Assembly: GCA_022925895.1 (NCBI GenBank)
Contig: JAKSYS010000092.1
Span: 62,001-126,000, forward strand
DNA: 64,000 nucleotides
DNA from: Fragilaria crotonensis
Taxonomy: Eukaryota > Bacillariophyta > Fragilariophyceae > Fragilariales > Fragilariaceae
Reading direction: 5' to 3'
In this document: piece by piece, positions 1 through 64,000 of the stretch
How the letters are laid out: every line of letters begins with the position of its first letter
How positions within the stretch are numbered: position 1 is the first letter of the stretch
Translations under genes and position numbers: made by a program
Notes under the pieces: model-generated
Told to the model about the DNA's origin: nothing
The model's input: the letters and a program-made list of their open reading frames with translations, nothing else
Databases searched by the model: none

Positions 1-3000
1 AGACAAGAATTGATGGCAGTATGGTTGAGCATACCCACGCCTTCTTATCCCTCTTGAAATTTAAGGCACGTTTACGAAAGAGCGATCGAATATGCCGCAC
101 AAACATTCCTCTGCTGTCCAAATTCAATTTCGAACGATAACTTTTCGCTCTCTCCTCCAAAAAAGAAGGTTGTACAGATCTTGACGACTTTAAGTCAACC
201 TTCTCGCCGGTTTCGCCACGCGCAACCAACAAGAATACTTCATCTAGGGTCGTGATGCTGACTCCATACGTAACAATGTTATCCTTGTCCATCTCACGGT
301 CGAGGTCCTCGAACATAGGGGGAAAGCTGGCAGCTGCCCCAAGAGGAAGTCGAAACGATAACTCCGTCCCAACGTTATGCAAGACTGCGGACTCAGGAAC
401 TGCATCCCGAACAATCTTCTCCAAAATCAGCTCAATGTCGCTTGGAGGCTCCCAATTGTCGACGTCGCAGTTAAATTCGATGTCCGATTCAGTGGCTTTT
501 TGAAAGGTTCTCGTAGCTGGTGCCTTCTTCACAACGGTGAGCTGATACCCAACTCCGTAATGCTTTTTCAGGAACAAAGAACTTCCGGCACACCGAAGTT
601 GGCCGTCTGCCATGATTACGATACGGTCACCTAAGATATCAGCCTCTGTTAGAAAGGAGATATGCAACGTGAGAAATGGTCAAAAGCGTACGAGTTCCAC
701 GAAAGTCTGAACAATGGGAATTTCTCACCATCCATTTGATGCGTAGTGAGCACAATGCAACGATCCTGTCGATACTGACGAATCACATCCCACGTAAAGC
801 GACGGCTGAACGGATCCATTCCCGACGTCGGTTCGTCAAGAAGAACTGTCTTGCTCTCTCCACAAAATGCAATAGCAAGGCTCAGCTTCCTCTTCATTCC
901 GCCGCTTAGGTTCTTCGACAGCGTGTTTCGTTTTTCAAGAAGGGCGACATCCTCAATCGACTTGTGGACTTTCGCATCAGCGTCGGCCTTCGGGTACTTG
1001 GCATACAAACCTTTAATGCGTGAAAATAACTCAATGTGCTCCTTAACCGTCAATTGAGAAAACAAGCAGTCCTAATATGTATTCACGAAGAATGTGAGTG
1101 ATCGAGCCACCAGAGATTACTGATCACACGCGAATCAGCAGAGTTCGACACTCACATGTTGGAGGCAAAGGCCAATCTCCTGACGAATTTTGGGCATTTC
1201 AGATCTAACATCCCGCCCCCCAACGATAGCGTACCCATCAGTTGCTGCGACCATACCGGTTAGCATTCCTATCGTAACCGTCTTTCCAGCGCCGTTGTGC
1301 CCTGCAAATAAGTTGTGAGAAATTCGACATACAAAAAACGAGTGATAACAAACGATGCAAACCGACCCGTATTTCAAACGTACCCAACAAAGCTGTGACT
1401 TGGTTGTCATACATGGTGAGATTGAGGTTATCGACAGCTGTCTTCTCACCGAACTGTTTGCGGAGTCCGCGGATGGCGATCCCTTTACCTTCCTTGATTG
1501 AGGCATGAATAGCATCACCAACTTCTTCAACCGGAACACCGAATGCAGTGGGATTAAGGTCGTCCAAGATTTCGCTCGCACCACTTCCTCCGGCAAACCA
1601 GTACGATTTGCTGCATAGAAAGAACCAGGGCATGGCTATCCCATGCATGGGGCGCATCACCCGATTGAAGTAGAAGGTGAAAAATCCCCAAAGTAGACTT
1701 GAGATAGCGAGAGAGACTAGTGACGACCTGAATGTGTAACCCGACGGACTGTCCGTTGATGAAATGGTGCTCTGAACTGCACCAACTCCAGCATCTTCTA
1801 ACCTGCCAAGCTCTTGCATTCCGTATGAGATTGCCGCGACGGGATGTAGCGAAATAAGAGCAATGACACCAGAAGATCCGGTCTCAAAGTTAGCAATCAG
1901 TGTGAGAAAATAGCCGGCGAAGAATGCCAGTAACCCTATCAAAGTCGCTGTGGTTGCCTTCGAAAACAACGACGCGACGGCGAAGGAAAAGGTGATAATG
2001 CCAAGAAATGCCAAGATCCAAAAAATCAGGAGAATAACGTAGCTAGAATTTTCGTAGAGGCTCGCACTGGCAGCTGCAGAGCAAACTGCAGTTACAAGAT
2101 GAAAAACGAAGAATGATGTGAACCAGGACCACTCAATGTCACATTCAGTCACGGACATAACCTTCATCAACTCCTTCTGACGGAGCTCCTTTTCCAGAAC
2201 GACGCTGCGAAGAATACTGGCGACAGGGTACAATAGTCCAAGTACAATCAACAGAGGAGCGTATGCTTCAATTCAAAGGGGAAGGTCAGTCACGGCGATA
2301 ATGATACGAATGAGCATTTATCTCAGATGCGGGTACTCACCTGCAATCGAAGCGTAGAATCCATTCATAGTGTATTCCTTTGTCGGAAACGATACGAACT
2401 GCACTCCGTGCTCCGAAACGAACATGCCTTCATTCGCACTGCCAGAATCGACCAAAATCCAATCTTGAACCGTCCGTTGAACGGCAATCGCTCCATTGTA
2501 AAGGTACTGTCCGGTGCATGAAGATTGATAAGGCCCTTGAGCAGCGGTTCCGCCGGTTGGTGTGCATGCATCATCGTTTTCCTACTATTGTAGGAAAACT
2601 CCTGATTGGTGGGAGGGCTGGTGAATTGAGCATAGCGAGCCTCCTGCTCCGCTTGATTGAAGTTGGTCGAGTTCTGGCGAAGGATATACGCATAGTCTTT
2701 TTCCGAGGAGCCATCTGCAAAGACAACGGCGAAGCCCATCTTGGGGGAGCCACTCTTGCCGTAGTTGGGCGACGTCACGTACGATGAAATCTCCGCATCA
2801 GAAGCAAAAAACTTGACGAGAGGGAAATTGACTGGTACACTGCCATCGATAAGTTGAGGAAACTTAGAGGATAGGTAGGCTTCGAACGCTTTAGCTCTGG
2901 CAAGACTACGAACAGAAGAATCGTCCTGCGGAGCAATGGCAAGAAGGAGGTATTCACAGAAAACAGTCGCATCCTGGCCAGTCTCGGAGCAACGACGACG

Positions 3001-3482
3001 ATCACACTTCAGGAAAGGATTCTGGTTGTCGTAGAATCCCGAGACCTGAAATGGCCACTGCTGAGGGCTGGGGTAGGAAGGCTCACAGGTTCGTGTTGCT
3101 TGGAGTGACGTAACATAGTCACGGAATGACAGTGGGATGATGGTCGACGAGTTGCCAGGAAAGGACGCTGGAACAGTTACAGGCGTGAAGCCTGATGATC
3201 CCTCCAACGCTGTCTTTATACCGAGAAGGATGCAGATGAATCCAACAGGAAGAATAATCTCAAGGAGCTGAGGGTGTTGGAGCGAACAGTGCGAGGTGTG
3301 AGTGAATGCGAAGCATTGACGAGCAAGCAGCGTTCCCACATCATTCTATAGCGCGATCTCAGGTCAAGAAATGATCGACGAGTGAAACAAGAGCCTAGAC
3401 GTACAGCACCTATGATGTTCCTCTTGCGATAAATGATGTTACGCCTCAAAAGTGCGAAGTACGCCCTGGAACAGCAACCCAT
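1..3482 (-). CDS. ABCA-type full ABC transporter, copy 1 (3' end outside window; one frameshift)
   Basis: This is a lipid/sterol-type ABCA exporter with TMD1-NBD1-TMD2-NBD2 order; TMD1, NBD1 and the start of TMD2 are in the window. Exons, read on the minus strand, are 3482-3405, 3267-2341, about 2257-1385, about 1307-1155, 1071-729 and 625 to the left edge; all visible introns are GT-AG. The second exon encodes a first membrane span and a long Cys-containing loop. NBD1 shows Walker A GHNGAGKT, signature LSGGMKRK, Walker B TVLLDEPTSGMDP and H-loop TTHQM. A TGA near 2273 lies inside the intron before exon 3, judged from the only usable acceptor (AAG just before 2257), so it is harmless. Relative to copy 2, exon 2 is 2 bp longer near 2580-2600, which shifts the frame; a 50-bp intron there would restore it but would remove conserved codons. 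Probably a decaying or misassembled duplicate of the gene at 8225-14564. Confidence 0.85.
2579..2602. repeat. Inverted repeat at the frameshift of ABCA copy 1
   Basis: The sequence reads TTTTCCTAC-TATT-GTAGGAAAA, a perfect 9-bp stem with a 4-base loop. Copy 2 has no such palindrome at the matching place. The 2-bp length difference between the copies lies here. Confidence 0.7.
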
Positions 3483-3913
3483 TTTTGCATTATCGTTAAG
3501 GAGTAAAGTCGAAGAGGATCAAAGTTTGGTAAATGATCAGATTTTACAAGGGAAAAAATCGAACGTGCAGGTACGCTTGTGACTTGTATGAAGTTCAAGG
3601 CGAATGCGAACCATTAATCAAGAAATGAGAAGCGTATCAGTGGGAAATGTGAGGTACCAACATCTGCCAAGACTGCGAACAAGCTGGAATTCTTGGCGTT
3701 CCAAGCCAAGCGTTTCATACGAAAAGAGACAATGCAAACTACATTAGTCCACTGACGCCACCGCCTATGTTTGCCTTGTCGATGCCAACGAAGAAGAAGA
3801 TCGTATCCAATTAGATGGGGTTCGAATGAATACATCAAGCACATGAGGTGCTCTCCAGTCTTCACGCTTCCTATCCTGCAAACCCAACGGTACAAAATGT
3901 ACAAACTCTACTA
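3483..3913. other. Intergenic, upstream of ABCA copy 1
   Basis: No supported gene. It holds the 5' flank of ABCA copy 1 and ends at the TA target site (3912-3913) of the Tc1/mariner-pogo-like transposon. Part of the original promoter may have been separated from the gene by that insertion. Confidence 0.5.
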
Positions 3914-4191
3914 CACCGAGTACAGTAATTAGTGTGGATATTTAATTAGTGTGGATTACTATATAGTGTGGTCCACACTAATATGTGTTAAGAGTATTTC
4001 TCGTCAGGATTGCTGTTTGTGTGGCTGTTTGGGTGTAGGTTCCCATGTGTACTTCTTGTCTGTGTCTGTGTGGTGGAAAGTCGACGTACTACATACTCAT
4101 GCGTGGGTACTAACCCAAGTTACAGGTACAGTATTATTCATGTGCGAGCGAGGACATGATGCATCACTGATTCATCCAAGGTGATTGTTGG

Positions 4192-5970
4192 TTGTTGCGC
4201 ACGGTGGCAGCATTGGTCATCAGAACACGTGTACATGAGCGATTGCAGCCTACAAGCAAGGGTACTAAGAATCAGGCAATGTCTCGCTTCTCTGCATCCC
4301 CAATCATGGCAGCCTTTGCTCGTGCCAACGTTGTTGGGCCTCCGAACGAGGAGGAAGACGATGACATAATTGGTATGGTGGTACAGGAAATGGCTGAAGA
4401 ACTCCGGGCTCGTGCTGAGGATGCTGATACACAAGATGTTGAGCAAGAAGAGAATCTAGGAGTACTAGAGGATAGGTTACCTCATCAAAAAAGGAGCCTC
4501 CAGCAGGTTGTTACCATCAGTAGTCGCCGGGAGACTGTAAGGTGGATGATGACTGAATTCGATGCTAATGGAAAGAAGGAACTCATATCTAAAGCTGTTG
4601 CCAAGTTTCCCGAGTATTTTCGAGGCAGCTACAAAGCCAACCATCAGAGGGCATCAAATTGGTGGAAAGCTCGACACACCAAGTATTCTAATTACAATAT
4701 GTTACCACCAGCATCGGTGCAAAGGAATCAGATCTCCAAGGTTACCCGGGTGAACTTGAAGGCATCAGCAGGTCGAGGCCGCAAAGCAAGTGCTTGGGTA
4801 GTCCATGTTTATGCAGAGCTGATGGATGAATTCCTCTGTCTCCGAAAGACTGGACTCAAGTTTTCTACAGCACTCTTGGGAACTCTTGCACGCGACATCA
4901 TTAAGAACAGTGATGGGCTGTTCAATTCCCATTATAGAGACCCGCATGACAACAAGTTGATTCAAGACAAAATAACAACACGATGGGTGCAATGCTTCAT
5001 GTCTAATCACAATGTTGTTGTTCGTTCCCAGACTGGAAAGCTGATGTGCAGCCCCGAGAAGGAGCTGCACATACAAAAGACCATTGCTTTTCACATGGGC
5101 GAATTGCATCGTGGTTTTTCATCTGGAGAATTGGATGAAAACCTTATCGAGAACATGGATGAAACTCACTTTGTCATCAATGTAGACAATGGGAGAACAT
5201 TGGGCGTTCGCGGTGACAATGATGTGAAGTATGCAGATGTCGTATCTGGAGGTGAAGGCATGACAATGATGGTTCGACTCACTGGAGGGCCTACATCATA
5301 CATACAGCCCCCGATGATGATATTCACAAACCAAAGTCGCAGCTACCCAATCGCTGCAGTCCCCGACAATATTCCTGGGGTATGTTACCGCTCAGGGCCT
5401 AAGGGATGGAATGATAAAACCCTCTTTCCTCAGTGGTTCACGGAACCTCGAGCATATCAAGGTGACCAACATGGGCGACAAAAAGTGATGTACCTTGACA
5501 ATTGTGGTGGGCATAATCATTCGGATGCCTTAACTGCTGCCTTGGAAGCAACACATACACACATCAAGTACTTCCCTCCATGCGCCACTGATAAAGTTCA
5601 GCCAGCAGACTCGTTTGTCATATCGAAGATAAAGGATGCCTGGAAAAAAAGGTGGGATATAAAAAAGATGGAGATGATTCGAGAGAACATGTGGTCTAAT
5701 GGTGTTCGCAGGGATGGGGCATGGTCGGGTAAGCTGCAGAACCCGGGTAAGAGGTTTTTCCTACAGCTTGCCGCTGATTCCGTCCGAGATGTCAACATGC
5801 AGCGCGATGTGAATGGACTTACCTATGCACGGAAGGCAATGATTCGTTGTGGACTCGCACTTGATGTGACTGGCCTATGGCATATCCAGCAGTTATCCCC
5901 ACAATTGCAAGCCATCATTGCTACCCACCGCAATCATTTTGACGGGGAGGCAGTTCCCCCACCGGGATAA
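4192..5970 (+). CDS. Pogo/Tc1-mariner-like DDE transposase
   Basis: This 592-residue protein would cut and paste the element that carries it. The N-terminal third is rich in acidic and basic residues; residues about 110-260 should hold the HTH/CENP-B-like DNA-binding part (the motif NWWKARH is visible). The catalytic core follows: D323 in NMDETHF, D436 in YLDNCGGH and D473 in VQPADSF, the last in the position of the pogo-type third acidic residue, preceded by the typical FPPCATDKVQP stretch. Spacing between the second and third acid is 36 residues. The reading frame is open throughout. Several in-frame ATGs exist (4192, 4279, 4306); the start at 4279 or 4306 may be the real one, since the first 29 residues look non-conserved. 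It appears intact. Confidence 0.88.
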   Translation: MLRTVAALVIRTRVHERLQPTSKGTKNQAMSRFSASPIMAAFARANVVGPPNEEEDDDIIGMVVQEMAEELRARAEDADTQDVEQEENLGVLEDRLPHQKRSLQQVVTISSRRETVRWMMTEFDANGKKELISKAVAKFPEYFRGSYKANHQRASNWWKARHTKYSNYNMLPPASVQRNQISKVTRVNLKASAGRGRKASAWVVHVYAELMDEFLCLRKTGLKFSTALLGTLARDIIKNSDGLFNSHYRDPHDNKLIQDKITTRWVQCFMSNHNVVVRSQTGKLMCSPEKELHIQKTIAFHMGELHRGFSSGELDENLIENMDETHFVINVDNGRTLGVRGDNDVKYADVVSGGEGMTMMVRLTGGPTSYIQPPMMIFTNQSRSYPIAAVPDNIPGVCYRSGPKGWNDKTLFPQWFTEPRAYQGDQHGRQKVMYLDNCGGHNHSDALTAALEATHTHIKYFPPCATDKVQPADSFVISKIKDAWKKRWDIKKMEMIRENMWSNGVRRDGAWSGKLQNPGKRFFLQLAADSVRDVNMQRDVNGLTYARKAMIRCGLALDVTGLWHIQQLSPQLQAIIATHRNHFDGEAVPPPG

Positions 5971-6227
5971 ATGAGTTCTGACATTTGGCATTATAAGTGA
6001 CGAGAAGGTCATTGAACAAGGAAAACGAATTGATACGAGGAAAAACAGTGATAATGCAGTTGACGTGGTTCATGCTGTACCTAAAAATGTGCTTAAATTA
6101 AAATTATGACTGTCAGGAACAGCAACCTGAGGGCGAGAAGTGAGAATGTCGTATTCTGGGATTTTCACCACATTCTTACGTGTTACTGTGTTAATTTTGT
6201 ATGTGATCACTCAATTGTATCCGGCGG

Positions 6228-6713
6228 TTGGTGTCGATGCCAAAATCTCCGAATACGACTGTCTTGGATGCTCGTTTACTTCTTTGCCTTGAGGAGGAGC
6301 AAAGAGGTGCTTGCTTGCTGGTGCCTCCACCGGGCAAAAGGGTCATGATATTTGTCGGAGTGGAAGATGATGAAGAAGTCCGTGCAAATTTTGGAGGCTG
6401 CTGCTATCGCGCTGTTGTCCTCCTAAATGTTGAATACTATAGCACAGCAGAAGCGGAAAGCCATGCCTTCAGCAATCATCAGTTCACCGGCCTTGACGTC
6501 AATACCTCTGCCTTAGCCTTCGCAGGAGAACGACCACTCGTCCAGTATTTAGGACAATCCAAAGGTGCGCTTCCTCAAGGGCTACGCACAGTAGCAACCT
6601 CTCTTGTTCTGGAGGTACGCAATCGCTCAATAGGACTTTCGTCGGCGTGTCCTTATGGCACAATTTACCTCCACTGGGACGACAAGTCCACTGTCACGTA
6701 CCTCTGCGGATAG
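6228..6713 (+). CDS. Transposon-borne ORF of unknown function, first part
   Basis: This 161-codon reading frame lies inside the pogo-like transposon, 258 bp after the transposase stop and on the same strand. I do not recognise the family. A stretch from about residue 36 (PPPGKRVMIFVG) through CCYRAVVL resembles in spacing the small beta-barrel modules (Tudor-like) that read chromatin marks, but that is inference from pattern only. It may be an exon of a longer second gene that continues at 6842-7105, because translation between them is interrupted and composition stays coding-like. An upstream in-frame part of the gene could start near 6106. Confidence 0.4.
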   Translation: MVSMPKSPNTTVLDARLLLCLEEEQRGACLLVPPPGKRVMIFVGVEDDEEVRANFGGCCYRAVVLLNVEYYSTAEAESHAFSNHQFTGLDVNTSALAFAGERPLVQYLGQSKGALPQGLRTVATSLVLEVRNRSIGLSSACPYGTIYLHWDDKSTVTYLCG

Positions 6714-6841
6714 GAGCAAGCAACAGCCTTGCTTGGATAGTAGGTCAACGTGTCAAATGTCTTGTCAACAAGATGTAGTTGCACTTTGTGCTGGAAGGGC
6801 CTTAGCAATCTTGACCTTCGTGCTGCGCATTAAAAGGGCGG

Positions 6842-7105
6842 TTGTACCATGATGGCCTGGTTTATAAAGCAGATCGAGCAGAAAAACTGGCAAATTGTAC
6901 TCGGAGTATCAAGTATGAAGGCAACAATACAGCGGTTTATGAGCGTCATCCACTGTATCCAAACACTTGTGGGAATCCACCAAGTCATTCTTCAGGCCAT
7001 TATCCATCTGCTTCTGGCAGATGGACAGATGAAAATGTTCTTTTTGATGTTAGATTGCTTGTGAATGTCGTCGATGATCCACATCGACACATTGAGGATA
7101 CATGA
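6842..7105 (+). CDS. Transposon-borne ORF of unknown function, second part
   Basis: An 87-codon frame 128 bp after the previous one and still inside the pogo-like element. It contains a run YHDGLVYKADR followed by SIKYEGNNTAVYE, which reads like a real protein and could be a second small barrel of the same protein. No catalytic motif or membrane span is visible. No splice pair linking it to 6228-6713 was established, so it is given separately. Confidence 0.3.
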   Translation: MYHDGLVYKADRAEKLANCTRSIKYEGNNTAVYERHPLYPNTCGNPPSHSSGHYPSASGRWTDENVLFDVRLLVNVVDDPHRHIEDT

Positions 7106-7374
7106 TACATGGCTGCATCACGACGCAAAGGAATTCATCATATTGTAGTGGAGGAGCTTGTGAATAATTTTGGCCCAGTTCGATTCCGAAGCACTATAAT
7201 GTATCCACACTATTATGGAATATTCATAATTTTTAGTGTGGTCCACTTTTCATTCCGAAGCACCAGAATAGTGTGGATTCCAAAATAGTGTGGTCCACAG
7301 TAATACCTGTTAGGGAACAAAAAAACGCATGTTCACAAATAGTGTGGTCCACACTAATTACTGTACTCGGTGTA

Positions 7375-8224
7375 GCTAGTAGAAACTCTGATATGTGTTA
7401 CTATGTACTTCTACCGGTAGCTACTTTTTGTAGGAGTGCATTGGGGTATTAGGGTACAGTAGACGTGCACTACCCGAACTACGAAGTGTGTTTTGTATTT
7501 TGGGGGCATATGCATACATATATGCATTATGCGGACATACTGTATGTACATGCAAGTAACAGAAACTGAACTATGCATACGGGCGACTACGTGAGGTCCA
7601 CGATACCTCGGAGTAATCTATCCTTTTTACGTCATCACTTGTTTTCAGGTTTTTGGGTATCATACACGGTATATCATACGTCATCATAGAATGGAGCAGA
7701 TGATTCGGACGTATGTACAGTACCAGGTACTAGTATATCATAGGACGTCACACGAACTCCGTCGACGTATCACAGATTGTATGCACGAATCCGCCTTGTG
7801 CATACAACAGCATACGATAGATGCCGTATACTAGTAGAGTAGAAATATACTAGCCCAAAGCAGATAGACTATCTCCAGTCTCCAGTCTCCAGCACAATGC
7901 TACCTTTTCATAACGCTGAGAGGGAATTCAGAACAATCGAACTCTTACTCCACCACCATTCTAGCCACTAGAGTACTCGGAGTCCTACATTAAATTGACT
8001 TCCATGACATGTCTCCCCGGTTGAGTTCATCAAGAAGACATCAAGATGTCCTGTTTCTTAGACAAGAGAATAACAAGACAAATCGCTATTTTTCCTTCAT
8101 CACTGTTGATCGACAAGAGCTCGGGAATACAAATTGATATCTAAATACGTATCGAAGCTAAGTTCGGTTGAGGTCAGCTAAACTGACGAGCACAAAATCA
8201 CGTATACATTACTTCCTTCATTCC
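7375..8224. other. Intergenic, downstream of ABCA copy 2
   Basis: No supported gene. The stretch is rich in short GTAC/CATATG-type palindromes and ends with the 3' flank of the minus-strand ABCA gene. Confidence 0.5.
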
Positions 8225-11200
8225 TCACGAGTCGTTCCCTCCAAGCTTTAACTTCTCAGCCTGGGCAGCATGCATGTTGAATACCTGCTCCAACGATGTC
8301 TGGGAAACACCATAATCTGCAAGCATGAGTATGTCCTTGTTGGATTCGATCTTGGCGAAGATGGACGAAATTCTGACGCCAGCAGACCCCACCTCATAGC
8401 GCGCCTTGCTGTACTGGCGCTCTCGAAGGACGTACACTTCAAAGTTATCGCGGAAAAAGTTGTCAAGGTTCACCATTCGAATCTCGGATACGGCAAACGA
8501 GGCCAGCTCTTCGAGAGTGCAACCGACAGGAGATGAAGCACTCTTATAGATGGCATAGCCAGTCGGGTCGTTCACGTTCAACATCGATGAGAGGGATTCG
8601 TCATTTGTCAAGTTCTTCAGAGCCGAGACTGCTTGATTAAGCGTCAAATAAATTTCCTTAACGATTCCTTCCTCTTCGTCGACATTTCCACCCACGGCGT
8701 TGGCGAGTTTGTTTCTGACCTCCGCATAATCAGCGTCGCCGGAGTCCACCACCTTCGTCTTCAGTTCTACCTGATACCCTTGACCAAACCGAGTCTTGAG
8801 ATGCTGGGCAGATCCGAGACAACTCAAACTTCCATTTGCCATCACTCCAATCCGAGGACACAATGCTTCGCATTCTTCCATGGAATGTGTGGTAAGAATG
8901 ACGGATGTGCGCTCTTCGTCTGGAATGCTTCCTCCAGTGACCATCTCAGAAATAACAGCCCAAAGATCGCGACGGGCCACAGGATCCATACCCGTTGATG
9001 GTTCGTCCAGGAACACCAGCTGCGGTTGACCAATCGTCGCACAAGCTACACTGAGCTTTCTCTTCATTCCTCCACTATACCCGGAACTAACACGGTCACT
9101 GTCGAACTCGCTTAGTCCAACCTCGGCTAGCTTCTGGCTAACGGCTTCTTGTACATACTCGGGTGGTACCCCCTTGATAGCAGCGTAAAGCTGCACGTGC
9201 TCGCGCCCTGTCATATTCTGAAAGTGAGCGTCAAACTGAGGGCAATACCCAACTCTTCGACGTGTCTTCTCGGGCTCCCGCGTAACGCTAAATCCGGCGA
9301 GCGTCGCGTCTCCGCTAGTGGGTGGAAACTCTCCAGTTAAAATGCCCATCGTTGTTGTTTTTCTGTTAGGATTCGTATCAAAGTTAGAATTATCATCATA
9401 ATTGACATGAGGAATTGGCAACACAAACTCACCCAGCCCCATTGATACCGAGGAGACCGAAACACTGACCCGGTGGGATGCCGAGAGAGAGATTATTCAC
9501 CGCAACCTTCCCATTGCCGTACACTTTCTTCAGTTGATCAATTACAATTAAGTCATTGTTCGCCTCTCCGGCGGCAACTCTCAGATTCTCCGCAACCACG
9601 TCTTCATCCAGCACAACCTCAGAACTAAGTTCTTCGCGTCTTGACGTACTGCCACCGCACATACATCGGCAGGTGACGAAACGGATGCACTTTTGCCAGA
9701 TTCCCAAAGTTCTTGGGTTGGTAGACCATTTGTCTAGCTGGATAGCAAGGATGATGTATACAAAACACCAAATCCCCTGAAAGATGGTCTCGTAAAGAAT
9801 CATGGAAGAGTGCCAAACATCGATTGGCTGCTGCGCAAGTCCTTCATAGGCCACGATGTTTATAATCTTGAGGAGAGAGCTGCCAAGGTTGAAGGAAGGG
9901 AAAAAGCGAAGAATCCACTCAACAACAGTGGCAGCGGTGACAAGGCTGGGGTTATTGAGCCCAGAAGGATCGCCGATGAGACGAAGAATGAGAGCGACCA
10001 AGGGACCAGCTAGCCCAATCAAGAAGCCGAAGATGATTACGAAAAGGTTGCACATTGATGGCGAGGTGAAGGCGAAACTCACACAGTAGGTGAAACCAGC
10101 CGCCGCTGGACCGAAAAGGAACAACGAAATGATTGTTCCACCCACCACACCCCGTTCACTCGTTGTGTAGGGATCAACATCGAACACGAACATCACAACA
10201 ACTGTAATCCACAGCGGTAATTGATAGTTCATAATGTCCCACATGTACGATGATAACCAGTAGGCCTCAGGTTGCACACCAGCAACAGTTTGCAAGTGCT
10301 TGGCTTTTGAAGACCTTTCAGTCACGATGAATGTCGCAAATGTTCCGGCGATGAAAGGGAAGGACAAGACCACCAAGAACCAAGCTGTGAATGCTTTCTC
10401 GCTCTTTCCAAAACTAGTTTCCGCATCGGTCAGAGGAAGGGGGTGAACAGTTGCAGAGATCATCAGTTCGTCGTCATTCGTAGCCTCCCTCATAAGGGCC
10501 TCGTCTGCGAGAGCTTGATAGACCAAGGACGCATGCAAGGCGGTGTAGTTGTAGTTCACTACGTACCCAACACCACCATACGTCTCACAATACGAGGCGT
10601 TGAAGTAAGGTTGCGGATACTGCGCGACAAAAGCCGTGCACTTGCCAACCACAAGTGTCGAGTAGTTCTGGCCCACAGTCTGGCTCACTCGGTCGTGAGT
10701 GAAATGAAGTGCACCAAACTGCGTCCCAGCAAACACCTTGCTCGACTCCAATATGCTCTGGGAACTCGAGAGAATATCGGTGTTGTCCTGTGGAACGCCT
10801 CCGGCTCCAGCCTCGGTGATGCGGTCAACGATGTCGGTGGATTCGCTGATCGAGCAGGATGATTCGATGTCCCCGTTAAGACCAATACCGCAGTAAGTGT
10901 ACAAATTGCTTTGGTTGGTATTACCCATCATGATAGCAATCGGGAGAGTTCCGTTGAATTGCACCATGCAAACTCCAGGTTGGCACGTAAAACTGGTCCC
11001 TGGCTCGTTAAATGGGATTGGATTTCGAGGTTGGCTGGTGATAGTAGGGTTGAAGGAGTCGATGGATAGTTCAAGAGCGTCCAAGTTCCGCACAGGAGCA
11101 GTAAACTTGTACAGCATAAAGCCAACCAAGACAAGAATGGAAGGCAGAAGCGTCGAGCACACCCACGCCTTCTTGTCTCTTTTGAAATTCAAGGCCCGCT

Positions 11201-14200
11201 TACGAAAGAGGGATCCTACGTGCCTTGTAAAAAGTCCTTCGTTGTCCAAATTCATTCTCGAACGAATGCTCTTGTCGGCCTCTCCCAGCAAATCGCCACC
11301 TCCTGCTCTTGATGACTTCAAGTCGACCTTCTCGCCGGTTTCGCCACGCGCAACCAACAAGAATACTTCGTCTAGAGTCGTGATGCTGACGCCGTATGTA
11401 ACAATATTCTCCTCGTCCATTTCACGGTCAAGCTTCTCAAACATCGGGGTAAACTTGTCTGCTGCTCCAATAGGAAGCTGGAACGACAACTCCGTCCCTA
11501 CGTTATTCAACAGAGTCGCCTCAGGAACTGCACCAAGCACGACCTCCTCTAAATTGGCGACGACGCCACTTTCTGACATATCATTGGCATTATCGCAACT
11601 GTACTCAACGCTTTCATCATCAACGACTTTTCCGGTGCCCTTCGTGGCGGTTCCTACCCTCGCCTTCTGCTCAATGGTGAGCTGATACCCAACTCCATAA
11701 TGCTTTTTCAGGAACAAAGAACTACCGGCACAACGAAGTTGCCCTTCCGCCATGATAGCAATACGGTCTCCTAGGATATCGGCCTCTTTCAATCAAGAGA
11801 ATAAACGACAGTGAGTCATAAATTCTCAAGAGAAAGAAAAATACTCGTCGCACGAAAACGAATACTTACCATCCATGAAATGCGTGGTAAGAACAATGCA
11901 GCGATCCTGGCGATACTGTCGGATCACATTCCAAGTGAAGCGACGGCTGAAGGGGATCCATACCTGATGTTGGTTCATCCAGGAGTACCGTCTTGCTCTC
12001 GCCACAAAAAGCAATGGCAAGGCTCAGCTTTCGCTTCATTCCACCACTCAGGTTTTTCGAAAAGGTGTTTCTCTTCTCCAGGAGGGCGACATCCTCGATA
12101 GACTTGAGAATTTTTGCTTCAACCTCAGCCCTTGAGTACTTCGCGTAAAGACCTTTCAAACGCGAAAAGAATTGGATGTGTTCCTGTACTGTCAGTTGAG
12201 GAAACAAGCAATCCTGATAACAGTGGTTAGATGTTGCAATGGCAAGCAGAAGTGCGTAATCCACCTCAGACACTCACATGCTGGAGGCAGATTCCTGTCT
12301 CTTGACGAATTTTGGTCATTTCCGTTCGAACATCCCTTCCTCCGACAACGGCATAGCCATCGCTTGGTGCTAACATGCCAGTGAGCATGCTAATGGTTGT
12401 TGTCTTTCCAGCTCCGTTGTGTCCTGAAATGGAGTGTTAGAAAGTCGAAATGAGAACCGACGGAATCAAAAAAAGGACGCACGATTTGAAACGTACCCAG
12501 CAACGCCGTGATCTGATTGCTATACATCGTGAGATTGAGGTTATCAACAGCAGTCTTCTCGCCGAACTGCTTGCGGAGGCCACGGATGGCAATGCCCTTG
12601 CCTTCCTTGATGGAGGCATGAAGAGCATCACTAACTTCTTCAACAGGAACCCCGTAAGCGGTGACGTCGAGATCATCTAAAGCTTTTCCAGCTGCGGCCC
12701 TTCCACCGCACCAGTACGAGCCGCTGCATAAGAAGTACCACGGCAAGGATTGTCCAAAGTCGGAGCGTTTCACACGATTGACGTAGAAGGTGACCAACCC
12801 CCACACAACGCATGAAAAGCAGAGAGAGGTCAATGATGATACAAAGGTGTACCCTGACGGGCTATCCGTTGTAGTAATGGTGCTACTAATAGCACCCACA
12901 CCTGCATCTTCCAACCTTCCGATCTCTTGCATTCCGTAGGAGATGGCAGCGACGGGATGGAGGGAAACAAGAGCGATGACACCCGCGGAGCCTGTTTCAA
13001 AACTGGCAATATTGGTAAGAAAGTAGCCAACGAAGAACAATAGTTCACCAACCAACGTTGCTGTAGTTGCTTTCGAAAACATCGCGGCAACGGCGAAGGA
13101 AAAGGTGATAATGGCCGTAAATCCCAAAATCCAAAAGATAAGGAGGATAGTAAAGCTTGAGTTTTCGTAGAGGCTTGCACTGGCTGCTGCCGAACCGAAT
13201 GCAGTGACAAGATGGAAAAGGAAGAATGATGTGAACCACGACCAACCGATATCGCTTTCAGACACTGACATCATCTTCATAAGTTCTTTCTGGCGAAGCT
13301 CCTTTTCCAGGACAACGCTACGAAGAACGCTGGCGACAGGGTACAACAGTCCAAGAACAATCAACAGAGGAGCATACGCTTGAATTCGAAGAGGAAGGTC
13401 AGTCACGGCGGAAATAATGAATACGAGCAGACGTGTCGGATGGTGTTACTCACCTGCAATCGAAGCATAAAATCCATTGACAGTGTACTCTCGTGTTGGA
13501 AAAGATACGAACTGCACTCCATGTTCCGAAACGAACATGCCTTCATCCGCACTTCCAGAATCGACCAAAATCCAATCCTGAATGGTGCGCTGAACGGCAA
13601 TCGCTCCGTTGTAGAGGTACTGCCCAGTACACGAATCCTGCAACGGGCCCTGTTTGGCAGTTCCGTCGGCAGGTGGGCATGCATCATCAACGTTGCTGTA
13701 GTACGAAAACAGTTTATTGGTTGGAGGGCTGGTGGATTGGGCTGGACGTCCATCTTTCTCCGCTTGATTGAAGTTGGTGGAGTTCTGGCGAAGAGTATAC
13801 GCATAGTCCTTCTCCGAGGAGCCATCCGTGAAAACGACAGCAAAGCCAATCTTGGGGAAACCAGTCTTGCCATAGTCGGGAGATGTTACGTACGATGAAA
13901 TCGCCGTATCGGAGTCAAACAGCTTCACAAGGGGAAAGTCGACTGGCACACTGCCGTCAGCAACTTGAGGGTAAGTAGTTTTGATGTAGGCTTCGAACGC
14001 TTGAGCTCTGGCAAGACCACGAACAGAAGAATCGTCCTGCGGAGCAATGGCAAGAAGGAGGTATTCACAGAAAACAGTCGCATCCTGGCCAGTCTCCGAG
14101 CAACGACGACGATCACACTTCAGGAAAGGATTCTGGTTGTCGTAGAATCCTGAGACCTGAAATGGCCACTGCTGAGGGCTGGGGTAGGAAGGCTCACAGA

Positions 14201-14564
14201 TTCGTGTTGCTTGGAGTGACGTGACATAATCACGGAAAGAGAGTGGGATGATGGTCGACGAGTTGCCAGGAAAGGACGCTGGAACAGTTACAGGCGTGAA
14301 GCCTGATGATCCCTCCAGCGAAATCTTGATGCCAAGAAGGATGCAGATGAATCCGACAGGAAGGATGATCTCAAAGAGCTACGAAATGGAGTGAGACAGT
14401 GTTAGCATCATGCAATGTAAAAATCATCGACATGGGATTGTTGCTATTGAAGTACTCGAAACGAATGAAGCAAAAAGCAAACTTACAGAGCCAATGATGT
14501 TTCTCTTGCGATAGATGACATTACGTCGCAAGAGAGCGAAGTACGCCCTCGAGAAGCAACCCAT
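8225..14564 (-). CDS. ABCA-type full ABC transporter, copy 2, seven exons
   Basis: A complete ABCA gene of about 1,954 codons. Exons (minus strand): 14564-14487, 14378-13454, 13378-12497, 12423-12278, 12213-11870, 11785-9433 and 9362-8225, all joined by GT-AG introns of about 60-110 bp and, apart from exon 5, in consistent phase. NBD1 has Walker A GHNGAGKT (split across exons 3/4), signature LSGGMKRK and Walker B TVLLDEPTSGMDP. TMD2 begins with a span around PSILVLVGFML and contains five or six more spans. NBD2 has Walker A GINGAGKTTT (split across exons 6/7), signature YSGGMKRK, Walker B LVFLDEPSTGMDP and H-loop TTHSMEE. Family members move lipids across membranes; the substrate here is unknown. 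Exon 5 has one extra base near 11955 (CCCC run just after Walker B), which breaks the frame relative to copy 1. Either a recent lesion or a consensus error. Confidence 0.9.
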
Positions 14565-15874
14565 TCTTGCAGGGCTTTCAAATCGATACAATCTATGAAC
14601 GCTCAAATAGATTTATCTCACGAAGTGATCTCTGTGTACACTGGAATTGCAATGCAGAGAAATCAGCTCTAATCTGGAATTGCTGGCGATTGACGGTATG
14701 TCTGGTGTACTTGGATGTGGTATTGTACTCTTGAGTACGAGAAGGTTTCTTTTTTATGTGAATCTTGTCATTTTTCTGACTTGCGTCATCCGATGAAAAC
14801 AAATCGTGCAGAAATTTCACAGAGAACGAATCGAACAGTTGCGTTGTCCAGGTACGACTAGTAGTTGAACTGGTACTGGGACCTGGAACTACGGTACCGA
14901 AACAAGCAGAGTATGTCATACTAAGTGAAACTACCAGGTCCATGTACCGTAGAGGGATATCGTGCTGAACGGAACTCCAGAACTCTGGTAATAGTACTGA
15001 GTATGTTGTAGGTGTGGTTGCGGTGGTACGAATACCAGTACTGGAGTAATGTGATCATCTACTGCAGTACGGAGTTGTACACGTGAAAATGCCAAGACAC
15101 GACCCAAAGACCGGAACACCAAGGAACACTTTGTTCTCGTCGAACACCAGTGAACTCCGCTCTGTTTTGGGATGCATATGACAAATGACGCATGACTGCA
15201 TGACTCTGACGCATGATGCAAGATGAAATATTCGGGTGTCTTATATGGGCTCGAAGGTCCTATGTCATATGATATGTCATATGTATGCATGGTGCATACG
15301 TCCCATGTCCCAATACACCAGTGTCCGAGTGACGTATGATACGACAGTTATTTCGATCGGAAGATAGAAATAGCTGAGTCCAGCTTTGCACATAGTACAT
15401 GTACTGTAGATTACAGTACAGTAGCTTAGCCGAACAGGCGCACACTTGCCGAAGGATCACACGTTCAGATCGCCGTATTCGATTGCTCGTAACTGTACAG
15501 TACAACAGTACGTTTGCGAAGATACAGTACAGGATCACTCCGTACCGGTACCTCGCAGTGGTCCTAAGTCCTACTCGAGTACTCTACTAGCCGTACATAA
15601 CACACTCCGAAAAACAGTGACTATGCACAGTCACCTCGCTACTCTACGGGTAGTAGACATTAATACTCTAGAGCGAAAATAGCCTATAGGTCTAATGGAG
15701 AGCAGATAGAGTAAAACAGAAATGATAAACATATTGGTACCAGGTAGCCTCGTAGTAGAGTCTTGCTGTGTGTAGTCTCTGGGTTATTCTACTCCACTGT
15801 TGTTACCCTTTTCAATCATGTAAACGTTACAATTGTACTTCGACAGCATATTATGTAAGTGTACTTTATTTGTA
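14565..15874. other. Intergenic, ABCA copy 2 upstream region and MULE target flank
   Basis: No gene is supported. The DNA is dense in GTAC, AGTACT and CATATG palindromes. The 9-bp target duplication TTATTTGTA of the neighbouring MULE is at 15866-15874. Confidence 0.5.
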
Positions 15875-16430
15875 GGGGAAATTGCTATCGTACCTGTTAT
15901 CTATTCCAAAAATTGAAAACACCTGTTATCGGCTATAATATACCCCCTCAAATGACAATAATAGCATGCTAACTTTTACTATATCAAAAACACCTATTAT
16001 CTTTTTGCCATGTTTTCAATAGCACCATTTATGTTTTACACAACTTGCAATATCACCTATTACAATTTGCAATAACACCTGTTTCGATTATGCCAATTTC
16101 AACTCCACGCAAATTATCGTACCCCATAACGTAGAATGCCAACACATTGACACACTTTCAAAGGTAAGGATCTCACGCATTGCTTAGCATTATCATGTGC
16201 TTCTCACTGATGAAATAAGCTGTGTTATTCCATTGACAATGCTTGGTGTGATGGTGTGAGGAAGTATGTGGTCATCTTGTGTGCTCTTGGGTACATTCTG
16301 GTCGCATTGTCATATGCCTTCAGATTTCTCGGGCTTGAGATGGGTCAGTAACAAAAAATCGCTCGTATACAGTGGTGTACAAATGTACAACGACGATCTT
16401 TTATGACACCAACACAACACAATCTCATCA
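15875..16430 (+). repeat. Left terminal inverted repeat of the MULE
   Basis: 556 bp, ending in CACAATCTCATCA just before the 5' flank of the coding region. Near-identical to the right arm in inverse orientation. Contains repeated AACACCTGTTAT/ATCACCTATTAC units. Confidence 0.92.
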
Positions 16431-16513
16431 GCCATTCATCATCATCAACAGCATCACCCTCTCCCTCCCCCTTCCCTTTTTGACAGTCCCTGACACTGAT
16501 TTCTTGTCTCATT

Positions 16514-16912
16514 ATGCCACCAAAGAAGAAGCCAAGAAGAGCAGCAGTTGAGAAGAGCTTTTTTCCAGGAGACCCAAGGTTCTCTATTCCTCTCTCGGCA
16601 CATGCAGAAGATGTGCAGGCGCTGCAGGAGAATAAGTATTTGAGTACAAACCTGTTGGACTACTTGATCCAAAGAGGAGCTCCATCTCCCACACCACCAT
16701 TGCTTCCTCCCTCTCAGGATGAAGATATATCCGCACCACCATTGTACATTGGTGGATTAGCAACAACTTTCTTCATTGAGAAGGCAAATGAACTGGTGCT
16801 CCAATCAACGTCGCAAAAGAGCCTTGAAATCATTCGAACGAGCCTGAAGAGCTACAAAGCCACCACCCTTGCCAGGGGATCAAGCAAAGCTTGTTGTGCC
16901 AATGGTTCATAA
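16514..16912 (+). CDS. MULE protein, N-terminal part (ahead of ULP1 domain)
   Basis: The frame starts at an ATG (MPPKKKPRRAAVEK), a basic start that could be a nuclear localisation signal. It continues through a proline-rich stretch and YIGGLATTFFIEKANELV, which fits the region before the catalytic histidine of ULP1-like proteases. The frame ends at 16912, while the protease domain continues in another frame that is open only after about 16848, so the two frames overlap by about 60 bp. An unrecognised splice, a frameshift or a consensus indel are all possible; no clear GT-AG pair was found. Confidence 0.6.
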   Translation: MPPKKKPRRAAVEKSFFPGDPRFSIPLSAHAEDVQALQENKYLSTNLLDYLIQRGAPSPTPPLLPPSQDEDISAPPLYIGGLATTFFIEKANELVLQSTSQKSLEIIRTSLKSYKATTLARGSSKACCANGS

Positions 16913-19424
16913 GTCACATTTCTTTGTCCTTGTGATTGAGTTGACTGGAAAGCATGGTTGTGAATTCTACAAGGGTATTGAGTGCTATGACTCGATGGAT
17001 TTTTGCAGTGCACCTACGACAAGGACACGAGGTGCAGCAAGTCATATTCGTGCATTTCTTGCTGAATTTCACAAATTCGCGCTTTACTTTGTCTGTGATG
17101 ATAAGTTTAAGATAGGTCGCCCTCAAACTCAGGTCAAGCACTGCCCATGTCCGACTCAAGGTAATCTGATTGATTGTGGCCTCTTTTCGATTGGTGTGGT
17201 TCTGCACATCATCGACAGTATTCCAATCACCAATGAAACTTTCAAACAAGAACATATGACAAAACTACGTTCTGATTTGGCAACTCACCTTGCCGCTGTT
17301 GAAAACTTATCCAAGTATCCACTTCCTTGCAGTGTCATCAGAGGATGCTTTCCCGCATTGCTCACCATGGACGACACCGATGATGGCAGCATTGTGGTTC
17401 TTGGAGTATCAAAAAATGCAGAGGACTCAGCAAATGCCGAGTCCTCAACTACTGAAGTTGAGGTCATCATGGACGGAAAGGTATCAACAAATGATGTGTC
17501 TGCTAATGCTGCAGAGTCATCCGCAGCCTTCTCATGTAATGTCATTGAGGGTATAGTGGATGGTAATGTAGCAACTAAAGAGTCAGCAGCAAAGGATGCA
17601 ACACAGTCGCCTGGCATGCTTAAGCTTCTCATGGAAATGATCTCACCGGCAAGCCGTGCCATGAAGAAGTGTGGAGGCAAGATATTGAGATTTGAGGAAG
17701 GAGAGGAGAAGAACGATAAGAACGATACTGAAAAGAAGAAGGTTGCTCGCGGTAGCAATATTGTACTAGTGCAAGCCCAGAAGACAGACTCCCAGGGCAT
17801 GCCAAGTGAAGGTCAGGAAGAACAAGGATGCCAACCACTACAAGCACCTAACAAAATGAACACCGATGCAAAAGAGCAAGTTGAAGATGTTGTATTTTCC
17901 AAACTAGTGAAGGAACTCAAAATTGAGTCCTTCAAAAGCCTTGCTGATGTGACTCCAGTCATGGAGCAATACCAGAAGCAGTCGGGATGTCAGGTTGCAA
18001 TTCGTCGAAGTGAAGTGGACAAGTTCCGGGTCTACAAATGCGCTGAGCACGTCAACTGTGTGTTCAAGGTTCATGTTGGGAAGAGACGAATAGATGGCAA
18101 GTATGTCATCAAGAAGAAGCAATCTGTGTTGCGTCACACAACGGTCCGTCGTCCACTCAAAGCAAGTGATGGGCGACAGTGGAAACAGCGGCGCGCTGAA
18201 AAGTTCAGGAATACATTGAAGAGGCTGCAAAACGAAGGTTGGAATACCAACTGCCCGAGATGTGATGAAAACGGGATCTCTGAAGGAGATTCTGTGTCTT
18301 ACTTTGCTGCCTACCGTGGCCTCCACAAAGACTCACTAATGTCAAAGCACAGAGCAAAAGAAGGCTACCAGCAAATGATTCCATACCTGCAACAGCTACT
18401 GAAAGGCAATGCGGCTTCAGTCATCGAGTGGGAGACAAATGAGGATCATGAATTACTACAGGCTATGGTGATTCCGGGATTTATGGATGGCATCCTTAAG
18501 TTTGTACGCCCCGTGATCTCACTCGATGCGGCGCATATGAAATGTGCAGACCATGTTGGCACTCTTTACATTGCTTCTGTATTGTCAGGAGCTAACGAGG
18601 TATATCCGATTGGCTTCCTGCTGTCTTCTGGAAATGAAGACCGAGAAACATGGACACACTTCCTGACAACGCTGAAACAGGCTTGCCCTTCTTTGTGTGA
18701 AAGGGATGCGACAACTGAGCTGAATCCTTTCATCTTTATCTCAGATCGTGACAAGGGACTTCAACAAGCCCTGGATGACGTGTTCCCAGACAACACAAAC
18801 GTGCTGTGTGTCAAGCACATTGAAGCCAATGTGAAGCAGAGGTTTGGTGCACAATGTGCGGCATATGTATTTCGGATTGCACGCACATTCTCTACTCGGC
18901 AGGAGAAGTTCTTCATTGATCAAGTACGGAAGCTAAGACCAGCCGCTGCAACCTACATAGAAAGCATTGATGGATTGTGGAAGAATACATCTTGGCTGGA
19001 TGAGAACATGAGACTTCCGCCTCGGTATGGAATCATTACATCAAACACAAGCGAATCTGCCAATAGCATGTTCCTTGCACCTCGCAGCATGCCATGGCTC
19101 AAAGCAATCGAGAAGATTATTGACATCATGACGAGTCGCATTTCAAGAAATAGAATGAAGTATGTTGACAAGAATCCAGATAATGTTGTTGCTGCTGTCT
19201 GGCAAAGGATTAGAGATGAAAGGGATGCTTCGGCCGGCTTTGATGTGTACAAGTTGGCAAGTGGAGGAGGGCAATATAAGGTAACACCTCAAACACAAGA
19301 AATGAGTTCGGGGGGATCGTGCAACACACATAATTCGGGTAATCGAAAAGGTGGTGTACTTGTGGCTTCTGGCAAGATATTGGTATTCCGTGCCGTCACT
19401 TCATGGCATGTTTTCGAAAATTGA
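16869..19424 (+). CDS. ULP1-like C48 protease fused to MULE transposase
   Basis: The 851-codon frame is numbered from the TTG at 16869. Residues about 10-150 are a ULP1-like cysteine protease: H17 (in HKSHFFVLV), D41 (ECYDSMDF), Q97 and C103 (QGNLIDCGLF) make a complete catalytic set. A low-complexity linker follows. Residues about 350-460 look like a FLYWCH/WRKY-GCM1 type zinc DNA-binding region (CAEHVNCVFKVHVGKRR). The MULE core has D553 (SLDAAHMK), D626 (FISDRDKG) and E729 (SNTSESAN). In the family the protease-bearing members are plant KI-type MULEs; protease function in transposition is not known. Near 19310-19350 the frame is lost: the SWIM finger is encoded in another frame, next to a G6 run and an A4 run. 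Confidence 0.88.
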   Translation: MPGDQAKLVVPMVHKSHFFVLVIELTGKHGCEFYKGIECYDSMDFCSAPTTRTRGAASHIRAFLAEFHKFALYFVCDDKFKIGRPQTQVKHCPCPTQGNLIDCGLFSIGVVLHIIDSIPITNETFKQEHMTKLRSDLATHLAAVENLSKYPLPCSVIRGCFPALLTMDDTDDGSIVVLGVSKNAEDSANAESSTTEVEVIMDGKVSTNDVSANAAESSAAFSCNVIEGIVDGNVATKESAAKDATQSPGMLKLLMEMISPASRAMKKCGGKILRFEEGEEKNDKNDTEKKKVARGSNIVLVQAQKTDSQGMPSEGQEEQGCQPLQAPNKMNTDAKEQVEDVVFSKLVKELKIESFKSLADVTPVMEQYQKQSGCQVAIRRSEVDKFRVYKCAEHVNCVFKVHVGKRRIDGKYVIKKKQSVLRHTTVRRPLKASDGRQWKQRRAEKFRNTLKRLQNEGWNTNCPRCDENGISEGDSVSYFAAYRGLHKDSLMSKHRAKEGYQQMIPYLQQLLKGNAASVIEWETNEDHELLQAMVIPGFMDGILKFVRPVISLDAAHMKCADHVGTLYIASVLSGANEVYPIGFLLSSGNEDRETWTHFLTTLKQACPSLCERDATTELNPFIFISDRDKGLQQALDDVFPDNTNVLCVKHIEANVKQRFGAQCAAYVFRIARTFSTRQEKFFIDQVRKLRPAAATYIESIDGLWKNTSWLDENMRLPPRYGIITSNTSESANSMFLAPRSMPWLKAIEKIIDIMTSRISRNRMKYVDKNPDNVVAAVWQRIRDERDASAGFDVYKLASGGGQYKVTPQTQEMSSGGSCNTHNSGNRKGGVLVASGKILVFRAVTSWHVFEN

Positions 19425-19768
19425 GAGATAGAATGGAATTCACAAGTCTGTTGTCTGAATCACACGATGGCATACCAGACTTTTACAAGTACAAGGCACT
19501 GCAGCTTCTTTATGAACCGAACATTGTTCCAGTTGTGGTAGACACAATTGGTTATGACGGAAAAACAAAGCCTCCTCCACCAAGAATCAAGAGACAACCT
19601 GGTAGACCAAAAGTGAAAAGATACCGCAGACGGAGTGAACTCTCTGACCCATCAAAGTCGCCAATTGTGTGTTCCAAATGTAGAGAGCGTGGACACAATC
19701 GCCGAACATGTGGAATGAAACCAAAGGTGGTCCTTACAGAGGTTGCTGACAACAAACAAGAAGAATAG
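19340..19768 (+). CDS. MULE C-terminus: SWIM zinc finger and zinc knuckle
   Basis: This frame is the C-terminal continuation of the transposase. It encodes WCTCGFWQDIGIPCRH, a SWIM finger of CxC...CxH form that MULE transposases carry after the catalytic core. A basic, proline-containing region (KPPPPRIKRQPGRPK) follows, then a CX2CX4HX4C zinc knuckle (CSKCRERGHNRRTC), and the frame ends at 19768. It is out of phase with the preceding catalytic frame by a small indel. The zinc knuckle is likely to help DNA or RNA binding. Confidence 0.8.
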
Positions 19769-19847
19769 TAGCTCTTAAAGTAGTTCAAGTTGCATGTATA
19801 TGTGGTGTTGTGGCTGTTGCTCTTGATCATGAAGAACAGCTACTTCA

Positions 19848-20404
19848 TGATGAGATTGTGTTGTGTTGGTGTCATAAAAAGATCGTCGTTGTACATTTGT
19901 ACACCACTGTATACGAGCGATTTTTTGTTACTGACCCATCTCAAGCCCGAGAAATCTGAAGGCATATGACAATGCGACCAGAATGTACCCAAGAGCACAC
20001 AAGATGACCAGATACTTCCTCACACCATCACACCAAGCATTGTCAATGGAATAACACAGCTTATTTCATCAGTGAGAAGCACATGATAATGCTAAGCAAT
20101 GCGTGAGATCCTTACCTTTGAAAGTGTGTCAATGTGTTGGCATTCTACGTTATGGGGTACGATAATTTGCGTGGAGTTGAAATTGGCATAATCGAAACAG
20201 GTGTTATTGCAAATTGTAATAGGTGATATTGCAAGTTGTGCAAAACATAAATGGTGCTATTGAAAACATGGCAAAAAGATAATAGGTGTTTTTGATATAG
20301 TAAAAGTTAGCATGCTATTATTGTCATTTGAGGGGGTATATTATAGCCGATAACAGGTGTTTTCAATTTTTGGAATAGATAACAGGTACGATAGCAATTT
20401 CCCC
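19848..20404 (-). repeat. Right terminal inverted repeat of the MULE
   Basis: Inverse copy of the left arm. One base longer because of a 5-T instead of 4-T run near the inner end. Followed directly by TTATTTGTA. Confidence 0.92.
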
Positions 20405-20413
20405 TTATTTGTA

Positions 20414-20913
20414 TTAACATACAATACTTAAGTTTGGGGTGCAACACCGTCAGCCGATTGGTGACAAGGTTTGGATGTATCGTTGAGACGGTGATGCACT
20501 GGTCGTTCCCCAGCTTCCCCACCACGATGGTTAATGCATACTGAGATGGGCGGAAATGTCCCACGCGTATGTTTCCGAAAAAGGATAAAACCCCATTGTT
20601 GGCATCTAGAAGTATGCCAATACGGAAATCTCTGGCTTGAGGTCAAACATTTGCGAGAGTCTCGCCATACGTCGGTGGTGCTCTTACATGAGCATAAGCC
20701 GTCCAGCACACTCCTAAGTATTGCACGAACCTCAAGGCAACCGTTCTTGACCGATTGATCTATATCTACAATTATTGGGTGGAAAGCTATCAAGATCAAC
20801 ACATCTGCGTCACACAATACGGTTCGTTGCAAGCATAACACACATCACAATCTTGCGCAAAGTCAGAGTCTTTAATTTCCCTTCATGGTCATCAAATGGT
20901 CTCCGCCTTTCCT
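20414..20913. other. Intergenic, 3' flank of the tetraspan gene
   Basis: No gene supported. It lies between the MULE target duplication and the stop codon of the minus-strand membrane-protein gene. Confidence 0.5.
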
Positions 20914-21742
20914 TCAATACACCATGGCGTTTGGATGTTCGATGGTCTCTTCAATCGTCTTGCTACCATCGGCATTGACAGTTGCCTTCACAATCGTTTT
21001 CGTACCGTCGGGGTCGACCGTTTCATGTACAGTTACGGTGCCCGGGGGTTCTCCAGCAAAGTAACCAGAGTTGAATGAACCAGTCTGGTCGGAAGGCGTT
21101 TGGTAGAACAGCAGGGCCGTGACAAAGGCCGATATACTGCCACCAATCGCGAATCCGGCGGAATAGGAAAATTTGCATTTGAACTCGCTACAAATGTTGG
21201 AGGCAAATGTCAACAAGGTCAACAGCTCAGAGATACATGCAAGGACAAGAAGAGCGGTGAACAATAGGAGGGTGGGTCGACTGAAGGACACGCAGCTCAT
21301 TAAGAGAGCACCCACCATGGCGATGAAAGAAGAAATGTTGGCGATCATTCCAAAGGCCATGGCCGCTAACCATGTTGAATCGAAAAAATAGCTAGCAGAG
21401 TCGTAGGTCCATGCACTACATTCGTAAGAAAGCTCGTATGGGCCGTCGTCAACCTCAACATCAGATATGTCGTGTGCGTAGGACAAGAGACCGAAGCCTG
21501 TAGCTCCTTGAAAGTACTTTGGATTGTCCTCTGGAATCATCACCACGACGTAGAAGCATCCCCAGCTAGCATTGATAGCAAAGCCAACGGTGATGATGGC
21601 AAAGAGCAGTGCCCAGGCACTCACTCTACCATGAGGGAAGGAGCTGCATCAATTGGATCGAAATGAGTAAGAGAAAGGAGATCAACTTCAGCTTTGACTC
21701 GCACGACACTTACAAGCATCCGGTACACGAGGCATCGCACAT
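20914..21742 (-). CDS. Four-span membrane protein, function unknown, two exons
   Basis: Exon 1 is 21742-21714 (29 bp, starting MCDASCTGC), the intron is GTAAGT...GCAG, and exon 2 is 21643-20914; together 253 codons including the stop. The protein has four hydrophobic stretches: about residues 18-40 (WALLFAIITVGFAIN), 105-128, 135-160 and 170-195. Between spans 1 and 2 is a loop of about 60 residues with aromatic residues and one Cys. The C-terminal tail holds two VDPDGTKTI/VNADGSKTI-like repeats of the kind found in beta-rich or calcium-facing tails. The topology is tetraspan-like but the tetraspanin CCG motif is absent. I do not recognise a family. The three-Cys N-terminus could be lipid-modified (inference). 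Confidence 0.75.
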
Positions 21743-23521
21743 CGTTGCGTCTTTGTTGTGGTGTATATCGTCTGTTAAAGTTACGACGGATGTCTATTCT
21801 TCCAAATCAAACAGAGGTGACCCAATGTATGTCAATTTATGAGATGCGAGATGCACGATGGATAGGCTTTTGTTGCTGTACCACATGAAAATGGGTTCGG
21901 AACTGCTCAACATTTCCCGAAGTCCACCAATACACATGCTCATTAGACGCGTTTGATCTGCGGTCCTAAAGTATGTCATCTACGGTGTTGTAGAATCACT
22001 ATTCCAAGGGATTATTATCGTATATACAGGACATTCCATTATCACAACCGTCGTTCCGCCATAATGGTCCACAGCTGTGCATAAAGACATATATGTACAC
22101 GAACACAGATTATAGTCTTGCGTTGAGATTATTCTTTCCATCATTCATGAGGATGCTTTCAGTTGTGGCGCACAGTACAAAGTGCAAAGTACGAAGTCCG
22201 TAGGCAGTCCAAGATGAACATGTTATATATATTTCTCTATGTATAGCTGCGCAGGTCCTCAAAAGTGAATACCAAGCACAGCGAGTCTCCATAATTCATC
22301 TTTGCATGGGTTGTCGCAGTAGGAGCACCGCATGCAACAGTGGACATAGGAATAATGAAGAATTCAAAATGAACACATAACTAGTAGCAGGTTCTATAAT
22401 CAAATCTGGTTTGCATTCTACTGAATTGAATGAACCTCCAGGAAGATTTTGTATCTCGTCAAGCGTCATCCCTCCCTAACCCAATACTTGTACTATTCTT
22501 GGAAAGGCATGAAAGTCAATGTAAAGCAGTACATCATGCCATGCTAACATAGCATTAATCTGTTAAACTGTCCAATATCAACACTAAGCAAATGTGAAAC
22601 CAATTTCTTGAGTAGCATCTTTGCAAAGTAATTGCCAAGCATTGACATGGAAGAAGATGACCATTAAAAAGAGCATCAAAGGCAAAACTCAACACTGCCA
22701 TGATTGGCCTTTAATCTCGCAGCAAATGATTTAAGGCTACACAGCCTGTGACTACCTAGCTTGTGCATGATGTGTATAGTTGATAAGGTGCTGAGATACA
22801 CTCTTACATCTGGGTCTTGCATGTTTGGAACTGCGAGTCACTTAAATCTGGCTGGTTTGTAGTATGCAGCCTCCTGTGCGTGAGTCCAGAACAGACCAGT
22901 ATTTTCTCATGGAACTGTGGATAACAATTTCTTCCCAGCCAATTATGTATTTCAACTCCAGTGGTGCTCATCAAGTGCTGTCTTCATGTGCCCTAACTGT
23001 GGTGGGTAATGTTGAATATCTGGATCATAGGGGCTGTTTCCACTTCAAGCCATGAATGCCTGATTATTTCAGCGAGAAGCAGCAAACAGGGCAAATTCCC
23101 AAGGTTCCAATAATGCAACAAAGTTACTGAAGGCTTGATGTGTGCTTACGCCAGATTCTTATCGTCACGACATCAAAGTTTGTTAGTGCTTAATGCATCA
23201 AACACATTCTTGCAGCATGATCATAGTACTACTAGCTTAAGAATTGTTGGATCAACTCAAATGCTGATAGTAAGAGGATCCAATTGGTAAATGCCTATGG
23301 ACCAATTCATGAGCTGGATGACCTGTTGATTAAGGAAGCTTGCAATCAGCAAATGTGTTGTCGAAGAGTACAATGTCAATTCTACCCAAGTCTAGTCATC
23401 CCACTTGTGCTGCATCACAATGCTGACAGTTGCACAGCAAAACATATGGGGTACAATGCTGTCCCAGACAAATGCATTTTCATCCAATGATGGAACAAAA
23501 ATGCCATCATCATTTTGCTTT
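21743..23521. other. Long non-coding stretch, no gene recognised
   Basis: Promoter side of the tetraspan gene followed by AT-rich DNA. Frames are short and none shows a motif I recognise. Parts from about 22450 may be eroded transposon DNA, because a MULE arm fragment begins at 23522, but no boundary could be drawn. Confidence 0.4.
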
Positions 23522-23890
23522 GGCAGAAATTGCTATTGTACCTTATATCTATGCAAAAAATAGAGATAGTACGTGTACCCCCCTACTAATTGACAATAAT
23601 AGCATGCTTACTACTAGCTAGTATATCAATCACACGACCTGTTATCTTTTACCACAATCTGTAATACTACCACCTGTTATGATTTTCAATGGCATGACCT
23701 GTTTTCTTGTTGCCAATTTCAACTCCACACAAATGTTGAGGATACCATGTAATGTACTACAATTCCACCACATTGACATATGCCATCAAGGTATTGATCT
23801 CATGCATTGCTCAGTTTCAAAAATTGTTTCCAACTGAAAGAATATGGTGCATTAGTAGTCTGTTGACAAGCTTTGAAGTGATGGTAGGCA
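23522..23890 (+). mobile_element. Diverged fragment of a related MULE terminal repeat
   Basis: The sequence from GAAATTGCTATTGTACC onward aligns over about 350 bp with the left arm of the MULE at 15875. It shares ACAATAATAGCATGCT, GACCTGTTATC and GCCAATTTCAACTCCAC in the same order. Many substitutions and indels mark it as much older than the intact element. The matching right arm was not seen. Homology fades just before the left end (23906) of a Harbinger-type element that probably inserted into it. Confidence 0.75.
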
Positions 23891-24199
23891 AACGCAATGG
23901 AGTCAGGCGGTGTCCATTCAGGTTTTTTCAAATCCAAGTTTCCAAGTTTCCAAGGGCGCATAACCAATTAAATTAGGGTTCGATTTTTACTTGGTCCGAG
24001 TTGTGTCCATTCGGAAAAAAGGAAATCGAAGTTCCAAACTTCCAAGGTTGACCGTCGTTGTGACGCACGAAGCGGTAAATTAGCTTGTGTGCCATCATGA
24101 CAATCTTTTTGTCTCGACGATTGAGTGCACATCCTTCAAGAGCAACAATGACCGCAAGACGCCTACAACTACTATCATTCACAAGTACAAATTTGCATC

Positions 24200-24529
24200 G
24201 AATGCACGTTTGGAATCCTCACGCACAGATGGGGAATTCTACGCAGTGCAATGCCTATGAATGTGAGTGTTGGAAAGACAATCGCCCTTGTGGTTGCTCT
24301 TTCTAAATTGCACAATTTTTGTATTGTCGAAGCAAACGACACAGTTGTTCTGCCTGCCACTGAGAGGGATGAGTGGCATAATGAGGTAAATGGTGCTGTG
24401 CCATTGGTCCGCCAAACTGAACATCCTGATTCTGATGGCATTGCCCTTCGACAGCTACTCAATGGTGGCTTCCATTTTGATGACGTGGGCAACAATGGTC
24501 ATTACAAAAGGCAACGACGTTATAACTAG
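24200..24529 (+). pseudogene. Harbinger (DDE_4) transposase, C-terminal remnant
   Basis: The frame reads CTFGILTHRWGILRSAMP, then ALVVALSKLHNFCIVEAND, the typical end of PIF/Harbinger transposases where an FGxL/WxIL stretch precedes the LHNFCI motif. It ends with a basic tail and stop at 24529. The catalytic acidic residues and N-terminus are missing from the element, so this is a truncated copy. Confidence 0.75.
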
Positions 24530-24720
24530 ATGTCGGCAACAGCGGGTACACCACTACCAAGGGATATGCATCATCCTTTGTAGCTTCTGCTGCTGGCCTA
24601 ATGCAACCATCACATCAACAACTAGTATCTCGGTAATTGTTAGAAAGAAATTTGCAATAAGAATCATTACTCGTTCTTTATACAACAACATTCTTACAGC
24701 ATTACCTCTTTAGTTATTCA

Positions 24721-26143
24721 TCAACACAATGAATACTGCAGCATTGAACTAGTACTATCTAGTACAGCTCGTATCTCTTCCTCAAGTAGACATCCTTCAC
24801 TAATGCTAAACTCTGACAGCCTGGCGCTGTTTTCATCAGTTGGATCAAGATCTGCATTCGACTTGCAGCACTTCCTTGCTAAATCAAGTAACTCTGCCCT
24901 CCAACGAAAAACTCGGTCACGACATAGCTCTCTTGTTGTTCGGGATGTCTCTCGTAGTTGATCCAACTCCTGTTCGTGACGTCGTTCCTCGCCTCGATCG
25001 AATACCAGCTGTCGCTGACATTCGGCCAGTTCTTTGATTGATTGCACAAGAGGCAACAAGGACGATTCATCCGTGACATCGTGGCGGCGTTTGCGAGCAC
25101 GACTGCTGCCAACCATGCTGTCAGTAGTTGTACTTGGGGCGCAGGAAGCATTGGATGCACTTACACTGTTACTCAAGCGTTGGAGCAAAGATTGCAGTAA
25201 CTGGTGCGTATCTGCTACTACCCAGAAGTATAACAGATAAGGGGGTCGACCATTGAGAAATGATGCTCGGCTTTGGAGAGCGCGAGCTGGTCGTCCAACA
25301 AGAGACCCAATGCAGTCGCGCTGTGGCAATTCATGATCATCATCATCATCGCCAAGAGTACTAGCAGCTCCTAGCATTGATCTGTTGTCTTCCTCCTCAG
25401 CATCCATTCCGCCCTCTTCTTGCCCACTCTGTTCCCATCGAGTGATGATTCTTAGAAGATCAGATTGCATTGAAGGAAAGACATCTTCTATTCGCTGAGG
25501 TGTCGCTGGACACAGTCCTTCCACTTGTTCACATGAACAAATGGTGCAACTCTGGAAATTGGAATGACATTCGGAAGCAGGTGCGACAGGATTGAAGTCA
25601 GGACTGTTCCATATGTCCGAAATTACTTCAAATACAGTTTGTGGTCTGTTGTCAAAGCAGCAGGAGTACAAGAGTTAGTGAAAGCCGATCATGAGCAGGA
25701 CAAGAAGCAAAGCCACAGCAGCCTTTCTTGACGTACCTATTTTCGCTATTACGTGCATCTATCTCGTGTCGACTTCGTGTATTTGCTCTGTCAAGAAAGA
25801 GGGACTTCACATCATCACGCATTAGAAACATTATGATTCGGAGATACGGGATTGAGCCTCGCCAGTTGCGTCCACTCCTAAAGCCATTCGTCATTACCGT
25901 GGATGCTTCTGGAGGTGCTGGTGCCGACTGGGCTCTCGTCAAAACATCTTGAACTCTTCTCAATTCCTTAGTGAGGAATGCAATACTATCTGCTGCTTTA
26001 CAAATTGGATTGCGTTCAAGCCAGTCCGAGATCTGTTGCCTCGTCCAGTTACTTGGACGTGGCATCGGTAGTATGTTGTAAATTTCGGAACGACGAGTAA
26101 TTTCCTTCACAAAGTCATTGTTCCTTGGGCTTGGGCGAAGCAA
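24721..26143 (-). CDS. Harbinger-element accessory protein (coiled-coil, function unknown)
   Basis: There are two exons on the minus strand: about 26143-25734 and 25645-24721, joined by a GTACGT...ACAG intron that keeps the frame (SENR|PQTVFEV). The first exon holds PRPSNWTRQQISDWLERNP, a short W-containing helical motif that might bind DNA. The second carries an acidic region (EEEDNRS...DDDDDHE), a basic patch (SSRARKRRHD) that looks like a nuclear signal, and a Glu/Arg-rich helix (RGEERRHEQELDQLRE) likely to form a coiled coil. PIF/Harbinger elements normally carry a second DNA-binding/nuclear-import protein beside the transposase, and this sits in that position. No family was recognised. 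The 5' end may include the glutamine-tract frame (26300-26719). Confidence 0.55.
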
Positions 26144-26299
26144 ATTCTTGGGAAGCAGTGACCACGGCTCTTGCTCAAGAGAAAAGAGAGGCCCATTGTT
26201 GCCTTTTAAACCAATTGATTAAAGGTAAAGCACCTTCTTTTCATTTCCCAAATCCTGGTAGATTTGCTCACACTGACACAACGCTTTGCCTTGTTCTTC

Positions 26300-26719
<420 letters not shown>

Positions 26720-27092
26720 TCTGAGGACAAGCTTCCATCCGTGTTGCGATCAGCATAAGATCAACATGAATGGACAAGCTTGTGAGCATGAAAAGCAGGA
26801 TAGTAATCGAGAACATCACAAGGAACATTGTTTATTGCGTACGTACTACGTTTGAAGACGATCTTCTCAAGTCCGTGCATCACTGCAGAATGAGAGGTCC
26901 AAGACGTATTACTTTAACAGGTTATGAAACTTGGATATCCAAAACTTGGCTAAAAAAGTCTCGTTAACTTGGATTTCCAAGTTAACGAAAGATGAGTCCC
27001 ACAAAACCCTAAATCCAAGTTGAATCATGAGTCAACTAGTTCCAGCACTTGGAAACTTGGATGTGAAAAAAACCCGAATGGACACCACCTCA

Positions 27093-27269
27093 ACATATCA
27101 AATCACTGGAATGTAAATTCAAAGTAGCGCACACCAGGGTGCGTCATTAATACATAGTAGTGTGATGTGTGATGCCATTGCAAAAACGACTACACCCTAG
27201 AAGTAGCGTAGCACCGTCGGTATAAAAAGACACAAAAAATGCCGAAAATAGGTTCTGTACCACCCTAGT
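27093..27269. other. Short unassigned stretch after the Harbinger-type element
   Basis: Contains a few short repeats (GTAGCG, ACCCTAG). No gene or element boundary recognised. Confidence 0.3.
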
Positions 27270-28440
27270 TGGTGTCCGTGGACAAAAAACAGCGTGACGG
27301 GCCGGAATGCTCTAACATTTCTTTGGCAGCCACAATGACCCATCACAGCCAGAAATCATGGCGCTCTGAGTACACAAGAAGTACAGTTTCACTGGCCACA
27401 TCTGTTATTGAAGATATGTTGATAATCCACAATCACAGTTCACTTTCCCCAAGGATTTCAAGATCATCACCACACCAAGACTTCAAGGACTACTCACACC
27501 AGATCCTCTCAATGGTGGTTTTGTCCTGGTTGTTGCAAAGGATGCAAGTCACGCGGCATGTCCCGACTCCTTCACAGCTCTCCACCATGCCCTTCCGTCA
27601 TGTGTCCCTGAAAAAACAGAAAGGCTCGTTTGGAATGCTCAATGTGTCTTGAGGAAGCACGTGACCCAACAAAAAAAAATGCATTGCATCCCTCAGGCAG
27701 CTTTTTTGGTTGTGGCACACCTCAATCACACCCTGGTGGAGTGAATGGTATCTTTTGGTACCTGAAATCCACAAAGAAGCGAGATGGTCATGATTCTCAT
27801 GCCAGGTAGGGACCAAGGCTTGACTTTGATATTGTTGATCTGATTTTCAAAGGTCTGATTCCAGTTCAAGGCAAACAGGATCCACTAAGTGTCAAGTCTT
27901 AAGTCTTGTACAGGGTACATCATCACTTGTGGGGATGCATTTTCATGTGGTAGGCTTCTGTGCTGGGGACAACAGGCATTGAGCACTGTGGAAGTGGATT
28001 ACGTTGCTTGGAGCTGATTCATGCAGGATTTGATACCAATCTGTGAAGTTTGAGGGAGATTATGACCATTGTGTTCGAGGTGCTGGAACCTACAATCACG
28101 TATCATTCGCTTGTTTTTCCACAGCTTCTGATGGCACCAACCGGATGACACGTCATGATATTCCTCAATCGACCGCCGTCGTTGAGGGCATCGATGCCTG
28201 CTGGAAGTTTGCTTGTCGCGTGCCCAAGTTCACTCCTTGTACTAAGCACATCAGAATATCCAGCTACTGGCTTTACCCTCAAGCCAAGTGATTGGAGATG
28301 CAAAATGAGAGTATCAACTTGAAGGTATAGTTGGGTGATCAGCTCACCAAGTGCTTGCCAGTTGATGCATTTTGCACTGTTCCTTAAAAGTGGTTGATGG
28401 GTTGGTGGGTTTTGCAGTCAAGGGAGAGTCAGAGAACAAG
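27270..28440 (+). mobile_element. Eroded Copia-type retroelement fossil
   Basis: Weak matches to the 3' half of Ty1/Copia polyproteins occur in order, the clearest being an RNase H end-like segment with CTKHIRI and GDQLTKCLPVD around 28200-28380. The element is heavily broken and its ends were not found. It looks old. Confidence 0.45.
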
Positions 28441-29502
28441 GTTAATCGTGTGCCAAAGCTCCATTGATACGCAACAGCGTCAGGTCGTACTTTGATCTTC
28501 AGGGTTCATGCGTCACAGTTAGAGAATTGCTCACACTATTTGATCGAGAAGTTATCTGACCGATTTTTATTTACATCTTTGTCAGTTCTATCAGAAAGAC
28601 TGGACGACCTGGATGCATCCTCGTTCAAAGAAGTTGGAGCTTATCGTTGTCAGTATGCTGACTCTCCATGCATTCACTCCCCAACACACTCTGCTGCTGA
28701 ATGGCATGCCCATGACAAGACAGTCTCCACACTCAGCACTCAACTATCCGACGTTACCAAAAGTACCAAAAAGATCACAACCATCAGGGGACCATGCTCA
28801 AGGGGATGATGCTAATTTACTGTTCTTTTATGTCACGGGACAAACGTGCAAGCGCTCACGCTATTCCATTTTGGTCCATTGACGGAAATGTGGAAAAAAC
28901 AATGAGGTTCATTATTTCAACCAGCAGTCCACTTCCGAGTATACATTTCACTCCCCACAAAACACGTACTTAACCGCGCATCCTCCATCGACAAGCAGAG
29001 CACTTCATTTCAGCTCACGGGTTCACAACTTCCGAAGCTGCTACAGGCGTAATCTTCCACTGTTCTGGATCTGTCTTCAAAAACAGCTCCAGGTCGAGAA
29101 CAGGAAAACGTGTAGAGGGTAGTATTTTTTTGAATCCCCAGCAGCCAACAGTATTCAACAAATTCTGCTTTCCAGGTGCGACGGCAAGCCCACTCAAGCA
29201 GAGCTGCAACTTTATTGCCGTGAACGGCGAGCAGCAATAACAACAGCCTCAAACCTGGACTCGTGCGATGCTAGGAGTGGAGCAAACCTTGCCTGGTACC
29301 AGGCCAAGCTGATCGCTCCTCCACTGAGTGCAACCACTCTCGAAGAAAAAATTTGATAGCGACTTGCTAATCCTGAATTTTCAGAACAAACTTGAAAAGG
29401 TCTTACCACAATGACACTATCATGTGCCGCAGGGATGCGATGTGCGAGAGGCAAGTGTCATCAATACAGCCCACATTGGTGAGGGTGCATTCGTATGATC
29501 CT
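28441..29502. other. Non-coding stretch downstream of the methyltransferase-like gene
   Basis: Only short frames without recognisable motifs. The part near 29000-29500 is the 3' flank of the minus-strand gene. Confidence 0.4.
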
Positions 29503-30732
29503 CTACACCCAAAATGAGCGGCGACTCCCTTCTGACGCAGACTATGGAAGAGCTGCATCGAATCGGCAATGGTGCCGTACATTGTGCTCTTCCAACTTGT
29601 GGCGATTTCCTTCATAAGACATGATGTTCGAAGTAAAAGTGGTCTACCAATCCTCCGTGAAGTCGTGGATCGTTAAGCAGTTGTAGAGCCAACGTCATTT
29701 CAAGTTCGCTGCTGTCAATGTCAAGTTTAACCACAATCAAATCGTCTTCGTTGTAGTTCTTCAACAGCATCCGAAAGGGGTTCATTTGACTGTCAGGGTC
29801 ACCGCTCACGCCGACATTGATCCAATGAAATGCTGCTTGCATGTCCTCGGGGACTAATCGGAATACATCATCTGGGTATTGTGGTGTGACTTCATAGGCG
29901 TACACGTGATCGAATGGAAAGCCAAATCGACGGTAGAGTGATGTCAAATACAAGGCGGGGGAACTTCGATCATCGGTATCATGAAACGAAAGGGACGCAC
30001 CCATGTCCACCAACACGGTGCGAGAAGTTTTCTTGAGTTGCCGGCACATGTGACCAAAGTCGTGTACCATGTACTGGAGGTCAAATATCAAAGTGGCATC
30101 TTGACAAAATCCGGGGTGACGCATGGGTGGGAAAAGGGGCTCGATGTATCCCACAGAACGAGAACGAGACAGCTGTTTGCTATCCTTGAAATATCCTCCG
30201 AGGAGACCACGAGCTGGATCGAGTTCAACTTGTTGACAGACTTCATCCCTGTTCGCCTCGTCGTTGGAAAAGAGAGTGCTAGATCTGCAACGGGTTTGAA
30301 TCTATCGACCTTTTTCTGATGCTCTTTCAACTCATATTTGAAAGTATTAGCAATGGTGTACATAGGATTCTCCCTATTGAGCCATACATCACAACCAGAC
30401 GGAATTTTGCTTCGATCCCTTAATGCTGTCCAGTTTGTCATGGAATTCACTTCATTGAAAAACTCGCTATATCCTCGTCCGGAGAATGGGGCAAACCCTT
30501 CAAAAGGCACATTGTATCCGAGAGCTCCAGCATTCCTCATTAGATAGGTTTCTAGCCCCGCAGGAGAATAGGCATTCTTCAATCCCTCGTTGGCGTCTCG
30601 TTCCTTTCACGCTGTAGTAGTAGTAGCGTTACCAAGGCTGATGTTCATGATGACAAGAGTGCACAGCAACCCACAAACAATCCTGTGCAACAACGACGAG
30701 TGCCTCAATCGTTTCACGGGTCCAATCAGCAT
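29503..30732 (-). pseudogene. Methyltransferase-like (FkbM-type) type II membrane protein, decayed
   Basis: Coding similarity begins at ATG 30732 with a basic N-terminus and a hydrophobic anchor (RIVCGLLCTLVIM), so a Golgi/ER type II protein is likely. An in-frame TGA follows near 30603. After it come GLETYLMRNAGALGYNVPF and, past a probable 77-bp intron (30361-30285, GTACAC...GCAG), a SAM-methyltransferase-like core: VLVDMGASLSFH (strand with the G-rich turn), EVTPQYPDDVF, VVKLDIDSSELEM and VDHFYFEHHV. The last segment (MKEIATSWKSTMYGTIADS) is out of frame by one base at 29620, and a T-run one base short near 29508 hides the probable end HFWV-stop. With one nonsense codon and two small indels it is probably a pseudogene, or the sequence has consensus errors. 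The FkbM assignment is tentative. Confidence 0.6.
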
Positions 30733-30782
30733 ATTTCGTCTTTTCGCTACCGCGTTGTCGTTGGATTGTTGATGCTAGCGAT

Positions 30783-31107
30783 TGGTGCGATGGGTGTGAT
30801 GGGTGTGATGGGTGTGATGGGTGTGATGGGTGTGATGGGTGTGATGGGTGTGATGGGTGTGATGGGTGTGATGGGTGTGATGGGTGTGATGGGTGTGATG
30901 GGTGTGGTGGGTGTGGTGGGTGTGGTGGGTGTGGTGGGTGTGATGGGTGTGATGGGTGTGATGGGTGTGATGGGTGTGATGGGTGTGATGGGTGCGATGG
31001 GTGCGATGGGTGCGATGGGTGCGATGGGTGCGATGGGTGCGATGGGTGCGATGGGTGCGATGGGTGCGATGGGTGCGATGGGTGCGATGGGTGCAATGGG
31101 TGTGAGC
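30783..31107. repeat. 9-bp minisatellite (GGGTGYGAT)n
   Basis: About 36 tandem copies of a 9-bp unit. The variants occur in blocks: GTGATGGGT, a block of four GTGGTGGGT, GTGATGGGT again, then about 14 GCGATGGGT. Because the unit is a multiple of three without stops, several frames on both strands stay open (for example His-Pro-Ser repeats), and these are not counted as genes. Confidence 0.95.
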
Positions 31108-31764
31108 ATGGGTTCGATGGCTGCGATGCGTCATGTCGGGTGTCATCGTCCATCAATTCTAGTTGTATACTGCAGTACTGGACTCTATCATACGTACGGC
31201 TGACGGTAGTCAGTCCGCCCACTCGATCGATTCACACATGGGCGGCAAAACGATTAGTCCTCTTGTACTCGCATGTACTTCATTCGCTCCGTTATTCGCA
31301 CAACTATGATGCCACCCGACTGAAAAGAAGGCGGTTTATCGCAAGAAGCTCAAAATATCCTCGAGTTAACGCTAACGAGAGACGCGCCCAAATCATCAAA
31401 AAAGTCGCAATCTTTAACATCCATCCTAGTTCTCCTCTGTCTCTGCTCATTTCAAACAAAGCTGCTGGTGCTCGGAAAAGTCACCAGCAGCACCATCAAC
31501 AACAACCTCAAGGATCTTTCGGGAAGTGGCCTCCGAGGAGGTCACTTTCAGCGTGGTCTTGATGTTGGTGAGTTGACTACAGAAGCCGCAATTGTCTCAT
31601 TGTCGATTCAAGAGACCGTGATGCGCAGGAGGTTGGAGGGTGCATTCCAGACTTGTGGCGATACTGGAACAGTATGTCTCTCCTCAGAAAAGTGTGTCAA
31701 CCTCGTGGATGCAGCAGGTATGGGTTTCATGGGGGCAGTCCTACCACGCCATATTTCAGGTACT
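31108..31764. other. Intergenic, downstream of pseudouridine synthase
   Basis: No gene is supported with confidence. A plus-strand frame from 31468 runs on into the pseudouridine synthase as antisense and shows no recognisable domain. Confidence 0.4.
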
Positions 31765-33015
31765 TTATCGCATCAAGCCTGCAGTCACAACCTCCTGCCA
31801 CCAATCTGGAATCGGAGCCTGAACATCGATTCCAAAGTCAGGAATAACGAGCGACTCGGCATGCAAGCAGAATTTCCGTTCCGCGCGCAATCGGTGCAGT
31901 ATTGGCGATTTCACTTGGAACAGAATTGCTTCTCCGCCGTACAGAGGATCAAGAAGAATCGGGGTCTTCAAGCCTTTGGAGCAATGCAGTCTCACTTGAT
32001 GCTTCCTCCCTTGTGTCGTCACGATCCGCAATCTTGCCACAAGAGGTGACACGTGCTCTTCCACCACATAAGACGAGGTGGCCGGTCGGCCTTGAATCGG
32101 AAGCGTCACCACTCCTTGGTCCGATAGCGGGTAGTTGGTGCTGTTGACCGAGTGGACGAGAGCTTGGTATAATTTTTGTACCTTACGGAGGAAAAAGTGA
32201 GATACAAGCAACGCGTGACATTCGTTCGTCTTGGCGAGCACAAGACAACCAGAGGTTCCGCGGTCGATTCGATGCACCATGCCGCGTCCTTCTTCATTCA
32301 ACGAGGATAATACTACTCCATTAGCAAGGAGACATTCTTCGAGGCTAAAATTCTCATCGCCTCGTGAAAGATTCATCGCTGAATGACAACAGATCATCCC
32401 ACTTGGCTTGGAGAGCACAACATATTCGGCCGAGTCACGGAGCAGTCTGACTCCGTAGCGGCTTTCCAACTCGTCCCAATTCGGTGCCTTCGTTGCGAAC
32501 TCCGATAGATCATTTGTTGTGTAGAGATTCGTCGCGCGATTCAAGAAAGACTTTGCCCTTTGAGAGTCGTGCTTGATCGTAGCAGTGTATGCCAAACACA
32601 AGGCAACCAAATCAGGTTTGAAAAAGTCATTCAACTCATCATAGGCAAACATAATATTGGAGGCAAGTTCACTTCCAGTCTGTGGGTGTTGCATAGTACA
32701 ACACGACCCAATCATTGCATTCAACACTCCGGACGCCATCCCCTTGTTCCCTCGCGACGCGTCGAGAGCGGCATGCACCATTGTCGTTGCCGTCTGATAA
32801 GAACAATCCTCAGAGATGGGAGATATTGTACTCCACATTTGCTGCTGCTGTTGTAAAACACCGATTGTTCCACCTTCTCGGTACGCCTGTCGCAGCGCCC
32901 TGGACAGGTTCGCAACATCGTAACTGTAACTCAAAGCAAACGTCTCCCTGTATCGACGAGAAACAAGCATCAAGGACAAAATCAGAATAGAGGAAACCAT
33001 AACCTTGCCAAGCAT
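31765..33015 (-). CDS. RluA-family RNA pseudouridine synthase, probably organellar
   Basis: This 416-residue protein converts uridine to pseudouridine in rRNA or tRNA. The catalytic domain spans about residues 190-400: YVVLSKPSG (motif I), then MVHRIDRGTSGCLVLAKT (motif II) with the catalytic aspartate D251, then KLYQALV and TTQGRKHQVRLHC (motif III region). The N-terminus (MLGKVMVSSILILSLMLVS, then RRYRETFALS) is a signal-peptide-like hydrophobic leader followed by a basic segment. That fits a secondary-plastid bipartite presequence with a TFA|L type cleavage site, or ER entry. Residues about 60-180 are helical with a PPR/TPR-like feel (MVHAALDASRGNKGMASGVLNAMI), which may aid RNA recognition. 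Intronless and intact. Confidence 0.85.
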   Translation of the reverse strand: MLGKVMVSSILILSLMLVSRRYRETFALSYSYDVANLSRALRQAYREGGTIGVLQQQQQMWSTISPISEDCSYQTATTMVHAALDASRGNKGMASGVLNAMIGSCCTMQHPQTGSELASNIMFAYDELNDFFKPDLVALCLAYTATIKHDSQRAKSFLNRATNLYTTNDLSEFATKAPNWDELESRYGVRLLRDSAEYVVLSKPSGMICCHSAMNLSRGDENFSLEECLLANGVVLSSLNEEGRGMVHRIDRGTSGCLVLAKTNECHALLVSHFFLRKVQKLYQALVHSVNSTNYPLSDQGVVTLPIQGRPATSSYVVEEHVSPLVARLRIVTTQGRKHQVRLHCSKGLKTPILLDPLYGGEAILFQVKSPILHRLRAERKFCLHAESLVIPDFGIDVQAPIPDWWQEVVTAGLMR

Positions 33016-33352
33016 GATATTTCACCATTTACTGCTTTCATCCGACACCGACACATTCCACACCGACTCACAATCACGAAATGACAAGACGGCTTGAACA
33101 ATTGAACGTTGTTGAAGGACGAAAGGTTGAAAGAACTGTCCAACACGGCATGTGTGCATTACTCAGTACCTGGTACACGAAGACTGCAAGTTGTACATGT
33201 ACAGTACTTGTACTGCAGGTCGTACCCGATAACGTACGATCTTGTGCAGGTATGCATATGTCATACACTAGTAGAGACTACTAGTAGAGAGTATGGGGAT
33301 CTTGGGGATGGTTGACTGAGAACACTTCACTGCACAAGAATAATGTGTGTAT
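33016..33352. other. Intergenic, pseudouridine synthase promoter side
   Basis: No gene. Contains GTAC/CTAGTAG palindromes. The 8-bp target duplication of the adjacent MITE begins at 33353. Confidence 0.5.
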
Positions 33353-33360
33353 CATATAGC

Positions 33361-33713
33361 CAGGGGTGATTTTTTTAGGCGGGCGCCTAAAAAATCAGCA
33401 TGATCGCCTAAATTCCACTTCGACAAAGCGCCTAAATTAAACGAAAATATAGATATACAAGCTGTATATATATTTATATACAGTAAACAGTACGACTATA
33501 AACAGTAGCCGGTACCAGTAGGACGATACATTAGTTGTACAGTAGTACTGTCGTGATCCTTTGTCTTGATTTTAGTACTGGCACTATGACACTGTACTGT
33601 AACCCTAACCCCTAACCCCAGCGCCTAAATTAGACTTCGACAAAGCGCCTAAATTTGCGAGTTTTAGGCGCTCGTAGGCGCGCCGGCCAGATCGCCTAAA
33701 AAAATCAGCCCTG
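33361..33713. mobile_element. hAT-type MITE (353 bp)
   Basis: Terminal inverted repeats CAGGGGTGATTTTTTTAGGCG and CGCCTAAAAAAATCAGCCCTG are flanked by a perfect 8-bp duplication CATATAGC (33353-33360 and 33714-33721). CAGGG ends with an 8-bp duplication are the hAT signature. GCGCCTAAA recurs at least five times near both ends, as hAT subterminal binding sites do. No coding capacity. Near 33600-33621 it contains telomere-like CCCTAACCCCTAACCCC. Confidence 0.9.
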
Positions 33714-33721
33714 CATATAGC

Positions 33722-35212
33722 ATATATGTGCATATATGCATAAAGTTCAGTACATTGTACCGAAAGGTGATTTTAGGTATTCAAGACTTGACAATTTGCT
33801 TGTAACTCAATTATTTTTGCTCGAATTGGATTGATTGATGATGAACCTAGACTTAGAAATGCTATGACAACTTTCTGTTTCTTCAGATTGAGGCTATCAT
33901 GCTTTTATGTACGACGTATTTTCTTTATTTAATTAATACTACTCAGGTATCTCAATGGACTTGTGACTACTAAGCAATAATACTTCAGGCATCACTATTT
34001 TGTAATTAAATCAATGGATATTGGTCCAATTCCAATGGTTGAAGATGATACTTCACCATGAAATATCAGAGAAATTATCTGTCTCCTCAGATTTTGGGTT
34101 ATTGTGACTTTTCAAGCCCACCAGCAACAATTATTGGAATGCTGAACAGCATAATGATTCTTCTTGGCTTGTTCACTAGTATTTTGTGAAGTAAAAGCTA
34201 AAGGACTATGATGTCACATACCACTGCAACTGCAGCATTAATCTAATCCTCCTGCGGTTGGTGCCAGCTGCACATGTTACTCTGTTTCCTTGGATGACCT
34301 GTGTTAGGCAGCATGTTCACAAGGTGCTAGTACATAGCTGTGGCCTCATCTTCATACTGCTACGGTCAATTCTCAAGTGCGTGTCAACCTTTAACAGTCA
34401 ATAAAGGCACTCCCACTGTCATCCACCAGTTGACAACCAGTATCTGCCTTTCCATTTCTCCTTCTGCAGTTCTTGTTGATGTGTGCAGAATTGTATCATT
34501 CCACGTTGATTTTTTTGTGAAAATGTGAGTTGAGTAGCTACAATTGAGGATTCTTTTTCTGCTAATGTGTGTCGAGAGCTGCAGTGCTTTTATTGAGAGC
34601 TACCAGGTATTAGGGTACAGGGCTGTTATTGAGGTGCCAAATGCAACTGTTTTGACTTAACAAAGATGCACTACAGGGACTACTACTGGTAGCTACCAAC
34701 CACAACAGTAGCTCTAGTAGACTCCATTCTTCTGATGCTTTGAATGTTGAGAGCTGGACAACTTCATCGTTGATGGACAAGACTTGTAAGATAACCTAAC
34801 TGACAGGGATCCACTGACAGATCCCAGAAGGCATGGTTGCCTGAAGTGAATCCTATTCGAAGAAAATCTGCTGGAAAAGTGATTTTGTTCAAGTCTTCAA
34901 GAAAAAGTTTGATCTTATTGATTGTAAAGGAAACGTTATTTTGTTATGTGATTAGACAGCTCTCATCATAACGTAGAGGTACAAGCGTGCGCAATTACTC
35001 TAGTATTTTCATTGATAGATGTCTATTAAAGTTTTTGTTATGGTGAACATACAATAGCACATACATTGCTACATGATTCGCTAATACTCCAACCGAGTTG
35101 TGCACCTTCTCTAGACCCTAGAATACAACTTCGTCCCTCGCTTACAGATAATGTACGATCTTGTAAGCTTGAGTAGGGACGTTTGGGGAGGGTTGTAGAG
35201 TCTGGAGGGCAG
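33722..35212. other. AT-rich gene-free stretch
   Basis: About 1.5 kb with only short frames; no motif, repeat boundary or RNA gene recognised. Its right end is the 3' flank of the first GT92-like gene. Confidence 0.45.
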
Positions 35213-36553
35213 TTACCAAGTCAAGTTCACTACTTTGAAGTCGTCAATCTTAAAGCTGGCATTGTATTCCGGATCTAGTCCAGCATTTTGGAGAAGAACC
35301 CTTGCCCGTACCTTGCCAACGTTCTCCACGAAAGCTGGCATCCAGTGCGAAATCTTGTTCTCGTATACGCCACTCTGTTGAGCTCTTTCAACATATGCCT
35401 TGTAAGTCTTTTCCGATCCACGCCTGCCATCGTCGCGGTACGAGTAGGCTTCCCAGCTGCCGATGAAATGGTGCAAAAAGAATGGGTTCCTAACAAGTCG
35501 TTCACCTTTGGCTCCTGGGCAGATTTCTAACACAGGGCGGTGAGGATTCCGAACTCTCACAGGAAACGACGATATCTTTTGAACATTCAACATGCACTTT
35601 CCTTGACCATTAAGCTTGTTGACATTCTTTGCTCGGAATCGATAACGAAGGGTATCGAACCGACGTGGATCAAACGGATGTGACTCGTTCATGAGAGATG
35701 GAATCTCCAAGCTTCCCACGAGGATGCGCTTCATGGAAAGACCTTTATCTTCCCCAAACTCCTTCAAGTATCGCAAGATCGACCCCAATTCTGACATATC
35801 CTGGGGTGAGGTCGCGGATAAATTTGTGGCAGCATTCTGTCGTGTCCAGTTGTATCCATTGAATGCAATGAACTCGTCGACATCCCACAGCGCGGTCCAT
35901 GTTCGACGATGCTGATGCATGTGCCGCAGGCACTTCGCAAGAAAGCTACGTTGCCGATATTGGTGTCGATACTTCTTTTCGAGGACTCCAGCATCTGCTC
36001 TGAGCGGCTCATCCCAAGAGATGTAGTCACTATCATTCCAAGACACAATAGTCATGTTCAATTGCTGGCGGAACACATCTAGCACCGCGTTGGGGAAATT
36101 CTTGGATCTGGAATCCGCAGCAACCACAAGGTAACGTAAAGGCAGCACGTGATAATGGTATGCAATCCACTCGTAGAGACGAAAATTATCATCCATTACC
36201 AGCAGACATGCGGAGAAGGACTCATTCATATCATGCATCAACTCTGGAGGGCCGGGGTACTCCTCTGCTACTTCTTCTGAGTGATGAGTTGATGTTACTG
36301 CCGCGTCTTGAAATTGTACTTCATGCTTCGTCTGATTGAAATTACTGCCCAGTTGACCAACCTGGTTGAGTTTCTTCATTGGCTGCAGAAGGAATACCTC
36401 TGATGATAAGGCTTGTATGAAATCGTCGTTAGCATTCGATAACATTCGCAATTCGACGCAAAGGAAAAACAGCAATGCTGCAAGGGAAAGGAGGAGCTTC
36501 ACTTTGTTGGTAGCCGTCGAAAACACAGGACGAGTCACAATCAACGTATTCAT
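35213..36553 (-). CDS. GT92-family (DUF23) glycosyltransferase, paralog 1
   Basis: A type II Golgi-like glycosyltransferase of about 446 residues. The ATG at 36553 is chosen because the codon two positions upstream in the open frame is only TTG. A short cytoplasmic tail is followed by one membrane span (KLLLSLAALLFFLCVEL), a stem region, and the catalytic domain. The domain starts at SACLLVMDDNFRLYEWIAYH, the conserved opening of GT92, continues with LPLRYLVVAADSRS and the metal-binding DxD-like WDVDEFIAFNG, and ends with HHFIGSWEAYSYRDD. Several N-x-S/T sites (NMTIV, NESF, NLTW) support a luminal location. The sugar specificity cannot be read from sequence. It is intronless and intact, and is paralogous to the genes at 53606 and 60105. 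Confidence 0.85.
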   Translation of the reverse strand: MNTLIVTRPVFSTATNKVKLLLSLAALLFFLCVELRMLSNANDDFIQALSSEVFLLQPMKKLNQVGQLGSNFNQTKHEVQFQDAAVTSTHHSEEVAEEYPGPPELMHDMNESFSACLLVMDDNFRLYEWIAYHYHVLPLRYLVVAADSRSKNFPNAVLDVFRQQLNMTIVSWNDSDYISWDEPLRADAGVLEKKYRHQYRQRSFLAKCLRHMHQHRRTWTALWDVDEFIAFNGYNWTRQNAATNLSATSPQDMSELGSILRYLKEFGEDKGLSMKRILVGSLEIPSLMNESHPFDPRRFDTLRYRFRAKNVNKLNGQGKCMLNVQKISSFPVRVRNPHRPVLEICPGAKGERLVRNPFFLHHFIGSWEAYSYRDDGRRGSEKTYKAYVERAQQSGVYENKISHWMPAFVENVGKVRARVLLQNAGLDPEYNASFKIDDFKVVNLTW

Positions 36554-36800
36554 AAGCAACGGTATACAAGAAGACGAGGCTTTCCTGCTCGTTTTACTGA
36601 CAGATGCTACTCCGTATACCGACAGAGATCGTCAGTTCGACACGACATGGCGGAATTGAGAATTGAGATTGTTTCACATTCTGAGCTTTCGATTTTGAGG
36701 CCAGTGGCGTTTCTGCGGTGTCAGCGTGTCTGTTCCCCGCCCGACACTGTACTACCATCTACCATCCCTTCGAACACAGTACTACCGGTAGTAGTACCAG
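36554..36800 (-). promoter_or_regulatory. Conserved upstream region of the GT92-like gene
   Basis: About 200 bp here match the upstream regions of the two other GT92 copies (55982-56200, 61437-61620). Shared blocks include GTATTCAT/CAAGCAAC, GACAGATGCTACTCCGTATAC, TTCGACACGACAT and GTGTCAGCGTGTCTGTTCC. The duplication therefore included the promoter. No individual binding site is claimed. Confidence 0.6.
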
Positions 36801-37040
36801 GAGGTTCCGGAAGTTTGGCTTTTTTGCCGTACGGAATACTGGCGGCTACGCATACTATCGTATTCCATTTCGAACGGATCCGGATAAATTATCCCCCCTT
36901 GCACCGATTTCGAATGTCGGGATTGTTTCTTAATTACCAAACGTGATGTAGAGAGTCTTAAGTAAATTGCATCGAAACGACCTGTGCGAACTGCGAACGT
37001 GAAATCAACGCATTGTTCGTTAAACTACTTAGGGATAAAA

Positions 37041-37135
37041 GCCATTGGCTTCCAGAAGCCAATGGCTTAAGACGAAGGCTTCTGGAAGTCATTGGCTTAA
37101 GCCAAAGGCTTCTGGAAGCCAATGGCTTCCACGCT
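37041..37135. repeat. Array of AAGCCATTGGCTT palindromes
   Basis: At least six units of GCCATTGGC/GCCAATGGC in alternating orientation, joined by CCAGAAG or TTAA, so long hairpins could form. Two further clusters lie at about 37355-37412 and 42251-42298, either side of the nested element. Confidence 0.8.
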
Positions 37136-37751
37136 ATAGTCGGCGAAGCCAAACTGAAAAACACACGTTTTAATATTATTGGAAGCTCGTCATCAAAGGT
37201 CTTACTTACGGCTTTTCATCTTCAAATAGACAGTGTCGTGTCGAACTTAGAGACTTGAATATATGGTACGGATTTGACGATGACCCCTCATTATGTCTCA
37301 TTTCACTTATAACGAGTTCCCATAAAAATAAAACACGTTCCTTGATTTGCTCGGCGAAGCCATTGGCTTAAGCCATTGACTTCCAGAAGCCATTGGCTTA
37401 AGCCATTGCCATTCAGGGAGATGGGGTAAAGCATTCTTTTGTCTGCACGTCTGTGCTTTCACTATCCTTTTTCACATAGATAGCATGCAGCATGCTTGTC
37501 GTGCATGCTTCAGGAGCTATTCAGTACTGGTACAGTACAAGTGTATCTGCGGTGACTGATCCTGACAAGCAATCATTTGCTTGTTGAACTGTACTTCTAC
37601 TGATACTCGTACCTGGTACATTGGCTGATTGTACTGAATGAAGTGACTCACAACTCACTATTTGAAGTTACTGTAGACAAGTTTTATTTTCGTTGTCCTT
37701 TGTTTTATGTGTATTACATGTAATGGCCGCCGGATGTGTTCCTGTACTCTA

Positions 37752-39418
37752 TTAGTACTTCTTCTTGGAGTTCGAAAGACCCAGCGGCGTCCTTGCCCTC
37801 GTTGTTGGGGAGCCAGCAGAAGCATCCTCCTGCCCAGCAGGGGTCACACTTGAGACAAGGTACCGGTTAGTGGCTGCTGTTCGCGATGCTGAAAACATCC
37901 CTGCTCCACCCCCCTGATGATCATCACCTCGCTTCAAATTGCCAGTACCAGCAGAACGAGAACGAACAGGGCTTGAAGTACCAGCATCAGAACGAGGACG
38001 AGCAGGGCTTGTTGACGTCCTCGTCTGACTAACACTCCCGCCACGGGTACCTGGCGACCTCGCAGTTGGCATTGTATACTTCGGCTTGTTCATCATTGCA
38101 CTTACTGTTCCCCTGTGTAGCTTGTGCAAGAGGTACGTAGTAAGCACGATTCCTTGTACGTGATCAGGTGAATCCCCCATGACATTTGCAATCCGAAACG
38201 GATTTCTAGCGGCGACGGCCATATAAGCACACTGCTGAGACCCCCCCTGTTTGACAGGCTGGACAAATCTATCCTCGAAGTCACCTCTAATAGTGGCTTC
38301 ACATTTCAAGATGTTTCCGCCCTTCCTCCTCTTCTCTTGAAGAAAGCGACGCGTACAGTTGAGCACCTCCTCATGCTCACATGATTCGTCAGGAGTTATC
38401 ATCGTAGCGTCGAGCATATACGGGTGCTGCTCAAGAGAGAGAGTGAGATTGGCCCCCTTACCTGGCTGGACATCAAGCTTGTGCTCCAAGCTTCCGATAT
38501 CCATCCCGGATTCAAGCACAACCATGATGGTCGTGCTTTCCTGAGTGATGAAATGACCGTCATTGTCCCTAGCAGAACTGAGTTGCTGCGTGATGAAATT
38601 CGGACCAGGGAACGTGTGGATGATCATCCTTTCTTGCTTTTGCTGGACTGCTAGTCTGTTTAGGCCCTTGACATCAAGAAGAAACAAAAGAATGATGTCG
38701 TGAGAAAATATTAAATGCCGATGCAGTATGAGCAGTCGTCAGGATACTCACTACACTAATGGTTTCCTCGTCGTTGTCGTCACCAATGTTTTCCTCGTCC
38801 TCAGCAAAAAGACTTTCACTGTCTTGGTTTTGTTCTTCTTCTTTGCCGTCCTCGTTTTCGCCGCCGTCACCGATAGTGATAGGAGAAAGACTCCTCCTGT
38901 AGTCGTCGCCGTGATCACTCCCAGCGCGGACACGTCCTCCTCGATTCTCGTTCTGCTGAGGAAGTGGAATTCCAGCAAGGTCAAGAAAAGTAAATGGAAC
39001 CGTGCCGCTGCCAACTAATAGTAGAGGCCGGTAGAAGGAAGATAGAAGCTGTGAGTCAGTAGTACGAATCATGTTGGTGGAAACACGGCAGCAGCGACAA
39101 GAACACAGCCGCAGCACAACATCGCTCATCATCAGGTCATCTTCTTACCTCGACTGTTCTTCCAGTCCTCGTATCGCTTCACAACCTTTCTGAAGTTCCT
39201 TCCGAAGTTGTTACGGAAATTCCGCCACCGTACTTCAATTCCAAGTTCGAATGGGTTTCAAGCCAGGTTGTGATGACCCGGTTCAAGTCTGAATCACTAA
39301 AAGAACCTGCTCCAACTGGTATCAATCCTCTATGAACTGCTCCAAAGATGTCAGCAGAATCCTGGTTATTGATGTTCCAACGAGCTGGCATTTCTCGATG
39401 AAACGTAAACTTGTGCAC
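37752..39418 (-). CDS. Harbinger accessory protein, probably DNA-binding, three exons
   Basis: Exons on the minus strand are 39418-39149, 39014-38752 and 38666-37752, with GT-AG introns. Exon 1 encodes SDSDLNRVITTWLE followed, after a one-base frame discrepancy near 39235, by VRWRNFRNNFGRNFRKVVKR, a W/R-rich helical region that resembles the Myb/trihelix-like DNA-binding part of PIF/Harbinger ORF1 proteins. Exon 2 is very acidic (EDEENIGDDNDEE). Exon 3 encodes a folded domain of about 190 residues (TFPGPNFITQQLSS...FVQPVKQGGSQQCAYMAV) and a Ser/Thr/Pro/Arg-rich tail. In this superfamily such proteins help import the transposase and bind the ends. The frameshift means it may be inactive here unless it is a sequence error. 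Confidence 0.6.
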
Positions 39419-39699
39419 CGAGAGTGATGATCGGCGCGCGGGGTTTGAGTCCTGGATCTGGTGCTGTGAAAGAGTATACTAAGTCCTCCGTTGGGGTTGT
39501 ACGACTACCGGTAGAAGGTCTGGGAAAACGTCTGTTTCCGAGGTTTTGAATTTTGGACGTCTGGTACCCGAGTTCTAGTGCTACAGGCGGAAGGCGGAAG
39601 GTTGTCGTCCATTCTTGACGGTGACTGACAACGAGGCAAGCACCAGGTAATGTACTTCTGGTATGTCATTCAGCGCATATGTCTTGTGATAACCCCTAA

Positions 39700-39895
39700 C
39701 CCTCGTGCATGCATGCGTGCATGCATTCATGCATTCATGCATGCATGATGCGTGCACGTGCACGTGCATGCACGAGCATGCATGCACGTGCACGTGCATG
39801 CATTGGAGCAAGCCGGCCACTGATTACTTCAGAATAATGAATACAAAATAAATATGTCAGAAAATTGTGCATGCACGTGCATGCACGTGCACGTG
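39700..39895. repeat. Alternating purine-pyrimidine (TGCATGCACGTGC) tract
   Basis: Two blocks (about 39705-39802 and 39869-39894) consist almost wholly of alternating TG/CA/CG steps such as GTGCATGCATGC and CACGTGCACGTGC. They are strongly self-complementary and of Z-DNA-prone composition. Located between the two divergent genes of the nested Harbinger element. Confidence 0.85.
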
Positions 39896-40375
39896 GATGA
39901 CTGGGCATGACAGGGCACGTCGAGCACGGTCGGACAGCTTTTTGGCCAGCGATGCGTATTATGACATATGGACGCAAACACAAGTACCAGTTACTATGCA
40001 TACAATAATGCACGGGGGTAGGAACTTGTCGTATGACATACTTCCAGAGTATATAGTTTCAATTATATATATAGACGAGTAGCACGCAAACGACATGTGT
40101 TCGTAATCGGTACAATTGAAGGGCAATAAAGGAAAGTATGTTTTAGTGTCGCAGACATAGTAGCGCCATTACATGAGGTGGCAACAATTTGTAAACATCT
40201 AAGACTATGACGATAAGAACACATTACATAGATCCTATTCTCGTACTGAACTGGTTTTAGTTGAACGACAGAACTGAAAAAAATGTTTCAGTCACAGTCA
40301 GACATTTCGAAGAATTGAAGGACATGATCGTACAAAGAAGATTGTGGATCACAAAGAATCAAACAAACAACAAGA

Positions 40376-41480
40376 ATGAACAACGCTGCAGCAGTAACTC
40401 CACAGACTTTCATCGTCCAAGGAAATCTCCTTCTTCGGAGAAAAGGATTGTATGATGCCCCTATCCCTAACCGGGAATTCAGGGCTCATTTTGGTGCAGG
40501 CCTGACTGTATGTTTCAATCTATGGGCGCAGTGTGAAGATACGTATTTGCGTGAGAACGTCAGTCCCAAACATCACATGTGGGGTCTCATGTTTCTCAAG
40601 TTGTACAACACAGAAGACGTCTTAGCAGGAATGGCTGGCGTGACTCGAAAGACTTTTCGATATTGGGCTTGGTTGGCTGTGGAGACCATTGCAAAACGTA
40701 AAAACGTCTTGGTAGGTTATTCTATGTTCTTTTTGCCGTATATACCATGATTAATTTTGTCGATTTTTCTCCGAGAATGACTGGTGAGTTGTCTTACGTT
40801 AATTGTCCATTTTCTAACGGTTTTCTCCTTGGTACTGCTGGTACGTGTTCTATTTGTGTTTGTGTTGTATGTATGTAGATCCGATTGGAGAATAGGTTCC
40901 GAAATGACCGAGGTAAGACATGTAAGATGACAGTTGATGGGGTGGACTTTCCGATTGAGGAGCCAATCCCGTTCGACAGTCAATGGTTCAGTCATAAATT
41001 CCGTGGAGCTGGATTACGTTACGAAATGGCCGTATGTATCCAAACCGGCGATATTGTATGGGTCCATGGTCCCTTTAAGTGTGGAGATTGGCCTGACGTA
41101 AAGATTTTCAAGACATGGCTCATGCCACGACTAGCTGACGATGAGTTGGTTGAAGCAGACAGAGGATACCGTGGAAACGGAATAAAAGCGCGCACGCCAG
41201 GTAGGTCCGGTAAATGACGGTTTTCCTACGGAGTGAAGATAGCTAAACGTGTCGCGTTCCGTACCTTGCAGATGACTGTGTTTCACGGGTAGATCGTGCA
41301 GCAAAACGGCGGGCGATGTCGCGACACGAGACAATCAACCGGCGGCTCAAACAGTGGGGTTGTATGCAGCAGCGGTGGCGGCATGAGCGCCGAAAACACA
41401 AGATTGCGCTTGCTGCGGTAGTTGTTTGCACCCAGATGGCATTCAACAATGGTGAAAGGCCCTTTCACTGTAGATACTAG
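40376..41480 (+). CDS. PIF/Harbinger-like DDE transposase, three exons, intact
   Basis: Exons are 40376-40711, 40879-41200 and 41272-41480, with GT-AG introns (GTAGGT...GTAG and GTAGGT...GCAG). Phases agree and give 288 residues. The N-terminal helical region includes YNTEDVLAGMAGVTRKTFRYW, which reads as a helix-turn-helix. Catalytic candidates are D132 (MTVDGVDF), D185 (GDWPDVKIF) and E204 or D206 (VEADRGYRG). YSHKF-like WFSHKFRGAGLRYE and GDIVWVHGPFKCG are typical of this group. The C-terminus has RHETINRRLKQWG, like the ERxFG region of DDE_4 transposases. The whole frame is open, so the element may be autonomous or only recently silenced. Confidence 0.87.
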
Positions 41481-42248
41481 TCAGCTAGTCAGTGATGCCA
41501 ATAACCATGATCGCAGTTCTCCCTGTAGTATACTCACCGGTACGGTATAGTACAGTACTACTCTATTTAACAGTAGTAACCGGTACAGCTAACACATGTA
41601 ACGTCCCTGATACTGCTACACCGAACTAATAGTAGATGTATAGTACTGGAGCACTCGAGTACTCCAGTATTCTACTAGTCTAGTAGAGAGTATTTACGGT
41701 AGTTTTGGCAGTCACGGCTACCGGTACTCCAGTCTGGAGGAGTACTCCGTAGTAGTTTCGTACGTACCAGTTCAGTCTTGTACTAACCCGTAATTGTGGA
41801 GATAGGGCATTCCTTTTGTGCTACAATCTATAATAGGTCACCCACGCAAGAAAACCCAACTTGTCAGTTGGTTCTACCATGGTAGTGTGTGTGGAGGACA
41901 GTCCAAAGAGCATCAGCAAGTTAAAAAACACGGAGCGTGTATCATAGATGAATTGCCAAGGTACACGCTGAGTACTGCCGACTCAGATCTGTGTTGAGCA
42001 CATCCACACTCACGAGAACGATACAATATATATATTTACGTTCGCAGTGTGTGCTACCATAATTGTCAGGTCGAAGTACAGACGCGAAGGTGAAAGAAGA
42101 AAGAATACACTACGTGAACTGTACAAGTACTTGTACTGTACTGCATGCCTTCTGACGCAGGCACGACAAGCATGCTGCATGCTATCAATGTGAAAAAGGA
42201 TAGTGAAAGCACAGACGTGCAGACAAAAGAATGCTTTACCCCATCTCC
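41481..42248. other. Non-coding right end of the nested Harbinger element
   Basis: GTAC/AGTACT-rich DNA followed by the right terminal repeat. No gene. Confidence 0.55.
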
Positions 42249-42549
42249 CAGAAGCCACTGGCTTAAGCCAATGGCTTCTGGAAGCCAAAGGCTTTTGGAC
42301 ATATCCTTTCTAAGTAGTTTAACCACCTTATTTCAACCGTCGTCAGAGAAGTCATTTCCGCTACCATTACTTAAGTTCAAATACAAGTGCTTGTTGTTAA
42401 TTAAAAAGGATCATGAGCTCACCGTTCCGATTTATATCAGAAGTGATTTATTTAGCTCTTGTTTTGAAGGAATCGCACGTATGTCATACAGAATTTGTGT
42501 TGACAAATGTACGATACGGTAGAAAAGCCAGACGTCCGGAACCTCCCAG

Positions 42550-42839
42550 GTAGTTTGAGTCTTGCGAATTGCGAATAGTCGTCGACATGACAACTGAGCA
42601 TTTTTTGTCATATGACGCAAGACTAGCAGCAGTACTGAAGAATGGATTGCTTTGCTGGCCGAGATGACCCTTCAGTTCGACGACAACTAAACACTAAACA
42701 ATCAAGAAGTGGAGGAAGTATCGGAGGACGTTATGTTAAAGGCATGAACATGCAGAACAGGCTGTATACAAGGAATACTTTGCCCCAGCCAACATCTGAC
42801 TTTAATGAGAGACAATTTGAACAAAAAAAAGTGTAAGCA
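42550..42839. other. Short gene-free stretch
   Basis: Right flank of the outer Harbinger-type element. A plus-strand frame at 42642-42836 has no recognisable motif. Confidence 0.35.
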
Positions 42840-43084
42840 AGTCAATTGAGCAGCAGCTGTTTGGCATCTGTGCTCATACCAATCCCTTCTTTACTGTCCA
42901 ACACAATGTTAGTGGGAGGTTAAACATTGGACTGCATGTAAAGGTCCTGATGGCTTTGAAGCTTATTGCTGGCTTAGGTTGGTTTGGCAATTGGCAAGCA
43001 AGTGCGTTCCAAGATAAGCTACAAATAGCAAAACACTTTTCTGTAAATTCCAAAGCGGAAGAAAAGCAATTGAATTGTTTAGCA
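42840..43084 (+). pseudogene. Harbinger transposase N-terminal relic (plus strand)
   Basis: The plus strand encodes GRLNIGLHVKVLMALKLIAG and later SAFQDKLQIAKHFS, matching the N-terminal helical part of DDE_4 transposases and the second relic at 45430-46117 (VKVLMALKLL, SAFQDYFQMS). It ends where a TA-flanked MITE was inserted (43088). Confidence 0.6.
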
Positions 43085-43087
43085 CTA

Positions 43088-43327
43088 CCGTAAATTGCGC
43101 CCATTAAGAGATGGGGAATGTACATGAATCACTTTCAAAATCTCTTAATCACCACAAACTTTTAATTTTTGTATGTACAAGATTCCTGACAGTAGGAGTA
43201 GTCAACGACTACTATAGCATCTCTTAATCACCACAACATTGCGTATTTTAGGATGTACATAAGATTCCGTCAGAATTCCGTCAAAATCTCTTAATCACCT
43301 TCATCTCTTAATGGGCGCAATTTACGG
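43088..43327. mobile_element. TA-flanked MITE (240 bp, Tc1/mariner type)
   Basis: Inverted ends CCGTAAATTGCGCCCATTAAGAGATG are perfect over 26 bp. TA is on both sides (43086-43087 and 43328-43329). Internally ATCTCTTAATCACC is repeated several times. No coding capacity. It sits in the 3' part of a Harbinger relic. Confidence 0.87.
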
Positions 43328-43329
43328 TA

Positions 43330-45429
43330 GTAGTGCAATTTCTATACGCTTCTTCAGTATGTTGCTTGGTACTGCTTTTGTTGTTGTGCCTCCTCTGATA
43401 CTACTACCTTCGACTCCACTTCCGATACCGCCAACACTGGTCAATCATGGCGTCCCAGGATGTTTTTAGCCAATCTACACTCCGATGGAAAAGAAACAGA
43501 TATTGCTGTTCAATTTGCATAAGCACTGACCAGCCAATATCAGGAATACCAATGGTCGGTGCATCAAAGGTTTCAAGACCAACCAAATACAATTTTGGCA
43601 TTTTTGAATTGTTTAGTCAAGTTACTGTGAAACGCCTAATCATCGCATTTGTATTATCTCTCTCTTCCTGGAGATCACCGCTGAGAAAGACGAGTGTACA
43701 AGCGCGTACACTCCTGCATTTCTAATTTTCTGTCCCGATTCTGGGATGCAAATTGACACGCCAATCAGAAGCTGGCGGAGATCAACAAATGTGTGGATAG
43801 ATGCCGGAAGTGGATGTGGGTGACACAAGCCACTTGACCATCACATGGTCCTTCCGCAGTCTCGGTTGTGCCCTGTATCTACTATGCCCCTTGCTTTTCT
43901 GATGCAAGCTCACTAAAACATGGAATGGAGCTCCTTGGCATACGATGCAGTTAGTGTTGGGCAATGTAGCGCATTGACTCGACTGACAAACGGACCTTCT
44001 CAGGATTTTCTGATGGACCTTTCCTGTTCCATGCAAATTTGGGAGTGTGGTCACAAGTATCAATTGAATTAGAAAAGCCGCGGCCAGCCAAAAGAGGTGA
44101 ATCTATGGCTTGCGGCATAGGTTGGCACATGGAAGCAACAGTCCGTTGGTCAGTATCAATGTCTGATGAATCTAGAGTGATGGATAGGTTTGCGTCTGTA
44201 TTAAGTGTAGCACACGACAGCAGGCAGGCCAGTGATGCGAAGAGGACTTGACAAGCGTCAAAACATACCATTGACACAAGTCCCTTAGAATAGGAAAGGT
44301 GGAGCTGCTTTTCCTTTGGCTTCAGACCCATCATGTTGCACCTTGTAGACAGGTTCTGCATTCTAACCCTCCTCTCTTGTGAAGGTTGACACGCAGCCTT
44401 AAAGTGATATCCACAGTCCATAGAACTTGCAGCCCAGTTTAGAATAAAAGAAAAGGCGGTCAGACGAGCATTTATCTCTTTCAAAAGCAGCAGCAGTTGC
44501 ATGTGCACCTTTTCCTCTCGAGAAAAGCTGTTGAAACCGAGAGGGTTTGATTGCAATTACAGAAGTTCTTCGAAAAATTCCAAAACGCCAGTATCAGGTT
44601 GAGACACAAGGTGCAAACTTCCTCGTCTTGCAAATCCGATCAGTGACCGCAAACTCTTGATGGACAACAACAAGAATGCCTCGTCTCCATTGCAGCAGTG
44701 GGTTATAAATTGTTGTTCGGCATGCCAGGAAATGACAACTGCTGACACTGTTTGTAGCTAGTGCTCTCTTGACAGGATGAACTCTGCGCAATAGTATGAA
44801 ATGATAGCCTCATAAAGGCTTTTTGACATCAATTACTGTAACAAGAGGAAACTACTCGGCCACTTGGCATGACATTCAAATAGCAGTTGGGAAATGAAAT
44901 GAAATGAAAGTGGTGCGAACCTTGTAATGTAAATGTGTCGATAAAAATAGCGTGCTCGTGCGGATTCTAAAAGACGTGCACGAAACAATATGGTGATGAT
45001 ACGTAAAGACAAAAAAGCCATTGATAAGGCAATGAAAATTAACACCGAAAGGGTGTGTGTTCATTATCACAATATTGGCCAGCAAGTCAAGAGTGCATTT
45101 CATTCCAATCCATTCTACCTATGCCAGAGGACACGAACAAACTGCAACGGATTAAGTGAGAATTTTTAATAGACAAACATCGCTGAAGCGTTGCTGACAA
45201 TTGAAAGTTATACGTCACGCAATAAAATATGACAAGACCACCTTTACATCAAAAACATCGGTTAAAGTGTTTTTTCAAAACATTACCATTTATTTAGATA
45301 ATCTTATCTTTGATTTTGTAAACAAATTTTGTGACTTCTTAATAGATTCATCAATAACAACGTAGCATTTCACCAAAACGTCCCTTGTGATGTATCTTGC
45401 GTACGTGAACGTTTCGTTGTCAGTAGAAA
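43330..45429. other. Gene-poor stretch with unassigned minus-strand frames
   Basis: The longest frame (43951-44556, minus, 201 codons) contains LLLLLKEINARLTAF and no recognised domain. It might be a further eroded transposon protein, because Harbinger relics lie on both sides. No other signal seen. Confidence 0.35.
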
Positions 45430-46117
45430 TGCACGCTCAATATCTTTCTTGGGGCTTCCAGCCACTTTGCAAAAGCCGATGCTCTGCGATCAAAGGCTTC
45501 TCAATTGATTCCACAAATCTTGAAAGCTTGTCTGGGTATATTCCATCGTCTACCATGAGCCAGAGTCGATTAAAAACTCGATTTCCGATCTTGAATTCAA
45601 AATCAACCCTGTCTGCAAATGAACCACCCAGGAAACTCTTCAAGAGACTACTTTGATCCCAAAGAATATTTATATCATTGAGTGATCCAGCCACCCAAAT
45701 GAGTGGTACCAGAACCACAAGTTATAGTCCGCCGCGAAAGCTTCAAGAACACTTGTTGGCTTCCCCTCTTTCCAGGTCAGTGATACTTACCAGTCAATGG
45801 GACAAATTTTCCAACTAATGTGAGTACAGTCAAGACTACCAATCATCCCTGCGGATTCCATGCACCACCTCATGCAGCCATTGCAGGCAGAGACTTGTCC
45901 GGGCTAGAACACTTTCCTATGATTCATCTTGCAACACACCAATTTGACAGAATTTCAGAAGACAAATCCTTGCCATTCCCTCACTCATTTGGAAGTAGTC
46001 TTGAAAAGCACTAGGAGAACAGCCGTAGGCAACTAGTAGCTTAAGTGCCATTAGAACTTTAACAAGTGGGTCAATGTTGTACCTTCCACTGACATAAAAA
46101 TGGGTCATTGATTGCAC
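45430..46117 (-). pseudogene. Harbinger (DDE_4) transposase relic (minus strand)
   Basis: Read on minus, the order is that of a PIF/Harbinger transposase. It runs YNIDPLVKVLMALKLL (about 46070), SAFQDYFQMSEGMAR, then IGSLDCTHISWKICPIDW (first catalytic D, about 45820), EGKPTSVLEAFA, GSLNDINILWD (second D, about 45680) and LMVDDGIYPDKLSRFV (about 45550). It is split into at least three frames by small indels, so it is a dead copy. No terminal repeats were found. Confidence 0.75.
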
Positions 46118-46928
46118 AGATGTTAAACATGTGTTGGGTCATCTGCTTGGTAACCGTGAATATACGTTTGTACTGGTTTGTCATCAAAATGGCGTCAATT
46201 AATCATCAAACATTGGTGTCAATTGATAGTAGTCTTCTTGGACGGCCAATTGTGCGCGTTGGTGTCGGAATTGTAAACGCCGCCATCGCTTAGGAGCTGT
46301 ATCCTCGCCACCGCATGGACGGTCTCGACCGTCAAGTTGTCGCTCGTCGTACTCTGAGGGCAACCTCAGCTGCAGCTATGGCTTATCTTTTCATTTCTTC
46401 CTCTTCTCTTTTCCTTTCAGTGTTCAATAAGAACTCAACCCAAAATAGGAAGGAGTGCAGCCATCAGCAACAGCACCATAATGGTGGCAGCTTTTTCAGA
46501 TGCACCATCCTCTGACATGTCAGAAAACTATGCAAGCGCTGGTGGAGGAGCAACTTGAATGAAGTTTGGTCCACAAGTCAAGATAATAGCTACCCTATCT
46601 CACAATGATGGAACAAGATCTGGCTGCATTTGAGTCACAATGAGTTGTGAATGGCCAAGAACAAATTCGACCACAATGAAATGCCCACGTAGTTATTATC
46701 CAAGATCTTACTTCACGTCCTGCTGATGTGTACTGGATGGTAGCCTATCACAAAATGGAATGAGATATCCGTTCGAGTTGCGTTGCGCTGCGCTGCGTTG
46801 TGGATTGTCAACAAGAACCGCCGAATTTGAAGTCACAACACAATGCCAAATGTAGTCGTCTGAGGTCTTACTTCACTTCGTGATACCCACTGGACGGTAC
46901 CCTATCATGAAATGTATAAGATATCTGT
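46118..46928. other. Non-coding stretch with an imperfect tandem duplication
   Basis: About 160 bp apart, two diverged copies of a block (TACTGGATGGTAGCCTATCACAAAATGG at 46730 and CACTGGACGGTACCCTATCATGAAATG at 46890) precede the next frame. A short GCGTTGCGCTGCGCTGCGTTG repeat lies at about 46779. No gene. Confidence 0.45.
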
Positions 46929-47375
46929 TTGATTATGGAACAAAATTTTGGGATTGTGAATGGAAATGTTCGACAATTTGCGATGCGACCAACAAGAAAT
47001 TTAACAGTTGTGGAGACGGCGGCACCAACAAATCAACAAAATCAAGGAGAAGTGCCTGCCCAGCATGCAGGGGGCAAGCGTGCAATGATGCTTGCAACCC
47101 TCATACCAACGCCCAGGAGTCTTCATGACCTCAGGCAGGAGTATGAATTTGGTGTCGGAGGGAGAAAAGCTGCGTTGCTTTTTTCCTATAGTGTGCGTGG
47201 TCGCTCCAAGCACAAATTTCACAGCAGGAAAACTGTGTGGGACTTGATAAGTGGCCTTGTCAGACTAGGCCACACAGCTGATTCAGGCATAGATAGAATC
47301 TATGCAGTGTATGGTGGGCAAACTAGAGTGAGCAAGCAAAATCATCAACGGATAAATCCAAACCTCGTATCATAA
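46929..47375 (+). CDS. Protein with GCR1_C-like DNA-binding C-terminus (possibly Crypton-derived)
   Basis: The 148-codon frame has a conserved-looking C-terminal half: IPTPRSLHDLRQEYEFGVGGRKAA, then RGRSKHKFHSRKTVWDLISGLV and SGIDRIYAVYGG. This spacing of W/Y, GRK, RG and IDxIYxxYG resembles the GCR1_C-type DNA-binding domain of Crypton-family elements and related stramenopile proteins. No tyrosine-recombinase domain is present upstream, so it would be a fragment or a domesticated piece. Family recall, not a search result. Confidence 0.4.
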   Translation: MIMEQNFGIVNGNVRQFAMRPTRNLTVVETAAPTNQQNQGEVPAQHAGGKRAMMLATLIPTPRSLHDLRQEYEFGVGGRKAALLFSYSVRGRSKHKFHSRKTVWDLISGLVRLGHTADSGIDRIYAVYGGQTRVSKQNHQRINPNLVS

Positions 47376-47475
47376 AACGAAGTTTCATGCTAATACTGTA
47401 CTGTTGTGCACTGTATAATTTTGGTACTTCGCGAGTTAGACCTACTTCACGCGGAGAAAGCATGTGGAGGGTTTT

Positions 47476-47632
47476 TGAGTAAAAGTAGACGTACTAAGAG
47501 CGACGGTGCAACGATATGCTACTAGTGGCGTGTACATAGATCATGGGATACGTCGATAGGTCAAGTTATGAGATCGAGCTATTGTACCGCATACTGTACA
47601 GTCGTGTACCGTACAACGTATACAATAAATCA
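47476..47632 (-). repeat. 3' LTR of the Copia fossil
   Basis: 157 bp, about 98% like the other LTR apart from one short length difference. Confidence 0.88.
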
Positions 47633-50600
47633 GTCCCCTCGAACTAATCAGACGAAGTCGGGCGAGTCGCTTAGTTCGTCGCAATATAGCCAGCGAGATG
47701 TAGGCGAAACATCGGATCAAAGTGATATTTAGTCGTCTAAAGACGATCAAGGTAACCCGTAGAACCTTTCGAACCTCAATGAGGGGGTTATCAACGATGA
47801 TCAACAAGGTCGTACAGGATCAATCCCACGGGGTGTTCACGCTTCTGCCCACCTGGGATAATCTTCGTACATATGTCCGCGAGTTTGTCATGGGTTGACA
47901 CATGTCACATGTCCAATAGACATTCACCCGTAGCTATTGCCTCGCGAACTGCATGATAACACACAGAATTGGACTTCTTTTTCAAAGTCGATTCGGGTTG
48001 TTGCGTGTTGTGTATCACAGACAGGCTGTTCCCATAAATGAATGAGGGACCGGATAATTGTACACTCATCATTCGGAGCTTGTAGCGAAGCCCGCAAATA
48101 AGATCCATGCCCTGCTTCATCACCACGAATTCGGGTCCGAAGACACTGGTCTCAATCGTGGACTGTTTATTTGAGAACCACGAAATAGGTGACTGATTCT
48201 GTAGATGACGAAGCCAGCAGCAGTTTGCGTGTCCGCTGATCTTCGCATCCGGCATGGTCGGAATCCACGAATAGGCAAAGATTCACTTTCTTCCCTTGTG
48301 GCTCCGGCACGTTTGGAGGTATCGCCTCCTTAACGTTCCCGTAATATTCTTCCAAACGCTTTCCTTAAAACGAGGACATATCAATCACGGAAGACGTCGG
48401 GTCGAACACAATCCTTGCGCTGTGTTTCTTCTCGAAATAGTTGAAAGTATGAAAGGAAGCGTTCAAATGGCCGTCACGAGGTTGAGCAAGATAGGACGAC
48501 AACTCGACACCTCAGTTGTGATATCAATTCACCCCAATTCATTGCACCATCGCCGAACACCAATCTGCATCTGATAGAACGAAGAGAAGGTCGCGTCCAA
48601 CATCGGACTTACTGTCGAGCTCAGTTGCATAGTTGGGAGGAAACGGTCCTGCTGCTCACTTCGTTCAATGCCGCGTGGGGAAGTTTGTATCGTGGAACTT
48701 CTTAACATTGAGCACAGCCGCTTGGATGTGCTTGCTGGAACTTATCGCCCAAATTGCGTGTACTCCGTTCGGTAGCGTGGTATTTCGCAACTTTGCGCCC
48801 AAGCCAAACTCCGGGTCGCGAATAGAGTCAGGTTTGGTCTTGAAGAAATGATCAATTGTATTTAAGACCCGAACACCGTCGTGGTGCACAACAGGAATGT
48901 TGTCAACATACAACAAGCAATAAGCTTAGTATTTGTACCCCTCCTCGGGTTCCAATATAGGCTTTAGCCACGCGGCCGGATCTGCACTGCATGATCCCCA
49001 GCCCGAGTCGTGCTGCACACAGTCGGCCAAATGATTTCTGAAAGAGAAGCACCGGCAGAATTCAGACCGTATAGTGCCCGAACAATCACTGCACTTGCAA
49101 TGTCGGCGGTCTTCACCTGCCTCTGAGTCGTTCAGAGCAGCCAAAAGTCCTCCGAAGGAAAACTTGCGTATTGTCACATACGTAGGTAGCGATTCCGTCA
49201 TGATGTGACCGCCGGCCACAAAGCGAGCTTTACGTTGAAAACCGTTTTCGCGGTCGATGCGGATGCAATCCTCATACGTTTTCGGAACTGTGAGTCCAAA
49301 TTTATGCATCCGCTCGTGGGATCGGATGTTTAAAGTCGCAATTATCCGATTGCGCCCCCTTAATTGTGAACGGGACCCACCACGCGAAAGCGGGTTCGCT
49401 CTCGATTCCTTGAGCGATCGAATAGTCAGCTAACTCCACGGGATTAGACTCCTTCAAGTCCACGAGTCGTTCCCATGAAGTGCTTCCATCTTTCCATTTG
49501 GTACAGAGTTGCCAACCCTTTGTCGTTTAGCAATAATGGCGATTCGATCCTTGCTGGACGAACATATCTGCGCGTTGAACCGCAGATCCGTCGTTTCGGT
49601 GATGAACGATCCCCTTCTGCAGGAGAAATTGATTGCCCTCTGTGTCGCAAATTGCAAACATATTCTGCGCGATCACATTGCTTGGCCGATAGTTCTGCCT
49701 GCACTGCCGTTTGGCCGTCGGCGAACTCAACATTGTAAGTACGAATGTCCAAGATTGGATTCTGGTTCGCCCTTCTTCCAACAGGACTTCCATCGAGTGC
49801 ACGCTTTCTGCTTCGAACCTTTGCACTCAACATCTTGTCGCCAATTGGCAGAGTCACCTCGGCCCCAATATACTGATTGTACGTGTCAGCAACAGGCTCA
49901 TCATGGGCGTCAGGGACTCGAGGCACCTCGCCGTCATCATCATCGACGTAGTTTGGGAATGTTGGAGTTTCTAGGTCAACCAATTCTGGGTTCGCAAAAT
50001 CCTTGTATTTGAATCCGTCCCCTAGAACCGAGTTTACCTTCTCCGTGAAGTCCTCGCACTTCTTCTTGATCGACTCGTCCGCCAATTCATCTGGCGTCAA
50101 CGAGCAAACAGTCGAACAATAAACAGTTTGGCCATTCCGCTGAAGGGCTTTCCGTGTCATAGCGGGACCTATATGGATAGCAGGGCCAAAATCGTGGCCC
50201 AACACCATCGATGCACTTGAACAGAGCAAATGGTGGTATGACAGCAGTTTCGCCGCTGATAACGGCCTCGCCCGTCGCATTCATAAATGTTGTGCGCGGT
50301 TAGAGATCTAACATACGCCTCTCAGTCCAGGCAATCATCCCAAAAGCGCTTGGGCGTACCAGAAAGAACCATCTGCCTCCCGACACCCTTCTGCAATTCT
50401 CTGATTGCAGCCTCCGCAGCATTCGGCCACGGCGTGTGTGGCTCCGTCTGTTGCGCGCTAATGGCACGACACCAGCCATCAGACGTCGTGAATGCTTGTG
50501 AATATTTATGATTCATTTGCGAATCAGTATTCAATATCAGAGTGCCAGTGAAGCAATCGATGTGGAAGATGACGGTACCGTAGCTGACGGCCGTTAGTGT

Positions 50601-53366
50601 GGAGCCGACGTGACAGTGTCGGATGCAGCACGGTGCGTATGCCACGTTGAGTCGTCACATTTACAGTACGCTTTGCAGTTTGCATGTCGATTCCCCAGTT
50701 CCGTGCCAAGAGTTGAGTAACAAATTGCTTTCCGGCAAACGGCGACCGGAGCAATGCAATCGAGCGGGTAAAGGAATGGATCTCGAGCGTCGGCGAAGTA
50801 GTCGATCGAGACATACTCGTTGTAATTCTGTAATTCGTTTGCGAACGAATAGATGTTGGAAACCGAGCAGAGTCGCCTGGACGGTGGGTGTGCTCCGATT
50901 CGGTCCCCTGTTTCCGACAGGTGTTCGTGAGCGCAGCTTTGTTATATGGGTCCCACGCGAGATCCTCGCTTGTGAGCGTGATATTAGAGATCGTCTCATG
51001 TGCCGCGACAGGCGGTTGACGAGTCGAAAAAAAATCAAGGTGATGCCGCGGAGCGAGAGCGGAACCACGTGCGGGGCGGTGGTGTCATCGGTGGGAATCA
51101 CCAACGAGTGTGTCAGGTCTTGACATTTCATTAAGAAACGAGGAACGTCGTTTACAATAATATCATTCTGTGCAATATCAGGGAAAAGGATCGCCTGATG
51201 AACCATGAGAATTACTGTTTCGCCGCTTACGGAATCATTGTACGCGAGCGCCGCCAAAACAGTGTTAAGATCCGTGGCGACAGGACCTGATGGGTTGAAA
51301 CCCGACACGTTTTATTGGACGATCGTAGTCTCGGACTACTAAACAATTACTGCCTACGGCACATTGGTCGGCTTGGGAGTCGAGATCGGATGCAGATTCA
51401 TGGGCAACCGACTTGTCGAGCAATCCCAATGTTCGAATGGCGGCCAAGCCTGCACAGCAGACTTTGAGCTTTGCATTCACGCAATTTGGCGCCAGTTTTC
51501 GCTTTCTTTGCGGGCTCATCGGCCGTCGTGCCGGAGTCCATTGAAAAGAAAGTGCTGTCATCATCTGCAACAGAGGTCTGCTGCATTTGCTCCTCCGATT
51601 GGGGCATCTGACGGTTGACAGCATGTAGGTTCTTAATAACCTCCTTAGGGTTGGGATTCTTGTCGCATCTCCGTTGCCCTTTGTTATCTCACTATATTTC
51701 GCACCGGGCGTGTGGCCACGCTTAAGGCGCTTGGAAGCAAGATCCTTTTGTCAAGCAAAGTCTGGCAAATGTAGTCCTGGTACAGACTTACGCATGCTTC
51801 AAAGTCGGAGCGCAGCGTTTCCTAGGACATAATGCGAGTTTTGACGGCGTCAAACTTGTCGTTTTTGATGCCATCAAGAAGAAGGTAACGAACCTTCGAA
51901 CGTCGATCAAAACCTACATGTCGGAGCCTTCAAACACTGAGTGCGGCTGCTTGAGCATGTTGACGTTTTTTTTTCAATCCCAACGACGCTGCTCGCCGTG
52001 GGAGACTGTATTATCAGCTTGTCTTTGGCCATCGTGGTCGTGATGTTGACGTGCTGTCGGCTCAAGAAGTGGCCGTAGATGCCTTGATAGGCCATCCTGC
52101 CATTTCCGGTTTCAGCGCTGGTTTAACATTCGTCCAGGCGGGGTTTATGCGAGTGATACGCAAGATTATGTTTCAAATCTTCTCGCGATTGACGAGGTAG
52201 TAGGCAGGATCTGGGACTTGAACTCTTGCAGCGTTGGCCGAGAGGTGTGGAACCCTTGCGATCGTTTCATCCTGTACCGTTTGGGAGATCATGTCCTCAT
52301 CGGGCGCAAGAAATCGACTTATTCTGACGAATGACATATGCTTGCGGGATCTTACGTTCCCAAGCACCGAGCGTGGGTACTCGTCGATGGCTTCTAGCGT
52401 TATCAGCCAGTCCTTCGAGTCGATGTGGGCAGGTCATCAGGATGCTAGTAGTGGATTCAAACTCACGAACTCGTTCACGATATTTGCGAATGCTGCGAAT
52501 GTTGTCGAGCGAGCGTAACGTTCGCGATGACCACTGTACAACTCAAGTGCACCTGATGGTGAAGGTAGAACAATAAGAGCTTGAGATTTAACTCGGCCCT
52601 CATTCTTTTAACCTGAACGCCGGGGTTCTGGGCATGCGCGGCTCCAGCGGCGGCCCCGGCGGGTGGAGGAATCATTCCTCAGGAGCGACAAATCACCTAA
52701 CAAAGGCTTTCGACCTTGTCATCAGAAAGAAGTCGTCTGATCTCCTCTAGGGAGTTGATGCCTTGGTCCTTGACGAGGGCTTGTGCAGCCTGTTCCGAGA
52801 ACCCGATACGGCCAAAAACCGTGCGCATTTCAGGAATATCCATTTTGGAAGCGTAGACCTCAACAACGGAAAACATGAAAGAGCTATCAATAGTAACTCT
52901 CCCTGAAGTTCCGGGCGGGTCGAATCCCTGTTCGATGCGTTCAACGGAGATCGCGTATTACGCAAGTGCGAGTATAATCATGCGTACTGTATAATTTATC
53001 ATCAGTATTATAGATAATAATACTCTCGCCTAACGGGCGATATATGAATCTTTCATCCGCGATGGTACGGATCGAAGGATGGATGTGATCGATCCATCAA
53101 TCGGTTGTCGAGATCGGTTCGACAAGGTGAATGGGGATCGTAAAATCACCTCATTCCAATTCAGGCCACATGCACCATCTTGCATGTTATGGTTCACTGG
53201 TTTTCAATGGGTTATTTTATGGCAGTTCAACGCATGCCTGGGCACAGCTGACAAGTCACTCGACGCGAGCGAAGGGAGCAGCCCTATTCACTAAGAGCAT
53301 GTACATTGCCATCGAAATCGTCAGATGACATCGTCCGTCATCATCCAGAGCGGTGGGTCTGATAAA

Positions 53367-53530
53367 CTGAGTAAAAGTAGACGTACTAAGAGCGACGGTG
53401 CAACGATATGCTACTAGTGGCGTGCACATAGATCATGGGATAGGTCGATAGGTCAAGTTATGAGATCGAGCTATTGTACTTGTACCGCATACTGTACAGT
53501 CGTGTACCGTACAACGCATACAATAAATCA
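53367..53530 (-). repeat. 5' LTR of the Copia fossil
   Basis: 164 bp. Its outer edge lies 75 bp from the 3' end of the GT92 fusion gene. Confidence 0.88.
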
Positions 53531-53605
53531 TTTTCCTACAGGGATCGAATTTTAGGAGCGTTTCGTTCAGACAAGGCTGTCAAATACTTATATGAAGAGG
53601 GTCTG

Positions 53606-55981
53606 TTACCAAGTCAAGTTCGCTACTTTGAAGTCGTCAATCTTAAAGCTGGCATTGTATTCCGGATCTAGTCCAGCATTTTGGAGAAGAACCCTTGCCC
53701 GTACCTCGCCAACATTCTCCACGAAAGCTGGCATCCATTGCGACATCTTGTTCTCGTACACATCACTTTGCTGAGATCTTTCAACATGGGCCTTGTAGGT
53801 CTTTTCCGATCCACGCCTGCCATCGTCGCGGAAGGAGTAGGCTTCCCAGCTGCCAATGAAATGGTTCACAAAGAATGGGAACCTGAGAAGTGGTACGTCT
53901 TTAGTCTTTGGACAAAGCTCACCCACCGGGTAGTGAGGATTCGTAACCCTCAGTGGAAACGACGATATCCTTTGAACATTCAACATGCACTTCGGGTGAC
54001 CGTTAAGAGTGCTGCTCGTTTTAGCTCGAAATCGATAACGAAGGGTATCGAACCGACGTAAATCAAAGGGATGGGACTCGTTCATGAGGGATGGAACCTC
54101 CGAGCTTCCCACGAGGATGCGCTTAACGGAAAGACCTTTATCTTCGCCAAATTCCTTCAAGTATCGCAAAACTGATCCCGCTTCTGACATATCGTGGGGT
54201 GAGGTCGCGGATAACTTTGTGGCAGGATTTCGTCGTGTCCAGTTGTATCCATTGAATGCAATGTACTCATCGACATCCCATAGCGCGGTCCATGTTCGAC
54301 GATGCTGATGCATGTGCCGCAGGCACTTCGCAAGAAAGCTCCGTTGCCGATATTGGTGTCGATACTTCTTTTCGAGGACTCCGGCATCTGCTGCGAGCGG
54401 CTCATCCCAAGAGACGTAGTCACTATCATTCCAAGACACAATAGTCATGTTCAATTGCTGGCGGAACAAATCAAGCACCGGGTTGGGGAAATTCTTGGAT
54501 CTGGAATCCGCAGCAACCACAAGGTAACGTAAAGGCAGCACGTGATAATGGTATGCGATCCACTCGTAGAGACGGAAATTATCATCCATTACCAGCAGGC
54601 ATGCGGAGAAGGAGTCATTCGCAACGGGCATCGATTCTGAGGAGCCAGGGTACACAGTCGTGCTCACTACTTTGAAATCGTCAATCTTGAAGCTGGCATT
54701 GTATTTCGGATCCAGTCCAGCATTTCGGAGAACTACGCGTGCCCGTACCTTGCCAACGTTCTCCACGAAAGCCGGCATCCAGTGCGAAATCTTGTTCTCG
54801 TAAACATCATTTTCCTGAGCTCTTTCAACATATGCCTTGTAAGTCTTTTCCAATCCACGTCTACCATCGTCGCGATACGAGTAGGCTTCCCAGCTGCCGA
54901 TGAAATGGTGCAAAAAGAATGGGTTCTTAACAAGTCGTTCACCTTCGGTTCCTGGGCAAATTTCAAACACAGGGCGGTAAGGATTCGTAACTCTCAGTGG
55001 AAACGACGATATCTTTTGAACATTCAACATGCACTTTCCTCGCCCATTAAGCTTGCTGACAGGCTTTGCTCGGTATCGATAACGAAGGGTATCGAATCGA
55101 CGCGGATCAAAGGGATGTGACTCGTTCATGAGAGATGGAGTCTCCAAGCTTCCCACGAGGATGCGCTTCATGGAAAGTCCTTTATCTTCGCCGAATTCTT
55201 TTAAGTATCGCAAAATCGACCCCGATTCTGACATATCGTGGGGTGAGGTCGCGGATAAATTTGTAGCAGCATTTTGTCGTGTGAAGTTGTACCCATTGAA
55301 CGCAATATACTCATCTGTATCCCATAGAGTTGTCCACGTCCGATTATGCTGATGCATGTGTCTCAGGCACTTCGCAAGAAAGCGCCGTTGTCGAATTTGG
55401 TGTCGCTCTGTATTCTCGACGACCCCAGCATCTGATGCGAGAGGCTTTTCCCAAGAGGTGTAGTCACTATCATTCCAAGACACAATAGTCATGTTCAGTT
55501 GCTGCCGGAACACATCTAGCACCGGGTTTGGAAGTTGTTGGGATCTGGGATCCACAGCAACGACAAGGTAACGTAAAGGCAATACGTGATAATGGTATGC
55601 AATCCACTCGTAGAGACGAAAATTATCATCCATTACCAGCAGACATGCGGAGAAGGACTCATTCACATCATGCATCAACTCTGGCGGGCCGGGGTATTCC
55701 TCTGGTACTTCTTCTGAGTGATGAGTCGATGTTACTGCGGCGTCTTGAGATTGTACTTCATGCTTCGTCTGATTGAAATTACTGCCAAGTTGACCAACCT
55801 GGTTGAGTTTCTTCATTGACTCCAGAAGGAACACCTCTGATGATAAGGCTTTTATGAAATCGTCGTTAACATTCGATAACATTCGCAATTCGATGTAAAG
55901 GAACAACAGCAATGCTCCAAGGGAAAGGAGGAGCTTCATTTTGCGTGCAGCCGTCATTGTTGAAAACGCAGGTCCAGTCAT
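53606..55981 (-). CDS. Two-domain GT92-family glycosyltransferase (tandem fusion)
   Basis: A single open frame of 791 residues. Residues 1-447 equal a whole GT92 paralog: membrane span (KLLLSLGALLLFLYIEL), stem, SACLLVMDDNFRLYEW, WDTDEYIAFNG and HHFIGSWEAYSYRDD, ending KIDDFKVV. A linker (STTVYPGSSESMPVAND) copies the stem end of a sister gene. A second catalytic domain follows (about 460-791) with its own SACLLVMDDN, WDVDEYIAFNG, NHFIGSWEAYSF and terminal NLTW, but no second membrane span. Single GT92 genes lie on either side at 35213 and 60105. The layout is what unequal crossing-over between tandem copies, with loss of the 5' end of the downstream copy, would give. Both metal-binding motifs are kept, so both domains could be active. 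Confidence 0.87.
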   Translation of the reverse strand: MTGPAFSTMTAARKMKLLLSLGALLLFLYIELRMLSNVNDDFIKALSSEVFLLESMKKLNQVGQLGSNFNQTKHEVQSQDAAVTSTHHSEEVPEEYPGPPELMHDVNESFSACLLVMDDNFRLYEWIAYHYHVLPLRYLVVAVDPRSQQLPNPVLDVFRQQLNMTIVSWNDSDYTSWEKPLASDAGVVENTERHQIRQRRFLAKCLRHMHQHNRTWTTLWDTDEYIAFNGYNFTRQNAATNLSATSPHDMSESGSILRYLKEFGEDKGLSMKRILVGSLETPSLMNESHPFDPRRFDTLRYRYRAKPVSKLNGRGKCMLNVQKISSFPLRVTNPYRPVFEICPGTEGERLVKNPFFLHHFIGSWEAYSYRDDGRRGLEKTYKAYVERAQENDVYENKISHWMPAFVENVGKVRARVVLRNAGLDPKYNASFKIDDFKVVSTTVYPGSSESMPVANDSFSACLLVMDDNFRLYEWIAYHYHVLPLRYLVVAADSRSKNFPNPVLDLFRQQLNMTIVSWNDSDYVSWDEPLAADAGVLEKKYRHQYRQRSFLAKCLRHMHQHRRTWTALWDVDEYIAFNGYNWTRRNPATKLSATSPHDMSEAGSVLRYLKEFGEDKGLSVKRILVGSSEVPSLMNESHPFDLRRFDTLRYRFRAKTSSTLNGHPKCMLNVQRISSFPLRVTNPHYPVGELCPKTKDVPLLRFPFFVNHFIGSWEAYSFRDDGRRGSEKTYKAHVERSQQSDVYENKMSQWMPAFVENVGEVRARVLLQNAGLDPEYNASFKIDDFKVANLTW

Positions 55982-56205
55982 GTACTGCGGACGTATTCAT
56001 AGGCAACTGTCTGTAAGAAATTGACACTTTCCTGGTCGTTTGAGTGACAGATGCTACTCCGTATACTGATAGTGATCGTTAGTTCGACACGACATCGTAG
56101 AATCGAGAACTGAGATCTTTTCGAGTTGAGATTTCTGATCCGGCGGCGTGTGGTGTGTCTGCTGTGTCTGCGTGTCAGTTCACCGCACCACATTCCTTCG
56201 AGCAA
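55982..56205 (-). promoter_or_regulatory. Upstream region of the GT92 fusion gene
   Basis: Shares GACAGATGCTACTCCGTATAC and TTCGACACGACAT blocks with the 5' flanks of the other two GT92 genes. Confidence 0.55.
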
Positions 56206-58881
56206 CTTCTCGACTTCGTGATGCAGAGTACTGCATGCTACGAGTACTACAGACTACAGTACAAGTCATTGATACACGGCCGACGAACAGTTCTAATAGT
56301 ACCAGGGTAATGCGGGTACTCCTATGACGGTAGTTCTTGTAGTGCTACCTGTACCATATCTTACGAATAACGTTTGGATGCAAGAGTTTACAACTATTTT
56401 ACATATGCTGAATTCATGATCTGTTGCTCTGATGCCAGGAGATATGCTGATTTTCAATATGCTGTATCATCACTGCTGGCTGGCTGGTGTTTGTCATCTT
56501 GCTCCTTCTTGAACAAAAATGACGACATCTTTTGCTTGTCATTGTACTACTAAATGATTGCAGTTCTTGTCGGAGAGGAGAATGATGAAAGTTTAAATAT
56601 CACAGAAAATGATATTCACAAACTAGGTTTACTCTAGAGCCTTCACTTTCACAAGAGAATACGATACACAGCTTCAATTTGGCCTCCATTAGCTACATCG
56701 TATATCTAACTCAGTTGTTTCAACTGGCAACAAGGCTCAATTCAGGGCCACCATTAGCTACTAGTAGTAGGTTCTTCACAAATTGGTTCCTCCTTCTTTG
56801 TTATCAGGCAACAATTCAGGTCTTTTGCATGCCAGGTGGGAAAAGTGCCTTGGTTGATCCCATGTGCTCTGCATTTTAAACTTGGAACTGTTGAGTCTTC
56901 GTCTGCTGCCACTGCCTGCGGACTCTGTTGCCTTGCTTATGTCTTTCCTTAGCTAGTGGACATGAGGACCACTCACAGCAGATGGATTGTGTCATCTCTG
57001 GTGCATTATATACTAGCACATCCAAGCTCACGGAAAAGGCATACTTCTAAAATATCTTCTTCACAAAACCATAATTATGTATTCATCCAGTTTAGCAAAA
57101 TAAGTCTGGTTTGCTTCTTACAGTAGAAAAATCAATCCAATTGTCACCTATTTAGTAGAGAAACAGACTTAAAAATGACAATTTGCGTTCTCACAACACC
57201 AGTACTGGTCGGCTTAAAGAAGCATATACTTCAGTGATTCTTGGATTTGAAGACAATTTCCTAGTATACAAGCTTAATGATGGGCATCAATGATTGTTAA
57301 TGGGCTTCGATGATTGACACTTGATTGAAGCACTCCAACTGCCTCCTCTCTTGCATGATTTGGTCAAATGCAGTGTCACCTGCAGCACTTGTGCCGGATT
57401 CATGATTGTCATCGTGATCATCATCGTCATTTTGCTCCTTGCTGTAGAAACCGCTGCTGTGGTCAAACTATCGATGTCATCGTTTGGTCGCATCATCAAG
57501 CTCCTGTCCTTGTGCATTCTTGCGTTTATCTATCCCTCATGCAATGCATCTCATGTGGTTGCCTCCACCAAGTATGATTTCCCTTTTGTGACAGCTGCCT
57601 GTGCGAATGTTTCCGTGATCAACAACTCAATTCGTTCAGCAAGATTCAAAACAACAATTGCCAAGGCAAAGATATTTGTGCTGTCATAAACATTTTGTTG
57701 CTTTGGGCAGTCTTTGCATTGAACAAAACAAATTTTATAAGCATATGCTGTCTGTTGTATTTGTGCTGCATTTTTTTGCCTTGGTGAACGAATGCGTCAT
57801 AGAATCGATTGACCTTCTCGTCATGAAAACATATGATTACAGAAGTGAATTTGTCATGAATGATACCCATTTTGGTGTCTTGAACATCACGGGGTAAGAA
57901 ATGTTCAGTAGGAAGTAAAGATGGCAGGCATGGCATTGGGAAATTGGGTGGGTGATGATGAATAAAGGCTAATGTACCTGGAAAGAATCCACCATTGTGG
58001 AACAGCGTGGCACCAATGCTGGTAAGGATAAAACAAAACTATAAATGCAAATCCCAATGAAATCCCACATGCTCTGCCCATACCTCAATATTATCAATTC
58101 ATTTTTGATGGTTAGCTTGTCACTGGATTTGGGCTCCACACAAAACACACCATATCACTTGATACAAGAGGCTGTCCGGGCATCCCTCCCTACTGGACAG
58201 TATTTGCCCTTCCACACCTACACTCATAGGCCAAGACCAGCCACTCGCATAAGGTGCCCAACTGCCATCACAATATCAAAGGATATGCTGTGACTAATCC
58301 CAAAGTGTCAGTCCCGCCAGGAGGTTTGTAATGATATCAGCCAGGTTAGTCTCACCATCTTCTTTGTTCATTTGTGGTGGAAGGGGTGTCAAATTGGACA
58401 TGATGAGAGCCACACGAACACCCAAAGCTACACAACAGGGCATCCACCCAATTAACTTGGTATCATCATAATGGGACAGTGTAAGCATTCACATTCAATC
58501 AAGTGTGTATTTGTTCTTTCAGGAGGTTTCTTAGTCTGTATTACTTCAAAGATTGCATGCTATGTTAGATCTACTATTTTACCAACCTGTCACCATCTCT
58601 TCTATCCAAGGTTGTGTTCCGAATGAAGCGTTACAGGCTTTGAGGTGTCCTCATAAGAGACTATGGTTGGCACCCTTAATGGAATAGCTTGAGGAGAATG
58701 CAGTATGAGATGCGAATTTTGTCGGAATGGGGTTGATTATGTCTCGTGTCCTCGTAGTTGTCACCGATGACATTCGCTACGGCATTCTCCCTGGATACAG
58801 GACCTATTCTTTGATGCGAAATCCCTCCGGCAGGTAAGGTGCATTAGGTTGTCTCTCAAGTCTATTTAACTTTTGACGTTA
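56206..58881. other. Gene-poor stretch, possible very old Copia pieces
   Basis: No supported gene over 2.6 kb. Minus-strand pieces between about 57300 and 58490 (for example NLADIITNLLAG near 58330) weakly recall Copia polyprotein ends, too eroded for a firm call. The first part is GTAC-rich. Confidence 0.35.
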
Positions 58882-59781
58882 TTATTTGGATGGCACTACC
58901 CGTGGCACATAGTCGTCATCGTTATATCCTTCCGGCATTCGGATATCCAAAACGCGCAACATCGTAACATCGCGTCGAAAGCCATTCCGACGCTGCGAAT
59001 GCTTCTTTCTTCGTTTCTTAAAGACAACAACTTTGGCATCCTGAGTTATCTCCTCCACCATGACAATCACTTGCGCACCAGCAACAACCGGCATGCCCAC
59101 CAGAGTCTTATGAGTGGACCCCACGAGCAATACATTGTCTGTAAATGTATGTACCGAGCCCACGGGATAGGATCGAATCGGTGTGAGAAGATTCGAGACA
59201 ATGACATCGTCCACAGTGGCCTTGTGCTGGGTCCCAGCAAGATCCAAGATGCAGAAGAGTCCTCCAGCAGGGGCACCTGCTTGGAATTTGGCAAGTTGCG
59301 ATTTCTTATACGGAACAGACCCATCGTTGAGAAAGGATCGTTTTTCGTCGTCGTCGTCGTCGGAATAATCATCGTCCTCATCATCTTCTTCTTCTCCATC
59401 TTGATCACCATTGACATTGATTTCTCTGTAATCAGCCTCTTGAAAGACATCCGCTCTACCGATCTCAAATTGCGCAAAGGGATCAAACAATGGATCATCC
59501 TTTCCAGCGGCGTCCAATTCAGCCAAGAGCAACTGCTTCCCATGCCGTCCGTTCATGGCTTGGGCGTAGGCAGCTGAATGGTCAATTGCAGCAAACGCAG
59601 ACACATGTACATTTTCAAGTGAAGACGTTGTCGAAAACGAGTGCGAGTTAAAATAAATAGCACCTCCAAACACATCTTGCGTTCCCCAGTGTTGCGGCAG
59701 CGTTCCTAGTTGGAAGTTCTCTATCAACACCCTCCGCTGACACTGACTCAACCTGAGCCTGAACATGAATGATGATATCAT
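58882..59781 (-). CDS. Mitochondrial ribosomal protein bL21m
   Basis: A 299-residue large-subunit ribosomal protein. The L21 domain occupies about residues 165-285: FCILDLAGTQHKATVDDVIV (the AVIxxGGKQY-like opening), VGSVHTFTDNVLLVG, TLVGMPVVAGAQVIVMVEE, and the basic VVFKKRRKKHSQRRNGFRRDVT block that binds 23S-type rRNA, ending LRVLDI. The N-terminus (MISSFMFRLRLSQCQRRVLIEN) is Arg-rich and amphipathic without acidic residues, a mitochondrial presequence. A long acidic insert (about residues 125-150) lies between presequence and domain, making it much longer than bacterial L21 (about 100 residues). Intronless and intact. Confidence 0.87.
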   Translation of the reverse strand: MISSFMFRLRLSQCQRRVLIENFQLGTLPQHWGTQDVFGGAIYFNSHSFSTTSSLENVHVSAFAAIDHSAAYAQAMNGRHGKQLLLAELDAAGKDDPLFDPFAQFEIGRADVFQEADYREINVNGDQDGEEEDDEDDDYSDDDDDEKRSFLNDGSVPYKKSQLAKFQAGAPAGGLFCILDLAGTQHKATVDDVIVSNLLTPIRSYPVGSVHTFTDNVLLVGSTHKTLVGMPVVAGAQVIVMVEEITQDAKVVVFKKRRKKHSQRRNGFRRDVTMLRVLDIRMPEGYNDDDYVPRVVPSK

Positions 59782-60104
59782 CTTGCGACGTTGGTGCTCG
59801 GTGGTGTGGGTACAAGGTACTATTGTAACGCTGATGCCTGAAATTGGTTGATGAACTGCATGAGATGCTGCTTGCCATGTTTGAAACTACGAAGTGTATA
59901 GTAACGAGTACACAGTGCGATGACAGCCGTAAAGAAGGAATTGAGGAACCACGGCTGACGGCCGTACCGTACTAGCATTGTGTGACTCAACGTCTATTGC
60001 GTCATATATGTCAGTCTCAACTATTCGGTGTTCCGAGTACTCGGTAGGTCACTTGTATGGTTCAGAACAGTCTGTCAAACATTCTAAGAGAGTCTGGATG
60101 GCAG
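59782..60104. other. Intergenic, bL21m upstream and GT92 paralog 3 downstream flank
   Basis: No gene. A minus-strand frame reaching 59878 overlaps the bL21m start in another phase and is taken as a shadow. Confidence 0.5.
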
Positions 60105-61436
60105 TTACCAAGTCAAGTTCACTACTTTGAAGTCATCAATCTTAAAGCTGGCATTGTATTCCGGCTCTAGACCAGCATTTTGGAGAAGAACCCTTGCCCG
60201 TACCTCGCCAACATTCTCCACGAAAGCTGGCATCCATTGCGAAATCTTGTTCTCGTACACATCACTTTGCTGAGCTCTTTCAACATAAGCTGCGTAGGTC
60301 TTCTCCTTTCCACGTCTACCATCATCGCGGTAGGAGTAGGCTTCCCAGCTTCCAATGAAATGGTGTAAGAGGAATGGGACCCTAAGAAGATGGTTGCCCT
60401 TAGGACCTGGACAAACCTCGAACACAGGGCGGTGAGGATTCCGAACTGTGACTGGAAACGACGCTATCTTTTGAACATTCAACATGCACTTTCCGTAACC
60501 ATTAAACTTGTGGCCATACTTTGTTCGGTACCGATATCGAAGGGTATCGAACCGACGTGGATCAAAGGGATGTGACTCGTTCATGAGAGATGGAGTCTCC
60601 AAGCTTCCAACGAGAAAGCGATTCATGGAAACACCATAATCATGGCCAAATTCCTTCAGATATCGCGAAATGGATCCTGCTTCTGACATGTCGTGGGGTG
60701 AGGTTGCGGATAAATTTGTGTCCGAATTTTTCCGTGTCCAGTTGTATCCATTGAATGCAATGTACTCATCGACATCCCATAGCGCAGTCCATGTTCGATT
60801 ATGCTGATGCATATGCCGCAGGCACTGCCCGAGAAAGGTCCGTTGCCGTTGTTTGTGTCGATGTTTCTTTTCGAGGACCCCAGCATCTGCTGAGAGCGGT
60901 TCGTCCCAAGACGTGTAGTCAGTGTCATTCCAAGACACAATAGTCATATTTAGTTGCTGGCGAAATAAATCAAGCACCGGATTCGGAAGTTGTTTGGATC
61001 TGGAATCCGCAGCAACCACGAGGTAACGTAAAGGCAGCACGTGATAATGGTAGGCAATCCACTCGTAGAGACGGAAATTGTCATCCATTACAAGCAGACA
61101 TGCGGAGAAGGACTCACTCGTATCATGTATTGATTCTGATGGGCCAGGGTATTTCTCTGGTACTGCTTCTGAGTGATGACTTGATATCCCTGCTTCGGTT
61201 AGCGATTGTAGGTCAATCTTCGTCTCATTGAAAGTAAGGCCAAGTTGACCAACCTGGTTGAGTTTCTTCATTGGCATCAGTAAAAACACCTCTGACGATA
61301 AGGCTTGCATAAAATCGTCGTTAACATTCGACAGCATGCGCAATTGGACGTGGAAAAACAACAGCAATACTCCAAGGTAAAGAAGGAACGTCAGTTTGCG
61401 CGTAACCGTCATTGTTGAAGGCACAGGTCCAGCCAT
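60105..61436 (-). CDS. GT92-family (DUF23) glycosyltransferase, paralog 3
   Basis: 443 residues, ATG at 61436. Layout as in paralog 1: short tail, membrane span (LTFLLYLGVLLLFFHVQL), stem ending EKYPGPSESIHDT, then the catalytic domain with SACLLVMDDNFRLYEW, LRYLVVAADSRS, WDVDEYIAFNG and HHFIGSWEAYSYRDD, ending NLTW. It differs from the others in the stem and in several loop positions. The stem PGPSES matches the linker of the fusion gene better than paralog 1 does, so a copy like this one probably supplied the linker. Intronless and intact. Confidence 0.87.
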   Translation of the reverse strand: MAGPVPSTMTVTRKLTFLLYLGVLLLFFHVQLRMLSNVNDDFMQALSSEVFLLMPMKKLNQVGQLGLTFNETKIDLQSLTEAGISSHHSEAVPEKYPGPSESIHDTSESFSACLLVMDDNFRLYEWIAYHYHVLPLRYLVVAADSRSKQLPNPVLDLFRQQLNMTIVSWNDTDYTSWDEPLSADAGVLEKKHRHKQRQRTFLGQCLRHMHQHNRTWTALWDVDEYIAFNGYNWTRKNSDTNLSATSPHDMSEAGSISRYLKEFGHDYGVSMNRFLVGSLETPSLMNESHPFDPRRFDTLRYRYRTKYGHKFNGYGKCMLNVQKIASFPVTVRNPHRPVFEVCPGPKGNHLLRVPFLLHHFIGSWEAYSYRDDGRRGKEKTYAAYVERAQQSDVYENKISQWMPAFVENVGEVRARVLLQNAGLEPEYNASFKIDDFKVVNLTW

Positions 61437-61957
61437 GTGCTCTACGTATTCACAAGCAACAGTATATAAGAAGACAAGGCTTTCCTGACCGTTTTATTGC
61501 CAGATACGCCGTATGCATTGATAGCCATTCCTATTTCTTCGACACATCGTGGAATTGACATCTTTCCCCTGCTGTTTCAGTCCGGCTGCAAATCATCAGT
61601 GTCAGCGTGTCTGTTCCTTAGTCCCGCTTTAACCGTCCTCCCGCCGTTGCGAGACTCACGATAGTACTCCCCGTACCAGTATGTGCAGTACTGTACTACC
61701 TGGTACTAAGTACTGCGGCCAACGCTGACTGATGTGTCAGTCGCACATCTCGCGTCATCGACTCATCACTCATCACCTCATCACACATCGCCCCGAGACT
61801 CAACCGATTGTACACGCACATGATCACATGATCTACTAGCTTAGCCACCTCACCCCTCGCACTCGTTGATGTTCATTTATCGCACAAGTCCTGCAGCCCT
61901 GACCTGACTAAAGAGAGCAAACAATCAACGCTATTCTGCGACGCTACACTCTCCTCG
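61437..61957. promoter_or_regulatory. Divergent intergenic region between GT92 paralog 3 and the SOUL gene
   Basis: The 520 bp between two divergently transcribed genes must contain both promoters. The GT92 side has the shared upstream blocks (GTATTCACAAGCAAC, GTGTCAGCGTGTCTGTTCC). No single site can be named. Confidence 0.5.
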
Positions 61958-63159
61958 ATGACGCTTTCCAGTTTAACGTCATTCTCATTTATTGTCGGCA
62001 TCAGCTTTATGTTGTCAATTGCAGATGCATGGGTCAACGTTGGTAGTCCCGCAATCGCCATATCCCACCCGAGGGGCAGGGTGGAAACCGCGCTGTATGC
62101 CACGAAAACGACAACCGCAAAAGAATCCGTGACGGAGCTTAAAAAGGTTCTTGAGAGAGAATACGTTTCCTTCTTCAATCCCATGCGCACCGAATATTAT
62201 GCCAAAGACGTTACCTTTGACGACCCACTCACAAGTCTGGCTGGAGTCGATGCCTACAAGGCGAACGTCGACATGCTGTCGGGAAGAACGCTTCTTGGGT
62301 CCATTTTGTTTGAAGATGGGGGCATTAATTTGCACTCCGTCACTGGTGGCGAGATTTACGACGATGGCACAATTCAAGATATCATCACCCGATGGACGCT
62401 GCGGTTCACTATGAAGGTGTGGCCCTGGAAACCGACAGCTAGATTTTCTGGAATTTCCGTCTACAAGGTCAAGCCGGTAGGAGATGGAGTCCAGATTGTG
62501 GGCCAACTTGATTATTGGGACAGTATCAACCTTAAGGAAGGCGGAGTATACGAAAAGGTTGAGAAAGGGGAAGCCCTTTCTGATTTTCTAAATCAGCTCA
62601 AGCCTGGTGGATTCCAAGCGTCATTGGCAGCCCCTGAACTACCCTATTCACTTCTTAGGAGAGGTAAGGACTACGAGGTTCGCAGATATCCAGCTTACTC
62701 TGCAGTCAAATTGAAGTATGAGCGAAGGGATGAAGGGTTTGGAACGCTCGGTGCTTTTACCTCGGGAACAGAAACGCCTCAGGGACCAGCCATTATGGAA
62801 GTAGAAGGTACTGGCGATAAGTTTATGCAATGGCCGCTGACGTATGCCACTCCCGGCAGCGACACTGCACCCGAACCGACGCTAGCCTTCGGAAGTTGAG
62901 TGAAAGTCCTTGGAAGAACTGCGAAATCCTTTCATCACCGTCCAAAGTGATTGCTGTTGCCGAATTTTCGGATGCCTCGTTGGAACCTGTTGTTCGCAAG
63001 ACAGATCGACAGCTACGAGCATCGCTGCAACGAGATGGACTCGCTTGTAATGCTGACGAAACTTCCGTCATGTTTGCGCAGTACGATGCTATATTCTCCA
63101 TGGGAAAGCGACGAGGTGAAGTGTGGATTGAATTGCAAGATGGAGGCCACCCGTGGTGA
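61958..63159 (+). CDS. DUF2358 (NTF2-like) plus SOUL heme-binding protein, plastid-type leader, one frameshift
   Basis: The N-terminus (MTLSSLTSFSFIVGISFMLSIADAWVN) is a signal peptide with an ADA|W site, resembling the diatom ASA|F plastid-import motif, so chloroplast location is likely. Residues about 50-195 match the DUF2358/NTF2-like fold (YVSFFNPMRTEYYAKDVTFDDP, FSGISVYKV). From about residue 220 a SOUL domain begins (YEVRRYPAYSAVKL), a heme/tetrapyrrole-binding fold; the rest of it (KVIAVAEFSD, LRASLQRDGL) continues in another frame to 63159. The first frame stops at 62899. One missing base near 62892 (GCCTTCGG) accounts for the break, since LRKLSES follows directly. Proteins with this domain pair occur in photosynthetic eukaryotes. 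A recent null allele or a sequence error. Confidence 0.8.
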
Positions 63160-64000
63160 TTATCTGTTTACTCTGAGCTCGGAGTGTTGAATCACACTGA
63201 TCGATGGTTTTTTTTTCATATTCCGATCGTCTTGATTGCACACAGTTGCCAACGCTGATGCCTACTGTCTACCCACATACATAAGAAAACCCTTTGAATA
63301 GATGCCGATACCTCGTAACAAGTTGATTTGATGATGTGAACGTAATGGCTTACCACGTGTGATTCCATGTGAGCTGCCAACACGTGGAGATTTATCACAT
63401 ACTTTCTCAGCACGCAAGCGAGCTGTTTCAAATGTCGAATTCCCCATCACAGAAACATGATCGATATGATTATGCTATAATATTACTGCAAGTCAAATAC
63501 ATCTCGAGGTTGGAGTTACTGCGGCATGCGCAAAGGCGGTTCCCAACGCCATGGGAAAACCTTTGAAACAGGTCTTGGACGAGATTTCGGGCGACCATTT
63601 GGACGCCACCAGCATAGAGTTGAAGGATGCTAGTAGTAACGATGAAGGGCCTTCAACGGTAGCTGTACGAAAGGTCATCTTTCCTGGGCGTAGTAAAAGC
63701 AGTCGGAGTCCAGCTTTGCTTTGTGCGCTGACAATGATGTAGTTGCATTTTGATGGAAGACTACCTTCTACTCGGCGGACCGGTTGCACTTGAACAACCA
63801 CGTACCACATCCACACCATGAAAAGATCCTTCAAGTCTTCCAGCGGTGATCATAAACGATGATACCATCGGCTTATCGCACGGGATCTTCGGAAGCCTCC
63901 TCAACGTCTCCACAATGGCAAACGGATGACAATAACACTTCTTCTAAAGGCTACCGCAGCCGCACTTAAAGTGGCATTCCCTCGTAACGACTGGCGACGG
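63160..64000. other. Right edge, no firm gene
   Basis: Short frames only. A plus-strand frame around 63505-63742 (AMGKPLKQVLDEISGDHLDATSIEL) and its minus-strand shadow look weakly coding, but no domain was recognised and no splice structure could be set. Confidence 0.35.

Follow-up and report, generated by a model that had tools for sequence, protein, structure and literature searches.

A Ulp1-type protease fused to the N-terminus of a MULE transposase in the diatom Fragilaria crotonensis

Results

The stretch of DNA analysed here (hereafter the window) comprises 64,000 nucleotides of contig C875 in the 62.1-Mb, 881-contig assembly of F. crotonensis, a genome marked as a diatom's by 19 silicon transporter matches (best 4e-193). 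At positions 15875–20404 of the window lies a transposable element that belongs to the Mutator superfamily by its MULE domain, its target duplication of about 9 bp and its long terminal inverted repeats. The left repeat (15875–16430, plus strand, 556 bp) and the right one (19848–20404, minus strand, 557 bp) agree at 554 aligned positions, with 2 mismatches and a single gap, which matches the 556-bp repeats of the initial annotation, and the perfect 9-bp target duplication that it reported is present as TTATTTGTA on both sides (15866–15874 and 20405–20413). A target duplication of about 9 bp is the defining range for MULEs. The genome search for other copies proposed in that annotation returned 44 DNA matches to the left arm, the window's own two counted in. 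Taken together, the arms, the duplication and these matches exclude a chance origin of the structure.

Within the family of the window element (family W), a perfect 9-bp duplication was found in 7 of the 10 copies examined, the window among them; two copies of the ten reach contig ends (L009 and L011) and one, L017, has no target duplication. Since L012, L014 and L015 represent one insertion on three contigs, the duplications correspond to five independent sites. No empty site of the window insertion was present in the assembly, in which only the two flanks match. The left arm carries four sub-terminal CACCTRTT motifs, which are candidate binding sites, starting at 15920, 15991, 16054 and 16076 (15920–16083, plus strand) and mirrored by four in the right arm (20196–20359, minus strand); the motif search gave 11 matches in the window, 8 of them in the arms, and this total was reached by none of 100 shuffles. 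A degraded relic of the W terminal repeat (69–71% identity) with one CACCTRTT inside (23671) is located 3 kb from the element, on the plus strand at 23526–23814 (C875:85526–85814). Elsewhere in the genome, locus L023 contains two W arms placed back to back (locus positions 3741–4619; C870:98740–99618) and otherwise has no match to the element; to judge by its arrangement, this pair is a foldback-type non-autonomous derivative.

The remainder of the window contains another DNA transposon, represented by a 599-aa plus-strand frame with a DDE_1 transposase domain (4171–5967; 5.7e-11). To the left of the element, minus-strand frames at 1241–2272, 8228–9496, 9432–11792 and 12393–13445 match ABC-2 membrane, ABC_tran and ABCA1 regulatory domains and are apparently ABCA-type transporter genes. 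A perfect (TGT)106 tract occupies 26376–26693, and a 36-copy array of a 9-bp unit lies within a collagen-like frame at 30780–31105. The window gave no Rfam match at the gathering threshold.

The coding part of the window copy, all on the plus strand, had been described as one coding region but consists of three ORFs in three frames. ORF1 (16514–16912) encodes the N-terminus and the first part of the protease domain, as judged from its alignment through L011 with the six other families. ORF2 (16869–19424) contains the rest of the protease, with H17, D41, Q97 and C103, followed by a linker, a DNA-binding region and the DDE domain with D553, D626 and E729; all seven residues stand where they had been placed. 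Both profile assignments were confirmed above their cut-offs: Peptidase_C48 (PF02902, clan CE) at ORF2 residues 8–139 (16890–17285; E 9.6e-7, 29.3 bits, cut-off 20.7) and the MULE transposase domain (PF10551) at residues 549–653 (18513–18827; E 2.3e-9, 38 bits, cut-off 27.6). Between them, at approximate borders 17925–18200, alignment places a zinc DNA-binding region that appears WRKY-GCM1-like from a model of the corresponding region of the relative L054. ORF3 (19403–19768) encodes the C-terminal part and holds SWIM and the knuckle. The SWIM match (19352–19423) begins 5' of the ORF3 ATG in the same frame and just exceeds the cut-off (19.8 vs 19.6 bits), whereas the zinc knuckle stands as a C-x2-C-x4-H-x4-C pattern seen by eye in the ORF3 frame (19670–19711), over which no zinc-knuckle model reached its cut-off.

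The frame changes were compared by aligning ten other W copies, one of them partial (L018), with the window copy. Small length differences relative to the window occur at the first joint in 10 of 10 copies and at the second in all 9 that reach it. L011 has a single stop-free frame of 801 aa that starts at the N-terminus, takes in the protease and continues into the transposase; it lacks 225 bp holding the first DDE aspartate. Splicing as the cause of the three frames was rejected, for the length differences at both joints and the intron-free first joint of L011 make it unlikely; the window copy is frame-broken and calls for no intron such as the spliced transcript over 16514–19768 envisaged in the initial annotation would imply. 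In none of the ten W-family copies measured, one of them the window's, does a single frame cover the whole protein, and the longest frame among them (858 aa) is the window's own. The element was called young, which agrees with its arms and its target duplication; its broken frame, like those of the other W copies, means that this youth does not extend to an autonomous copy as assembled. Part of the damage is probably assembly error. The single insertion represented by L012, L014 and L015 (contigs C71, C298 and C62) has an identical 9-bp duplication and identical flanks on all three contigs, while its copies differ pairwise by 14–22 mismatches and 19–30 gap openings over about 5.1 kb in blastn, or by 17–29 mismatches and 20–30 indel events in MAFFT alignments, where mismatches are ahead in one of the three pairs. 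As far as the alignments tell, the three contigs are thus either haplotypes or duplicates of one contig, with assembly errors rich in indels.

Since the window copy lies in three frames and many copies are frame-broken, one might suppose that the two domains only seem fused through the way the sequence was read, each belonging to a gene of its own. This explanation is hardly credible, being refuted at the DNA level by a relative on contig C873, in which one stop-free frame of 1042 aa, with its first Met at residue 2 and closed by a stop codon, contains in order the protease, the linker, the DNA-binding region, DDE, SWIM and a knuckle (the last by eye). The C48 and MULE domains of this protein exceed the Pfam cut-offs within its first 744 aa, and its C-terminal SWIM scores 28.1 bits against the cut-off of 19.6. 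At least 58 C48 matches were found genome-wide at E ≤ 0.01, all above the cut-off, and in 6 of the 58 listed a C48 and a MULE match share one open frame of up to 1042 aa. The N-terminal fusion of an Ulp1-type protease to a MULE transposase, which the initial annotation had proposed, is thus real at the DNA level.

This arrangement is not restricted to a few frames. In the Pfam lists, which like the other search lists give lower bounds, 35 of the 58 C48 matches have a MULE match within 5 kb on the same strand, 5 on the other strand and 18 none. Of the 108 MULE matches, 68 lack a C48 match within the same distance, some of them being W copies (on C62, C230, C298, C71 and C461) for which protein search does find a C48 relative. 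When 126 transposase matches from protein queries were merged into 75 loci, which take in many fragments and four long loci of a family (family E) with the DNA-binding domain only and no DDE, a C48 relative was found upstream on the same strand, 109–888 bp away, in 59, and in 60 when C471 is counted. Among the other 15 loci, C840 has no protease and only a 27-aa W-like tail. By these pairings, one MULE lineage of the genome has the fusion as its norm, and the window element is not a one-off. Of 18 MULE loci fetched as having no nearby C48 match, a tblastn match to the transposase of L054 or of the window, the two queries whose hits were listed, was obtained only for C471, which on inspection does carry a C48 relative. 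In the DDE tree 16 of 18 fetched loci were entered as non-fused and C471 as fused, with L079 left out; a branch with 100/100 support separates 12 fused rows plus C18 from the remaining 16 rows, which comprise 15 non-fused loci plus the transposase accompanying the family-E protease. C18, a non-fused locus, groups with the fused rows and has a long branch; excluding C18, the clade of fused rows is supported at only 84/44. By the tblastn result and this tree, the fused lineage appears set apart from the genome's other MULEs.

The domain at the N-terminus of the transposase has, according to its profile match and the model of copy L011, an Ulp1/SENP-type cysteine protease fold, and the His-Asp-Gln-Cys set is present in the window copy. 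A phmmer search of PDB gave an Ulp1-like protease as the best match at E 0.11; as this match is weak, the identification is carried by the profile and the fold. The catalytic tetrad is kept in 7 of 7 families at 25–34% identity to the first sequence. Over the window and 50 loci, a set in which the window is counted twice (through L035), the histidine is conserved in 38 of 40 aligned sequences, the aspartate in 36 of 39, the glutamine in 35 of 38 and the cysteine in 35 of 38. Departures occur in L014, L015, L016, L017, L019, L028 and L045, and the W copies among these carry frame changes. Omega was below 1 in 13 of 14 finite comparisons, and the protease is under selection. In searches for relatives, viral contigs gave no pattern match with L054 and 22 pattern matches each with A1 and A2, none of them confirmed, while genome contigs yielded a single weak match, to a Chlamydiales MAG (L096; 34% over 44 residues).

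These observations bear on whether the protease is simply a passenger, that is a captured host gene fragment without function, as in many Pack-MULE captures. MULEs do capture host genes, and plant KIUs show low or undetectable expression (PMC6117577); nevertheless, the retention of the tetrad at such divergence, the omega values and the pairing of protease with transposase at most loci make this explanation very improbable.

Five units form family E: C20:8676–17000 (L090/L080/L046/L091), C137 (L042), C313 (L043), C579 (L044) and C346 (L038), the last with an internal deletion. The protein of the fused kind encoded here has lost DDE and SWIM and has kept the protease, the DNA-binding region and the knuckle, which on C20 lie in one 502-aa frame, the N-terminus excepted. 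The same DDE-less join is common to the four long copies (C20, C137, C313 and C579); the linker of three of these carries a frame change, and in C20 the frame shifts close to the N-terminus. In the C48 tree family E is placed inside the fused clade, between W/F and A–D (90/97, with long-branch warnings), so the loss of DDE and SWIM is probably derived. In all four long copies a second, different MULE transposase, which falls on the non-fused side of the DDE tree, is found about 3 kb from the C48 gene in convergent orientation. On C346 perfect 35-bp inverted ends surround both genes, and no 9-bp duplication was seen by eye at these ends. Upstream of the family-E C48 gene is a tandem array with a 31/62-bp unit (6.4 copies of 31) that contains CAATAACACC words, and the family also holds a 101-bp tandem array. 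The pattern CAATA[AT]CACC occurs twice in the W arm with leader, nine times upstream in family E and not at all in families A–D; since the pattern was picked after both W and E had been seen, the sharing is suggestive only.

Discussion

The presence of Ulp1-type proteases in transposons is in itself well documented. They are described in MULEs of Arabidopsis, maize, rice, melon and grapevine (PMC2528002, PMC13317346, PMC2836005) and in Mutator elements of hydra and lancelet (PMC2836005), and the C48/Ulp1 domain as such is reported from several superfamilies, including plant MULE, CACTA, Ginger1, Crypton and animal Mutator (PMC13317346, PMC2836005, PMC3212892). With the plant, hydra and lancelet Mutator elements and Ginger1 in print, the idea of a fusion is less unusual than the initial annotation stated, while its remark that such a diatom element would be unusual still agrees with the literature searched, in which no diatom C48–MULE fusion was found among the matches listed (Repbase and most subscription papers lay outside the search).

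The known systems differ from the diatom element in arrangement. The plant KI-MULE (Kaonashi)/KIU elements and the melon, rice and grapevine MULEs are likewise Mutator elements with C48/Ulp1 (PMC2528002, PMC13317346, PMC6117577). As described there, however, the ULP gene of KI-MULEs is separate from mudrA and in reverse orientation to it, and inverted ends are lacking, whereas in the diatom the ULP domain forms the N-terminal end of the transposase, the two sharing one frame in intact relatives, and the arms are 556 bp long; the ULP of the grapevine elements is reported downstream of the transposase ORF in either orientation, in contrast to the N-terminal position here. Ulp1 is shared also with the Mutator elements of hydra and lancelet, and the Ginger paper aligns Ulp1 domains of 'Mutator TPases' (PMC2836005). 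Ginger1 too combines a DDE transposase with a fused Ulp1, but its DDE domain is described as Gypsy-integrase-like and its Ulp1 (or OTU) domain as C-terminal (PMC2836005), while the diatom element has a MULE-type DDE and an N-terminal protease. Among stramenopiles, the MULE-Diatoms group 37 of Dupeyron et al. (2019) has SWIM as the present element does; by the published description its arms are 123–124 bp, no TSD is indicated and no protease is named, and the words peptidase, protease and ulp are absent from the main text of that paper (PMC6446971). Oomycete Cryptons are stramenopile DNA transposons that likewise carry a C48 (Ulp1) peptidase, with a tyrosine recombinase instead of the DDE enzyme found here (PMC3212892). 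What our data add to the known Ulp1 transposons is a lineage in which N-terminal fusion is usual, together with the two-gene derivative, family E, which merits closer study than the window copy itself.

In the diatom lineage the protease is a part of the transposase itself. We consider the element to be a cut-and-paste MULE with a multidomain transposase composed, from the N-terminus, of an Ulp1/SENP-type protease, an acidic linker, a WRKY-GCM1-like zinc DNA-binding domain, the DDE nuclease, SWIM and a CCHC knuckle. What is observed is the fusion at the DNA level, the arms with their 9-bp duplication, the conserved catalytic residues and the selection acting on the protease, whose fold is modelled. 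The DNA-binding domain would dock on motifs repeated in the ends of the element itself, excision and insertion would fall to the DDE part, and the predicted protease, which may cleave SUMO (or Nedd8), would take SUMO or a related modifier off proteins gathered on the element DNA. Removal of host SUMO marks is possible, as the host genome has SUMO-family genes (12 matches, best 1.1e-15), and SUMO promotes silent chromatin in yeast, plants and animals (PMC8131101). The likeliest benefit would be that an enzyme brought to the DNA of its own element lifts silencing there, so that the source element stays expressed while the remaining host chromatin is little affected. A multidomain transposase whose tethered protease locally relieves silencing is, as a whole, the best explanation, to which we assign a probability of about 0.5; if it is true, anti-silencing by de-SUMOylation exists in a lineage far from plants.

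Two other functions have to be weighed against it. The protease could cut its own linker and free the transposase, as its N-terminal position ahead of a long linker would permit; viral relatives of the Ulp1-type fold do process viral proteins. In one protein per family, however, Gly-Gly occurs at no shared place after the protease (B 249 and 297, A 304, W 385 and 410, C 253, D only 670), and such polyprotein processing appears quite improbable. A role in transposition itself is a more serious, if rather doubtful, candidate: by removing SUMO from the transposase, or from proteins that repair the DNA where it has been cut, the protease would alter stability or the outcome of repair, silencing being uninvolved. 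The same anatomy fits, action at the same place and time suits the joint presence of protease and transposase at most loci, and the Ginger paper itself suggests repair factors as the targets of Ulp1 and OTU domains (PMC2836005). Against it stands family E, which keeps the protease, the DNA-binding domain and the knuckle without DDE, although its partner transposase could still be a client. The existence of family E indicates that the protease and the DNA-binding domain are useful apart from the nuclease, which favours targeted anti-silencing over self-processing; it may also be compatible with action on repair proteins.

As families of different divergence keep the catalytic residues and a natural version without the nuclease exists, the question whether a DNA-targeted SUMO protease relieves silencing or assists transposition becomes testable in a diatom. 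A model for family E is provided by the plant VANDAL elements, described as having a separate transposase and an element-encoded DNA-binding protein, VANC, whose targets are tandem repeats in non-coding parts of these elements (PMC5735166). VANC, however, acts on DNA methylation, whereas family E has short inverted ends and a C48–DNA-binding–knuckle protein derived from a fused transposase; its resemblance to a VANDAL/VANC-like anti-silencing system would lie in the anatomy. We tentatively suggest, as a possible history, that diatoms arrived independently at VANC/KIU-like targeted anti-silencing: one MULE lineage would have fused a SUMO protease to its transposase, and an unrelated MULE of about 8.5 kb with 35-bp ends (family E) would then have taken over the portion with protease, DNA-binding domain and knuckle, shed the DDE and SWIM domains, and multiplied its binding motif (CAATAACACC, present in the W arms as well) to form a tandem array beside the gene, the product being a DNA-targeted deSUMOylase acting in trans. 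Repeated words are also seen in the fused families, where each has its own short word upstream of the genes (L047, L054, L037 and L048); these words are possibly family-specific binding sites.
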